DNA of 49,629 bases from Lactiplantibacillus dongliensis (lineage in GTDB: Bacteria; Bacillota; Bacilli; Lactobacillales; Lactobacillaceae), in the NCBI RefSeq assembly GCF_005405105.1, contig NZ_BJDK01000028.1, positions 1 to 49,629 on the forward strand, written 5' to 3'. A program made the position numbers and the translations under genes. The notes under the pieces were generated by a model. The model ran no database searches and was not told the DNA's origin. It worked only from the letters and a program-made list of their open reading frames with translations. Shown in pieces: positions 1-49,629 of this stretch (position 1 is the first letter of the stretch; each line of letters begins with the position of its first letter).

Positions 1-16
1 TCATGTCTATTTTTAT

Positions 17-50
17 ACAGTAAAGTCCCGGCAAGCCGGGGCTTTACTGT
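17..50 (-). terminator. Hairpin, probable terminator of the truncated GH73 gene
   Basis: A 16-bp stem (17-32 with 35-50, one G-T pair, AA at the apex) lies about 20 bases past the stop codon of the minus-strand gene. The T-run after it is poor on both strands, so termination efficiency is uncertain. Confidence 0.55.
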
Positions 51-70
51 ACATTATTAACTTTCAACCT

Positions 71-415
71 TTAGTTAGTGTAATATAACGTCCCATTCGA
101 CGAATATTCCGCCGTACGCATCGAAACAGACTTCCCTTTATAGCTCCCTTTGATGCCATAATAATTCTTAGCGGTCTTGGATAAGGTACTCTTACCCCAG
201 CCACTTTCAACAATCGCTTGTGCGACCATCACGGACCCATATAGTTTGTACTTTTGCGAAACTTTCAACGCGTTGGGGCCTAACTTGTTAATAAAACTAG
301 TCTGCGTCGAAGCAGCGACCCGCGGCGTTCCCATCCAGCCAACTAGGGTCACCAAAATGATTAATCCCAAAAGGAACTGTTTAACGATTTTATTTTTTGA
401 GACTTGCTTAATCAT
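71..415 (-). CDS. Truncated secreted GH73 glucosaminidase-like protein
   Basis: The protein has 114 residues: a basic N-terminus, one hydrophobic segment (about residues 12-28) that looks like a signal peptide or anchor, then the first half of a GH73 endo-beta-N-acetylglucosaminidase domain. The motif QAIVESGWGKS with the family's conserved Glu (Glu70) and the following NYYGIKGSYKG are present. The reading frame stops at LYYTN, where family members normally continue for some tens of residues; no frame in the next 70 bases restores them. I chose the ATG at 415 because GGAG lies 10 bases upstream. An upstream in-frame TTG at 484 is itself the first triplet of a promoter -35 box, so it cannot be the start. 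Promoter, ribosome site and terminator-like hairpin look intact, so the gene may be expressed. It may be an inactive remnant, or a short protein that binds peptidoglycan without hydrolysing it. Confidence 0.65.
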   Translation of the reverse strand: MIKQVSKNKIVKQFLLGLIILVTLVGWMGTPRVAASTQTSFINKLGPNALKVSQKYKLYGSVMVAQAIVESGWGKSTLSKTAKNYYGIKGSYKGKSVSMRTAEYSSNGTLYYTN

Positions 416-455
416 AAATTGCCAACTCCAATATGTATTTTTGAACTCAATTCGT

Positions 456-484
456 ATTATGCCGGAACTGGCCGGGAGTTTCAA
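456..484 (-). promoter_or_regulatory. Promoter of the truncated GH73 gene
   Basis: A -35 TTGAAA (484-479) and a -10 CATAAT (461-456) are separated by 17 bases on the minus strand, about 40 bases upstream of the ATG at 415. The position excludes the longer reading frame that would begin inside the -35 box. Confidence 0.6.
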
Positions 485-713
485 GTGTTTAAACCTTGGT
501 AAATCAACGTTTGTAACCTGACACCCGTGTTAACTAGCGCCTGATACCCTAAGTTTGCAATTAGGTTACAGTTCTGTGACAATTGCCATTTAGCAGGTAT
601 GTTAAAAAATACACAATCTATCCATGTAATCGTTCGCATTCTGGTGAGATTTGAAATATACTGGAAGTGGACGGCTGACCGTTCAAGGCATATTTTTGGA
701 GTGGTGAATTGTT

Positions 714-1733
714 ATGAAAATTATCGAGCATCAAGCAAATGGGATTAATTATTATACCCTGGTCAATAATTATCATATGAGTGTGACGATTATGGATTGG
801 GGCGCAACTGTCACCGCAATCCGCACCCATGATAAAGACGGCCAATACGCCAATGTGGTTTTAGGCTTTGATAAGGGTGAGGATTACATCAACTACCGGT
901 CCTTTTTCGGCGCCAGCATCGTCCGGGTGGCGGGCATCATTAAAAATGCCAAATGGCGTAACTATGAATTAACACAAAATTTTGGTGAGCATCATTTGAA
1001 TGGCGGCAATATGCCGCAGATTGCATTTGAGCCCTGGTTCCTAGAACGTAAGCTCCAGACCAAAGACCAAGTGGGCCTCGTCATGCAATATATTACGTTA
1101 GATGGTGAAAATGGCTACCCGGGAACGATGACCATCACCGCCGATTTTATTTTGGATAACCATGGTAAGTTCACCATTAGTTATACCGGTAAGAGTGATA
1201 AAACCACCCTCTTCAATCCGGCTAACCACAGTTACTTCAACCTGAGTGGTAATGCGGAACGCCTGATTGATCATCAAATTTTAAAAATTAACGCCGATGA
1301 ATATTCAAGTCTGAATAAACACAATCTACCCACTGGCAAGCTGCCATGGGTCACTGACTCACCTTTTGATTTCCGTGACCGGACCGAGATTGGCCCACAA
1401 ATCGCTAAGATCAAAGGCGGGCTGCGGCACGGCTTCGTGCTAAACCACACCCCTCACCCACAAGTTGAACTATTAGATCGTGTCAGCGGCCGAAAAATGA
1501 CCATGCGGACAAACGCTAAAGCCATCGTGGTCTCTAGTGCCACTAATTATCGCGATGACCGCTACAAACTCAACGGTGGCCAGCCGATGCGCTCACAACT
1601 TGGTATCTCGCTACAAGCCCAAACGTTACCTGACGCCATTCATCACAAGGAATTTGGCAATATTATCATTAAACCGAATGTCCCCGTCACTTATCAAACA
1701 GCTTATCAATTCTCGAATATTTATGACGTTTAA
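714..1733 (+). CDS. Galactose mutarotase (aldose 1-epimerase) homologue with degenerate active site
   Basis: This 339-residue protein has the full length and sequence pattern of the GalM/aldose 1-epimerase beta-sandwich family, which interconverts alpha and beta anomers of sugars in the cytoplasm. The NHSYFNL motif with its His172 is intact. By-eye alignment to the family shows that other active-site positions are changed. The Arg of the NRI/GRI motif is Ile75. The His of LHGG is Asn96 (HLNGG). The Asp of the D-H-x-F motif is Arg238 (GGLRHGF). The catalytic Glu of L-E-x-Q-x-x-P-D is Gln301 (LQAQTLPD). It is therefore unlikely to be a normal mutarotase and may bind sugar without turnover. The start follows GGAG about 13 bases upstream. 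It stands alone, converging on the next gene across a terminator. Confidence 0.8.
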   Translation: MKIIEHQANGINYYTLVNNYHMSVTIMDWGATVTAIRTHDKDGQYANVVLGFDKGEDYINYRSFFGASIVRVAGIIKNAKWRNYELTQNFGEHHLNGGNMPQIAFEPWFLERKLQTKDQVGLVMQYITLDGENGYPGTMTITADFILDNHGKFTISYTGKSDKTTLFNPANHSYFNLSGNAERLIDHQILKINADEYSSLNKHNLPTGKLPWVTDSPFDFRDRTEIGPQIAKIKGGLRHGFVLNHTPHPQVELLDRVSGRKMTMRTNAKAIVVSSATNYRDDRYKLNGGQPMRSQLGISLQAQTLPDAIHHKEFGNIIIKPNVPVTYQTAYQFSNIYDV

Positions 1734-1746
1734 GCGTACCAAACTC

Positions 1747-1799
1747 AAAAGTGACCCTATTGAACGTTCCAAGCTGGAATGTTCAGTAGAGTCACTTTT
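1747..1799. terminator. Bidirectional terminator between convergent genes
   Basis: The outer stem (1747-1755 with 1791-1799) encloses an inner stem (1761-1770 with 1776-1785). There are T-runs on both strands, between the GalM-like gene and the small minus-strand gene. Confidence 0.75.
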
Positions 1800-1806
1800 T
1801 AATTGC

Positions 1807-2172
1807 TTAACAGCCACCGCCGATGCCACCAATACCACCGAACATTACTGGTAAAAAGCTTAGTCCAACCGCGATATTGCGTTTGCGCATTTCATCAGCG
1901 TCAATCTTGCCGGCCTTCACATCGGCCTGCAATTCACGATAGATGGCCATCACCGGTTCCGGTACCCGATGATTATGAATGTAATACTTTGAAATATCAT
2001 GTGTTAAATTAGTAATCACATCTAAATACGGTTTATCATTATTCAAATCCGTCGCATTAGTCAATAACAGCTTTTGCATCGCCGTGTCATTGTCAGCTAA
2101 TGCCGCCGTGTAAGCAGCACTCAACTGATCAGTCAACGTCGCAACTAACGCGTCATTCGTTGCTTGATCCAT
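1807..2172 (-). CDS. Small protein with Gly-rich, Cys-ending tail
   Basis: I do not recognise the family. The 121-residue product is predicted mostly helical: an acidic, Ala/Leu-rich N-terminal part, a central YIHNHRVPEPVMAIYREL segment, and a basic MRKRN stretch before a hydrophobic, Gly-rich end (FGGIGGIGGGC). Its size and helical look faintly recall bacteriocin-immunity-type helical bundles, but nothing decides this. The ATG at 2172 is preferred because GGGGGA lies 8 bases upstream; an in-frame TTG at 2187 overlaps that ribosome site. It lies 26 bases downstream of the HAD phosphatase gene in the same direction, so the two probably share a transcript that ends at the hairpin at 1747-1799. 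Confidence 0.6.
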   Translation of the reverse strand: MDQATNDALVATLTDQLSAAYTAALADNDTAMQKLLLTNATDLNNDKPYLDVITNLTHDISKYYIHNHRVPEPVMAIYRELQADVKAGKIDADEMRKRNIAVGLSFLPVMFGGIGGIGGGC

Positions 2173-2198
2173 TGCTGTATCCCCCAATCGTGTTACGA

Positions 2199-3011
2199 CT
2201 ACCTCAAAACTTGACTTTGGATTGTGTTTAAGACGCCGTCATGTTCATTATCCCACGCCGTCACATGCGCCGCAACTGCTCGGACACTAGCGTCAGCATT
2301 AGCCATCGCATAACTATGCGTGGCAAAGCGCAACAACGGTACATCATTATCACCGTCACCAAACGCCATCACTTCGGTTGGTGCCACTTGCCAACGCTGC
2401 ATTAACCACTGCACGGCGGGAAGCTTACCAACACCGGTATTCACAATATCAACTACCCCATAGCCACTATCATGCGCTTTTAATCGGCCAGCCAATAACG
2501 TATTCAAATCAGTCACCAGTTGTGCTGCTTGGTCGGGTAGCGTTGAGACACTGATCTTTTTGATCTGGTCATCAACCTGGGCTAGATCTGGTACTTGTTG
2601 CAAGTTATCATAAAACTTTGCTGCCGCCTCAAGTAACGCTTGGGGGGCACCAACTTCTGTATACGATCCCTTAGCACCAACCAAGATCAAATAAGCCCCA
2701 TCAAAGACCGGTTGATGGCGATCCACCGTTACAAATTGCTCAAGTTGAGCTGCCGACAAACTGCCATCGAACAATTGTTGATCCTGGCTAAAAATTGAAG
2801 CCCCATTTTCAGCAACCATCACCAAGTTATCGGCAGTAACGTCCGCAAATAGTTGCTTCAAATGCTCATACTGATTGCCTGATGACAAGACCAGCTTAAT
2901 ATCACGTGCGGCCAAAGCCGTCAGTGTTTGTTGTAATAAGTCGCGATTATAACGCTGGTCAGCGTGTAAAAGCGTGCCATTCAAGTCCGTTGCGATTAAT
3001 TTAATTGCCAT
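2199..3011 (-). CDS. Cof-type HAD-superfamily hydrolase with Asp-to-Asn change in motif I
   Basis: This 270-residue protein is a cytoplasmic Cof/HAD-IIB-type phosphatase, a family that dephosphorylates small sugar phosphates and similar metabolites. HAD motif I reads TDLNGTLL: the nucleophile Asp9 is present, but the second Asp, the general acid/base, is Asn11. Motif II is SSGN, the motif III Lys is Lys196 (GVGKLPAV) and motif IV GDGDND (218-223) is canonical. A single base (AAT for GAT) accounts for the change; the Cof protein at 21808 keeps DMDGT. The substitution should weaken hydrolysis, so the activity is uncertain. The ATG follows an AAAGGAG-type site. A short downstream gene follows 26 bases after the stop. 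Confidence 0.8.
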   Translation of the reverse strand: MAIKLIATDLNGTLLHADQRYNRDLLQQTLTALAARDIKLVLSSGNQYEHLKQLFADVTADNLVMVAENGASIFSQDQQLFDGSLSAAQLEQFVTVDRHQPVFDGAYLILVGAKGSYTEVGAPQALLEAAAKFYDNLQQVPDLAQVDDQIKKISVSTLPDQAAQLVTDLNTLLAGRLKAHDSGYGVVDIVNTGVGKLPAVQWLMQRWQVAPTEVMAFGDGDNDVPLLRFATHSYAMANADASVRAVAAHVTAWDNEHDGVLNTIQSQVLR

Positions 3012-3200
3012 TTTGGGGAAACTCCTTTAATTTCTAATATGCTGTTTGTGCTTATTGGATGCGTCTTTCCAATCTGGTTGGTCTGGATCGACGCCGAAAC
3101 GTGCTGTTTGTGTCTAGACTAAATATATGGTAACTCCTGATTTGAACACATTCATAACTAATCACTCAACCAGAATAGATGCGCAAAACAGGTTCTCTTC

Positions 3201-3257
3201 AACGTTAGCTCGTCTAACTAACGCTGGTCCAACCAGAGTGGCAACTTCAACCAACTT
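3201..3257 (-). repeat. Remnant of dispersed repeat A (both ends, body lost)
   Basis: The bases TAACTAACG are joined directly to CTGGTCCAACCAGAGTGGCA. These are the two ends of repeat A, read in reverse, with the three-stem body deleted. The rest of the 3012-3286 gap holds a short direct repeat (GCTGTTTGTG at about 3041 and 3101) and presumably the promoter of the HAD gene. Confidence 0.55.
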
Positions 3258-3286
3258 AAAAATAATGCCATAACTATTATTATGCA

Positions 3287-3323
3287 CCAAAAAAGGAACC
3301 ACCGCTATTAACGATGATTCCTT
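3287..3323 (-). terminator. Rho-independent terminator of glmS
   Basis: A 12-bp stem (3293-3304 with 3312-3323, including G-T pairs) with a 7-base loop is followed by six T on the minus strand. It lies about 50 bases past the glmS stop. Confidence 0.85.
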
Positions 3324-3374
3324 CTGACGACCTGACGCCGTGCCCACACTTGCGTAATCAGGTCTTATTTCAAT

Positions 3375-5192
3375 TTATTCGACCGTCACACTCTTAGCTA
3401 AGTTCCGTGGTTTATCAACATCCAAGCCCTTATTCAAGCTGGTGTAATAAGCTAATAATTGACCAGGCACAACGCTCAAAAGTGCCGTCATCCGTTCATC
3501 AACCGTTGGCAAGACAATCGTATCGTCTGGCTTAGCGAGTGCATCCGTCACGATGGTAATCGTCTTAGCGCCCCGCGCTTCAACTTCTTGCAAGTTAGAA
3601 CGGGTTAACCCAGCCGTATTTTGTTGGGTGATAATCCCAATAACTGGTGTATCTTTTTCAATTAAAGCAATCGTCCCATGCTTCAATTCCCCCGAAGCGA
3701 ACCCTTCAGCCTGAACATATGAGATTTCCTTAAGCTTCAACGCTGTTTCCAATGAAACCGCGTAATCTAAGCCCCGGCCAATGTAGAAAGCATTTGGCGT
3801 CTTCAATAAGTCCGCTTTAGCCAACTTATCGAAAGTCGCTTTTTCATCGACTAATGCCTGCATCCCATTAGCAACCAATGCTAATTGTTGTTTAACATCA
3901 AAGCCCTTAGCGGCTGGTTGATCATCAGCTTCGCCTAACGCTTTCGCTAAAATGGCTTGCAATGCAATCTGAGCCGTATAAGCTTTCGTTGACGCCACCG
4001 CAATTTCGGGACCCGCATGTAATAACAACGTGTAAGTCGCTTCACGAGACAACGTTGAATTTGGAACGTTGGTAATCGTTAAGCTTGGGAATTTTTGTTC
4101 ATTGACATTCAACAAAACTTCTCGACTATCAGCCGTTTCGCCGGATTGCGTTAAGAAGATGAAGAATGGCTTCTTAGATAACAACGGTTGGTTATAAGCA
4201 AATTCAGAAGAAACATGGACTTCAGTTGGCACATTAGCTAAGGATTCAAATAACCGGGCACCAACTAAACCAGCATGGTAACTCGTCCCCGCAGCCACGA
4301 TGTATAACCGATCAGCTGCCTTCAATGCGTCTAATAATTCGGCATTAATCACCGGCTGACCGTCATCGTTCAAGTAAACTTGTGATAACTTCCGCATTAC
4401 GTTGGGTTGTTCATCGATTTCCTTCAACATGTAGAAGGGATACGTCCCTTTGTCAGCTTGGGCAGCATCAATATCTACATGGAACGTGTCGCGTTCGACC
4501 GCATTACCTTGTTGATCAGTGATTTTGATTTCGTCAGGCTTAACGACTACGATTTCGCCATCATGCAATTCCAAGTAATCCTTGGTTTGATCAAGCATCG
4601 CTAAACTATCAGAACAAACGACATTAAAGCCATCGCCAACCCCAATTAATAACGGACTCTTGTTTTTAGCCACGTATAAAGTATCTGGCGCTTCTTTATC
4701 CATTAATAGGAACCCATATGAAGAATGGCCTAATAAGCTCAAAGTCTTCCGGAAAGCGGCTAAGGTATCTAACCCTTCCTTCGTCACAAACCGGTCAACG
4801 AGTTGCACAATCACTTCAGTATCAGTTTGTGACGTAAATTCAACATCACTTAAATAATCATTTTTTAAATCTTGGAAGTTTTCAATCACACCATTGTGGA
4901 CCAAGTAGAAGCGGCCATCCGCTGAAACTTGGGGATGCGCATTAGCGACACTTGGTTCCCCATGAGTCGCCCAACGTGTATGACCAATTCCAGTTGAGCC
5001 TTGAACGTTAGCGCCAACTTCTTTACGTAAGTCATCGATCCGGCCTTTTTCTTTAACTAAATAGTCTTGGCCATTTTGATCATTAACATAAATACCGGCT
5101 GAATCGTAACCCCGGTATTCCAATTTTTCCAAACCATTCAATAAAATCGATACGGCACTATCTTTACCAGTTACTCCAACAATTCCACACAT
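3375..5192 (-). CDS. glmS: Glutamine-fructose-6-phosphate aminotransferase
   Basis: GlmS makes glucosamine-6-phosphate from fructose-6-phosphate and glutamine, the entry step to UDP-GlcNAc and peptidoglycan. The 605-residue length is normal. The N-terminal glutaminase domain starts MCGIVG with the nucleophile Cys2; the HTRWATHG and HNGVIENF motifs follow. Two SIS sugar-isomerase domains come next (about 280-430 and 455-595), with the AAGTSYHAG and STKAYTAQ segments and a C-terminal KSVTVE ending like the family. It stands alone between its terminator and a long leader that carries the glmS ribozyme, so expression should be limited by its own product. The neighbouring operon makes GlmM, the next enzyme. 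Confidence 0.97.
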   Translation of the reverse strand: MCGIVGVTGKDSAVSILLNGLEKLEYRGYDSAGIYVNDQNGQDYLVKEKGRIDDLRKEVGANVQGSTGIGHTRWATHGEPSVANAHPQVSADGRFYLVHNGVIENFQDLKNDYLSDVEFTSQTDTEVIVQLVDRFVTKEGLDTLAAFRKTLSLLGHSSYGFLLMDKEAPDTLYVAKNKSPLLIGVGDGFNVVCSDSLAMLDQTKDYLELHDGEIVVVKPDEIKITDQQGNAVERDTFHVDIDAAQADKGTYPFYMLKEIDEQPNVMRKLSQVYLNDDGQPVINAELLDALKAADRLYIVAAGTSYHAGLVGARLFESLANVPTEVHVSSEFAYNQPLLSKKPFFIFLTQSGETADSREVLLNVNEQKFPSLTITNVPNSTLSREATYTLLLHAGPEIAVASTKAYTAQIALQAILAKALGEADDQPAAKGFDVKQQLALVANGMQALVDEKATFDKLAKADLLKTPNAFYIGRGLDYAVSLETALKLKEISYVQAEGFASGELKHGTIALIEKDTPVIGIITQQNTAGLTRSNLQEVEARGAKTITIVTDALAKPDDTIVLPTVDERMTALLSVVPGQLLAYYTSLNKGLDVDKPRNLAKSVTVE

Positions 5193-5227
5193 AAGTTATA
5201 ATCTTCCTTTACTGTTTTGAATTGTTT

Positions 5228-5370
5228 CTAGCTGCGTGATGGCTATCTCTGTCACTAATCTTACGACTAGTTTTTGTAAGCCACCTGTAGAGTGCAGTCC
5301 CTGATGTCACCCGTCGATTGTCGATAAACATCATCCTCGTCAACTTTAGAATCTAAAGTCCTGGCGCTAT
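5228..5370 (-). ncRNA. glmS ribozyme-riboswitch in the glmS leader
   Basis: Read on the minus strand, the leader has the glmS ribozyme core in order: AGCGCC at the cleavage site (cut expected between A5368 and G5367), a hairpin (GACTTTAG..CTAAAG), GACGAGG, TTATCGA, GACGGGTG and a distal GTAAG element. It lies between the glmS promoter and the start codon. The known mechanism is self-cleavage with glucosamine-6-phosphate as cofactor, which destabilises glmS mRNA. The 3' boundary is approximate. Confidence 0.93.
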
Positions 5371-5438
5371 TCCGCTTTAACCAATTATGAATTGGTCTAG
5401 ATTAACCTCCGATTGGTATATTTCCTAGAAACAGTATT

Positions 5439-5467
5439 ACTTTAACGTTGTAAGCGTAAAATGTCAA
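5439..5467 (-). promoter_or_regulatory. glmS promoter
   Basis: A perfect -35 TTGACA (5467-5462), a 17-base spacer and a -10 TAAAGT (5444-5439) lie on the minus strand. The start would fall about 60-65 bases before the ribozyme cleavage site. Confidence 0.8.
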
Positions 5468-5510
5468 CTGTATTCGTTATTGGTATGCGTCTAATTATTG
5501 ATGTATACCA

Positions 5511-5553
5511 ATTTAAAAAGCACGTCAATCCTATGATTGACGTGCTTTTTTAA
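5511..5553. terminator. Bidirectional terminator after the cdaA-cdaR-glmM operon
   Basis: A perfect 16-bp stem (5515-5530 with 5535-5550) has a CTAT loop and T-runs on both strands. It lies about 365 bases past glmM, beyond repeat C. Confidence 0.85.
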
Positions 5554-5664
5554 GAATCATCGTTTTATTAAGGTTAAATCAGTTTGTTCGGCGAGTCGCC
5601 AATGGGCTAGGAACAAGCTACTAGTTGTTAAGGTTTGGTTAAATACGGTTGGTGTGTTGCCTGC

Positions 5665-5909
5665 CGAAACGTGTTCAGCCCAACTGCGCCCTCCGCTTGC
5701 TATGCCAGGTCAACGACTCGGAAAACCACCGAGTAATTGACCTGGCTAGGCAATGCTCAGGCGCAACCCGTTGGTCTTCACACTCTTACTGAAACGCGTT
5801 CATTTGGGCTGAGGATTCCGCTTGCTACGTCAGTCAACCATACGGAAAATCACCGTATCGTTGACTGACTAGGCAATGCTCACCCTCAAACCGCCCTCAT
5901 TCACACTCT
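5665..5909 (-). repeat. Repeat C, tandem pair of structured units abutting the glmM stop
   Basis: Two units of about 120 bases (5665-5786 and 5791-5909) share GAAACG(T/C)GTTCA at one end, TTCCGCTTGCTA-like sequence, GGCAATGCTCA and CACACTCT at the other. Each centre is a hairpin. Unit 1 pairs GCCAGGTCAA with TTGACCTGGC and, inside that, ACTCGG with CCGAGT. Unit 2 pairs AGTCAAC with GTTGACT and ATACGG with CCGTAT, so the stem sequences changed together. Unit 2 ends 7 bases from the glmM stop codon. Confidence 0.75.
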
Positions 5910-5915
5910 AACACT

Positions 5916-7274
5916 CTAGGCTGTAACCCCAACTTCATCCTTAACCACAGCCACGATCCGGTCAACATAAGCGCTAACCAATTCATCAGTCTTAGCTTCA
6001 GCCATAACCCGGAGTAAGTCCTGGGTCCCTGAAGGACGAACCAAGACCCGACCGTCACCAGCCATTTCCGTTTCAACTTCAGCAATAACGGCCTTAATCT
6101 TATCGTTGTTTAAAGCGGCTTTCTTATCTTGAACTTTAACGTTGACCAACTTTTGTGGATAAGTGGTTACTTCGCCCGCTAATTCAGACAACTTCTTGCC
6201 GGTTTCTTTCATCACATGTAACAACTGAATCCCCGTTAACATCCCGTCACCAGTCGTATTAAAGTCTAAGAAGACCACGTGACCAGATTGTTCGCCACCG
6301 AGATTAAAGCCGTCTTTCAACATTTCTTCAACGACATAGCGGTCACCAACTTGGGTTTGTTCACTGTGCAAGCCGGCTGTTTCTAAAGCTTTATATAAGC
6401 CTAAGTTACTCATAACCGTTGTGACAACCGTATCTTGCTTGAGCTTACCGCGTTCGCTTAAGAACTTCCCACAGATATACATGATCTTGTCACCGTCGAT
6501 AATGTTTCCTAATTCATCAACCGCGATACACCGGTCGCCGTCGCCGTCAAAGGCCAACCCAACTTGGGCACCCTTTTCAACAACAAACTTTGATAAGGCT
6601 TCGGGATGCGTTGAGCCGACCCCTTTGTTGATGTTCAAACCATCGGGAGAAGTTGCCATGGTTTCAAAGTCCACGTTTAAATCAGCGAAGATCCGGGAAA
6701 CCAAGTTACTGGTTGAGCCATTCGCCCCATCAACTGCCAAGTGAATCCCACTTAAGTCATCGGGAATCGTTTGTTCTAGGAATTGAGAATACTTTAAATT
6801 ACCTTCTGGAAAGTCTGCAACGGTCCCTAACCCTTCAGCGGCTGGTCGTGGCAAATCATCAGTTGGTTGTTCGAGTAAAGTTTCGATTTCTTCTTCCTTG
6901 GCATCGGACAACTTGAAGCCGTCGCCACCAAAGAACTTAATCCCATTATCTTCAACGGGGTTATGTGATGCTGAGATCATGACCCCGGCATCGGCATCTT
7001 GAATCCGCACTAAATAAGCGACCCCAGGAGTGGTGATGACGCCTAAGCGTAGCACTTCAATTCCAGCTGAAAGTAAACCGGCAATTAAAGCTTCTTCTAA
7101 CATTTGACCAGAAATCCGCGTATCACGTGCCACTAAGACCCGTGGTTGGGCCTCTTTATCTTCCGCATGTTCCGTTAAGACATAACCACCGGCCCGGCCT
7201 AACTTAAACGCTAATTCAGGCGTTAACCCAGAGTTAGCAATCCCACGGACACCATCAGTACCAAAATATTTCAT
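5916..7274 (-). CDS. glmM: Phosphoglucosamine mutase
   Basis: GlmM converts glucosamine-6-phosphate to glucosamine-1-phosphate, the step after GlmS towards UDP-GlcNAc. The 452-residue length is that of the family. FGTDGVRG lies at the N-terminus. The phosphoserine loop [12 protein letters not shown], the Mg-binding DGDGDR, the sugar-binding GGEQSGH and the phosphate-binding RPSGTQ are all intact. It is the last gene of the cdaA-cdaR-glmM operon, 26 bases after cdaR. This conserved Firmicutes arrangement links wall-precursor synthesis to c-di-AMP, and in studied species GlmM binds and restrains CdaA. A structured repeat starts almost directly after the stop codon, before the operon terminator. 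Confidence 0.97.
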
Positions 7275-7300
7275 CGTTTCTTTACCTCATTTCAAAATTT

Positions 7301-8275
7301 TCAATCATTTTTAACGGTTATTTTAACTTTAATCGAAGATGGACTAACTGAAGCGACCCCATCTTCATCGCTGGATGATAGATCCACCGTCTTGGTCGTT
7401 GACGTTGTCACATCCGTTACATCCACATCCACGGCCAATTTATCTAACTTCGCTAACGCCGCTTTCGTTCCCGTAACCGTCACTTGTTTCGTATCGGTCG
7501 CAAACGAATAACTCGTATCAGCTTCCGTCTTGCCACTCGCCTTTAAGTCGACGGCGACTTTTTTCGTATCAGTCGCTTGCTTAATGGGAATATACACGGA
7601 AGTCGTCGACGGTGTCAAGACCACGTTCAGGGTTTGACCATTGGCATCTAAGGCCTCAATCATGGCTTGCTGGTTCACCGACCTCGTTAAGTTTTTCTCC
7701 GTATTCACTACCGCAACCACTTTAGCCACTTTGCTGACTTCATTGACGGCCCCAGTGACTTTAACCGAAGACGTCCCTAAGCGTGGCGTACCAACTTCAT
7801 AGCCTGATTCCACGTTACTCTTGTTGAAATCAGCACTAACTTTGTAGTTGGCCGTTCGCCGCGGTTGAATATTGACTTGGATATACTTTTGACTTAATGA
7901 GTAGCTCAATTCTTTGTTTAAGCCATCAACTTGAATCTTCACACTATGCCGCCCGACCGATAACCCGGACAGATTCGCGTAGACTTTAAAATTTTGGGTA
8001 TTCGCGGTCGTCGTCACTAAGGCCGCGGGACCCGCAATCTTCACTTTGATTTTTTCCGGATAACCGGTCACAAAGTACTTGGTACTATTGACATTTAATT
8101 CCAGCGGCGCACTGATACTAACGCTCCGGTTGGAAGTCGCGGTCGTCGATGAACTGTTTGTTAACAAACTACTCGTATGATTTGCTTTACTGGAATTTAC
8201 ATAAGCAAATAACACCAGCGCACATAATAGTGCTAGCAGTCGCATCGACCAAGCACTATTCATAAACTTTTTCAT
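7301..8275 (-). CDS. cdaR: CdaA regulatory protein CdaR (YbbR-domain)
   Basis: This 324-residue protein has one N-terminal membrane segment (about residues 10-27, SMRLLALLCALVLFAYV) and an extracytoplasmic part of several YbbR repeats, visible as recurring V-x-V-T-G-(x)-K/V strands. Such proteins bind the membrane diadenylate cyclase CdaA and modulate c-di-AMP production. The start codon overlaps the cdaA stop by 4 bases (ATGA), so translation is probably coupled. Ser/Thr/Val-rich composition is typical of exported Lactiplantibacillus proteins. The assignment rests on position as well as sequence. Confidence 0.93.
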   Translation of the reverse strand: MKKFMNSAWSMRLLALLCALVLFAYVNSSKANHTSSLLTNSSSTTATSNRSVSISAPLELNVNSTKYFVTGYPEKIKVKIAGPAALVTTTANTQNFKVYANLSGLSVGRHSVKIQVDGLNKELSYSLSQKYIQVNIQPRRTANYKVSADFNKSNVESGYEVGTPRLGTSSVKVTGAVNEVSKVAKVVAVVNTEKNLTRSVNQQAMIEALDANGQTLNVVLTPSTTSVYIPIKQATDTKKVAVDLKASGKTEADTSYSFATDTKQVTVTGTKAALAKLDKLAVDVDVTDVTTSTTKTVDLSSSDEDGVASVSPSSIKVKITVKND

Positions 8276-9114
8276 TTACGCGGCCCCCCTCCAAAGATTC
8301 GAGCAAACCAACTTTGAATGGCGTTTTGTTGGGTCGCATCTTCAGGCGTTAAGAGCACTTGACGGAAATAACGCAAATAATTCTCGCGCGTCATGCCCCG
8401 CATCAACTCGTTATCCTTCGTAATCGACACTTCGCCGGTTTCTTCCGAGATCACAATCGTCAGGGCATCGGTTACTTCACTAATACCGACAGCCGCGCGA
8501 TGCCGGGTCCCCAATTCTTTGGGAATCAGGTTGCTTTCAGACAATGGTAGATAAGCTGCGGCCACCTTGATTTGATTATCTTGGATAATGACCGCACCGT
8601 CATGTAACGGCGTATTCGGAATGAAAATGTTGATTAACAATTCACCCGTAATATCGGCATCCAGCGCGATCCCCGTCTCGATATAATCTTCTAGACCAGT
8701 ATCCATCTTGATGGACATCAGCGCCCCAATCCGACGTTTTGCCATATACTGGATGGCTTTATCCAGCTCTTTAATCATCCGTTCTTCGTCTTCATTTTGC
8801 CGCTTACCACGCACAAACATCGACCCTCGGCCCAGATGCTCTAGGCCCCGCCGAATTTCGGGCTGGAAAATGATGACCATCGCAATGACCGCCCAGTTAA
8901 TCACTTGGTCCATGATCCAAGAAACCGTATCTAGACCAATCACCACACTTAGAAACTTAACAATGGCAATCACAATGATGCCACGGAATAGCTGGACTGC
9001 TTTGGTCCCCCGTAGCAAGACGATCAGTTCGTAAATAACGAACCAGACGACCAGAATATCAAGGAGCCGCACCAAATTGGCAATGGTGAGCCAGTCGCTC
9101 CAATTGAAGTTCAT
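8272..9114 (-). CDS. cdaA: Diadenylate cyclase CdaA
   Basis: CdaA condenses two ATP into c-di-AMP, the second messenger for potassium/osmolyte balance and wall stress. The 280-residue protein has three N-terminal membrane helices (about 10-75) and a DAC domain with both catalytic motifs: DGAVII (in TPLHDGAVI) and RHR (GTRHRAAVG). A short hydrophilic C-terminus follows. It is first in the operon with cdaR and glmM. AAGGAGGGGG precedes the ATG. An extended -10 (TGCTATAAT) sits 35-40 bases upstream. Confidence 0.96.
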   Translation of the reverse strand: MNFNWSDWLTIANLVRLLDILVVWFVIYELIVLLRGTKAVQLFRGIIVIAIVKFLSVVIGLDTVSWIMDQVINWAVIAMVIIFQPEIRRGLEHLGRGSMFVRGKRQNEDEERMIKELDKAIQYMAKRRIGALMSIKMDTGLEDYIETGIALDADITGELLINIFIPNTPLHDGAVIIQDNQIKVAAAYLPLSESNLIPKELGTRHRAAVGISEVTDALTIVISEETGEVSITKDNELMRGMTRENYLRYFRQVLLTPEDATQQNAIQSWFARIFGGGPRK

Positions 9115-9148
9115 ACTCCCCCTCCTTACGAAAATGTTTTACTTTCAC

Positions 9149-9157
9149 ATTATAGCA
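9149..9157 (-). promoter_or_regulatory. Extended -10 promoter element of the cdaA operon
   Basis: TGCTATAAT on the minus strand is an extended -10 with a perfect TATAAT (9154-9149). No well-spaced -35 box is visible; a TTGACG lies 22 bases further upstream. Confidence 0.55.
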
Positions 9158-9225
9158 CGGGCAACCCCTAGCGTTGCGTCAATTCATGAGATGACTAAAA
9201 AAACTCGGGTAGGATAATGATTGGC

Positions 9226-9330
9226 GCTAATTGGACTAAAATTGCCACTCTAGTTAGACCAGCATTAGCTGGAACGTGGTGGCCGCGTTTTTGAGCCAAT
9301 GCTGACCCGCCCGTCGTTAATAAACGCCAT
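9226..9330 (+). repeat. Repeat A, internally deleted copy
   Basis: Both ends of repeat A are present (TTGCCACTCTAGTTAGACCA and GAGCCAATGCTGACCCGCC), but hairpins P2 and P3 are missing. The P1 arms still pair (CCAGCATTAGCT with AGCCAATGCTG). The rest of the 9158-9525 gap is AT-rich and must hold the promoter of the following plus-strand gene; TTGACG-18-TAAAAA near 9410 is only a weak candidate. Confidence 0.65.
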
Positions 9331-9525
9331 CAATCTGCTTAACCTAAGCATAATTGACAACTTGTTCTACATAAAACCATACCAATGATAATCACTTATT
9401 GGCAAATTTGACGCTTTTATTTCAATTCAGCTAAAAAATAACTTGAATAAATATTAAGGATACTGTTATTTAATATAGATTAGCTTATATTTCTGGTAAA
9501 CTAATAGTGAAAGTGTGGTGATCAA

Positions 9526-10185
9526 ATGACTCGTCTTCAGCGCTGGCTGATCCGGCTGATTTATTGGCTGTTTATCGGTTTCGCAGCGCTTTCAATCCAT
9601 GGTGCGTTTTCATTTTTATTGTTAAATACGACGCTGGCTTACATTCCGATTGAACTCAGCTTTTGGCTGACTGATCGGCGTTCGGCCTTCATGTTTTGGT
9701 TACTGGCAATCATTTGGTTGCTCTTCTATCCGAACGCGCCGTATCTGATGACGGACCTCTTCCATTTGAGTTTATTGAATCCGTATGCGGTAAACGGCTT
9801 GTTGAAGTTCGACTTAGCCATGTGGCGCGATTTTGCGTACTTAGTTGGTCCAACGATGGTCTCGGTCATTGTTGGCACCTTTAGTGTCGATCAGCTTGCT
9901 GGTGAATTCCAACGGCGCCTGCACCTCACTAAGTTGCCAGGCGGTCGGCTACTAATCAGTACCTTACTCTTCCTATTTGCTGCGATTGGTGTCTATGTTG
10001 GGCGGTTCTTACGCCTACATTCAATCTACTTGCTGATTACACCGCAATACATTATTAAACAATTAATCGATATGTGGTCCTTAAAGATGCTCGCCTTTGT
10101 CCTGATTATCTGGGGCTTGCAACTACTGATTTACGTCGTTTGGCGCTTTACCCTAGCTGCCGCTAAAACCACTGTCTCTAAATAA
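9526..10185 (+). CDS. DUF1361 family membrane protein
   Basis: This 219-residue, very hydrophobic protein has about six membrane segments. It carries the two signatures I associate with DUF1361: a FYPNAPYLMTDLFHLS-type motif at about residues 66-81, and GRFLRLHS near residue 160. The family is uncharacterised; His and Asp residues in these motifs suggest an enzymatic or metal-binding site in the membrane, which is inference. The start follows a GTGGTGAT site. It is a single gene between a decayed repeat A and its own terminator, divergent from cdaA. Confidence 0.8.
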   Translation: MTRLQRWLIRLIYWLFIGFAALSIHGAFSFLLLNTTLAYIPIELSFWLTDRRSAFMFWLLAIIWLLFYPNAPYLMTDLFHLSLLNPYAVNGLLKFDLAMWRDFAYLVGPTMVSVIVGTFSVDQLAGEFQRRLHLTKLPGGRLLISTLLFLFAAIGVYVGRFLRLHSIYLLITPQYIIKQLIDMWSLKMLAFVLIIWGLQLLIYVVWRFTLAAAKTTVSK

Positions 10186-10230
10186 AAAGGCTTTGACTAA
10201 CCAAATTTTTGGCTGTCAAAGTCTTTATTT
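10185..10230 (+). terminator. Terminator of the DUF1361 gene
   Basis: The stem AAGGCTTTGAC/GTCAAAGTCTT (about 10187-10197 with 10215-10225) is followed by TTATTTTGTT, immediately after the stop codon. Confidence 0.75.
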
Positions 10231-10324
10231 TGTTATTGTCTTAGCTCATGAGATTGAAATTACCGCCTACCGGTTAATTTCTAAAATGGCTGGTGAACAA
10301 ATTAACGACCATTGATAACTACTC

Positions 10325-10496
10325 GGGCATTAGCGGCGGGCGGCCCAGAATTGGCTCAGTGGTGTCGTTTATCTTAGTCGTGGTTTTCGACTTAGATAAA
10401 GCCCGACTTTCGAGACCGCATTATGGCTCGAAAACGTGGCCACCACGTTCCAGCCAATTCTGGTCCAACCAGTGACACCTTAATCCAACTAGCACC
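10325..10496 (-). repeat. Repeat A, full copy in reverse orientation
   Basis: The outer stem GGCCCAGAATTGGCT...AGCCAATTCTGG(T)CC is continued by GTGGTG/CACCAC. Hairpin P2 pairs CGAG with CTCG and P3 pairs ATCT with AGAT; both differ from other copies yet stay paired. The copy fills most of the gap between two convergent genes; no gene is supported here. Confidence 0.8.
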
Positions 10497-10506
10497 AAGC
10501 GTATCC

Positions 10507-11481
10507 TTATTTAATGGCCTCAACGGTAACCTCAAATGGTTGCCCGTACTTGGCACCGGTTGTGTCAGCAAATTCAGTTGGTAATTGATAGCCGCTTGGC
10601 AAATGGTTGGCAATAAACATCCCGAGACTTTCATGCACGGTATCGGTCCCAGCAACTGGCTGACCAGCTTTAGGCTGCCAATCAGTCGTCGTAAAGGTTT
10701 GCGTCTGACCAACTGTTTGACCGTTGGCGCGATAAACGATGTCAACACTGTTATCCTTTGATGGAATACCTTCCGTTAAGTCAACTTTCAGCCCACCAAA
10801 CGTTGATTCTGTCCCTTGATAGCCTTGGCCAGCATAGACCCAGCCTTCGACCGGCCCAGCTTCGGTTCCACCTGCCACGTGATAGTACAAACTGCCCTCG
10901 CGCGTTTTAATCTCCGCACCAAAGACTTCGAATAACGTATCTTCCGTGACTGCCTTGGTATCCACCTTGGTTGCCTTATATTGGGTATATTTTGGATCGA
11001 CCCATAGCGTATTCTTATGCATATTCGCTAATTGATAATGCGTGATTTTACTTGGTAAAGCAACTTTCTTAGTTGTCTTGACCCGCTTAATCCCGCCAGC
11101 AAACACGTCAGCATCGCGGCCACCATAGATATAGCCACGATAACGACCATCCATACTGACTACTTTATAATAAACCGAGCCGCGATTCGTTTGGGCCACC
11201 CGATAAGCCCGAAAATAATCCGTTGATTTTTTAGACGCCGCTAACTGTTGCATCTGGTCTTTGCTCGCAATGAGCTTAGCGCCCTTTACCGTTCCCGGTT
11301 TACTATAGAGCGCATTCGTCCCAGTGACGGTCATATTTCGATTATACCCTGCAGTTTTTAGCGTCACATTACTAACAATCGTTGCCTGCCCCGCAGCTTT
11401 GACTGGCTGGCTTTCAGCAGCGACACCCAGACTGGTCACGGCAACACCTACAGCTAATGCCGTTTTAATTGATTCATTCAT
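10507..11481 (-). CDS. Secreted cell-surface protein with SH3/GW-like modules
   Basis: The 324-residue product has a signal peptide (NESIKTALAVGVAVTSLGVA, cleavage plausible near AESQPVKAA) and no LPXTG or membrane anchor. At least two related modules follow (about residues 90-150 and 190-250). They share F-x-(A/V)-(Y/F), RGS(V/L)YY and GY(I/V)Y(G/A)G, reminiscent of GW/SH3b or SLAP modules that bind wall polymers. The C-terminal 70 residues have a different look. I chose the ATG at 11481 since GGAGG lies 10 bases upstream; the 40-codon extension runs through the promoter region. It probably sits on the cell wall without a covalent link; the function is unknown. It ends just before a repeat A copy. 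Confidence 0.7.
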   Translation of the reverse strand: MNESIKTALAVGVAVTSLGVAAESQPVKAAGQATIVSNVTLKTAGYNRNMTVTGTNALYSKPGTVKGAKLIASKDQMQQLAASKKSTDYFRAYRVAQTNRGSVYYKVVSMDGRYRGYIYGGRDADVFAGGIKRVKTTKKVALPSKITHYQLANMHKNTLWVDPKYTQYKATKVDTKAVTEDTLFEVFGAEIKTREGSLYYHVAGGTEAGPVEGWVYAGQGYQGTESTFGGLKVDLTEGIPSKDNSVDIVYRANGQTVGQTQTFTTTDWQPKAGQPVAGTDTVHESLGMFIANHLPSGYQLPTEFADTTGAKYGQPFEVTVEAIK

Positions 11482-11613
11482 TTTGTTATTTCCTCCAGCA
11501 ACACCTTTATTTAGACTAACTTCAGTATAACAGGTAACGTTTGGGTAGCGCTTTAAATTCAGGTTAAGAAACAAACCGGTAAGTGGCCATTCAACTAGCA
11601 CTTATTTTGACCA

Positions 11614-11660
11614 TAAAAAATGAGCTTGAGGATTTGAAAGCCTCAAACTCATTGGTTTTT
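11614..11660. terminator. Bidirectional terminator downstream of marR
   Basis: AATGAGCTTGAGG (11619-11631) pairs with CCTCAAACTCATT (11641-11653) with one mismatch. There are T-runs on both strands. Confidence 0.7.
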
Positions 11661-11674
11661 ATTTTTAATTAGTT

Positions 11675-11750
11675 GAAACGTGTTCAGCCCGACTACCAGT
11701 GCTGGCTACTAGGTAATGCTCACTGGCAACCCAGCGACCCTCACACTCTT
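11675..11750 (-). repeat. Repeat C, single unit without the central hairpin, overlapping the marR 3' end
   Basis: It shares GAAACGTGTTCAGCCC, GGCTACTAGGTAATGCTCA and CACACTCTT with the two units beside glmM but lacks the central hairpin. The outer stem CCAGTG/CACTGG replaces TGCGCC/GGCGCA of unit 1. Its CACACTC end supplies the marR stop codon. Confidence 0.65.
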
Positions 11751-12247
11751 GGATCACTGTACCCGGCATGGGCACTCCGCTTATCATGCAAGCCGCTAAA
11801 CCCGCTAAAGCCCATCGTAGTGGCTTTCTTTTCCGCATCGGTAATATAACGCAGCGTATCATTCGCTCGCTTCTCACCGTACACTTGCAGCCATTGATGG
11901 AATCGCTTGTTAGAGGCATCGTTGATGGCTTGTTCTACTTTTAGACCAGTTGGGGTCAATGACAGATACTTAATCCGGCGATCCTTAGTGTTGGTCGTCT
12001 GATCAATATACTTCAAATCCAACAACACGTTAATTTGCCGCGCAATTGCACTTCTTGAGACCCGTTGTTCGTTGGCAATCTTAACCAGCGTTAACGGTTC
12101 CTCACTCGTCGCAATCATCTGCATCACAATGTAAGCTTCAAACGTAATCTTATACGGCCGTGTTGGCACGGATACAAAATCACCGATGTACTTCAAAATA
12201 TGCATATAAGTTTCAACGAATTGATCATGGATTTCTGTTTCTGTCAT
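11741..12247 (-). CDS. MarR-family transcriptional regulator
   Basis: The 168-residue protein has a winged helix-turn-helix (about residues 35-105): the LTLVKIANEQRVSRSAIARQ segment is the recognition region, and KDRRIKYLSLTPTG is the wing with the DRR typical of MarR. MarR dimers usually repress a neighbouring or own promoter and respond to small phenolic or lipophilic ligands; the target is unknown. The ATG is preceded by GGGGGGAT. The C-terminal tail (about the last 25 residues, GFSGFSGLHDKRSAHAGYSD) is unlike the family, and its last codons and stop lie inside repeat C. The original end may therefore have been replaced by the repeat. Confidence 0.85.
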   Translation of the reverse strand: MTETEIHDQFVETYMHILKYIGDFVSVPTRPYKITFEAYIVMQMIATSEEPLTLVKIANEQRVSRSAIARQINVLLDLKYIDQTTNTKDRRIKYLSLTPTGLKVEQAINDASNKRFHQWLQVYGEKRANDTLRYITDAEKKATTMGFSGFSGLHDKRSAHAGYSDPRV

Positions 12248-12388
12248 TGTTTATCCCCCCGCATGGTTTAAAAACCAAAATAATCCCGTTCAAAGCTCCC
12301 AATTAATTGCCAGTTCTAATTGTTCACTATCAATACTATTCTAACCTAATTATAACCGAGAACTATTACATTGCAATAAGTAAATTAA

Positions 12389-14521
12389 TTATTCCTCATC
12401 ACTTTCGCCATCATTGATCATAATTAAATTTTCAGAGTAATTAATGAATTGACGTAACCGAGCGGCGGTTCGTAGGCTGATTTGCCCACTTTCAACTAAG
12501 TGCTGCACCCCCGCACGTTCAGCCCCTAAACTTTTGATTCGCAGCGCTTGTACCTGACGTTCATAATCATCTCGCGACAGACTGTGCCCTGGCTTGGCAC
12601 TTTCAATTCGATTTCGATAATGCACGATCAAATGATACAATGCTTGCCGGTCAAACTGCTGCTCATTGACGTTAGCCTGTTTCAAATACTGTGACAACGC
12701 CTTAATAGCCGCTTTCGAGGCAACCCGTTGAATGGTCAACTGTTCAGCCCGTAATCGGTCACTGTCACCGGGTGCTAGCCACATGCGCAATCCTTGCATC
12801 CCTCGGCTAAACATCAATCGCAATGAACGTAACGTTGGCAGTCCTGGCTTATGCGCGGCTTGTGACAACCGTTGTTCGCGCCGATCAATCCGGCGCAAGT
12901 AAGCTTGAATACTCAACTTCGACACCTCATGCTCAGCTAACATCGCTTTAACCGCTTGACGTTCACCAGCTAAAGCCACTAATCGTAACTGCATCTCATC
13001 AGTCAGCATCGGTTGTAATTCATCTTCCGTTTGTGAAGCCACTTCTAACCGACGAATTTGAAATTGCTGATCTAAGATCAAATCATATGCCGCCCGTTGA
13101 TTAGCTGGTCGCCGATGTTCTTCAATATTTTGCACCGCTAACCGCAAGACATAGATCCGTGCTTGCTTGTAAGTAATCTTTTGCGGGGTCTCGTCATCCG
13201 CCAACTCGTCGTCGATTGAATCCCCGACAATGACCGCATCGTCTTCATCTAGACTGGACCCCCGGGTAACAAATGGTAAAGATTTCGCCGCCATAAATGG
13301 TAAAATCCCCGCCGCCGCAATCAGACTAACCACAATCACGCCCGCCGCAATAAAGAGGACTAGCGCACGTTCTGGAAAAGCATCGCCAGTCGCAATCACC
13401 GTTGGAATCGTAAAGACCCCGGCCATCGTAATCGCACCACGAACCCCTGACAAACCAGAGAGTGTCGCAGTTCGCAGACTTGGTTTGGACTTTGTCCGAT
13501 CTCGCAGCCGCATCATCAGCATATAACCATACGTCCAAGCCACGCGAATTAAGAGTAGGATTCCCCAAACAATCAAGACATCAAATAACGCGTGCAGCGT
13601 ATTGGTATGACTCCCTTCAATCGTGGCTTTCGTGGCCAACGGGAGTTCAATACCAAGAATCAAGAAGATAATCCCATTCAATAAGTAAACAATAATATTC
13701 CAGACTTTTTCCGTAACTAGCCGTAATTCTGGCGCATCTTCAATTTCGTGAGAATTTTGAATATGGCCTAAAACCCCAGCAGCCACCACGGCGACCACGC
13801 CAGAAGCATGGAACCATTCTTCAGCGATAAAGTAAATCGCAAATGGCGTCATAATTTGTAGCACCACATTAAAGACCATGTCATTAATGCCTTCTCGCCG
13901 TAAGACATCACGAATAAGCTGAATAATCGTCATCAACGCCAGGCCAACTGCTAAGCCAACCAGACTAATATAAAAGAAATCGCCGACTGCGCGTCCCAAG
14001 ACAAACGTCCCAGTAACCGCAGCCGCCAACGCATACTTGAACCCAATCAAGCCACTGGCATCATTAATCAGGCTTTCGCCACTGACCAGATGTAAAATTT
14101 CTTTTGGTAATTTGACCCCTTCTGAAATCGACTGCACCGCCACGGGGTCGGTTGGCGAGAGAATGGCGGCCAGTGCAATACTGACGGCCAATGGAATCGT
14201 TGGAATGAGGACGTGAATCAAAAAGCCCCCTAAAATGGTGGTGATAAACACGAGCACGATTGCATTCGCAAAGATCGCCCCGCGCAGTTCCCACAATTCT
14301 TGCTTGGGGAACTGTCTGCCATCGTTGTACAGCATCGGCGCAATGAAGGCTAGCATAAACCAGTCCGTTTGCAGTTCAACCCGTACATTTAATAATAAAG
14401 CCACCCCTAGGCCCAGCCCGACTTGAATCAAACTGACCGGGATTGCGACTAGATAGTGGCTTAACACATTCGACAGCAGCACCAGACATGCCAATAAAAT
14501 AACTAATTCAATCAGTGGCAT
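12389..14521 (-). CDS. CPA1-type Na+/H+ antiporter
   Basis: This 710-residue protein has an N-terminal domain of about 11-12 membrane helices (residues 1-410) of the NhaP/CPA1 family. The motifs PTDPVAVQS and INDASGLIGFKY carry the conserved Asp residues of the ion site. A long, charged cytoplasmic domain follows (about 430-710), rich in Arg, Gln and Glu and predicted helical. It exchanges cytoplasmic cations for protons in pH and salt tolerance. It follows murB by 33 bases in the same direction, with AAGGAGAT before its ATG, so the two are probably cotranscribed. The large C-terminal domain may be regulatory, which is inference. Confidence 0.88.
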   Translation of the reverse strand: MPLIELVILLACLVLLSNVLSHYLVAIPVSLIQVGLGLGVALLLNVRVELQTDWFMLAFIAPMLYNDGRQFPKQELWELRGAIFANAIVLVFITTILGGFLIHVLIPTIPLAVSIALAAILSPTDPVAVQSISEGVKLPKEILHLVSGESLINDASGLIGFKYALAAAVTGTFVLGRAVGDFFYISLVGLAVGLALMTIIQLIRDVLRREGINDMVFNVVLQIMTPFAIYFIAEEWFHASGVVAVVAAGVLGHIQNSHEIEDAPELRLVTEKVWNIIVYLLNGIIFLILGIELPLATKATIEGSHTNTLHALFDVLIVWGILLLIRVAWTYGYMLMMRLRDRTKSKPSLRTATLSGLSGVRGAITMAGVFTIPTVIATGDAFPERALVLFIAAGVIVVSLIAAAGILPFMAAKSLPFVTRGSSLDEDDAVIVGDSIDDELADDETPQKITYKQARIYVLRLAVQNIEEHRRPANQRAAYDLILDQQFQIRRLEVASQTEDELQPMLTDEMQLRLVALAGERQAVKAMLAEHEVSKLSIQAYLRRIDRREQRLSQAAHKPGLPTLRSLRLMFSRGMQGLRMWLAPGDSDRLRAEQLTIQRVASKAAIKALSQYLKQANVNEQQFDRQALYHLIVHYRNRIESAKPGHSLSRDDYERQVQALRIKSLGAERAGVQHLVESGQISLRTAARLRQFINYSENLIMINDGESDEE

Positions 14522-14554
14522 CTAAGTGTTGCATCTCCTTCTGGTTCTATTTAG

Positions 14555-15454
14555 TTAGGCATCTTCCCCGATGATCCGAACTTCGGTCTCGAGGTGAACG
14601 CCAAATTTTTCAAAAACAACGGCTTGGATATGGTGAATCATGTCCATATAATCAGTGGCCGTTGCATGGTCGACATTAATAATGAATCCGGCATGCTTCT
14701 TGGACACTTCCGCGCCACCCATGCGCGTGCCTTGCAGACCAGCATCATGGATTAGTTTACCAGTAAAGTAGCCTGTTGGTCGCTTAAAAACACTCCCGCA
14801 AGACGGCCATTCCAGCGGCTGTTTGGAGGCCCGCAAGAAGTTCAATTCATCCATGCGCGCTTGGATCTTTGTCTGATCACCCGGCGTTAAGTTAAACGTT
14901 GCTGAAACAACGGTATCATTGTAATCTTGAATTGTACTGTGCCGATAACCAAAGTCTAACGCTTCATTAGAGAGCGTCTTGAGCTGACCGTCGCGCGTTA
15001 AGACGGTCACTTCTTCTACAACTTCGCTGATTTCACCGCCATATGCACCGGCATTCATAAAGACGGCCCCGCCGACGCTACCAGGGATGCCAGCAGCAAA
15101 TTCTAAACCGCTCAGACTCGCCTGGCAGGCAGCTTTGGTCGCCGCAATCATTGCAGCTCCGGCTTCGGCCACGACCCGCGTCTCACTAGCGTGGATTTGA
15201 TTCATCTTCGTTAAAATAATCGTTAAACCGCGAATGCCGCCATCCTTAACAATCAAATTACTGGCGTTGCCAATTACCGTTAATGGCATGTCACGATCGT
15301 TCGCAAAGTCAATCAGACTTTTAGTTTCGCTAATCGATTTGGGAAAGGCGACGTAATCGGCCGGACCCCCGGTTTTCGTATTCGTATAATGACTAAGCGA
15401 TTCGTCTTTTTTTATTTCAATGGCTGGAAACGTGGCCAACACATCTTGGGTCAT
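14555..15454 (-). CDS. murB: UDP-N-acetylenolpyruvoylglucosamine reductase
   Basis: MurB reduces UDP-GlcNAc-enolpyruvate to UDP-MurNAc with NADPH and FAD, a committed step of peptidoglycan synthesis. The 299-residue length fits the short (type II) MurB. FAD-binding motifs are present: [24 protein letters not shown] and [20 protein letters not shown]. The active-site CGSVFKRP with the proton-donor Ser and the late [14 protein letters not shown] are intact. AAAGGAAC precedes the ATG. The 15455-15743 gap upstream contains a TATAAT (15535-15530, minus strand) that may belong to its promoter, and nothing else I recognise. Confidence 0.96.
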
Positions 15455-15743
15455 AAGTGAGGTTCCTTTCGTCTTTCAAATTGGTCAATTTTGGGTGCCG
15501 CAATCAACCGTTCAAACTAGCTAATCTTTATTATAAAACTAGCTGCATGATTAATCACAAAGTAAGCGTTTTACTACTCAAAATTTTATCTATTTAGCAT
15601 TCAAATCAAAAATAAACGGCTGATGTTCAACTTACTTTTAGTCACTAAATCAGTATACTACAAAACCATCCTTGTGAATAATCTTTCAATCCAACCAGGG
15701 ACGCCCCCAACTAACCGCAACTATTGCTTAATCATAGCACGTT

Positions 15744-16646
15744 TCAATCGCTTAATAAATGACGGCACACCGCATGGCTCGTAATCGCACTGGTCGGGTC
15801 AACCGGATTAGGACCATGCGTCGCAACAGCGGTTAAGAACGCTCGAATCAGTGGTGCAAAGCCACGTTTCTCTAGTGTCGGCGTCCAATCTGGGAAGGCT
15901 GTCGTTTGCGTTTGCGCTGTTTTAAAACTCGTCAACGTGTTCAAATTGGTGACCATCGCCCGTTGAGTCGTCGCTTGGACCGTCGTCTGCTCCAAGTTGA
16001 CGCCGCCATACATATTCGTCACGACTTGTAATTGTTCATGCGCCGTTTGCGCTGAGAAGTAGCCTTGTTCCAAACGGCCATCTTCGGTCGCCACGATGCG
16101 GCCATCCGTCTCCATCAGCGGTTCATCTAATAGAAATAACCCAGTATCGACCGTATGGATCATCAAATCAAAGACCGCATCTTCCACCAACTGGCCACCC
16201 GTTTCACGGACTTTTTCTGCAAAAATCAAGCGTTTATCCGGCAACGCTTTTAACTGCTGATTACAGGGTGCAAACCGCCGATTGAAGCCACAGGTTAGTA
16301 ACAAATGCCGGGCAGCTGCTAAGTCGTACAAGCTTTGGACCGCCGATAAATCCGTTGCCACTGGCTTATCCACATAGACATTAATATCATGCAACAATAA
16401 TTGCTTAATGATTGCGGCATGTGTCGCTGTCGGTGTGTGCACAAACACGGCAGCCGGCTTAGCAGCAATTAACTCATCCAAATTAGCATGCGTATGGGTA
16501 AACCCATATTCAGCCGCCAATTTAGCACGCTTTTCTGGATTACGGGTCGTCAAGTGAAACTCATATTGATCCTGCATCGCTGCCATCACTGGCAAGTACG
16601 CCTTTTGCGCAATATTGCCTAATCCTAAAACCCCAATTTTTAACAT
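15744..16646 (-). CDS. Gfo/Idh/MocA-family oxidoreductase
   Basis: This 300-residue NAD(P)-dependent dehydrogenase of unknown substrate has an N-terminal Rossmann fold with GVLGLGNIAQKAYLP, a VHTPTATHA strand and VYVDKPVATDL. The last is the DKP/EKP motif whose Lys is catalytic in the family. The C-terminal substrate domain covers about 130-300. Family members oxidise or reduce sugars, inositols or related compounds. The ATG at 16646 is chosen because GGAGGA lies 4 bases upstream; the ATG at 16658 overlaps that site. It is isolated: a repeat composite lies upstream and a 289-base gap lies downstream, so context does not suggest a substrate. Confidence 0.85.
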   Translation of the reverse strand: MLKIGVLGLGNIAQKAYLPVMAAMQDQYEFHLTTRNPEKRAKLAAEYGFTHTHANLDELIAAKPAAVFVHTPTATHAAIIKQLLLHDINVYVDKPVATDLSAVQSLYDLAAARHLLLTCGFNRRFAPCNQQLKALPDKRLIFAEKVRETGGQLVEDAVFDLMIHTVDTGLFLLDEPLMETDGRIVATEDGRLEQGYFSAQTAHEQLQVVTNMYGGVNLEQTTVQATTQRAMVTNLNTLTSFKTAQTQTTAFPDWTPTLEKRGFAPLIRAFLTAVATHGPNPVDPTSAITSHAVCRHLLSD

Positions 16647-16711
16647 GATTTCCTCCATCTATTTAACCGCCGAATGCGGTACAATTAATTTATTAGCATG
16701 ATCGTCAAACC

Positions 16712-17091
16712 TAGTTGGCTTGTCCACTGCCACTCTGGTTGGGCCAGAATCGGCTGGAACGTGGTGGCCGCGTTTGTAAGCCAAAGTTCGGTCTTACAAG
16801 CCGGGCTTTGACTAGGACCGGGAAGAACACCCGCTCCAAGTCAAACGACACCACTGAGCCAATTCTGGCCCGCCCGACGTTAGCTAGTCGGTAATTATCA
16901 ATTGATATTTCAAGTCATAACTTTAGCCGAGAGGTTGGGTCCTAAAATACTCAGCCGTGTCGTTGGCCTTAGTGCAGGCGATTTTCCTGGACTTAGGCCA
17001 AGGCCAGTTTTAAAGACCGATTTTTGGCTTTAAAATGGCCCATGGCGTTCCAGTATTTTAGGACCCAACCGGCAGGCGGCAATTCCAACTA
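16712..17091 (+). repeat. Composite A-B repeat element, copy 1
   Basis: This is a 380-base unit. Repeat A (16712-about 16890) has an outer stem GGGCCAGAATCGGCT/AGCCAATTCTGGCCC and two inner hairpins (TTGTAAG/CTTACAA and TTTGACT/AGTCAAA). After about 35 bases comes repeat B, which is related to A in the opposite orientation. B has a perfect 19-bp outer stem (16933-16951 with 17052-17070) and an inner hairpin TTTTAAAG/CTTTAAAA. The ends form an imperfect inverted repeat: TAGTTGG..GCCACTCTGGTTGG against CCAACCGGCAGGCGGC..CCAACTA. It fills the gap between the oxidoreductase and exonuclease III genes. Confidence 0.85.
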
Positions 17092-17140
17092 ACAGTTAAC
17101 ATTTTAAAATTACCCTATATTCGAAAGGATGGTCCACTAT

Positions 17141-17896
17141 ATGAAATTTATTTCTTGGAACGTCAATGGCTTGCGAGCCGCTGTGAAGCATGGCTTCTTA
17201 GATCGCTTTAACCAATTTGATACTGATTTTATTGGGATTCAAGAAACCAAGCTGCAAGCCGGTCAAATCGACCTTGACCTCCCCGGCTACTATCAATATT
17301 GGAATTACGCCGAACGTAAAGGCTATTCCGGCACCGCCATTTTCACCAAGCATCAGCCCAATGCCGTCACTTATGGCATTGGCGTCCCTGAATTGGATAC
17401 CGAAGGCCGGGTCATTACACTGGAGTATGACCATTTTTACTTTGTCACCTGCTACACCCCCAACTCTGGTGGTGAGCTAAAACGACTCGATTACCGTCAA
17501 ACTTGGGAAGATGCCTTTTTAGCCTACATCAACCGTTTAGATGCCAATAAACCGGTCATCTTCTGTGGTGACCTCAATGTGGCCCATGAAAATATTGATT
17601 TAAAAAATTGGCGTAGCAATCATCACAGTGCTGGTTTCACCGATGAAGAACGGGCTAAGTTCAATACCCTACTTAGCAACGGTTATACCGACACGTTCCG
17701 GCACTTCTACCCCGATCAGACTGAAATCTATTCTTGGTGGAGCTATCGTGCCCAAGCTCGGGCTAATAATTCTGGTTGGCGGATTGATTACTTCATCACG
17801 TCCAATCGATTAGTCGACCGGTTGATCAATGCCCGCATTTTAACTACAGTTATGGGCTCTGATCACTGTCCAGTGGAACTCGATATTCGTCTTTAA
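17141..17896 (+). CDS. Exodeoxyribonuclease III
   Basis: This 251-residue enzyme of the ExoIII/APE1 AP-endonuclease family cuts DNA 5' of abasic sites and degrades 3' ends in base-excision repair. The family motifs are in order: ISWNVNGLRA, IQETKLQ with the metal-binding Glu, YTPNSG, GDLNVAHENIDL, WSYRAQARANNSGWRIDY and GSDHCPVELD with the catalytic His/Asp. The ATG at 17141 is used because AAAGGATGG lies just upstream; the ATG at 17129 is inside that site. It is followed 85 bases later by a DnaQ-like exonuclease, which suggests a small repair pair sharing one terminator. Confidence 0.95.
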   Translation: MKFISWNVNGLRAAVKHGFLDRFNQFDTDFIGIQETKLQAGQIDLDLPGYYQYWNYAERKGYSGTAIFTKHQPNAVTYGIGVPELDTEGRVITLEYDHFYFVTCYTPNSGGELKRLDYRQTWEDAFLAYINRLDANKPVIFCGDLNVAHENIDLKNWRSNHHSAGFTDEERAKFNTLLSNGYTDTFRHFYPDQTEIYSWWSYRAQARANNSGWRIDYFITSNRLVDRLINARILTTVMGSDHCPVELDIRL

Positions 17897-17981
17897 GGCC
17901 AACCAAATTACTTTACAATGGGGCCAATTGCCCTTAGAATGACAATTAATTAAAATGACTCTATGAAATCAGGTGAACCTT

Positions 17982-18518
17982 TTGAACTTTGTTGCCATGG
18001 ACTTCGAAACCGCTAGTGGTAAACGCGATAGCGCCTGCTCACTAGCCTTAACCATTGTCCGCAATAGCCAAGTTGTTGATGAATTTTACACCCTCATCAA
18101 ACCGGAAACGGAATTTTTCTGGCGCAATATCCAAATTCATGGGATTCATGAAGCCGATGTCGCCGATGCCCCTAAGTTCCCGGAAGTTTGGCAGCATATT
18201 GAACCCTTTTTCCAGCGTGACCGGTTAGTCATCGCCCACAATGCCCCATTTGATACCGGTGTTTTACGGCAGACACTCGCACATTATGGCATTAGTGCCC
18301 CTGAATATCTGTCGATGGACACCGTCAAGACGAGTAAAAAATTCTACCCTGAATTGCCGAACCACAAACTAGATACAATGTGCCGCGCCCTCAACATTGA
18401 CCTAGAACATCATCACAATGCGCTCGACGATAGTCTGGCTTGTGCTAACATCTTATTAGCCGAAGCCGCTAATTTTGGCCCAGAACGCTTGAAACCATTT
18501 GTGCGGGTTCAAGGCTAA
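17982..18518 (+). CDS. DnaQ-like 3'-5' exonuclease
   Basis: This protein of about 178 residues is a stand-alone DEDDh exonuclease. ExoI is VAMDFETA, ExoII is VIAHNAPFDTGVL and ExoIII is HHNALDDSLA, so all four acidic residues and the His are present. It resembles the proofreading domain of DNA polymerase III epsilon/PolC and may trim 3' ends in repair. The start is probably TTG at 17982, with AGGTGA five bases upstream, giving LNFVAMDFETA as in relatives. A GTG at 17973 is in frame but overlaps the ribosome site. It shares a direction with the exonuclease III gene and ends before a strong terminator. Confidence 0.88.
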   Translation: MNFVAMDFETASGKRDSACSLALTIVRNSQVVDEFYTLIKPETEFFWRNIQIHGIHEADVADAPKFPEVWQHIEPFFQRDRLVIAHNAPFDTGVLRQTLAHYGISAPEYLSMDTVKTSKKFYPELPNHKLDTMCRALNIDLEHHHNALDDSLACANILLAEAANFGPERLKPFVRVQG

Positions 18519-18577
18519 AGGGACAATAATTCACCCATAAGCGAATCAGCTTAGCAAACTGGTAATGAATACAATCG

Positions 18578-18614
18578 CGTGAGGTCACCTACACAAGTTG
18601 ACCTCACGTTTTTT
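18578..18614 (+). terminator. Terminator after the exonuclease genes
   Basis: CGTGAGGTCA (18578-18587) pairs with TGACCTCACG (18599-18608), and six T follow. Confidence 0.88.
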
Positions 18615-18730
18615 CATCCATTTGATGTTAGCCCGCTTATGCTGGCCCACTTTAAAGTTCACAAGCTACCCTGACCTAAAACCGAGAACAATATTCACAT
18701 CATCGTCAACAGCTAAACTAACTGATCAGT

Positions 18731-18900
18731 CATTAACGCCGGGCGGCCCAGAATTGGCTCAATGGTGTCGTTTATCTTAGCCGGTGATTTTCCGACTTAG
18801 ATAAAGCCCGGCTTGCGAGACCGTACTTCGGCTCGCAAACGTGGCCACCACGTTCCAGCCAATTCTGGGCCAACCAAAGTGGCAAGCTAGCCCCAACTAA
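18731..18900 (-). repeat. Repeat A, full copy in reverse orientation
   Basis: The outer stem GGCCCAGAATTGGCT/AGCCAATTCTGGGCC is perfect. Hairpin P2 here uses GCGAG/CTCGC where other copies use GTAAG/CTTAC, GGAAG/CTTCC or ATGAG/CTCAT. P3 uses TTTATCT/AGATAAA. The copy ends (CCAACTAAC) five bases from the stop of the acetyltransferase gene. Confidence 0.85.
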
Positions 18901-18905
18901 CTGTC

Positions 18906-19421
18906 TTAAACCGGCAATACCATATCAATCGCACAGACTTTTTCACCAGTGGGATCAACCACTTGATATGCAGTCGGCGTCACTGATTTAAAGCCAAGTT
19001 GTTGATACAACTTAACGGCTCGCGTATTACGCGTTTGCACCGTTAAGAAAAGTTCCGCCAACGTACTGAAGTCACGTGCCCAAGTAATCAATTCTTCAAC
19101 CAAAGCGGTACCCAAGCCATTGCCCCAGTATTGCTTTAGAACGGCCACACCAATCTCACCACGCGGCTTTAATAAATCTTCCGTGGCTTGCACGGTACCG
19201 ACCCCAATCAATTGCTGATCTAAGACGGCTACAAAGATCGTATTAGTTGTCGTCCGCGTAATCTGTTCGATCTGTGCCCGTTCATCGGCTTCACTCAATT
19301 CCCCGAGACCGTCATCGACCGTAAACGTGTTTGATTCCGTTGCTAACTGCAGTAACAACGCTAATAATTGCGCCGCATCGGAAGCTTCCGCTGGGCGTAC
19401 ATCGACAACTTCAGCTGTCAT
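18906..19421 (-). CDS. GNAT-family N-acetyltransferase
   Basis: This 171-residue acetyl-CoA-dependent transferase has the GNAT fold: GVAVLKQYWGNGLGTALVEEL carries the Q/RxxGxG/A acetyl-CoA loop (QYWGNGLG), and VQTRNTRAVKLYQQLGFKS is the family's C-terminal signature. The substrate is unknown. It follows tsaE with almost no gap in the ung-eutD-tsaE run, a position where GNAT enzymes (for example RimI-like) often occur, but the sequence does not mark it as RimI. The ATG at 19421 is preferred, with GAGGGG 8 bases upstream; a GTG at 19430 overlaps the tsaE stop. Confidence 0.85.
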   Translation of the reverse strand: MTAEVVDVRPAEASDAAQLLALLLQLATESNTFTVDDGLGELSEADERAQIEQITRTTTNTIFVAVLDQQLIGVGTVQATEDLLKPRGEIGVAVLKQYWGNGLGTALVEELITWARDFSTLAELFLTVQTRNTRAVKLYQQLGFKSVTPTAYQVVDPTGEKVCAIDMVLPV

Positions 19422-19426
19422 GTTGC

Positions 19427-19888
19427 TCACCCCTCTAACGAATCCGCTAACTGTTGATAGTGTTCGCCATGGGCTTGAAGTGTGATCGTCCGGTCATCAT
19501 CTTGATCACCAGAACGTTTGAGGGCAATCCGTAAATACGTCGTCGGTAACAATTCACTAATGAATTGTGACCATTCGACAACACTGACGCCATCACCATC
19601 AAAATACTCATCTAAGCCTAGATCTTCAGCGCCACCATCTTCCAGCCGATACACATCCATATGATACAGTGGCAGACGCCCTTGATGATATTCACGCACC
19701 AACGTAAAGGTTGGACTTTTAACATTACGGTCGATTCCTAAACTTTGGGCTAACCCTTTGGTAAACGTGGTCTTCCCCGCACCAAGGTCGCCGTCTAATA
19801 AGATTAAATCGCCTGGCTGGACCAATTTTCCAAGTTTGGCACCTAGTTGCATGGTTTCCGCCGGCGATGTGACTGTGATTGCATCCAT
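19427..19888 (-). CDS. tsaE: tRNA N6-threonylcarbamoyladenosine biosynthesis ATPase
   Basis: TsaE is the ATPase that drives the TsaB-TsaD complex making t6A37 in ANN-decoding tRNAs. The 153-residue length is normal. Walker A is GDLGAGKTTF; the family's SPTFTLVREY, YHMDVYRLE and VVEWSQF segments follow. It lies 104 bases downstream of eutD and overlaps the acetyltransferase start region. GGAGG lies 14 bases before the ATG, longer than usual, so translation may be modest; no better in-frame start is visible. Confidence 0.94.
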   Translation of the reverse strand: MDAITVTSPAETMQLGAKLGKLVQPGDLILLDGDLGAGKTTFTKGLAQSLGIDRNVKSPTFTLVREYHQGRLPLYHMDVYRLEDGGAEDLGLDEYFDGDGVSVVEWSQFISELLPTTYLRIALKRSGDQDDDRTITLQAHGEHYQQLADSLEG

Positions 19889-19992
19889 AATTTATCCAAA
19901 ATCCTCCATTCAAACTAACTCTTCTTATTATAGAAAAAACGGGCTAAACTTCAAAGTTCAAGCTCCGAAGTTTTTCCCGCTTAACAAACAAA

Positions 19993-20973
19993 TTAGGCTT
20001 CTAACCCTTGAGCTGCGGTAATAATCGCAACTTTATAGACATCTTCTTCACTAGCGCCCCGTGATAAATCAGACACTGGCTTGTTCAAGCCTTGTAAGAT
20101 TGGCCCAACCGCTTCAAAGCCACCGAAACGTTGTGCAATCTTGTAGCCGATGTTCCCGGATTGTAATTCTGGGAAGACAAAGACATTCGCGTGACCGGCC
20201 ACTTTTGAACCCGGTGCTTTTTGCAAACCAACCTTTTCAACAAAGGCTGCATCGAATTGCATTTCACCATCAATCGCGACATCAGGCGCGGCTGCTTGCG
20301 CTTTAGCGGTGGCTTCTTGGACTTTAGTCACCATGTCACCCTTAGCTGACCCTTTTGTTGAGAAGCTCAACATGGCTACTTTAGGGTCAATATCAAAGAC
20401 TTTGGCCGTAGCGGCACTTTGAGTCGCAATTTCAGCTAAAGTATCGGCATCTGGATCAATGTTGATGGCACAGTCCGCGAAGACGTAGCGTTCGTCACCT
20501 TTTTGCATGATGAACGCCCCACTAATACGATGTGAACCAGGCTTAGTCTTAATAATCTGTAAAGCGGGCCGAACCGTATCCCCAGTAGGGTGAACGGCGC
20601 CAGAAACCATCCCGTCTGCTTGCCCCATATACACGAGCATCGTCCCAAAATAGTTTTCATCTTCGAGCATCTTGGCAGCTTGTTCTGGGGTATTCTTCCC
20701 TTTGCGCCGCGCAACTAACGCATCCAGCATCGCTTGCTTGTCAGCAGCCGGATACGTGGCGGGATCTAATACTTGCACACCGGTTAAATCGGCCTTCAAT
20801 TCTTTCGCAACCGCTTCAATTTTAGCGTTTGGCCCTAAAACGATTGGTTTTACTAAGCCATCGGCCGCTAGTCGAGCCGCCGCACCGACGATCCGCGGTT
20901 CAGTCCCTTCAGGGAAGACGATTGTTTGATTTTTACCAGTAATTTTCTGTGCTAATGCTGTAAATAAATCCAT
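19993..20973 (-). CDS. eutD: Phosphate acetyltransferase
   Basis: This 326-residue short-form Pta (PTA_PTB family) interconverts acetyl-CoA and acetyl-phosphate, the step before acetate kinase. The family segments VFPEGTEPRI, GMVSGAVHPTGDTVRPALQ, FSTKGSAKGD and VFPELQSGNIGYK are visible. It lies 26 bases after ung, with GGAGGG 8 bases before the ATG, so it is cotranscribed with ung and probably tsaE. Together with pyruvate oxidase at 33.6-35.4 kb it would use acetyl-phosphate under aerobic or slow growth. Confidence 0.94.
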   Translation of the reverse strand: MDLFTALAQKITGKNQTIVFPEGTEPRIVGAAARLAADGLVKPIVLGPNAKIEAVAKELKADLTGVQVLDPATYPAADKQAMLDALVARRKGKNTPEQAAKMLEDENYFGTMLVYMGQADGMVSGAVHPTGDTVRPALQIIKTKPGSHRISGAFIMQKGDERYVFADCAINIDPDADTLAEIATQSAATAKVFDIDPKVAMLSFSTKGSAKGDMVTKVQEATAKAQAAAPDVAIDGEMQFDAAFVEKVGLQKAPGSKVAGHANVFVFPELQSGNIGYKIAQRFGGFEAVGPILQGLNKPVSDLSRGASEEDVYKVAIITAAQGLEA

Positions 20974-20999
20974 GTTGATGACCCTCCAATAAAGTTAAA

Positions 21000-21692
21000 T
21001 TAATTTTTGAGACTAACGTGTTCTGGAAGCTGCCAATTAATCGGTTGTTCGCCAAAAGATTCTAAGGCAATGTTGGTCTTGGAAAATGGTTTGGAGCCAA
21101 AGAAACCGCGATAAGCTGATAACGGACTAGGATGTGGGGCTTGTAAAACCACATTCGTCTTGGTATCAATCAGCTTGATCTTAGAACGGGCAGCTTTGCC
21201 CCACAAGATAAAGACCACTGGCGTTGGCCGCGCTGATAACCGTTGGATGGCAACATCGGTCAACCGTTCCCAACCTTTGCCAGCATGTGAAAAGGCCACC
21301 CCATTTTGAACGGTCAAAACGGAGTTGAGCAACAAGACCCCTTGCTTAGCCCAAGCTTCCAGATAACCATGGTTAACGGGCGTACAGCCGACATCATCCT
21401 GTAATTCCTTATAAATGTTGACGAGTGACGGCGGGACTTGGACCCCGGGCATCACCGAAAAACTGAGACCATGCGCCTGATTGGGCCCATGATACGGATC
21501 TTGACCTAAAATCACAACCTTCGTATCAGCAAACGGCGTCCATTCAAAGGCCTGAAAAATGTGATACATATCGGGATGGATATTTTTAGTCCGATATTCA
21601 GATTTTAAAAAAGCATGTAATTGCTGGTAATAGGGCTGTTCGAATTCGGGTTCCAGCACGTCCCACCAATCAGTATGAATAAACGCTTTCAT
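21000..21692 (-). CDS. ung: Uracil-DNA glycosylase
   Basis: This family-1 UDG removes uracil from DNA. The 230-residue protein has [18 protein letters not shown] with the water-activating Asp, [18 protein letters not shown] and [13 protein letters not shown] with the catalytic His in the minor-groove loop. All are canonical. The ATG at 21692 is used because AGAGGTG lies 6 bases upstream; the upstream GTG overlaps it. It is the first gene of ung-eutD-tsaE-GNAT, divergent from the Cof phosphatase. Confidence 0.96.
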
Positions 21693-21807
21693 CCTTAACA
21701 CCTCTTGATTTATTGTAGCATACTCAAAACCAGTAATGATAATAATTCTGAATTAGCTGACAAACATGTTAAAATGGTTTTATTAAGACAACTAAGGATG
21801 TGACATC

Positions 21808-22677
21808 ATGATTTCGATTATTGCTTCTGACATGGATGGGACCTTGTTGAATAATGAAATGACGGTTTCTGACTTCAACGCCCAGGCCATTTTAAAAGCC
21901 CAGCAACAAGGCGTGCATTTCATCGTTTCAACTGGCCGCCGTTATTCCGAAGCCCAACCGTTGATTGCCGCGCAAGGAATCACGGCGCCCCTAATTACCT
22001 TGAACGGTGCCGAGGTGTATGACGCCTCCGGTAAGATGTTGGATATGGTTCCAATTACGAAGACCGTCTCACGGGCAATCTTCCACACCCTAACGTCGCA
22101 AGGCTACTACTTCGAAGTCGTGGGTACCGATGGGGTTTACTCTAACAACAAAGTTAAACGCATTGAAGAAATTGCCTACTTATTAACCAATCTTAATCCC
22201 GATACATCCTTTAAAATTGCGATTTCGTTAGCGTCCGCGCGCTTGGAATTGATGGATATTAACTACGTCGACGATTACAGTGACCTGCTGAACGATCCTA
22301 AAAAGCACATTATGAAGATTATCGCTTTTAGCCAAGCTGGACCCAAAAAACTACAGCCGCTTTCAGATGAACTGCTGGCTAAGCATTCGTCCATCAAGAT
22401 TACATCTTCATCACGGTCAAACATTGAAATCAACAATATCAATGCGCAAAAAGGCATTGCCGTCGAACGCTATGCCAACATGTTGCATACGCCGATGAGT
22501 GACGTGATGGCGATTGGTGATAACAACAACGACGTCTCCATGCTCAAATTAGCTGGGACCAGCTACGCCATGGGTAATGCTTCCGTTGAAGTTAAACAAT
22601 TGGCTAATCATTTAGCGGATACAAACGTTAACGATGGCGTTGGTAAGGCCATTTTGGAAGTACTCGCGCAACAATAG
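21808..22677 (+). CDS. Cof-type HAD-superfamily phosphatase
   Basis: This 289-residue HAD-IIB/Cof hydrolase is probably a sugar-phosphate or flavin-phosphate phosphatase. All motifs are canonical: SDMDGTLL (both Asp), STGRRYSEA, the Lys in INAQKGIAVER and IGDNNNDVSML. It has the Cof cap domain between motifs II and III. AAGGATGTG precedes the ATG. The next gene starts 24 bases after its stop, so the two form an operon ending at 23271-23302. Substrate specificity cannot be read from sequence. Confidence 0.92.
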   Translation: MISIIASDMDGTLLNNEMTVSDFNAQAILKAQQQGVHFIVSTGRRYSEAQPLIAAQGITAPLITLNGAEVYDASGKMLDMVPITKTVSRAIFHTLTSQGYYFEVVGTDGVYSNNKVKRIEEIAYLLTNLNPDTSFKIAISLASARLELMDINYVDDYSDLLNDPKKHIMKIIAFSQAGPKKLQPLSDELLAKHSSIKITSSSRSNIEINNINAQKGIAVERYANMLHTPMSDVMAIGDNNNDVSMLKLAGTSYAMGNASVEVKQLANHLADTNVNDGVGKAILEVLAQQ

Positions 22678-22701
22678 CTTACCGGGAAATGAGGGTTTGA
22701 A

Positions 22702-23268
22702 ATGCGTAAATTATATTTCAGCCGCAACAGCTTCGCTAAAGGCGCTCGCATCGTCCGCGATGGTCATAACCAATCACACTACCTGCTCGTTGGCCGCTGG
22801 GGGCGCCGCCAAGACGCTTTAAGCCTCTACGCCATTCATGGCGAACTGCTTGCCGAAATTAAACAAACCTCACTCGGCCTTTTGCCGAAGTTTGATTTGT
22901 ATTACAATCGCCAAAACGTCGGCTCGATTAGCAAGACGCTTGGCTTTTGGCATGAAATGATTTTCGTGCGCAAGCTCCGCTGGATTATTATGGGCAGCCT
23001 TAATTCTGAAAGCTACCGAATCTACCACGGCACGGAACTCGTCATGACGATGCGGCCAGTCGTCACCTCAAATGGCGAAGCCTTTGAATTAGCAATTACT
23101 GATGAAAATACGGAGCCACTCTGTATTTGTATCGCCGCCATCTTAGATCATTGGCAAAAGCCGACTAATCGCGAACAGTCGCGACTACCGAAAAGCGGCT
23201 ACAACGTTACTTTTGGTGAAAGTAACTATACGTTACATCCGCATGCAAAATTACCATTACCGAAGTAA
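22702..23268 (+). CDS. LURP-one-related/YxjI-like protein
   Basis: The 188-residue protein looks like the LURP-one-related (Tubby C-terminal-like) family. It has an N-terminal LYFSRNSFAKGARIVRDG-type strand, ALSLYAIHGELLAEIKQ, and the LGLLPKFDLYYNRQNVGSISK segment typical of YxjI proteins, with beta-strand-rich spacing and no signal peptide. The bacterial role is unknown; the fold may bind lipids. GAGGG lies 6 bases before the ATG. It is cotranscribed with the Cof phosphatase. Confidence 0.65.
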   Translation: MRKLYFSRNSFAKGARIVRDGHNQSHYLLVGRWGRRQDALSLYAIHGELLAEIKQTSLGLLPKFDLYYNRQNVGSISKTLGFWHEMIFVRKLRWIIMGSLNSESYRIYHGTELVMTMRPVVTSNGEAFELAITDENTEPLCICIAAILDHWQKPTNREQSRLPKSGYNVTFGESNYTLHPHAKLPLPK

Positions 23269-23270
23269 TC

Positions 23271-23302
23271 AAAAAGTCACTCACAATGGTGGGTGACTTT
23301 TT
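23271..23302 (+). terminator. Terminator after the Cof phosphatase operon
   Basis: AAAAAGTCACTCAC (23271-23284) pairs with GTGGGTGACTTTTT (23289-23302, one G-T pair), and further T bases follow, starting directly after the stop codon. Confidence 0.85.
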
Positions 23303-23379
23303 TTGATGACTGGTCGTTGACGTGACAAGCCGTTGCGGTTGGTTTAAGCGCTGGTTTAACTTCATTGACTCAGATACCT

Positions 23380-23934
23380 TTACATGTAATGCACGTTGTT
23401 TAACGCCAGCAACGCTTTAAGCCGCCGTTCATTGTCCTCGTCCAACATGATTTCATTTTGCTGCAGGCACTTTGACACGCCAATCCCGATCCGTGTAATG
23501 ACGTACAAATTCGATCCAGATCGCTGATCAATTAATTCTGTATAATAAGACGCCAATAACTGCCGTAATGGCTGATCGTGTTGGTCATCGAGATTGGCAA
23601 CTAAATCGGCAATTAACCCCAAGGCGACCTCGGCGCGGTCATGACCGCTGGCATACCATTTCATTGCATTCATCTGCTGCTGACTCCCCTTATGGAACAG
23701 TACACTAAAGAATGACCGTTTCGGCTGAGGCGACGTTAATCCTAATAACTGGTCTGTCGTAACGCCAAATAACTGACTTAGCTGAACTAAGCTTTCTAGG
23801 TCTGGATAGCTGCGACCTAACTCCCACTTCGAAATTGTTTGTCGTGTCATTAAAAGATGCGTCGCCAAGTCTTGTTGTGACCATCCCCGTTGTGTGCGCT
23901 GTGCCTTGATATTTTTTCCAACTGACAGTTTCAC
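23380..23934 (-). CDS. XRE-family helix-turn-helix regulator
   Basis: This 184-residue protein has an N-terminal Cro/CI-type HTH (about residues 5-62): GKNIKAQRTQRGWSQQDLAT, then MTRQTISKWELGRSYPDLES, the latter very typical of XRE repressors. A C-terminal helical region of unknown role follows and may sense a ligand or dimerise. The start is a GTG at 23934 because GGGGGA lies 8 bases upstream; longer frames lack a ribosome site. The gene stands alone between convergent neighbours, so its target is not evident. Confidence 0.82.
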   Translation of the reverse strand: MKLSVGKNIKAQRTQRGWSQQDLATHLLMTRQTISKWELGRSYPDLESLVQLSQLFGVTTDQLLGLTSPQPKRSFFSVLFHKGSQQQMNAMKWYASGHDRAEVALGLIADLVANLDDQHDQPLRQLLASYYTELIDQRSGSNLYVITRIGIGVSKCLQQNEIMLDEDNERRLKALLALNNVHYM

Positions 23935-24072
23935 TGTACCAGTCCCCCGTTTCATTCGAAACCCCAATGCCCGCCCGAATTCATTGCACCGACTAAAAGT
24001 AGGGCGCAATGTTTCGTTGCACCCTTATCCGGCAAGCATTTGATGACTAATCTAACACCTATTATACCCCAC

Positions 24073-24110
24073 AAAAAAATGAGCTAAGTCATCGAACTTA
24101 ACTCATTTTT
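24073..24110 (-). terminator. Terminator of the amino-acid ABC transporter operon
   Basis: The AAAAATGAG(C/T)TAAGT stem has a six-base loop and is followed by seven T on the minus strand, 14 bases past the ATPase stop. Confidence 0.85.
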
Positions 24111-24123
24111 GGATTACCTGCAT

Positions 24124-24858
24124 TTACACATTAATCACTTTATTCAAGAAATCTTGTAACCGCGGACTCTTTGGATGGTCAAAGACATCATCCGGCTTGC
24201 CACTTTCTTGAATCAGCCCATCGGCCATAAAGACGACCCGATCAGCCACTTCTTTAGCAAACCCCATTTCATGGGTAACCACGATCATGGTCATCCCATC
24301 GGCCGCTAAGCGCTTCATGACATCCAAGACATCGCCGACCATCTCAGGATCAAGCGCTGATGTTGGTTCATCAAACAACATGATCTTGGGATTCATCGCT
24401 AAAGCCCGAGCAATCGCGACCCGTTGCTTTTGCCCACCAGATAAGGATTTCGGCATCGCATCGACCTTATCCGCTAACCCCACAACATCCAACAAATGAC
24501 GCGCCGTCTTTTCAGCTTCGGCTTTAGATGCCTTCTTGAGCTGAATCGGTGCTAACGTGATATTTTGTAGGACGGATAAATGCGGGAATAGATTGAAATG
24601 TTGGAAGACCATGCCAATATTTTCACGCACTAAGTTGATATTCGTGCCCTTATCCGATAAATCATAACCACTAATAATAACTTGGCCTTGTGTTGGTAAT
24701 TCCAAGTCGTTCAAGCACCGTAAAAAGGTACTCTTCCCGGAACCGGATGGCCCAATCATGCAAACGACTTCGTTATCTTCAACTTCAAGATTCAAGCCTT
24801 TTAGAACTTCATTGTCGCCATAACTTTTGTGTAAATCTTTAACCACAACTTTTGCCAT
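24124..24858 (-). CDS. glnQ: Polar amino-acid ABC transporter ATP-binding protein
   Basis: This 244-residue ATPase belongs to the polar amino-acid uptake (PAAT) group. Walker A is GPSGSGKST, the Q-loop is VFQHFNLF, the signature is LSGGQKQR, Walker B is [12 protein letters not shown] and the switch His is VTHEMGFA. It energises the fused binding protein/permease encoded just upstream. The ATG at 24858 is preferred, with GGAGG 11 bases upstream inside the end of the permease gene; its start lies in the bases just after the permease stop. The likely substrate is glutamine or another polar amino acid; sequence alone does not fix it. Confidence 0.93.
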
Positions 24859-24860
24859 GT

Positions 24861-26297
24861 TTAGTTCATCCTCCTTTGAACCCAATTAGATAACCAAGTC
24901 AATAAGGTAATCAAAATCAAGTAAATAATCGCAATCATTAACCAAATCTTGAACCCTTCAAAGTTCCGCGCAATGATCAATGTCCCAGTTTGTGTTAATT
25001 CAACGATCCCGATAACTGACAAGATTGACGTATCCTTCAAGGTAATGATGAACTGGTTGATAAATGAAGGAATCATGATCCGAATTCCTTGTGGCATGAT
25101 GACTTTACGCATTGCCGTCCAGTATGGTAACCCTAATGAACGTGCAGCTTCCATCTGACCATCATCGACGGCTTTAAAGCCCCCTTTAACAAAGGCCCCG
25201 GTATACGCCCCTTCGTTCAGCATTAAGGTAATCATCCCGGCAATAAACGCCGGAATCTTGAAGCCATGCCCGATTAAATCAGGGAACCCGATGTAGATGA
25301 AGAACGCCAAAACCATTAACGGCATCCCCCGGAAAATATAAATAATCGTGCTAGAAATAGCGGGACCGATTTTACCAGGCATCACACCTAAGACCCCTAG
25401 AATCACACCCATAACGGTCGCTAAAATAATGGAAATAACCGTTAATTCCAGCGTCATCCATAACCCATTACCGATTGTCCCTAAGTTTTGCGTAAAGAGG
25501 CCGATAAAAGTTCGGCTGCTGGCCGTTTCACCAGTTAAGGATGCTTCACTAGAATGTAAATATTTATCAATAATTTTCTTATAAGTACCATCCGCTTTGA
25601 TTGCGGCTAACCCGGCGTTAAATTTCTTTAACAACGCAGCATTTTTGCCCTTTTTAACGGCAAAACCATAGTCACCGGCTTCATATTGTTTTGATACAAT
25701 CTTTAACGCAATCCCGTTTTTAATCCCATAAGACATAACCGGATAATCTTCAAAACAAGCGGCGGAATTACCAACTTTAACATCGTTGTACATGTTATTC
25801 GAGTCGTTGAAATACTTAATCTTGAATCCATACTTGCTTTCAATCGACTTCGCATAAGTTGCCCCGGCTGTCCCGGTCTTCAAAGCCACGGTCTTCCCTT
25901 TCAAATCTTTGAACGTTTTGACCTTACTATCCTTAGCAACGGCCATGACGACCCCGGATGTATAGTAAGCTTTAGAAAAATCAAACGTCTTTTGCCGTTC
26001 TGGTGTCACATTCATGCCGGCAATGACCCCATCAACTTGATTAGCACTCAATTGCTGGACGGCGGCCCCAAAACTGATTGCTTTTAATTTATAATTGATG
26101 TTTTCTTTTTTAGCAATCGCATTTAAAATATCAATATCAATACCTTTATATTTACCACCCTTAGCCTGGAATTCAAACGGGGCAAACGTGGTGTCCGTCG
26201 CGATGGTATATGTCTGCGCATGCGCAGTGGCTCCAAGTGAGAACCAACTGCCCAGTGCCGCCAATACCATGACAACAGCAACTTGCCATTTCTTCAT
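24861..26297 (-). CDS. Fused substrate-binding/permease subunit of polar amino-acid ABC transporter
   Basis: The 478-residue protein joins two functions. After a signal peptide ([18 protein letters not shown].., to about residue 27) comes one bacterial extracellular solute-binding family 3 domain (about 28-250, with [15 protein letters not shown] and [13 protein letters not shown]). A BPD_transp_1 permease domain with about five helices follows (about 270-475), containing the EAA loop [20 protein letters not shown]. This GlnPH-type fusion is common in lactobacilli and tethers the receptor to the translocator. It precedes its ATPase with no gap. AGGAGG precedes the ATG. A possible promoter (TTGGTG-18-TATATT) lies 40-80 bases upstream. 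Confidence 0.92.
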
Positions 26298-26604
26298 GAT
26301 GAGACCTCCTAATTCATTCTACCTCAACGGTATGTCATAAAATATAACATAGATTATGAAATCACACCAACCTAAATTATAATTATTTTCTAATTTCGTT
26401 TTAATGATGGCGGTATCATTTTGAGTTTACTTAACTTTCTTAAGTAGATCTAGTCAGTGAACGAAGAAAACGAGGAAAAGCTGCTTAATTTACGTCTTTT
26501 AAGTTTTGGGATTTACGGTTACCAGGTGACCGCTTGACACCGTGATTAACTTAAATCTGCTGCCGACATTTTAAGCAAGTTAATTATTTATTGGCCTACG
26601 CTTG

Positions 26605-26735
26605 GTGTTAGTTAAAATTGCTGCCTGCCGGTTGGACCCTAAAATGTGAGACCGCCCTTCGGCTCGCAAACGTGGCCACCACGTTTCAGCCGATTCTGGA
26701 CCAACCAGAGTGGCAAATTCAGTTCAACTAACACT
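26605..26735 (-). repeat. Chimeric, internally deleted A-B repeat composite
   Basis: The left part (26605-26645, TGTTAGTT..GCTGCCTGCCGGTTGGACCC) is the outer end of repeat B. It jumps directly into the P2 hairpin and outer arm of repeat A (GAGACCG..GGCTCGC, then ACCACGTTTCAGCCGATTC..). The ends, GTGTTAGTT and AACTAACAC, remain inverted repeats. It is what a composite would become after losing about 250 internal bases. The rest of the 26298-26765 gap has no gene I can support. Confidence 0.75.
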
Positions 26736-26765
26736 AGAAATAGCTTAATGCGTTACTTAACCACA

Positions 26766-26805
26766 AAATAAAAAAGCATCCAAGACTAACAAGTCTTGAA
26801 TGCTT
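26766..26805 (-). terminator. Terminator of the est-rnr-smpB transcript
   Basis: On the minus strand, GCATTCAAGACT pairs with AGTCTTGGATGC (one G-T pair) and is followed by TTTTTT. It lies 15 bases past smpB. Confidence 0.87.
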
Positions 26806-26819
26806 CAGTCAAACGATCA

Positions 26820-27290
26820 TTAATAATGTTTCATCACGCGATCAATTTGACGTTGTTGTTCGCGCTTTTTAATATCTTGCCGTTTGTCGTATTCACGTTT
26901 CCCATGAGCGACCCCGATTAAGACTTTTGCAAAACCATGCTTTAGATACATCTTCAAAGGAATAATCGTGACCCCTTTGGTTGTCGTTGCATCGCCGATC
27001 TTGCGAATTTCTTTTTTGTGAAGTAATAACTTCCGGTTTCGTAATGGGTCAACGTTGAATCGGTTACCTTCCATAAAGGGACTGATATGCACATTCATCA
27101 TAAAAGCTTCGCCATTACGAATCTGAACATACCCATCCTTCAAGTTAACACGACGATCACGGACAGACTTAATCTCAGTCCCCGTCAAAGCAATCCCCGC
27201 TTCATAGGTATCCTCAACGGCATAGTCATGCCGCGCCTTCCGGTTTTGCGCGAGGGCGGTATCTGGATGTTTACCGTGTTGTTTGGCCAT
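26820..27290 (-). CDS. smpB: SsrA-binding protein
   Basis: SmpB binds tmRNA and brings it to stalled ribosomes for trans-translation. The 156-residue protein has the canonical core: [40 protein letters not shown] and a basic C-terminal tail ([21 protein letters not shown]) that enters the mRNA channel. It follows rnr by 29 bases. This is a conserved pairing: RNase R degrades the defective mRNAs released by trans-translation. AGGGGATG precedes the ATG. Confidence 0.97.
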
Positions 27291-27319
27291 TGCCGCACAT
27301 CCCCTAACGTTTACTTAAA

Positions 27320-29764
27320 TTAACGCCGGTTATCGTTGCTGGACCGACGATTTTGACTACTGTGGTTATTGTTACTATTGTGGTTCCGATTATTAGAATT
27401 AGTTGTACTGCGATGGTTATTGTTACCACGATAACCGCCATTACTATTGCGATTACCGCCACCGTTACCATTGCGGTTGTTGCCACTATTACCATTCCGA
27501 TTATTGTTGCCACCGTTACGATGATAGTTGCCATTGCCGCCACGCCGGTTATTGCCACGATAATTATCGTGATGTTCCCGCTTTGGTAATAAGTCGGTCT
27601 TCGGCGCTTCTTCAGGATTTAACAACTTAAAGTCCACTTCACGCTGATCTTTATCGACCCGCATTAATTGGACTTTAACCGGTTGCCCAATTCTAAAGGT
27701 CCGATGGGTCTTCCGACCAACTAAAGCGAGTTGTTTTTCAACATATTCGTAATAGTCATCGTCCATCACACTGATATGCACGAGGCCTTCGACCGTATTT
27801 TCCAATTCAACGAATAACCCAAACTTCATGACCGAATCAATCACCGCGTCAAACTTCTCGCCAACATGATCCGCCATGTATTCGGCTTTCTTCATTGAAT
27901 CAACGTCCCGTTCGGTGGCAATCCCCCGCCGTTCATTGTCAGAAGTCGTTTCCGCAATGTTTGGCAAGTTATCCCGATACTTCGCCCGGGCTGCTTCGCC
28001 CGTACCGTTTTCGGCATAATGACGAATCAAACGATGAACCATCATATCCGGGTAGCGCCGAATTGGTGACGTAAAGTGGGTGTAGTATTGTGCCGCCAAC
28101 CCAAAGTGACCTAAGGATTCATCAGCGTACCGCGCTTGCTTCATACTCCGCAGCATCATCACTGAAACCATAGCTTCTTCTGGTTTACCGGCAACCTTCT
28201 TCAAAACATCCTGTAACATCTTTGGCTTAACATCTTTGGAAGAACCCGTGACATTAACGCCAAAAGTCGTGACAAATTCGAAGAAGCTCAACATCCGATC
28301 AGCATCCGGGGTTTCATGCACCCGATAGATGAATGGCACTTTGAGTAGACTATAATGCTTGGCGACCGTTTCGTTAGCCGCTAACATAAAGCTTTCAATC
28401 ATCCGTTCAGCTAACCCACGTACCCGTAATTGGATATCGATGGGATGACCAGTTTCATCAACGATAATCTTAGCTTCATTATCATCAAAATCAATGGCCC
28501 CACGATGACGACGGTTCTTATAAAGAATCCGATGTAAGTCGCCCATCGCATCAAACATATCAACTAAATCGGCATATTTTTCACGGGTCTTAGGATCGTG
28601 AGCTTCCAAGATTTGGTTAACGGCATCGTAAGTCATCCGCGCATGTGACTTAATCACACTTTGGAAGATCTTATGATTGACGATATGGCCTTCTTGGTCA
28701 ATTTCCATTTCACAACTCATGGCCAACCGTTCAACATCAGGATTCAAAGAACAAATGCCGTTCGATAAACGCCGTGGCAACATTGGAATGACCCGGTCAG
28801 TTAAATAAACGGACGTCCCACGTTTGAATGCTTCGCGGTCTAATTCCGAGTTTTCAGTGACGTAATGGCTCACATCAGCGATATGCACCCCTAAATGGAA
28901 GTTACCATTCGGTAAGCGCCAAGCCACAACGGCATCATCCAAGTCTTTCGATTCAGCGCCATCAATGGTGACCAATGGTTGATCGGTAATATCCACGCGA
29001 CCCTTTTTATCTTCTTCCGTGACATAATCCGGAATGCGATTAGCTTCATCGGTGACTTCTTCTGGGAAGACTGAGGGCACTTCATGTTGGTAAACCACTT
29101 GTAAGACGTCCATCCCAGGATCATCAACACTCCCGATAACTTGCTTAGCAATCCCAACAATTCGCGTTGGATTTTGAGCATCTGGATATGCCGATACTTC
29201 GGCAATGATAACTTCCCCTTCAGTGGGGTGAATGCCTTGGTCAGTAATTAATAATTCATATTTAGAAAGTTTCTTTTCTTTGATCTCAACTTTACCAATG
29301 AAACCAGGATTCTCATGGCTAGGCACAAACGCGCCGACGATTTGAGAATAGTTCCGTTGCGTAATGCTGACGATTTTACCTTCAGGACCGCGGTCGGAAC
29401 CGGGCCGAGCTGGGCGAATGATTTCAACTTGCACGTCATCACCAGTAAACGCGAACATCGTATTATCCGGGTTAATGTAGATATCTGGCAAATCGGGATC
29501 ATAGCGCACGAAACCAAAGCCCTTGTCATTGCCATGGAAAGAGCCATCGACTAATTTCGTTTCTTGCACAATTTTGAATTGGTCATGATCATCAGTAGTG
29601 ACTAATTTTTTCCGTTCCATATTAGCCAATTCTTTGACTAAAAAGGTGAACGCGGTTGATCCTGTAAAATGCAATTCATCGCTTAACCGTTCCACACTGT
29701 AACTACGGTCGGGATGACTTTGCAAGAAAGTAAGAATTTGTTCTTGTAAGTTAGATTCTGACAT
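27320..29764 (-). CDS. rnr: Ribonuclease R with Asn-rich C-terminal tail
   Basis: This processive 3'-5' exoribonuclease degrades structured RNA. The 814-residue layout is a winged-helix N-terminus (about 5-70), two cold-shock OB domains, the RNB catalytic domain (about 240-570) and S1 (about 630-715). The catalytic acidic cluster GAESKDLDDAVVAW and the HFTSPIRRYPD motif are intact. The last 84 residues (731-814) are low complexity, almost only Asn, Gly, Arg, Ser and His; family tails are usually Lys-rich. The tail may tune RNA or SmpB/tmRNA binding, which is inference. The opposite strand of the tail also lacks stops because of its base composition, but no gene is supported there. It lies between est and smpB in one transcript. 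Confidence 0.96.
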   Translation of the reverse strand: MSESNLQEQILTFLQSHPDRSYSVERLSDELHFTGSTAFTFLVKELANMERKKLVTTDDHDQFKIVQETKLVDGSFHGNDKGFGFVRYDPDLPDIYINPDNTMFAFTGDDVQVEIIRPARPGSDRGPEGKIVSITQRNYSQIVGAFVPSHENPGFIGKVEIKEKKLSKYELLITDQGIHPTEGEVIIAEVSAYPDAQNPTRIVGIAKQVIGSVDDPGMDVLQVVYQHEVPSVFPEEVTDEANRIPDYVTEEDKKGRVDITDQPLVTIDGAESKDLDDAVVAWRLPNGNFHLGVHIADVSHYVTENSELDREAFKRGTSVYLTDRVIPMLPRRLSNGICSLNPDVERLAMSCEMEIDQEGHIVNHKIFQSVIKSHARMTYDAVNQILEAHDPKTREKYADLVDMFDAMGDLHRILYKNRRHRGAIDFDDNEAKIIVDETGHPIDIQLRVRGLAERMIESFMLAANETVAKHYSLLKVPFIYRVHETPDADRMLSFFEFVTTFGVNVTGSSKDVKPKMLQDVLKKVAGKPEEAMVSVMMLRSMKQARYADESLGHFGLAAQYYTHFTSPIRRYPDMMVHRLIRHYAENGTGEAARAKYRDNLPNIAETTSDNERRGIATERDVDSMKKAEYMADHVGEKFDAVIDSVMKFGLFVELENTVEGLVHISVMDDDYYEYVEKQLALVGRKTHRTFRIGQPVKVQLMRVDKDQREVDFKLLNPEEAPKTDLLPKREHHDNYRGNNRRGGNGNYHRNGGNNNRNGNSGNNRNGNGGGNRNSNGGYRGNNNHRSTTNSNNRNHNSNNNHSSQNRRSSNDNRR

Positions 29765-29786
29765 TATTTACCTCATTTTTAATAGT

Positions 29787-30542
29787 TTATTTATAAATCG
29801 TTTTTAAATAGGTTAAGACCGCCTGCTCTAATTGATGGTGGGCCGCATTAACCGTTAAGACATGGCCAGCCGTCGGATACCAATGATAATCAACCGGTAG
29901 CCCTTGCGTCTGCAACTGGTCCCGTAAACGCGCGGCTCCCGTAGCATCGATCAACTCATCTTGACCACCCTGCGCAATAAAGTACGGGCGCGTCAAGTGT
30001 GCTAATTGGGGTTGAATCACCGTCCTGGTAAATTGGCCAACCGCCGTTAACTGTGCAGCCACCGCGGGCTTTAAGGCTGCAATGATTGGGGCTTGGGCCG
30101 CTGCATCTAAGTGTTGACGAGTCAGCAACTGCCGGCTACGTTGGATAAACATCGCCGCAACTGCCGTGGTTGCCGTTGGTAAAACTGGCGAACTAAAGAT
30201 GCCACCACCCAATAGTTCAGGATCATCAGCCAAGGCCAACGTGGCAAATAAGCCACCCAAAGACAAGCCGAAAATACTAACTTTAGTATAGCCTTTTTGG
30301 CGTACAAATGATATTGCCCGTTGCGTATCTTCCCACCACTTAGCTGGTGACCCTTGCGTGACAATATCACGCGGGTCCCCCGTGGCATGCCCCGTAAATT
30401 GTGGGGCATAGACACTATAATTAGCCCGTTCTAAAACTCGAGCTAACATGCGGACGTCGTTAGCGCTCCCCGAATACGCGTGTAACAAGATGACTACTTG
30501 ATCACCATGTTCAAAGAAAAAAGGTTCTGGCTGTTTGAGCAT
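29787..30542 (-). CDS. Alpha/beta-hydrolase carboxylesterase
   Basis: This 251-residue cytoplasmic esterase of the Est30-like type has LLHAYSGSANDV (oxyanion region), the nucleophile elbow GLSLGG, an acidic residue in GGQDELIDATGA and the catalytic His in TAGHVLTVN, so the triad is complete. It hydrolyses short-chain esters; the natural substrate is unknown. It lies between the secG terminator and rnr (22 bases before rnr), a position conserved in lactobacilli next to secG-rnr-smpB. GGCAGGTG precedes the ATG. Confidence 0.88.
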   Translation of the reverse strand: MLKQPEPFFFEHGDQVVILLHAYSGSANDVRMLARVLERANYSVYAPQFTGHATGDPRDIVTQGSPAKWWEDTQRAISFVRQKGYTKVSIFGLSLGGLFATLALADDPELLGGGIFSSPVLPTATTAVAAMFIQRSRQLLTRQHLDAAAQAPIIAALKPAVAAQLTAVGQFTRTVIQPQLAHLTRPYFIAQGGQDELIDATGAARLRDQLQTQGLPVDYHWYPTAGHVLTVNAAHHQLEQAVLTYLKTIYK

Positions 30543-30559
30543 TCTTAAACACCTGCCTT

Positions 30560-30588
30560 AAAAAAAAGCCTCCTGAAATCACAGGAGG
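30560..30588 (-). terminator. Terminator after secG
   Basis: CCTCCTG and CAGGAGG pair around TGATTT on the minus strand, followed by CTTTTTTTT. It separates secG from the esterase gene; readthrough may still feed est-rnr-smpB. Confidence 0.87.
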
Positions 30589-30596
30589 ACGGTCGG

Positions 30597-30833
30597 TTAC
30601 TTCGATGAATACCAAGCTAAAGCGAGCGCGACGACAAAGAAAATAATTCCGAGTACGACGGTCACTTTTTGCATGAAGGCTTCAAAACCACGAGGCTTTT
30701 GCTTGGCGAACAAGTCGTCAGCCCCACCGGTCAATGAAGACATGGCATCATTTGTCTTAGATGGTTGCATCATTACCGCCACGATAATGATGATGGAAAC
30801 GATTAAAATTATCGTCATTAATGTATTATACAA
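30597..30833 (-). CDS. secG: Preprotein translocase subunit SecG
   Basis: This 78-residue protein has two membrane helices (about 3-22 and 53-74) around a conserved cytoplasmic loop with MMQPSKTNDAMSSLTGGADDLFAKQKPRG, matching the SecG signature (GGA.. LFG/FAK..). It assists SecYEG-SecA export. The start is a TTG at 30833: AGGAGG stands 8 bases upstream, while the ATG five codons later would be 23 bases away. It is monocistronic up to its terminator. Confidence 0.92.
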   Translation of the reverse strand: MYNTLMTIILIVSIIIIVAVMMQPSKTNDAMSSLTGGADDLFAKQKPRGFEAFMQKVTVVLGIIFFVVALALAWYSSK

Positions 30834-30912
30834 AAAAATGTCCTCCTAAAGAGTCCGCTATGTCTATAACAATTTAACATATTTGGGCTTACTTTTCCAG
30901 TCCAGTGCTGAA

Positions 30913-32484
30913 TTACTTCTTTTCTAAAGCCGGTGCTGGTGTGGTAGCGGTTAACTGGTCAATTTGCCGACGTACCCAAGCCCGATTATTACGATCCGTT
31001 AAGATAATTAAGGTATCCCCGGCCCGCATTAACGTATCTCCATGCGGAATCACTTGCCGTTCTCCCCGACGAATCGCAATCAACAATGATTCTTTCGGCC
31101 ATTGAAAATCACGCACTTGATGGCCTTCAATCACGGCGCCTTCAAAGATCGGCACTTCCAATCGATCCTGAACACCACAATATTCACGACGTTGCGGTTG
31201 AGTCAGCTTTTCTAACAAGGCTTCATAGATCGGGGCCCCACCTAAAAGATCAACGACCAGATAAGCAGTCAAAGACACCACTGCTAATGGCATCAAATGC
31301 TGCAAGGTCCCAACCATTTCGGTAATGAGTAAAATTGCTGTAAACGGGGCTTTCCCAATCCCCGCAAAGTAACCAGCCATCGCAATAATGATAAAGTTCG
31401 TCACATACTGCGCTGGCATCCACCCTAAGGCAACGGCCGCTTGGGCATAAATGGCGCCCAAGATTGCACCCAGTGACAGAATCGGTAAGAAAATGCCCCC
31501 TGGCAACCCTGACCCATACGACACCGTTGAAAAGACAAACCGTAACACGAAAATACCAATCAAAGCCGTTAAAATCGGCGGTAACTTGGCCAAGTTCAAG
31601 ATAACGGCATTCCCGCCACCGAGAAATTGTGGCCACCATAATCCAATCGGAATCACTAACATAAACGGTACCACGCCATTAAACCAGCTCGGCAACCGTA
31701 ACTTAGCGTACCAATTCGGCATCGTCAACGTCACATTTTGATATAGGTATCCCAGAATGCCTAAGAACACTCCTAACCCAATCAGATTACCATATTGGGT
31801 TAACGGCAACGTCTGCGCATATGGAATGTGCAGCACTGGGACTAAACCAAAGAAATTCAAAGAAATAAAATTGCTAGCGATCGCACTGGCCAACGCCGTG
31901 GTCCAAATAATCGGTGAAAAATTATGATAAACTTCCTCTAACACAAATAACGTACTGGCGATTGGCGCATTAAACGCCGCTGACAACCCGGCGGCCGCGC
32001 CACCAGCAATCAACGAGCGTCGATCCGCCCCGGTCTGATGCGTGGTTTCGGCAAAGCCTTGACCAATTGTGGCGCCTAACTGAATCGACGGCCCTTCCCG
32101 ACCAAGAAATAGTCCGGAACCAATGCCTAAAATGCCGCCAACAAACTTCTTCCATAAAACCGGCCACCATCGATAATCGAGTTCACCCGCTAATTGACCT
32201 TCAACTTGCGGAATTCCTGAGCCTTTAATATCTGGCGTCTGCTTAACCAGGAGACCGACTAAAAAGGCGACTAGTAAGCTTAGACCAATCCACGGGAGGA
32301 CCAGCCAAGGGGTCCCGTTAATCTGGCTGTAGACCCATTGTACCAAGGTCAGCCCACGTTCAATACAATACCGAAAAATACTAACCACGACACCGGCCAT
32401 GAGTCCAACCAGCAAGCCCCGCCCGATTTCATTAAATCGGGTCAGATCTAGATGTCGCTTAATGGGTTGATGTTTCACTTTCAA
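30913..32484 (-). CDS. ClC-family chloride channel/antiporter with C-terminal RCK_C (TrkA-C) domain
   Basis: This 523-residue protein has the ClC transport domain (about 1-420) with the ion-site motifs GSGIPQVEG, GREGPSIQLG and GGIFLPI. GREGP carries the gating-glutamate position used for Cl-/H+ exchange. A cytoplasmic TrkA-C/RCK_C domain (about 435-510) may sense ligands such as nucleotides. The start is TTG at 32484 or GTG at 32478; the GAGGG before them overlaps the stop codon of the upstream gene, so translation is probably coupled to the APH-like protein. It probably takes part in acid resistance or chloride/fluoride balance; the ion is not certain. Confidence 0.9.
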   Translation of the reverse strand: MKVKHQPIKRHLDLTRFNEIGRGLLVGLMAGVVVSIFRYCIERGLTLVQWVYSQINGTPWLVLPWIGLSLLVAFLVGLLVKQTPDIKGSGIPQVEGQLAGELDYRWWPVLWKKFVGGILGIGSGLFLGREGPSIQLGATIGQGFAETTHQTGADRRSLIAGGAAAGLSAAFNAPIASTLFVLEEVYHNFSPIIWTTALASAIASNFISLNFFGLVPVLHIPYAQTLPLTQYGNLIGLGVFLGILGYLYQNVTLTMPNWYAKLRLPSWFNGVVPFMLVIPIGLWWPQFLGGGNAVILNLAKLPPILTALIGIFVLRFVFSTVSYGSGLPGGIFLPILSLGAILGAIYAQAAVALGWMPAQYVTNFIIIAMAGYFAGIGKAPFTAILLITEMVGTLQHLMPLAVVSLTAYLVVDLLGGAPIYEALLEKLTQPQRREYCGVQDRLEVPIFEGAVIEGHQVRDFQWPKESLLIAIRRGERQVIPHGDTLMRAGDTLIILTDRNNRAWVRRQIDQLTATTPAPALEKK

Positions 32485-32493
32485 CCTAGACCC

Positions 32494-33387
32494 TCACTTT
32501 CCATTGAGTTGCGCTGTCAAAACCGACTGCAGTGCGGCTAACGTTGCCGGCGTGGTGCCCAACAACTGCTTAATCCACTTCGGTCCATCCGCCCGCCATA
32601 GTAACCCTAACATCAAGTCAGCGACTAGATCAGCACGCCCTAAAGCGGCCTGCAACCCGGCCACAAAGTCAGGATCACATGCAAACGCTGATAAAACCAA
32701 TGGCACTAGTTCAACGGCCTTCGGTGCTTGAATCGCTGTTTGAAAATGCCGGAACCCAACTTGGCCAGTCGTCACAATAATATTATCACCTGTCAAATGA
32801 CCGTGTACCAATTGATTAGGGACGACTGGATGCGCCGCTAAGTACGCCGTTCGTTCTGCGACAAAATCCGGTCCAAGTTGGCCCCAATCAGCGTGGTTGC
32901 TGACCGCTGCTTGATCGACCTGATTAAAACTGGTCACATCAAGATTGAGCTGCAACAACGCCTGACCAATTTGACGACCTAACGTTTGTTTCGCCAATGG
33001 CTTAGCCGTTGTCTTAAAGTTAGTCAGTGGCACCCCCAATAGTGGCTGATAGATGACGTAATAAAACTGATAGGCGTCAAAGATAAAGCCCGCGTGTTTT
33101 AAAGTCGGTGCCGCCACTGACAACCGTTGTAATCGGGTTAAACTAAACCGTTCCGTTTGATAGCGATCCCGCGTATTGGGCGCCACATTAGCTGGCGGAA
33201 AGATGGCCACATCTAATCCACCGGCTTGAAAGACGGCTGCAAAGTCACTCTTAACTGGTTCCAAGGCCTTAAATGGCTCATTTTCACTGGCATAGATTTG
33301 CCGAATCAATGGTTCGAAACTCGTCGTTGACGTCTGGACAGCTTGCCAGTCCGCCCATTGATTAAGTTGATGTTGGAAATAATCCAT
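32494..33387 (-). CDS. APH/fructosamine-kinase-fold protein, likely pseudokinase
   Basis: The 297-residue protein ends in a region that aligns with the aminoglycoside phosphotransferase fold. The catalytic loop expected as HGDLxxxN reads HGHLTGDN (195-202), so the catalytic Asp is His197. The Mg-binding IDFE-like motif reads GFRHF (211-215), with His214 in place of Asp. With both catalytic acids missing it should not transfer phosphate. The rest (YYVIYQPLLGVPL hinge-like region and helical C-lobe) keeps the fold's look. It is translated just ahead of the ClC channel gene (9 bases apart) and may bind nucleotide or regulate the channel, which is inference. The ATG follows AAAGGGGA. Confidence 0.6.
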   Translation of the reverse strand: MDYFQHQLNQWADWQAVQTSTTSFEPLIRQIYASENEPFKALEPVKSDFAAVFQAGGLDVAIFPPANVAPNTRDRYQTERFSLTRLQRLSVAAPTLKHAGFIFDAYQFYYVIYQPLLGVPLTNFKTTAKPLAKQTLGRQIGQALLQLNLDVTSFNQVDQAAVSNHADWGQLGPDFVAERTAYLAAHPVVPNQLVHGHLTGDNIIVTTGQVGFRHFQTAIQAPKAVELVPLVLSAFACDPDFVAGLQAALGRADLVADLMLGLLWRADGPKWIKQLLGTTPATLAALQSVLTAQLNGK

Positions 33388-33561
33388 TCTAAATTTCCCC
33401 TTTAAATGCTCGTATGCTTATTTTACCACGACATTCAAACTCTGACGGCAGTTGTCCTCAAATTAATACTAGTTGGGATTTTGGTTAACTTAATCATAAT
33501 TGTCCCCGTTCAGTGTCAATCCAACCCAACCGCAACGACCATTTTCACTAAACTCAACTAA

Positions 33562-33599
33562 CAAAAAAACAACGCCACTCAAGTTGCGAGTAGCGTTGC
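33562..33599 (-). terminator. Terminator of pyruvate oxidase gene
   Basis: CAACGCCACTC (33570-33580) pairs with GAGTAGCGTTG (33588-33598), with a seven-T run on the minus strand. It lies 20 bases past the stop. Confidence 0.87.
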
Positions 33600-33620
33600 T
33601 AATTAATTTACATCCACAAT

Positions 33621-35363
33621 TTATTTAGTGACTTGGTCCAAGAAGTAGCTGTATGGGTGCAAGCCCTTAGTTTGATACTTCTTAGTAAAGGCATCAACAT
33701 CGGCTTGAGTCGTCCACTTGTTGGTTTCCAAAGCCATGTGTTCCGTCGTAAATGGCATCTCGTGAGTCAACTTAACATCGATCAAGACTGGCTTGTCAGT
33801 TGCTTGTGCTTTAGCCAAGGCATCCTTTAAGTCATCTAAGGTACGAACAGTGAAGCCAACTGCGCCCATACCTTCACCAACTTTAGCCCAGTCGGTATCG
33901 ATCAAATCAACCCCTGACAATGGTTGCTTGCTGTCATCAGTCTGTTCAGCTTCAATGAAGCCTAACGTTTCGTTACTGAAGACGAAGTTAATGATGTGCA
34001 AGTTGTATTTCACTTCAGTTAAGAGTTCTTCGCAAAGCATCGCGAAACCACCGTCACCACTCAAACTATAAACATCGCGGTCTGGGTAATAAGTCTTAGC
34101 GGCAATCGCAGCGGACATCCCATAACCCATCGTTGCATATTGGCCAGAAGTGGTCCACTTTTGATCACCATGTAAGTTGATCAAGCGCATAAAGTTAATG
34201 TTAACATTCCCAACATCAACCCCGAAGACGGCCCGATCACTAGCTAACTTGTTAATTTGATCAAAGACTGGTTCTGGACGAAGTGGTTGACTGTCATCAT
34301 TAGCAAAGCTATCTTGCCAATCGCGCCAATTCTTACGGTTCAACAATGACGCTTTGTAGAAATCAGATTCAGGTAATTCAGTCCCCTTGTCAGCTAACGC
34401 TTTTAAGGCTTTCTTAGCATCCGCTAAGATGGCCACATCAACATGATGACGCTTGCCGAGCTTTTCACTGTCAATATCAATTTGAATGACTTTGGCCCGT
34501 GGGTTGATCAAGAAGATACTGAATGGCACATCATTGCCGACCCAGAGAATCAAGTCATTGGCAAAGCCAGCTTCAACCCCAGGCTTAGGGGCAACCCGAC
34601 CAGTTGAACCTAAGTAATTTTCATATTCATCTTCCACAATGCCCTTCGCTAAAACCGAAGAAATCATTGGCATATGGAACTTTTCCGATACCGCTTTCAA
34701 TTCTTTGCTAGCATGCTTAGCACCAATCCCGAAGTAGATTAATGGGGCTTTGGCGTTCTTGATTAAGTCCCAAGCTTCGTCAATCCGCTTTGGATCTGGT
34801 TCTGGCATGATTGGTTGTTGATATAAGTTAGCCGTTGGTTGGAACTTATCTTCAATCTCAGTCCAACCTAAGTCTTTTGGCACCGTGACAACAGCAACCC
34901 CGTTATGCTTGTATGCTTGGCGAATCGCTTCATCATACATTTGTGGGATTGATTCCGCAGTCATCGCAGTCCGATTCCAAACTGAAACATCGTCAAAGAT
35001 TGGTTCCTCATCGATAGCTTGGAAGAAGTCCACGTTCATCCGTTTAGTTGGGACTTGGGCGATGATCGCAACCACTGGGGTGTGATCATGCTTGGCATCG
35101 TATAACCCATTTAACAAATGAACCGCACCAGGGCCAGCTGACCCAAAGGTAACTCCGACTTTACCAGTTAACTTAGCTTCAGCGGAAGCGGCAATCGCGC
35201 CCGCTTCTTCATGGCGAACTTGGACATAATGTAAGGTATCTCTGCGTTCGTAAATGGCTTGCATCCCGGAATCAAATGACCCACCAGGTAAACCATAAAT
35301 GTTTTTAACACCCCATGCTTCTAAAACTTTTAAACCGGCTGTAGCTGCTTTAATTTTACTCAT
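33621..35363 (-). CDS. Pyruvate oxidase
   Basis: This FAD- and thiamine-diphosphate-dependent enzyme converts pyruvate, phosphate and O2 to acetyl-phosphate, CO2 and H2O2. The 580-residue protein has the three-domain layout. The N-terminal Pyr domain has VRHEEAGAIAASAEA with the ThDP-activating Glu. The central FAD domain follows (about 190-340). The C-terminal PP domain has the ThDP motif SGDGGFAMLCEELLTEVKYN...NFVFSN. It belongs to the L. plantarum Pox group; genomes of this group carry several paralogues, so I give no symbol number. Its product is used by acetate kinase, or exchanged to acetyl-CoA by EutD. A cre box downstream of the -10 suggests CcpA repression in glucose. Confidence 0.93.
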   Translation of the reverse strand: MSKIKAATAGLKVLEAWGVKNIYGLPGGSFDSGMQAIYERRDTLHYVQVRHEEAGAIAASAEAKLTGKVGVTFGSAGPGAVHLLNGLYDAKHDHTPVVAIIAQVPTKRMNVDFFQAIDEEPIFDDVSVWNRTAMTAESIPQMYDEAIRQAYKHNGVAVVTVPKDLGWTEIEDKFQPTANLYQQPIMPEPDPKRIDEAWDLIKNAKAPLIYFGIGAKHASKELKAVSEKFHMPMISSVLAKGIVEDEYENYLGSTGRVAPKPGVEAGFANDLILWVGNDVPFSIFLINPRAKVIQIDIDSEKLGKRHHVDVAILADAKKALKALADKGTELPESDFYKASLLNRKNWRDWQDSFANDDSQPLRPEPVFDQINKLASDRAVFGVDVGNVNINFMRLINLHGDQKWTTSGQYATMGYGMSAAIAAKTYYPDRDVYSLSGDGGFAMLCEELLTEVKYNLHIINFVFSNETLGFIEAEQTDDSKQPLSGVDLIDTDWAKVGEGMGAVGFTVRTLDDLKDALAKAQATDKPVLIDVKLTHEMPFTTEHMALETNKWTTQADVDAFTKKYQTKGLHPYSYFLDQVTK

Positions 35364-35413
35364 GACAACGTCGCACTCCTTAGATTTAGGTTGTCAAATC
35401 GGATACCTCAATT

Positions 35414-35464
35414 AGTAAGCGCTTGCAATTAATCGTATTAATTAAGTCCATTATGCCAATGGAC
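35414..35464 (-). promoter_or_regulatory. pox promoter region with cre box and palindrome
   Basis: A plausible promoter is TTGGCA (35459-35454), 16 bases, TACGAT (35437-35432). A cre box matching WTGNAANCGNWNNCW at all positions (TTGCAAGCGCTTACT, 35428-35414) covers the expected start site. A perfect inverted repeat GTCCATT-ATGCC-AATGGAC (35446-35464) overlaps the -35 and may be a second operator. Confidence 0.7.
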
Positions 35465-35828
35465 CTCTCTCAGCGCCGACCAGACTTCTCTGACTCAACT
35501 TATGTCATATAAATTTACAATATTTTTGACATCTGTCAGTTGGGCGAAAGGTTATCTCCCTCGTTGACAAACACATCATACAACTTAGCTAAACCATAAG
35601 TCAAACGATATTCACGAGCTAAGGCAAACCGCGTTACAAGTGCATTAATGAGCAAAAGTTGTCAGCCCCGTCAATTAGGCATTCCTTATTCACTAAATCG
35701 GTTAAAAATTTTTTATATATTTTTTTGATATTTTTTAATGCTAAAAAGCAATAGTTATTCTAAATAAGTTCATCAAAAAATTCAATCAATCACGCTAAAA
35801 CCGCGTCCCGCTTGCGAGCTCAGCGCTT

Positions 35829-35883
35829 GTGTAACCGCTCACTAATTGTAAGCGTTGACATTACCGTCAAAACGGCCTAGACT
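35829..35883 (+). promoter_or_regulatory. Tandem cre boxes on a plus-strand promoter
   Basis: A -35 TTGACA (35855-35860), a 17-base spacer and a -10 TAGACT (35878-35883). A perfect cre (TTGTAAGCGTTGACA, 35846-35860) covers the -35; a second cre-like site (35829-35843) fits all but its first base. No coding sequence follows. Confidence 0.7.
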
Positions 35884-35889
35884 AGAGGT

Positions 35890-35979
35890 GGTTCTATTAG
35901 ACAGCCCCTAGACCCCAACGTGTTTAGGCAGTGCATGCCAAGCATCAAGTTATCAGTTAGCTGGTAACTTTTTTCTTTT
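35890..35979 (+). ncRNA. Candidate CcpA-controlled small RNA
   Basis: From the expected start near 35890 to the terminator is about 87 nt, with no ORF longer than 10 codons. Internal pairing such as GGCAGTGCATGCC is seen. It ends in a 10-bp stem (35947-35956 with 35961-35970), a TTAG loop and TTTTTTCTTTT. It lies between pox and eno, antisense to neither gene. I do not recognise the RNA family. Confidence 0.55.
35947..35979 (+). terminator. Terminator of the candidate small RNA
   Basis: The AAGTTATCAG/CTGGTAACTT stem (one G-T pair) with a 4-base loop is followed by TTTTTTCTTTT on the plus strand. No plus-strand gene precedes it within several kilobases. Confidence 0.75.
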
Positions 35980-36015
35980 GAGTTTCAGTTCAGAAAGCTG
36001 AACTCACTGCACATA

Positions 36016-36045
36016 AAAAGAGCCACTCCTAAGAGTGACTCTTTT
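36016..36045 (-). terminator. Terminator of the glycolytic operon after eno
   Basis: AAAAGAGCCACTC (36016-36028) pairs with GAGTGACTCTTTT (36033-36045), one mismatch, with a T-run on the minus strand. Confidence 0.87.
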
Positions 36046-36059
36046 CGGCAATCGTCTGA

Positions 36060-37400
<1,341 letters not shown>

Positions 37401-37414
37401 TTAATTTTGCTTGT

Positions 37415-37459
37415 AATAGGTTCACAACCTATTATAGAAAGTTGTGACTGAACTTGCAA
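37415..37459 (-). promoter_or_regulatory. Internal eno promoter with overlapping palindrome
   Basis: TTGCAA (37459-37454), 17 bases, TATAAT (37436-37431) on the minus strand directly after the tpiA stop. A perfect inverted repeat AATAGGTT-CAC-AACCTATT (37415-37433) overlaps the -10 end and the expected start site. It is either an operator or a 5' hairpin of the eno mRNA. Confidence 0.7.
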
Positions 37460-37465
37460 TGAAAA

Positions 37466-39453
<1,988 letters not shown>

Positions 39454-39484
39454 TGTTAAAATCCTCCTAGAATTTACGAGTCGT

Positions 39485-39525
39485 ATAAAAAAACGGCAAG
39501 GAGAGTTTGCCTCCCCCCGCCGTTT
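39485..39525 (-). terminator. Hairpin between gap and pgk, partial terminator or processing site
   Basis: On the minus strand AAACGGC pairs with GCCGTTT around an inner GGAG/CTCC stem, followed by seven T. A second small hairpin (ACCGCATACGGT, about 39528-39540) precedes it. Since pgk has no obvious promoter of its own in the gap, this is probably leaky. Confidence 0.7.
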
Positions 39526-39566
39526 AAACCGTATGCGGTTTTAAAGTTCTAACAAACTAATTTATA

Positions 39567-40589
39567 TTAGAGAGTAGCGAACTTCAATAAAGTACGTACC
39601 ATTTGGCAAGTGAAGCCGTATTCGTTATCGTACCAAGCAACAGTCTTAACTAATTGGTTTTCACCATCAGAAGTAACTTCTGTTTGAGTAGGATCGAAGA
39701 TTGAACCGAAAGTAGTACCGATAACATCAGATGAAACAATTTCGTCTGCGTTGTAACCGAATGATTCGTTACCTTCAGTATGCTTCTTGATAGCAGCGTT
39801 AACTTCGTCAGCAGTAACTTTCTTGTCTAAGATAGCAACTAATTCAGTTAATGAACCGTCAACAACACCAACACGTTGTGCATGGCCTTGTAACTTACCT
39901 TGTAATTCTGGGATAACTAAGCCAAGAGCTTTAGCAGCACCAGTTGAATGAGGAATAGTGTTTACACCGGCAGCACGTGCGCCACGGAAGTTACCGCCAC
40001 GTACAGGGCCGTCTAACAACATTTGAGTTGAAGTGTAAGCATGGATAGTGGTCATAGTACCAACCTTGAGGCCGAATTCTTTGTTTTCAAAGAATGCAAG
40101 GGGTGCAAGGCAGTTAGTAGTACATGAACCAGCTGAAACAATACGGTCATCAGCAGTCAAGATGTCATCGTTAACATTGTAAACGATGGTCTTCAAGTCT
40201 GAACCAGCTGGTGCAGAAATCAATACACGCTTTGCGCCGGCGTCCAAATGGGCTTGTGACTTTTCTTTTGATGTGTAGAAACCAGTACATTCGAGAACGA
40301 AGTCAACACCATCGTTCTTAACCCAAGGAATGTTTTGAGCTTTAGGTTCAGCATATACACGGTACTTCTTACCGTTAACAACGATTGAATCGTCAGTAGC
40401 TGAAACTTCAGCGTCCAAAGTACCATGAGTTGAGTCATACTTCAAAAGATGAGCCAACAATGCAGGTGAAGTTAAATCGTTAATAGCAACAACTTCGATA
40501 TCACTTGACTTTGCACCAAGTTCTAAGATACGACGGAATGCTAAACGACCGATACGTCCGAAACCATTAATACCAATTTTTACAGACAT
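39567..40589 (-). CDS. gap: Glyceraldehyde-3-phosphate dehydrogenase
   Basis: This NAD-dependent GAPDH makes 1,3-bisphosphoglycerate. The 340-residue protein has [15 protein letters not shown] (Rossmann fold), [14 protein letters not shown] with the catalytic Cys, the [14 protein letters not shown] segment and [14 protein letters not shown]. It follows the regulator cggR by 67 bases; in Bacillus and relatives CggR controls this operon in response to fructose-1,6-bisphosphate. A strong AAGGAGG precedes the ATG, and codon bias is strong. Confidence 0.98.
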
Positions 40590-40631
40590 ACTAGAATTTC
40601 CTCCTTGTGGAAATAAAAATATTTTTTATTT

Positions 40632-40667
40632 TAAAAAGTGACTTCACAGCTGAAGACTACTTTTTTA
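40632..40667 (-). other. Hairpin overlapping the cggR stop codon
   Basis: AAAAAGT(G)ACTTC and GAAGA(C)TACTTTTTT arms pair imperfectly around the cggR stop, with a T-run on the minus strand. A comparable position in the Bacillus cggR-gapA mRNA is an endonuclease processing site that stabilises gapA mRNA; here it could also act as a weak terminator. Confidence 0.5.
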
Positions 40668-41685
40668 AAATCAAGTTAGCAGCACCTTCGTCCGTGATTA
40701 AACACGTCCGCTTGGGTGCGATCTTCATATACGCCTCAATCGCGGTGGCTTTGGAAGCCCCACCCGCAACTGCGAGTATAATCTCCATATTGGCCAGTTC
40801 TCCGATCTGCAAACCAATGCGCGGAATCCGATAGACAACGTTGCCGTCACTATCAAAGAAATAACCAAAAGCTTCGCCAACCGCATGTCGCTGTTGTAAA
40901 ACTTTGATCTGATCCTCAGACATATTCCGACGATGTGCCATCGAAACGGCATCGCCTACGCTGTGGATCACCACGTTAGCTTGACGAATAATCCCCAACA
41001 CCTCTTGGATACTTGGTTCCTTAAGGAGTGGTTCATACGTTCGTTCACTGACCTGTTCGGGCACGAACAACGACCGGAATTTACCACCGGTGTGCTGTGC
41101 CATTTGCGACGCAATCGTGTTGGCTTGAATCGCAACCGATTCACCAACGCCGCCGCGTGCTGGAACAAATAACAACTGACGTTTACTAGCAAGTTTGTTA
41201 GTTAAGTTATTTGCCACATGTTCCATAGTGTGGCCCCCCATTACCGCAATAATACTATCACCTTCTGGCAATAATTGCTGTAAGAGTTGGTTGACTTCTT
41301 CGCCCATTGACCCAATCACCTTTAACTGGCGATCAGAATCACCGGAAACGATGATACAACGTTTAATGTTAAATCGTTGGGCCAACTGGCGTTCCTTTTG
41401 ACGGATACCCATCAACTCATCCATGAATTGACTCAGTCCTAGCAAAACATCTTTGCCTTGCTGTGTCAACTGCATGCCCGCCTTATTAGTCACAATCAAA
41501 TCTAACTTCCGTAACGTATCCGTTTCGGTTCGCAAGGTCCGCTCGCTCACATCTAAGGTTTGAGCTAATAACCGTCGTCCAACTGGGGCCATCCAATTAA
41601 TGGTGCGCAATACCAAGTAACGATGACTTAGTAACTCAACCATGTCTGGGGCAATTGCCTCAATCCATTGAATATCCGAATGCAT
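40657..41685 (-). CDS. cggR: Central glycolytic genes regulator
   Basis: This 342-residue SorC/DeoR-type repressor has an N-terminal winged helix (about 20-85: HRYLVLRTINWMAPVGRRLL, LDVSERTLRTETDTLRKLDL) and a large C-terminal sugar-phosphate-binding domain with GDSD, GGHTM and EGAAN-like loops. In studied species fructose-1,6-bisphosphate releases CggR from its operator upstream of cggR-gap. The ATG at 41685 is preferred; the TTG three codons earlier would be too close to the upstream AGG. It is the first gene of the glycolytic operon. Confidence 0.95.
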   Translation of the reverse strand: MHSDIQWIEAIAPDMVELLSHRYLVLRTINWMAPVGRRLLAQTLDVSERTLRTETDTLRKLDLIVTNKAGMQLTQQGKDVLLGLSQFMDELMGIRQKERQLAQRFNIKRCIIVSGDSDRQLKVIGSMGEEVNQLLQQLLPEGDSIIAVMGGHTMEHVANNLTNKLASKRQLLFVPARGGVGESVAIQANTIASQMAQHTGGKFRSLFVPEQVSERTYEPLLKEPSIQEVLGIIRQANVVIHSVGDAVSMAHRRNMSEDQIKVLQQRHAVGEAFGYFFDSDGNVVYRIPRIGLQIGELANMEIILAVAGGASKATAIEAYMKIAPKRTCLITDEGAANLILKK

Positions 41686-41823
41686 GGCATCCAACCTGCT
41701 CTCTAGTGGGACGGATTCAGTCCAGCTATGTCGAATAACGACCCAAAGACTTCAAAAAACAAAGCACACAACGACAATTTACTACGAAATCTCTGTTGCA
41801 TACCTCTCTTAACCACAACATGA

Positions 41824-41852
41824 ATTATAGCAGGTTCATGGAGTGGTTGCAA
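41824..41852 (-). promoter_or_regulatory. Promoter of the cggR-gap-pgk-tpiA-eno operon
   Basis: TTGCAA (41852-41847), a 17-base spacer and a perfect TATAAT (41829-41824) on the minus strand, about 140 bases before cggR. The same -35 sequence is used by the internal eno promoter. The long leader is where a CggR operator would be expected; I could not single one out. Confidence 0.78.
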
Positions 41853-41905
41853 ATCATAACACGTAACAGCTTATAACCGACTGGTATAAACTATTAGTTT
41901 TATTA

Positions 41906-43240
41906 TTATTCGGTTTTTAAATACTGTTTTCGTTTAGAAGATGACGGAATGTTAAGATTCTCTCGATATTTAGCAACCGTCCGACGTGATAGTTCGACTT
42001 TTTCCGACTTAAGAATCTGAACAATTTTTTGGTCTGAAAGCGGTTTTTCTTTATTTTCGCGATTAATCAAGTCAATAATTCGATGCTGAACGTTGTCAGC
42101 GGAGACTAATTTTCCATCTGCGGGACGTTTGCTGACCGCCTTGGTAAAGAAACGTTTAAGTTCAAACATCCCAAAGTCGGTTTGAATATACTTTCCATTA
42201 ATACTGCGGCTAATCGTCGATTCATGAACTTGGAGTTGCTGTGCAACATCTCTTAATAGTAGCGGACTTAATTCGGTCGTCGTTTGTAAGAAAAATGCCG
42301 CTTGTCGTTCAATAATTACAGAGCCAACCCGAAAGATGGTCGCTTCGCGCTGTTGCAAGCTGCTGGCAATCCAATCATATTCAGATTTTTTCTCTTTTAA
42401 GTACTCAGTAAGTTCCTGATCCGTATGCCGACTCATCTGTTGATAATAATGTGCTTGAAACTTAACGACTGGTTGCGCCATAGATGCCGTCTTCAACGCC
42501 AACTGTCCATGTTGATTGGTCACGACTAAGTCTGGAAAGATATAGCCGGTCGTTTCTTGCCCAATCGCCGCCCCAGGAGTTGGGCTCAGCGTGCGGACAT
42601 AATCATAAACACTCGAAATATCCGCTAAGGTCACTTGATACTGCTTAGCCAACCGTTCCCACTGTCGATTAACCAAGTTATCAAAGTTCTCTTCTAAAAT
42701 AATGTAGGCTAAATTAGGCGCGGTATCATCACTCTCCGTCTGCAGCATTAACGTTTCCTGCAGACTACGCGCCCCGACGCCTGGTGGATCAAGTTGTTGT
42801 AACAAGGTAATGGCATCTAATAACTCAATGGGGGTCGCCCCCATCTCCGTCATCACTTGCTGCTCATCAACTTTTAAATAACCATTAACATCAACGTATT
42901 CAATCAGATGTAACACGATTTTTCGCAGCTTCGTATCGCGCATGGTTAAATGAATCTGATCTAATAAATATTCAAATAATGAATGTTGATTCGTCGTTGA
43001 GACACGTTCGATAAAGTCTGCATGTGCACTGACATTTTTCGCCGCACTCAGACTTGTATGGTTTGAATTCCAATTTGTGTCCACATCAATCAATGGGTTT
43101 TCTAAGGCCTTTTGGGTCAAGAAGTCGCGTAATTCCTCAACATTGAACTGCAACATTTGAATTGACTGTTGCAGGCGTTGCGTCATTGCGAGCTTTTGGG
43201 TCTGCCGTTGTTGCTGGCGAAAACCGGGTCCGATTGCCAT
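41906..43240 (-). CDS. rpoN: RNA polymerase sigma-54 factor
   Basis: This 444-residue sigma-54 has the Gln-rich region I (FRQQQRQTQKLAMTQRLQQS), a core-binding region, an HTH (LQVHESTISRSINGKYIQT) and the RpoN box RRTVAKYRENLNIP near the C-terminus, all recognisable. It needs an AAA+ activator; in L. plantarum the known target is the mannose PTS operon under ManR, which is not in this window. GGGAGGG precedes the ATG. It is divergent from the tRNA-Arg gene. Confidence 0.96.
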   Translation of the reverse strand: MAIGPGFRQQQRQTQKLAMTQRLQQSIQMLQFNVEELRDFLTQKALENPLIDVDTNWNSNHTSLSAAKNVSAHADFIERVSTTNQHSLFEYLLDQIHLTMRDTKLRKIVLHLIEYVDVNGYLKVDEQQVMTEMGATPIELLDAITLLQQLDPPGVGARSLQETLMLQTESDDTAPNLAYIILEENFDNLVNRQWERLAKQYQVTLADISSVYDYVRTLSPTPGAAIGQETTGYIFPDLVVTNQHGQLALKTASMAQPVVKFQAHYYQQMSRHTDQELTEYLKEKKSEYDWIASSLQQREATIFRVGSVIIERQAAFFLQTTTELSPLLLRDVAQQLQVHESTISRSINGKYIQTDFGMFELKRFFTKAVSKRPADGKLVSADNVQHRIIDLINRENKEKPLSDQKIVQILKSEKVELSRRTVAKYRENLNIPSSSKRKQYLKTE

Positions 43241-43304
43241 AAATAATCCCTCCCAAATAATATTTACAAATACCCCTTGTGTTTTTATCCATAATCCGCT
43301 AAAC

Positions 43305-43310
43305 TATAAT
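43305..43310 (+). promoter_or_regulatory. -10 box of the tRNA-Arg gene
   Basis: A perfect TATAAT lies 12 bases before the tRNA 5' end. A matching -35 is weak (TTTTTA at 17 bases). Confidence 0.6.
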
Positions 43311-43321
43311 ATGTTGTTTAG

Positions 43322-43393
43322 GCGCCCGTAGTGTAATGGATCGCACGTAAGATTCCGGTTCTTGAAATGGGGGTTCGATTCCCTCCGGGCGCA
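43322..43393 (+). tRNA. tRNA-Arg(CCG)
   Basis: The cloverleaf is complete: acceptor GCGCCCG/CGGGCGC with discriminator A, D stem GTGT/GCAC, anticodon stem TAAGA/TCTTG with loop TTCCGGT (anticodon CCG, reading CGG), and T stem GGGGG/CCCTC with loop TTCGATT. CCA is not encoded. It is 72 nt and is followed by its own terminator. Confidence 0.95.
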
Positions 43394-43399
43394 TCAGTT

Positions 43400-43427
43400 A
43401 GCTGAGATAATTATCTCAGCTTTTTTT
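43400..43427 (+). terminator. Terminator of tRNA-Arg
   Basis: The perfect palindrome AGCTGAGATA..TATCTCAGCT (43400-43421) is followed by seven T. Confidence 0.9.
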
Positions 43428-43529
43428 GTATGCTCATTTAAACGTCCCATCAAACTCATACCGCTTTCATTCTAGCATACGCCGTCAAACCGCTAAAGTT
43501 CAGTTATATCCGTGGTAAATGAAGACAAG

Positions 43530-43608
43530 AAAAAGAGATTGGGATCACCCAATCTCAAGCCGTATATGATAGAAACCTAAGTATACCACGTTAACTTTGA
43601 AAACGGAA
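43530..43608 (-). ncRNA. Possible very short minus-strand transcript
   Basis: Weak -35 TTCCGT (43608-43603), 17 bases, TGG-TATACT (43585-43580); about 25 bases further on stands a perfect hairpin GAGATTGGG-TGAT-CCCAATCTC (43556-43535) with TTTTT after it. The RNA would be about 45 nt. No gene on this strand otherwise needs this terminator. Confidence 0.3.
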
Positions 43609-43629
43609 TTTTGTTTTTGAGGTTTTTCT

Positions 43630-43659
43630 TTTGACCTTTACTGACCTTAGCGGTAAACT
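43630..43659 (+). promoter_or_regulatory. clpP promoter with CtsR operator
   Basis: TTGACC (43631-43636), 17 bases, TAAACT (43654-43659). The sequence 43630-43646, read on the other strand as GGTCAGT-AAA-GGTCAAA, matches the CtsR tandem heptad (one perfect, one with two mismatches) and covers the -35, so CtsR would block the promoter until heat or protein stress. Confidence 0.82.
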
Positions 43660-43716
43660 ACATTTATATTAGCAAGTAGCTAATCATCTTTTGAAACTTT
43701 AGGAGGCTAACAAGTT

Positions 43717-44307
43717 ATGTATCCAGTTCCGACAGTTATCGAACAGTCATCACGTGGCGAACGTGCTTATGACATTTATTCACGACTTTTAAAGGACCGC
43801 ATCATCATGTTATCAGGTCCCATTGAAGACAATATGGCCAACGCCATCATTGCCCAGTTACTTTTCTTGGATGCCCAAGATTCTGACAAGGACATCTATC
43901 TCTATATCAACTCACCAGGTGGGGTCGTTACCGCCGGCTTAGCTATCTATGACACGATGAACTTCATCAAATCTGATGTTCAAACGATTGTCATGGGGAT
44001 GGCAGCTTCTATGGCCAGTGTCTTGGCATCATCCGGGACTAAGGGCAAGCGGTTTGCTTTACCTAACTCTGAAATCTTGATTCACCAACCATCTGGTGGT
44101 GCTCAAGGTCAACAAACTGAAATCGAAATTGTGGCTGAAGAAATCTTGAAGACTCGTAAGAAGATCAATGAAATCTTAGCTAACAATGCTGGTCAATCAG
44201 TTGAAAAGTTAAACCACGATACGGAACGTGATAACTACTTAACGGCGCAAGAAGCCAAGGATTACGGTTTGATCGATGATATCATGGAAAACAATAGCTT
44301 AAAATAA
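43717..44307 (+). CDS. clpP: ATP-dependent Clp protease proteolytic subunit
   Basis: This 196-residue serine peptidase forms the tetradecameric chamber that works with ClpC/ClpE/ClpX to degrade misfolded proteins. The catalytic Ser98 is in GMAASMAS and His123 is in LIHQPSGG; the acidic residue is expected near Asp172. [16 protein letters not shown] is the family's head-domain motif. AGGAGG precedes the ATG. It is monocistronic between its CtsR-controlled promoter and a strong terminator. Confidence 0.97.
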
Positions 44308-44319
44308 GCGCTGTTTGGA

Positions 44320-44352
44320 ACTGAGTTAGCTGCGGCTAGCTCAGTTTTTTTG
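44320..44352 (+). terminator. clpP terminator
   Basis: ACTGAGTTAGC pairs with GCTAGCTCAGT around a short TGCG loop, and seven T follow. Confidence 0.9.
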
Positions 44353-44375
44353 TTTGCCCATTTGTTATGAATCCC

Positions 44376-44428
44376 AAAAGACATCCAAGTCAAACGCAGC
44401 ATATTGCGTTTGACTTGGATGTCTTTTT
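44376..44428. terminator. Long near-perfect hairpin downstream of clpP
   Basis: AAAAGACATCCAAGTCAAACGC (44376-44397) pairs with its complement (44406-44427), with an 8-base loop and T-rich flanks on both sides. It is a second, bidirectional terminator between clpP and repeat composite 2; no gene needs it obviously. Confidence 0.65.
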
Positions 44429-44441
44429 CACTGCTTGGTGT

Positions 44442-44826
44442 TAGTTGTCATAAATTGCCACTCTGGTTGGTCCAGAATTGGCTGGAACGTGGTGGCCGCG
44501 TTTGGAAGCCAAAGCACGGTCTTCCAAGCCGGGCTTTATCTAAGTCGGAAAAATCACCGACCAAGATAAACGACACCACTGAGCCAATTCTGGCCCGCCC
44601 GGCGTTAACTAACAGGTATTAGGTCATTAACGACTAATTGTTTTCAGTCTAGTCATTTAGCCGAGAGGTTGGTTCCTAAAATGCTCAGCCGTGTCGTTGG
44701 CCTTAGTGCGAGTGGTCTACTCGGACTTAGGCCAAGGTCAGTTTTGAAGACCGCGTTTTTGGCTTCAAAATGGCCCATGGCGTTCCAGCATTTTAGGAAC
44801 CAACCGGTAGGCGGCAATACCAACTA
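44442..44826 (+). repeat. Composite A-B repeat element, copy 2
   Basis: This is 385 bases with the same layout as copy 1. A: outer stem CCAGAATTGGCT/AGCCAATTCTGG, P2 GGAAG/CTTCC, P3 TTTATCT/AGATAAA. B: perfect 19-bp outer stem GGTTGGTTCCTAAAATGCT with its complement, and inner TTTTGAAG/CTTCAAAA. Relative to copy 1 the B outer stem differs at two positions on each arm and remains fully paired. It fills the gap between clpP and oppA. Confidence 0.87.
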
Positions 44827-44894
44827 GCCCAAGCGAACTTCATTAAGTTACTAAGCCATCAGCATGTTTCAAATAATTAACCAAGTTAGTCCCC

Positions 44895-46547
44895 TTACTT
44901 GGCCATATACGCATACTTGTAATTCCATTGAGTTCCAGCAGTATTATGGATAATCCCTTTGGCCTTGGGATTTTGCAAGAACGAGTATACCGTTTGATAT
45001 AGCGGCGTAATGCCTTGGTCTTGCATAATCACCCGTTCCGCTTGCAGCATATCTTGCCAACGTGCCTGAGGATTATTGGCATCTTGATTTTGCGCTTTTT
45101 TCACCAATGTATTGTATTGACTACTATTATACTTACCATAATTATACCCACTGCCAGCAGTCATGATTGCCAAATGCGAAATTGGATCGTTAAAGTCGGC
45201 GCCCCAACCGCTCAAGTAAAGATCAAAATTCCCTTGTTGAGCCCGCGTTGACGCAACTTTGGCGGGAATATTGGCTATGTCAATCGTCAAGCCGCTCAGA
45301 TTCTTTTCCAATTGTCCTTTAAAGTATTGCGAAATTGGCTTATTAGGCTCGTCATTAGATGTCAATAACCGCACTGTTAACTTTTTAAGGCCGACTTCTT
45401 TGAGTCCTTCACGCCACAACCGCTTAGCTAAGGCCGGCTTATATGACGTTGAATTCTTCACCGTTGATTCGGCAGCAAAATCTTTACCATTCTTTGGATC
45501 AGTGGCTAAATCTTGTGGAACAAAAGTTTTCGCCGTGGTTGAAGCATCACCGATGACATTTTTAACTAATGATTGGCGATTGATTGATAACGAGATTGCT
45601 TGGCGAATCTTCTGATTATTCAACGCCTGACGAACCGTCTTGTGGCTGTCCTTAAAGTTATAGACTAAGAACGCGGTAATCGAATATGGATACGTCGTAT
45701 AATCTTTATTCGATTTCATATTTTTAACTTGTTCACTAGCCAACTGCGTTAAATCAAGCTTTCCCTCTTGGAATAAGTTCAACGTGGTCGTGGTGCTGGC
45801 ATTCACGCTATAGTTAATCTTGCTCAAATGGACCGCTTTTTTATCCCAATATTGATTATTCTTAACAAATGACCAACTGTTGTTCGTCCCGGTCCAACCG
45901 GTTAATTTGAATGGCCCGCTATATAACATATATTGCGCTTTAGTCGCATACTTGTTGCCCCACTTCTTAACGGCCGTTTCACTGATTGGTCCGAATAAGG
46001 GATACGTCATTAACTTTTTAAAATACGTAATGGGTTTTGATAAAGTCACAACAAAAGTGTGCTTGCCCTGAGCTTTAACACCCAACGTACTAGGTGCTTG
46101 CTTACCAGCAACAATGGCATCGGCATTTTTAACGCCGGAGAATAAATACGCATATTGTGATTTGGTTGCTGGCGTCACCGTGCGTTTCCAAGAATAAACA
46201 AAATCTTGCGCCGTAATTGCGGAACCATCACTCCACTTGGCATTGCGAATCGTAAACGTATACGTCTTGCCATCTTTGGAAACTGTCGTTTTACTAGCTA
46301 AGCCCGGGGTGACACTCCCGTTCTTACCTAAACGATACAAACTTTCAAAGACATTCCCAGTACTACCATAACCGGACATATTAGAAATATCGATTGAATC
46401 TAACGTCGTGGGGTACGACAAGTTCAAGACTTGGTTGTTCGCATACTTACCGCTACTATGCTTAGCCCCGCTCTGCTGACCACAAGCGGCCAACACCGTT
46501 ACTAATACTAAACTAAAAATAACTGCTAACACTGATCTTTTCTTCAA
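44895..46547 (-). CDS. oppA: Oligopeptide ABC transporter substrate-binding lipoprotein
   Basis: This 550-residue SBP family 5 protein has a lipoprotein signal (KRSVLAVIFSLVLVTVLAAC, lipobox LAAC with Cys22) and the OppA-type features ATKSQYAYLFSG, LFQEGKLDLTQL, NNQKIRQAISLSINRQSL and YLSGWGADFNDP. It binds peptides outside the membrane and delivers them to an Opp permease. No permease or ATPase genes are nearby, so it is an orphan receptor serving a transporter elsewhere. The start is TTG at 46547 with AGGGG 8 bases upstream. It lies directly behind a terminator and a Cys-rich leader ORF, with no clear promoter of its own; expression may depend on readthrough of that terminator. Confidence 0.93.
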   Translation of the reverse strand: MKKRSVLAVIFSLVLVTVLAACGQQSGAKHSSGKYANNQVLNLSYPTTLDSIDISNMSGYGSTGNVFESLYRLGKNGSVTPGLASKTTVSKDGKTYTFTIRNAKWSDGSAITAQDFVYSWKRTVTPATKSQYAYLFSGVKNADAIVAGKQAPSTLGVKAQGKHTFVVTLSKPITYFKKLMTYPLFGPISETAVKKWGNKYATKAQYMLYSGPFKLTGWTGTNNSWSFVKNNQYWDKKAVHLSKINYSVNASTTTTLNLFQEGKLDLTQLASEQVKNMKSNKDYTTYPYSITAFLVYNFKDSHKTVRQALNNQKIRQAISLSINRQSLVKNVIGDASTTAKTFVPQDLATDPKNGKDFAAESTVKNSTSYKPALAKRLWREGLKEVGLKKLTVRLLTSNDEPNKPISQYFKGQLEKNLSGLTIDIANIPAKVASTRAQQGNFDLYLSGWGADFNDPISHLAIMTAGSGYNYGKYNSSQYNTLVKKAQNQDANNPQARWQDMLQAERVIMQDQGITPLYQTVYSFLQNPKAKGIIHNTAGTQWNYKYAYMAK

Positions 46548-46602
46548 AACTCTCGCCCCTTTTACCTTTATTTTTTAAGTTAATCCCTAGAAATCTGGAA
46601 AC

Positions 46603-46646
46603 AAAAAACGCCTGCCTAGAATCTCGTCAGATTCCAAGCAGGCGTT
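46603..46646 (-). terminator. Strong terminator or attenuator between the Cys-rich ORF and oppA
   Basis: There is an 18-bp stem (46629-46646 with 46607-46624, two G-T pairs) with a CGTC loop and a T-run on the minus strand. It ends 56 bases before the oppA start codon. Confidence 0.88.
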
Positions 46647-46677
46647 TCCAATAATAATGGTTTTGAGCTCAATACCG

Positions 46678-46782
46678 TTAAATTGGATGCACTAGTGACG
46701 CTTGTAATTCAACGCAAATAGCCATGTTGTTAGATTCACAACATGGGCAGCACATCATCATTTGCGTAGAATTATTAGTCAT
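46678..46782 (-). CDS. 34-residue Cys-rich peptide, possible attenuation leader of oppA
   Basis: I do not recognise the peptide: MTNNSTQMMMCCPCCESNN, then MAICVELQASLVHPI; five Cys, five Met, no signal peptide. It is supported as a real ORF by GGAG 10 bases before the ATG, a consensus promoter 27 bases further upstream, and a terminator 31 bases after the stop. The mRNA over the ORF folds: 46760-46767 pairs with 46712-46719 (8 bp) and, inside, 46738-46746 pairs with 46722-46730 (9 bp). The MMCC codons lie in the bulge and PCC in the inner stem. A run of scarce-amino-acid codons in a folded leader before a terminator suggests Cys/Met-responsive attenuation of oppA. A small metal-binding protein is the alternative. 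Confidence 0.65.
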   Translation of the reverse strand: MTNNSTQMMMCCPCCESNNMAICVELQASLVHPI

Positions 46783-46815
46783 GATTACGTCACTCCGATT
46801 TCATAAGATAGGTTC

Positions 46816-46845
46816 AGTATAGATAGTGGCACTTACTTTTGTCAA
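46816..46845 (-). promoter_or_regulatory. Promoter of the Cys-rich ORF (and probably oppA)
   Basis: A perfect -35 TTGACA (46845-46840), 18 bases, TATACT (46821-46816) on the minus strand. The start is expected near 46809, about 27 bases before the ATG at 46782. It begins 9 bases past the end of the upstream transporter gene. Confidence 0.83.
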
Positions 46846-46853
46846 GCAGTTTT

Positions 46854-48332
46854 TTAAACGTGTTTGGCCCGAACCTGATACCAGATGGCCCCAGCAGTAC
46901 CAAATAAAATTGGCCCCGCTAACATCCAGATGGTATTTTGCACTTTTCCATCAACCAAGATTGGTTGCAGTAACGTGAAAATATTCGCGCCTAAGACAAC
47001 CACGAAGACGACCCAACTAATAATCGTCGTCCACTGTGGTGACTTATAAACTTCAAACGGTTTGATAATATCGTGATTATGCTTGAACTTTGGAAACGCA
47101 TAGAGCAAGAACAAATATGGCAATGTCATTGAAACATTCGACATTAAAGTCAACACATTGTAAAACGCTGACGCGTCACCCGTAGCAAAGGATGCCATGA
47201 GGATGATCACAATGACGATCGCACATTGCACAATCATCGCATAACTTGGCATTTGTTGCTTGTTTAACCGGGTGAATTTCTGTGGCCACAGTGATTTGGG
47301 CGTCCCTAAAATCAACGTTTTTAATGGTGAATAAGTCAAGGTGAAAAACGCCCCACTGTAAGCTAAGAACATACCAAGACCCGTATACCGAGCAAACCAC
47401 AGCCCTATCAGATTACTAGTTGCCCTACTTAACCCCAATGCATTCCCGAGGACATACCCTAAGTTCCGCATCATGACATAACTAATGTTCCCCATGTTGG
47501 TTGACGGATTAGCCAGTACGGCTTGCCAGTTCGTACTCATGCCCCAGCAAAAGATGCCAAGCGCATAGCCTAATGTAATGATCACGGCCGCAATAATAAT
47601 CCCGCGGGGAAAAGTCTTCTCAGGATTCTTCGTCTTATCGACCATCCCACCAAGGACTTCCAAACCACCATAAGCAAAGATGGCGAATACTGCAAAGCTC
47701 ATCAGACCAACTGGATGTTGATAACTTGGGTTCGGTGAATCCAATAGGTCAGTTAACGGTTGTGCAAAATGACCATGATTCAAAGCCAAGATGACCCCCG
47801 AAACAACTAACAAAATCGCATTTAAACTCGTGACCGCGATCCCGCCTAAGTTAGTAATCCGGACAATGCCTTTGACCCCTTTGATTGACACAAACGTGAC
47901 TAAAATCATCCAAAAACAGGATAATAAGCCAATCGTCTGCGTGGCGTTCAACCCTAAGAAACTGAAGTTCTGTGTCTGGTCACTCCCAAAAAATGTCGTC
48001 GTAAACGGGATCCAGACTTTCGCCGAAGTTGATACCATCCAAATGATATACGATGCAAACCACATGAAAGTCCCAATAAAAGCAAACCGGGCATTCACGC
48101 TCACTTCCAACCACTTGTACATCCCACTGCTGTCCGACTTAATCGCCGCCCCATATTCCGCCAACATTAAGGCGAATGGAATAAAGAACAAAACCGCCGC
48201 TGCTAGGTAAAACCAAATTGAGGCATACCCCATTAGGAAAAAGGCCACCGTCCCGTTTGCAAACCCAAACACGGTGGTAAAAATCATCATTACTAAAGCC
48301 GTTAAGGTGATTTTATTACTTTTCTCAGCCAT
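46854..48332 (-). CDS. APC-family amino-acid transporter, YjeM-like
   Basis: This 492-residue membrane protein has about 12-13 helices. The first carries the APC substrate motif region (MIFTTVFGFANGTVAFF), and AYGGLEVLGGMVDKTKNPEKTFPRG lies between helices 6 and 7, as in APC transporters. The overall pattern, including ALMLAEYGAAIKSDSSGMYKWLE, resembles YjeM and the glutamate/GABA-antiporter branch; substrate is unknown. GTGGGGA precedes the ATG. No terminator separates it from the leader promoter of oppA downstream, so some of its transcripts may run into the Cys-rich ORF. Confidence 0.85.
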   Translation of the reverse strand: MAEKSNKITLTALVMMIFTTVFGFANGTVAFFLMGYASIWFYLAAAVLFFIPFALMLAEYGAAIKSDSSGMYKWLEVSVNARFAFIGTFMWFASYIIWMVSTSAKVWIPFTTTFFGSDQTQNFSFLGLNATQTIGLLSCFWMILVTFVSIKGVKGIVRITNLGGIAVTSLNAILLVVSGVILALNHGHFAQPLTDLLDSPNPSYQHPVGLMSFAVFAIFAYGGLEVLGGMVDKTKNPEKTFPRGIIIAAVIITLGYALGIFCWGMSTNWQAVLANPSTNMGNISYVMMRNLGYVLGNALGLSRATSNLIGLWFARYTGLGMFLAYSGAFFTLTYSPLKTLILGTPKSLWPQKFTRLNKQQMPSYAMIVQCAIVIVIILMASFATGDASAFYNVLTLMSNVSMTLPYLFLLYAFPKFKHNHDIIKPFEVYKSPQWTTIISWVVFVVVLGANIFTLLQPILVDGKVQNTIWMLAGPILFGTAGAIWYQVRAKHV

Positions 48333-48562
48333 ACTATTTCCCCACTACTCTTTTCAAAATTTTGTAAATCCGTTTTCAAGTAACAATTTTATAGGAAGAA
48401 CAAAATAATTGCGTTCAATTTTACTAATAAACTCATGAATTCCCACTGTGATAATCAATTGCTTTCTGTTAATGATTTTTATTAATCAAGTTTAAGTCAA
48501 TCAACTCAGCCACCAAATTGCATTCACTGGCGGACTTAATTACACTAAGAGATGTTTAGTGC

Positions 48563-48939
48563 TAGTTGGATTAAAGTGCCACTCTGGTTGGGCCAGCATC
48601 GGCTGGAACGTGGTGGCCACGTTTATGAGCCGAAGTGCGGTCTCATAAGCCGGGCTTTGACTAAGCTGAGTAGAGCACTCAACTAAGTCAAACGACACCA
48701 CTGAGCCAATGCTGGCCCGTCCGGCGTTAATTAAGCGATTTTATAAACAGTTTAAACTATAACTTGGGCTGAGAGATTAGTTTCTAAGATACTCAGCCAA
48801 GTCGTTGGCCTTAGTGCGAGTGTGTTTTGGCTCAGGCCTAAAAGCCAAGATCAGCCCTGAAGACCGATTTTGGTTTCAAAATGCCCCACAGTGTTCCAGT
48901 ATTTTAGAACCCCACCGGCAAAACAGCAATTTTAATTAG
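48563..48939 (+). repeat. Composite A-B repeat element, copy 3 (B half decayed)
   Basis: The A half is intact: outer stem GGGCCAGCATCGGCT/AGCCAATGCTGGCCC, where AGCAT/ATGCT replaces AGAAT/ATTCT of other copies; P2 ATGAG/CTCAT; P3 TTTGACT/AGTCAAA. The B half (about 48770-48939) has several unpaired changes and a degraded end. It fills the gap between the transporter and the last gene; 48333-48562 is AT-rich and must contain the transporter promoter. Confidence 0.82.
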
Positions 48940-48976
48940 TGCCAAACGTACTAAGCTTACTTTGGAGGACGACAAT

Positions 48977-49612
48977 ATGGATTCCATCAGTCAACAACTT
49001 TTTAAGCAGCAACGCGGCAATGCCGAAAAGCTACAAGCCATTGGATTTCAACACCAGGCTGATCATTATATCCGGCAACAGCCCTTATTAGCAGGGGCTT
49101 TTCAGTTAACAATTACTGTAACATTGCCTAATCAAGTCACCACTACCCTAATCGATACCGAAACCCAGTTACCATATACGTTACATCTACAACCACAAAA
49201 TAGCGGCGAATTTGTCGCCCGTGTCCGTGAAGCCTATACCGTCGCCCTAAAAGCCGTTATCCAGCAAGCCTTTAGTGCTGATCCGTTTCAATCTGCACAA
49301 GCCCGCCACTTAATTCAAGCCGTGGCTGTCCAATATCACAATGACCTAGAATTTCTCTGGCAGAAGTTTCCTAACAATGCTGTTTGGCGCCGAACTGATA
49401 CCCACAAATGGTATGCGGCACTGTTACAAGTGTCCAAACGAAAACTAGGCCTAGCCAGTGATGACTTGGTCACGGTGATTGACCTGCGTATGGAACCAGC
49501 ACAGCTAGCAGCTTTAGTTGATAATCATCGTTACTTTCCTGGCTACCATATGAGTCAATTGCCCCTGAATAAATTCAGAGGCTTGTCGCTCACGTGTCTG
49601 ACGGCACAGTAG
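48977..49612 (+). CDS. MmcQ/YjbR-family protein, 3' end possibly frameshifted
   Basis: This 211-residue protein has an N-terminal region of its own (about 1-95). The C-terminal half resembles the MmcQ/YjbR fold: FPNNAVWRRTDTHKWYAALLQV, then DLVTVIDLRMEPAQLAALVD and FPGYHM. Family members continue after GYHM with a HW-I-x-L-DGT-type strand. Here the frame turns to SQLPLNKFRGLSLTC and stops at 49612, while another frame contains AHVSDGTVVQHAR before a TAG at 49627. This suggests a shifted 3' end, or natural divergence. The ATG at 48977 is used since GGAGG lies just upstream; the TTG at 48962 overlaps it. The family's biochemical role is unsettled. Confidence 0.7.
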   Translation: MDSISQQLFKQQRGNAEKLQAIGFQHQADHYIRQQPLLAGAFQLTITVTLPNQVTTTLIDTETQLPYTLHLQPQNSGEFVARVREAYTVALKAVIQQAFSADPFQSAQARHLIQAVAVQYHNDLEFLWQKFPNNAVWRRTDTHKWYAALLQVSKRKLGLASDDLVTVIDLRMEPAQLAALVDNHRYFPGYHMSQLPLNKFRGLSLTCLTAQ

Positions 49613-49629
49613 TCCAACATGCCCGTTAG

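Follow-up and report, generated by a model that had tools for sequence, protein, structure and literature searches.

A Cysteine-Codon Leader Upstream of oppA in Lactiplantibacillus as a Candidate Ribosome-Mediated Transcription Attenuator

Introduction

Lactobacilli rely heavily on peptides for amino acids. In the window, by which we mean the whole stretch of Lactiplantibacillus dongliensis DNA that was analyzed (49,629 nt), the oppA gene for a peptide-binding lipoprotein is preceded by a promoter, a short cysteine-rich ORF and a terminator (Table 1). How, then, would RNA polymerase get past the terminator into oppA, and which amino acid would the short ORF read? An earlier reading, made from the letters of the DNA only (the sequence-only reading), had proposed an amino-acid attenuator that couples peptide uptake to cysteine or methionine supply. 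In attenuators of the trp/his type, a leader ORF is combined with mutually exclusive 1:2, 2:3 and 3:4 pairings and with a terminator. Here we compare the oppA leader within its genus and across the Lactobacillaceae. The reading that we favor, with a probability of about 0.83, is a ribosome-mediated transcription attenuator in which read-through into oppA would depend on cysteinyl-tRNA supply.

Results

Layout of the oppA leader

The window OppA is of the OppA/PrgZ type, its best solved relatives being 5kzt, 4faj (PrgZ) and 6npo, and a YjeM-type transporter gene lies upstream of the leader on the same strand. The consensus promoter and the ribosome site that the sequence-only reading had placed ahead of a 34-codon ORF were both recovered, and both are conserved (Table 1). 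When the promoter regions of the 22 genus leaders were aligned, TTGACAAAAGTAAG was found to be common to all 21 oppA leaders. The leader promoter was the best of the eight promoter-like sites within positions 45800–49629. The number of such sites is close to that expected by chance (6.9 in shuffles), so that conservation of the promoter is the better evidence. No promoter-like match was detected on the minus strand in the interval between the terminator and oppA, in agreement with the earlier statement that oppA has no evident promoter; a strong promoter in this interval would, by the sequence-only reading, have spoken against attenuation.

The leader ORF is translated as MTNNSTQMMMCCPCCESNNMAICVELQASLVHPI (34 aa). 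The terminator (46648–46605, with a T run) lies ∼29 nt 3′ of the ORF stop and ∼55 nt 5′ of the oppA TTG; distances of 31 and 56 nt had been claimed, and whether 29 or 31 nt is obtained depends on how the edge of the stem is set. For the 213-nt leader, the computed folding energy is −75.5 kcal/mol, when compared with −45.8 kcal/mol (sd 4.2) for shuffled sequences (z = −7.1, 0 of 200 shuffles as low). The nested 8 + 9-bp structure is as had been described, with an 8-bp outer stem and an inner hairpin, the first Cys codons being unpaired and the next ones lying in a stem. An Rfam scan of the leader returned only miRNA and CRISPR models, far under their cut-offs, and no family covers the leader. 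Elsewhere in the window, a glmS ribozyme riboswitch is present at positions 5228–5379 of the minus strand (93.8 bits).

Table 1. Positions of the leader elements and associated genes; coordinates are those of the window unless another record is named, and rows refer to the 22 aligned genus leaders
Feature	Position	Strand	Remarks
Promoter TTGACA-18-TATACT	46816..46845	minus	11/12 positions; TTGACA and TATACT in 22/22 aligned leaders
Shine-Dalgarno GGAG of the leader ORF	46793..46796	minus	10 nt 5′ of the ATG; GGAG in 21/22 leaders, L022 deviates
P1 helix, 5′ strand (region 1)	46788..46794	minus	overlaps the Shine-Dalgarno; pairs with 46694-46700
Leader peptide ORF, MMMCCPCC...NMAICV	46678..46782	minus	34 codons; invariant blocks in 22 rows
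Sensor codons UGC UGC CCA UGU UGU (Cys-Cys-Pro-Cys-Cys), putative	46738..46752	minus	second codon evenly split over the 22 rows (TGC 11, TGT 11)
Hairpin CCAUGUUGU...ACAACAUGG with Cys codons 3 and 4	46722..46746	minus	9 pairs, unchanged in 22 rows
Antiterminator strand (region 2), predicted	46699..46713	minus	predicted to form 12 pairs with 46640-46626, in which 99.2% of cells are paired
P1 helix, 3′ strand, inside the ORF	46694..46700	minus	pairs with 46788-46794
Terminator 5′ arm and loop (region 3), predicted antiterminator partner	46626..46644	minus	
Intrinsic terminator (regions 3 and 4) with T run	46603..46648	minus	98.8% of cells paired
oppA, family 5 peptide-binding lipoprotein, TTG start	44895..46547	minus	Pfam PF00496, E 9.9e-80
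Cysteine-type ABC uptake operon of genome G001	L029 1130-4087		

The −35 region and spacer, CTTGACAAAAGTAAGT (46847–46831, minus strand), are near-invariant across all 21 leaders that precede oppA in the genus, and are missing from a second leader copy found in one genome (G001, see below); judged by this sequence pattern, the stretch is perhaps an operator. A regulon for the conserved promoter 17-mer was considered and rejected: the window site has one mismatch and the other 16 matches in the genome have three each, and the total of 17 compares with 14 for the reversed pattern, which is no excess. Genome-wide searches with Cys-codon DNA patterns gave 23 vs. 17 and 320 vs. 341 matches in pattern and control, respectively, counts too alike to be informative.

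Conservation within Lactiplantibacillus

A DNA search found the leader in 21 of 21 Lactiplantibacillus genomes and in 0 of 39 others. The genus alignment consists of 22 leaders (L001–L022), since G001 contributes two. M9, CCPCC (residues 11–15), NM (19–20), ICV (22–24) and LQAS (26–29) are invariant in all 22 leaders, and the differences in ORF length among them preserve the frame. In the conserved core, the variable columns number 4, 3 and 5 by codon position. The nucleotide constraint on this core is so strong that the codon positions vary alike, and the genus data cannot separate selection on the peptide from selection on the RNA. A scan of named records yielded 19 stretches, 14 from Lactiplantibacillus or uncultured Lactobacillus, one from Pediococcus and four from unrelated bacteria (L204, L209, L214, and L215).

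Competing RNA pairings in the leader

Three mutually competing pairings were found in the leader, namely P1, an antiterminator that is predicted by computation, and the terminator. Two of the seven P1 pairs vary on both sides, and one of them occurs as five standard pair types (AU 14, UA 3, CG 2, GC 1, UG 1). The covariation score of P1 is 0.219, when compared with 0.009–0.044 in slid versions, with 10 double-change cells, and none of 500 shuffles scored as high; the numbers of double-change pairs (217/500) and of pair types (229/500) were not above those of shuffles. The hairpin with the Cys codons is invariant in the 22 rows, and hence uninformative on covariation.

The predicted antiterminator strand has two bases in common with P1, so that the two pairings exclude each other. 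Its columns hardly vary in the genus, and covariation therefore cannot prove the antiterminator. Eight of the 10 changed cells in the helix are still standard pairs. Taken together with the intervening hairpin, the antiterminator gave three double-change cells, which is not above the version slid by −2 (four cells), and thus it shows conservation rather than covariation. Among the genus leaders, one of 17 columns is variable in the 5′ arm of the terminator vs. eight of 19 in the 3′ arm. A less variable 5′ arm is expected if this arm has a second partner.

The 22 leaders were then folded with a ribosome at defined positions, and the pairing of the terminator 5′ arm to upstream RNA was computed for the stage at which the 3′ arm is still unmade. 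With the ribosome at Cys1–Cys4, the mean upstream pairing was 0.58–0.73, and at Cys5 the values were 0.40–0.54. Without a ribosome the values were 0.08–0.51, and with the ribosome at the stop codon, a case that omits the RNA upstream of the ribosome, they were 0.06–0.49. Every value at Cys1–Cys4 was higher than both controls in 22 of 22 leaders. When the leaders were folded at full length, the best structure included the terminator at any ribosome position in all 22, so that the choice of the antiterminator must be kinetic.

Leader ORFs upstream of oppA orthologues in other genera

The window OppA was searched against 301 genomes of the family, and the matches listed reach E 1e-150. Among the matches listed outside the genus, the 88 with at least 574 bits were taken as orthologues, because nearly all of them outscore the paralogues encoded by the window genome itself (538 and 531 bits) and because of their position in the OppA tree (see below). 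The upstream DNA of all 88 (72 regions as L094–L164 and L173, and 16 as L310–L325) was scored by script for Shine-Dalgarno-preceded ORFs of 10–45 codons with at least three Cys in eight residues.

A Cys-cluster ORF was found upstream of 73 of the 88 listed orthologues in other Lactobacillaceae (62/72 and 11/16), the ORFs of L126, L162 and L173 being doubtful, and these ORFs are distributed over 12 genera besides Lactiplantibacillus. Dinucleotide shuffles reached the threshold in 141 of 5940 cases (123/4800 and 18/1140) and the antisense strands in 0 of 99 (0/80 and 0/19), both counts taking in paralogue and g43 regions. Paralogous oppA genes had a Cys-cluster ORF in 0/27 regions (0/6 in L167–L172, 0/20, and 0/1 in L326). 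Conservation of the Cys codons ahead of oppA in related species, which the sequence-only reading had named as a check, thus extends far past the genus, with negative paralogue controls.

A terminator was detected downstream of the ORF at 69 of the 73 family loci (58/62 and 11/11), the loci without a detected one being L126, L141, L142 and L162. Pairing of the 5′ arm to RNA past the stalled ribosome was matched by at most five of 100 shuffles at 35 of the 69 loci (29/58 and 6/11) and missed the 5% level at the other 34; owing to the relatedness among loci of the same genus, the trials cannot be counted as independent. The median shuffle rank of this antiterminator pairing was 6 among 58 loci, and four of five g42 loci ranked 87–89 of 100.

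A search with the peptide profile gave weak hits in other genera, of which L051 and L052 (Pediococcus, g5) were kept. Hit L049, which is antisense to a long ORF, was dropped, and the g43 hits L053, L055 and L063 overlap a long frame on the opposite strand. The frame of L056 reads CCPC, but no start codon was seen before it.

A second short Cys-rich ORF is located between the terminator and oppA, ∼100 nt before oppA, in Pediococcus L094, L096, L097, L098 and L100, and one is also present between the terminator and oppA in L110, L131 and L142. The second ORFs start with MSPGC-PC..., MAKSCCCW..., MCSCSQ... or MKKACCC.... From their sequence and place, they would perhaps be a second control step.

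T-boxes at orthologous oppA genes

A T-box answers to tRNA charging, binds uncharged tRNA and requires no leader ORF. Fifteen of the 88 listed orthologues are without a qualifying ORF, and 11 of these have a T-box instead (L113 of g51, and L111, L117, L125, L145, L147, L148, L313, L314, L315, and L316 of g48). When compared with Rfam, two of the oppA T-boxes scored above the cut-off, and the other nine fell short of it, at E values of 4e-12 or better. All 11 read GAA, one purine and AUG, that is, a methionine specifier. To place the specifier, they were compared with the T-boxes of the window genome at valS (GAAG-GUA), tyrS (GAAU-UAC) and a metN-like and a methionine synthase-like gene (both GAAG-AUG), where the metN-like protein scores under the cut-off of its family; other T-boxes of that genome have the codon at slightly different distances from GAA, and the specifier is a comparison, not proof. 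The window genome (G000) has 37 T-box matches, 14 of them above the Rfam cut-off. It uses many T-boxes, yet none at oppA, where the leader gave no match to the T-box covariance model RF00230.

The remaining four orthologues (L139, L150, L160, and L319) are without a qualifying ORF as well. A contig end truncates the upstream region of L139. Only weaker ORF candidates are present at L150 and L160, and T-box scans of L150 and of L319 (g48) gave no match. Neither leader nor T-box was found at four of four g43 genes (561–570 bits, outside the 88).

An OppA tree was built from 40 proteins picked as representatives. The bearers of a leader (19), of a T-box (7) and the unclear ones (3) are separated from 11 leaderless paralogues by a branch with 100/100 support, and the T-box label requires two changes on the tree. 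The labels of L300 (leader) and L309 (none) were assigned before the upstream DNA was available, and were borne out by L318 and L326, respectively.

A second leader copy before an ABC operon

One of the 21 genus genomes, G001, has a second copy of the leader, ahead of genes for two permeases, an ATPase and a binding protein. The best solved relatives of this binding protein are 2yjp (E 2e-77) and 1xt8 (E 4e-70), which we take to be the cysteine-binding proteins of Neisseria and Campylobacter; when compared with NCBIfam, it gave no match above cut-off. The second copy is without an exact GGAG and retains six of seven P1 pairs, the hairpin and the terminator. The sequence-only reading had regarded conservation of the ORF away from oppA, with the fold destroyed, as evidence against attenuation. 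The sole copy away from oppA has the larger part of the fold intact and lies ahead of a cysteine-type uptake operon.

Discussion

Probable mechanism and the amino acid that would be read

The comparisons reveal (i) a short ORF in the leader that, by its sequence, is preceded by a Shine-Dalgarno; (ii) a cluster of codons for one amino acid that exceeds chance while the rest of the peptide changes; (iii) an intrinsic terminator between the leader ORF and the gene; and (iv) by computation only, an antiterminator that is exclusive with the terminator and favored by a stalled ribosome. At the level of sequence, comparison establishes the leader ORF, its Cys cluster, P1 and the terminator, together with their conservation. 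The layout of ribosome-mediated attenuation that had been recognized earlier thereby gains comparative support, and we add to it the predicted antiterminator, which the earlier reading had not named.

We infer stalling, the order of events and the direction of control as follows. Transcription would start from the leader's own promoter. If the mini-ORF were left untranslated, P1 and the Cys-codon hairpin would form, the antiterminator strand would be held and the terminator would stop transcription. Under unpaused translation, the ribosome would cross the antiterminator strand and the terminator would form again. When charged tRNA-Cys is short, the ribosome would stall at CC-P-CC, so that the codon hairpin would be melted and P1 hindered. 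The strand around UUGAAUUACAAGCG would then be freed and would capture the terminator 5′ arm ahead of synthesis of the 3′ arm; RNA polymerase would read into oppA, and peptide uptake would go up.

It appears unlikely that methionine, or a general arrest of translation, is the main signal of the attenuator and that the Cys codons only share in a wider read-out of sulfur amino acids. Met, for which the search did not select, accounts for 97 of 1867 non-initiator residues (5.2%) in 62 leaders vs. 48 of 1893 (2.5%) in five window ORFs, but Cys, whose share is inflated because the search selected for it, accounts for 270 of 1867 (14.5%) vs. 5 of 1893. M9 is invariant in the genus, yet two g42 leaders have no internal Met; and the T-boxes of the orthologues carry AUG, whereas the second leader copy stands before a cysteine-type operon. 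We take cysteine as the probable main read-out, and methionine may contribute to sensing.

Less probable still is that the ORF encodes a functional Cys-rich small protein (e.g., a metal- or thiol-binding one), with the terminator ending its own short gene and oppA having a separate weak promoter. The promoter and terminator would fit a short gene, and the peptide is conserved in Lactiplantibacillus, but the second half of the ORF, which is invariant, is the very part in which the hairpin and the antiterminator strand lie. NM.ICV is retained in the Pediococcus (g5) peptides and in part of those of g16, a retention that would also fit a function of the peptide. In most other genera, however, the leader peptides differ in sequence and length, and have little in common but the Cys cluster (CCC, CCSMC, CCNCC, CECCC) and its place upstream of oppA, a pattern that one would expect from a sensor of codons and not from a small protein. 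In two other genera, moreover, T-boxes occupy the same place. A constitutively terminated small RNA acting in trans, with an incidental ORF, would account for the promoter, the stable fold and the strong terminator, but is very improbable given that one oppA clade retains an upstream Cys-codon ORF from genus to genus and that length changes in the ORF preserve the frame.

Attenuation by cysteine codons remains our preferred reading of the leader. The presence of Cys codons before one OppA clade and of a Met T-box before the same clade elsewhere points to a sulfur amino acid route. We give about even odds to a broader proposal, in which one Lactobacillaceae OppA clade would be a dedicated Cys/Met peptide receptor set by tRNA charging, its sensor would have been swapped at least twice between a Cys-codon leader and a Met T-box, and the second Cys-codon ORF of several Pediococcus would provide two-step control. 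A sulfur amino acid route for one clade would make a division of labor among OppA paralogues testable, and the exchange of leader peptide and T-box at one orthologous gene in one family represents a compact case for RNA sensor replacement.

Comparison with known systems

The oppA leader resembles trp/his-type attenuators in its leader ORF, exclusive pairings and terminator. It differs from them in what would be read and controlled, cysteine and a peptide receptor here in contrast to biosynthesis or synthetase genes. The T-box (RF00230) precedes the orthologous oppA in g48 and g51, and the window leader uses a leader ORF instead. Polycysteine leader ORFs have reportedly been described in mycobacteria, by Canestrari in 2020.

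In Actinobacteria, polycysteine leader ORFs with runs of Cys codons lie ahead of sulfur metabolism genes, and the excerpt of that work considered here reports that a conserved terminator hairpin is missing from the mycobacterial regions and proposes Rho instead (PMC1262725). As far as the excerpt goes, the oppA leader is similar in having a short ORF with runs of Cys codons. Unlike those leaders of cys operons, it precedes a peptide receptor gene and has a Shine-Dalgarno-led ORF, an intrinsic terminator and a predicted antiterminator. The uORFC-8-2 motif before cysS of Rhodobacterales, according to the portion of the source at hand, has tandem Cys codons in the first stem and a terminator stem with a U run, and attenuation was proposed for it (PMC8632094). 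The likeness described is one of layout. In the same portion, that motif belongs to Alphaproteobacteria and to a tRNA synthetase gene (PMC8632094).

In the literature searched, with most subscription papers outside its scope, no such leader was described for oppA or in Lactobacillaceae. His leader peptides are described in bacilli in the part of the source consulted (PMC2965389). Within the literature searched, and as far as seen from these partial sources, the closest described systems are the Cys leaders of Actinobacteria, the cysS motif of Rhodobacterales and the his leaders of bacilli.
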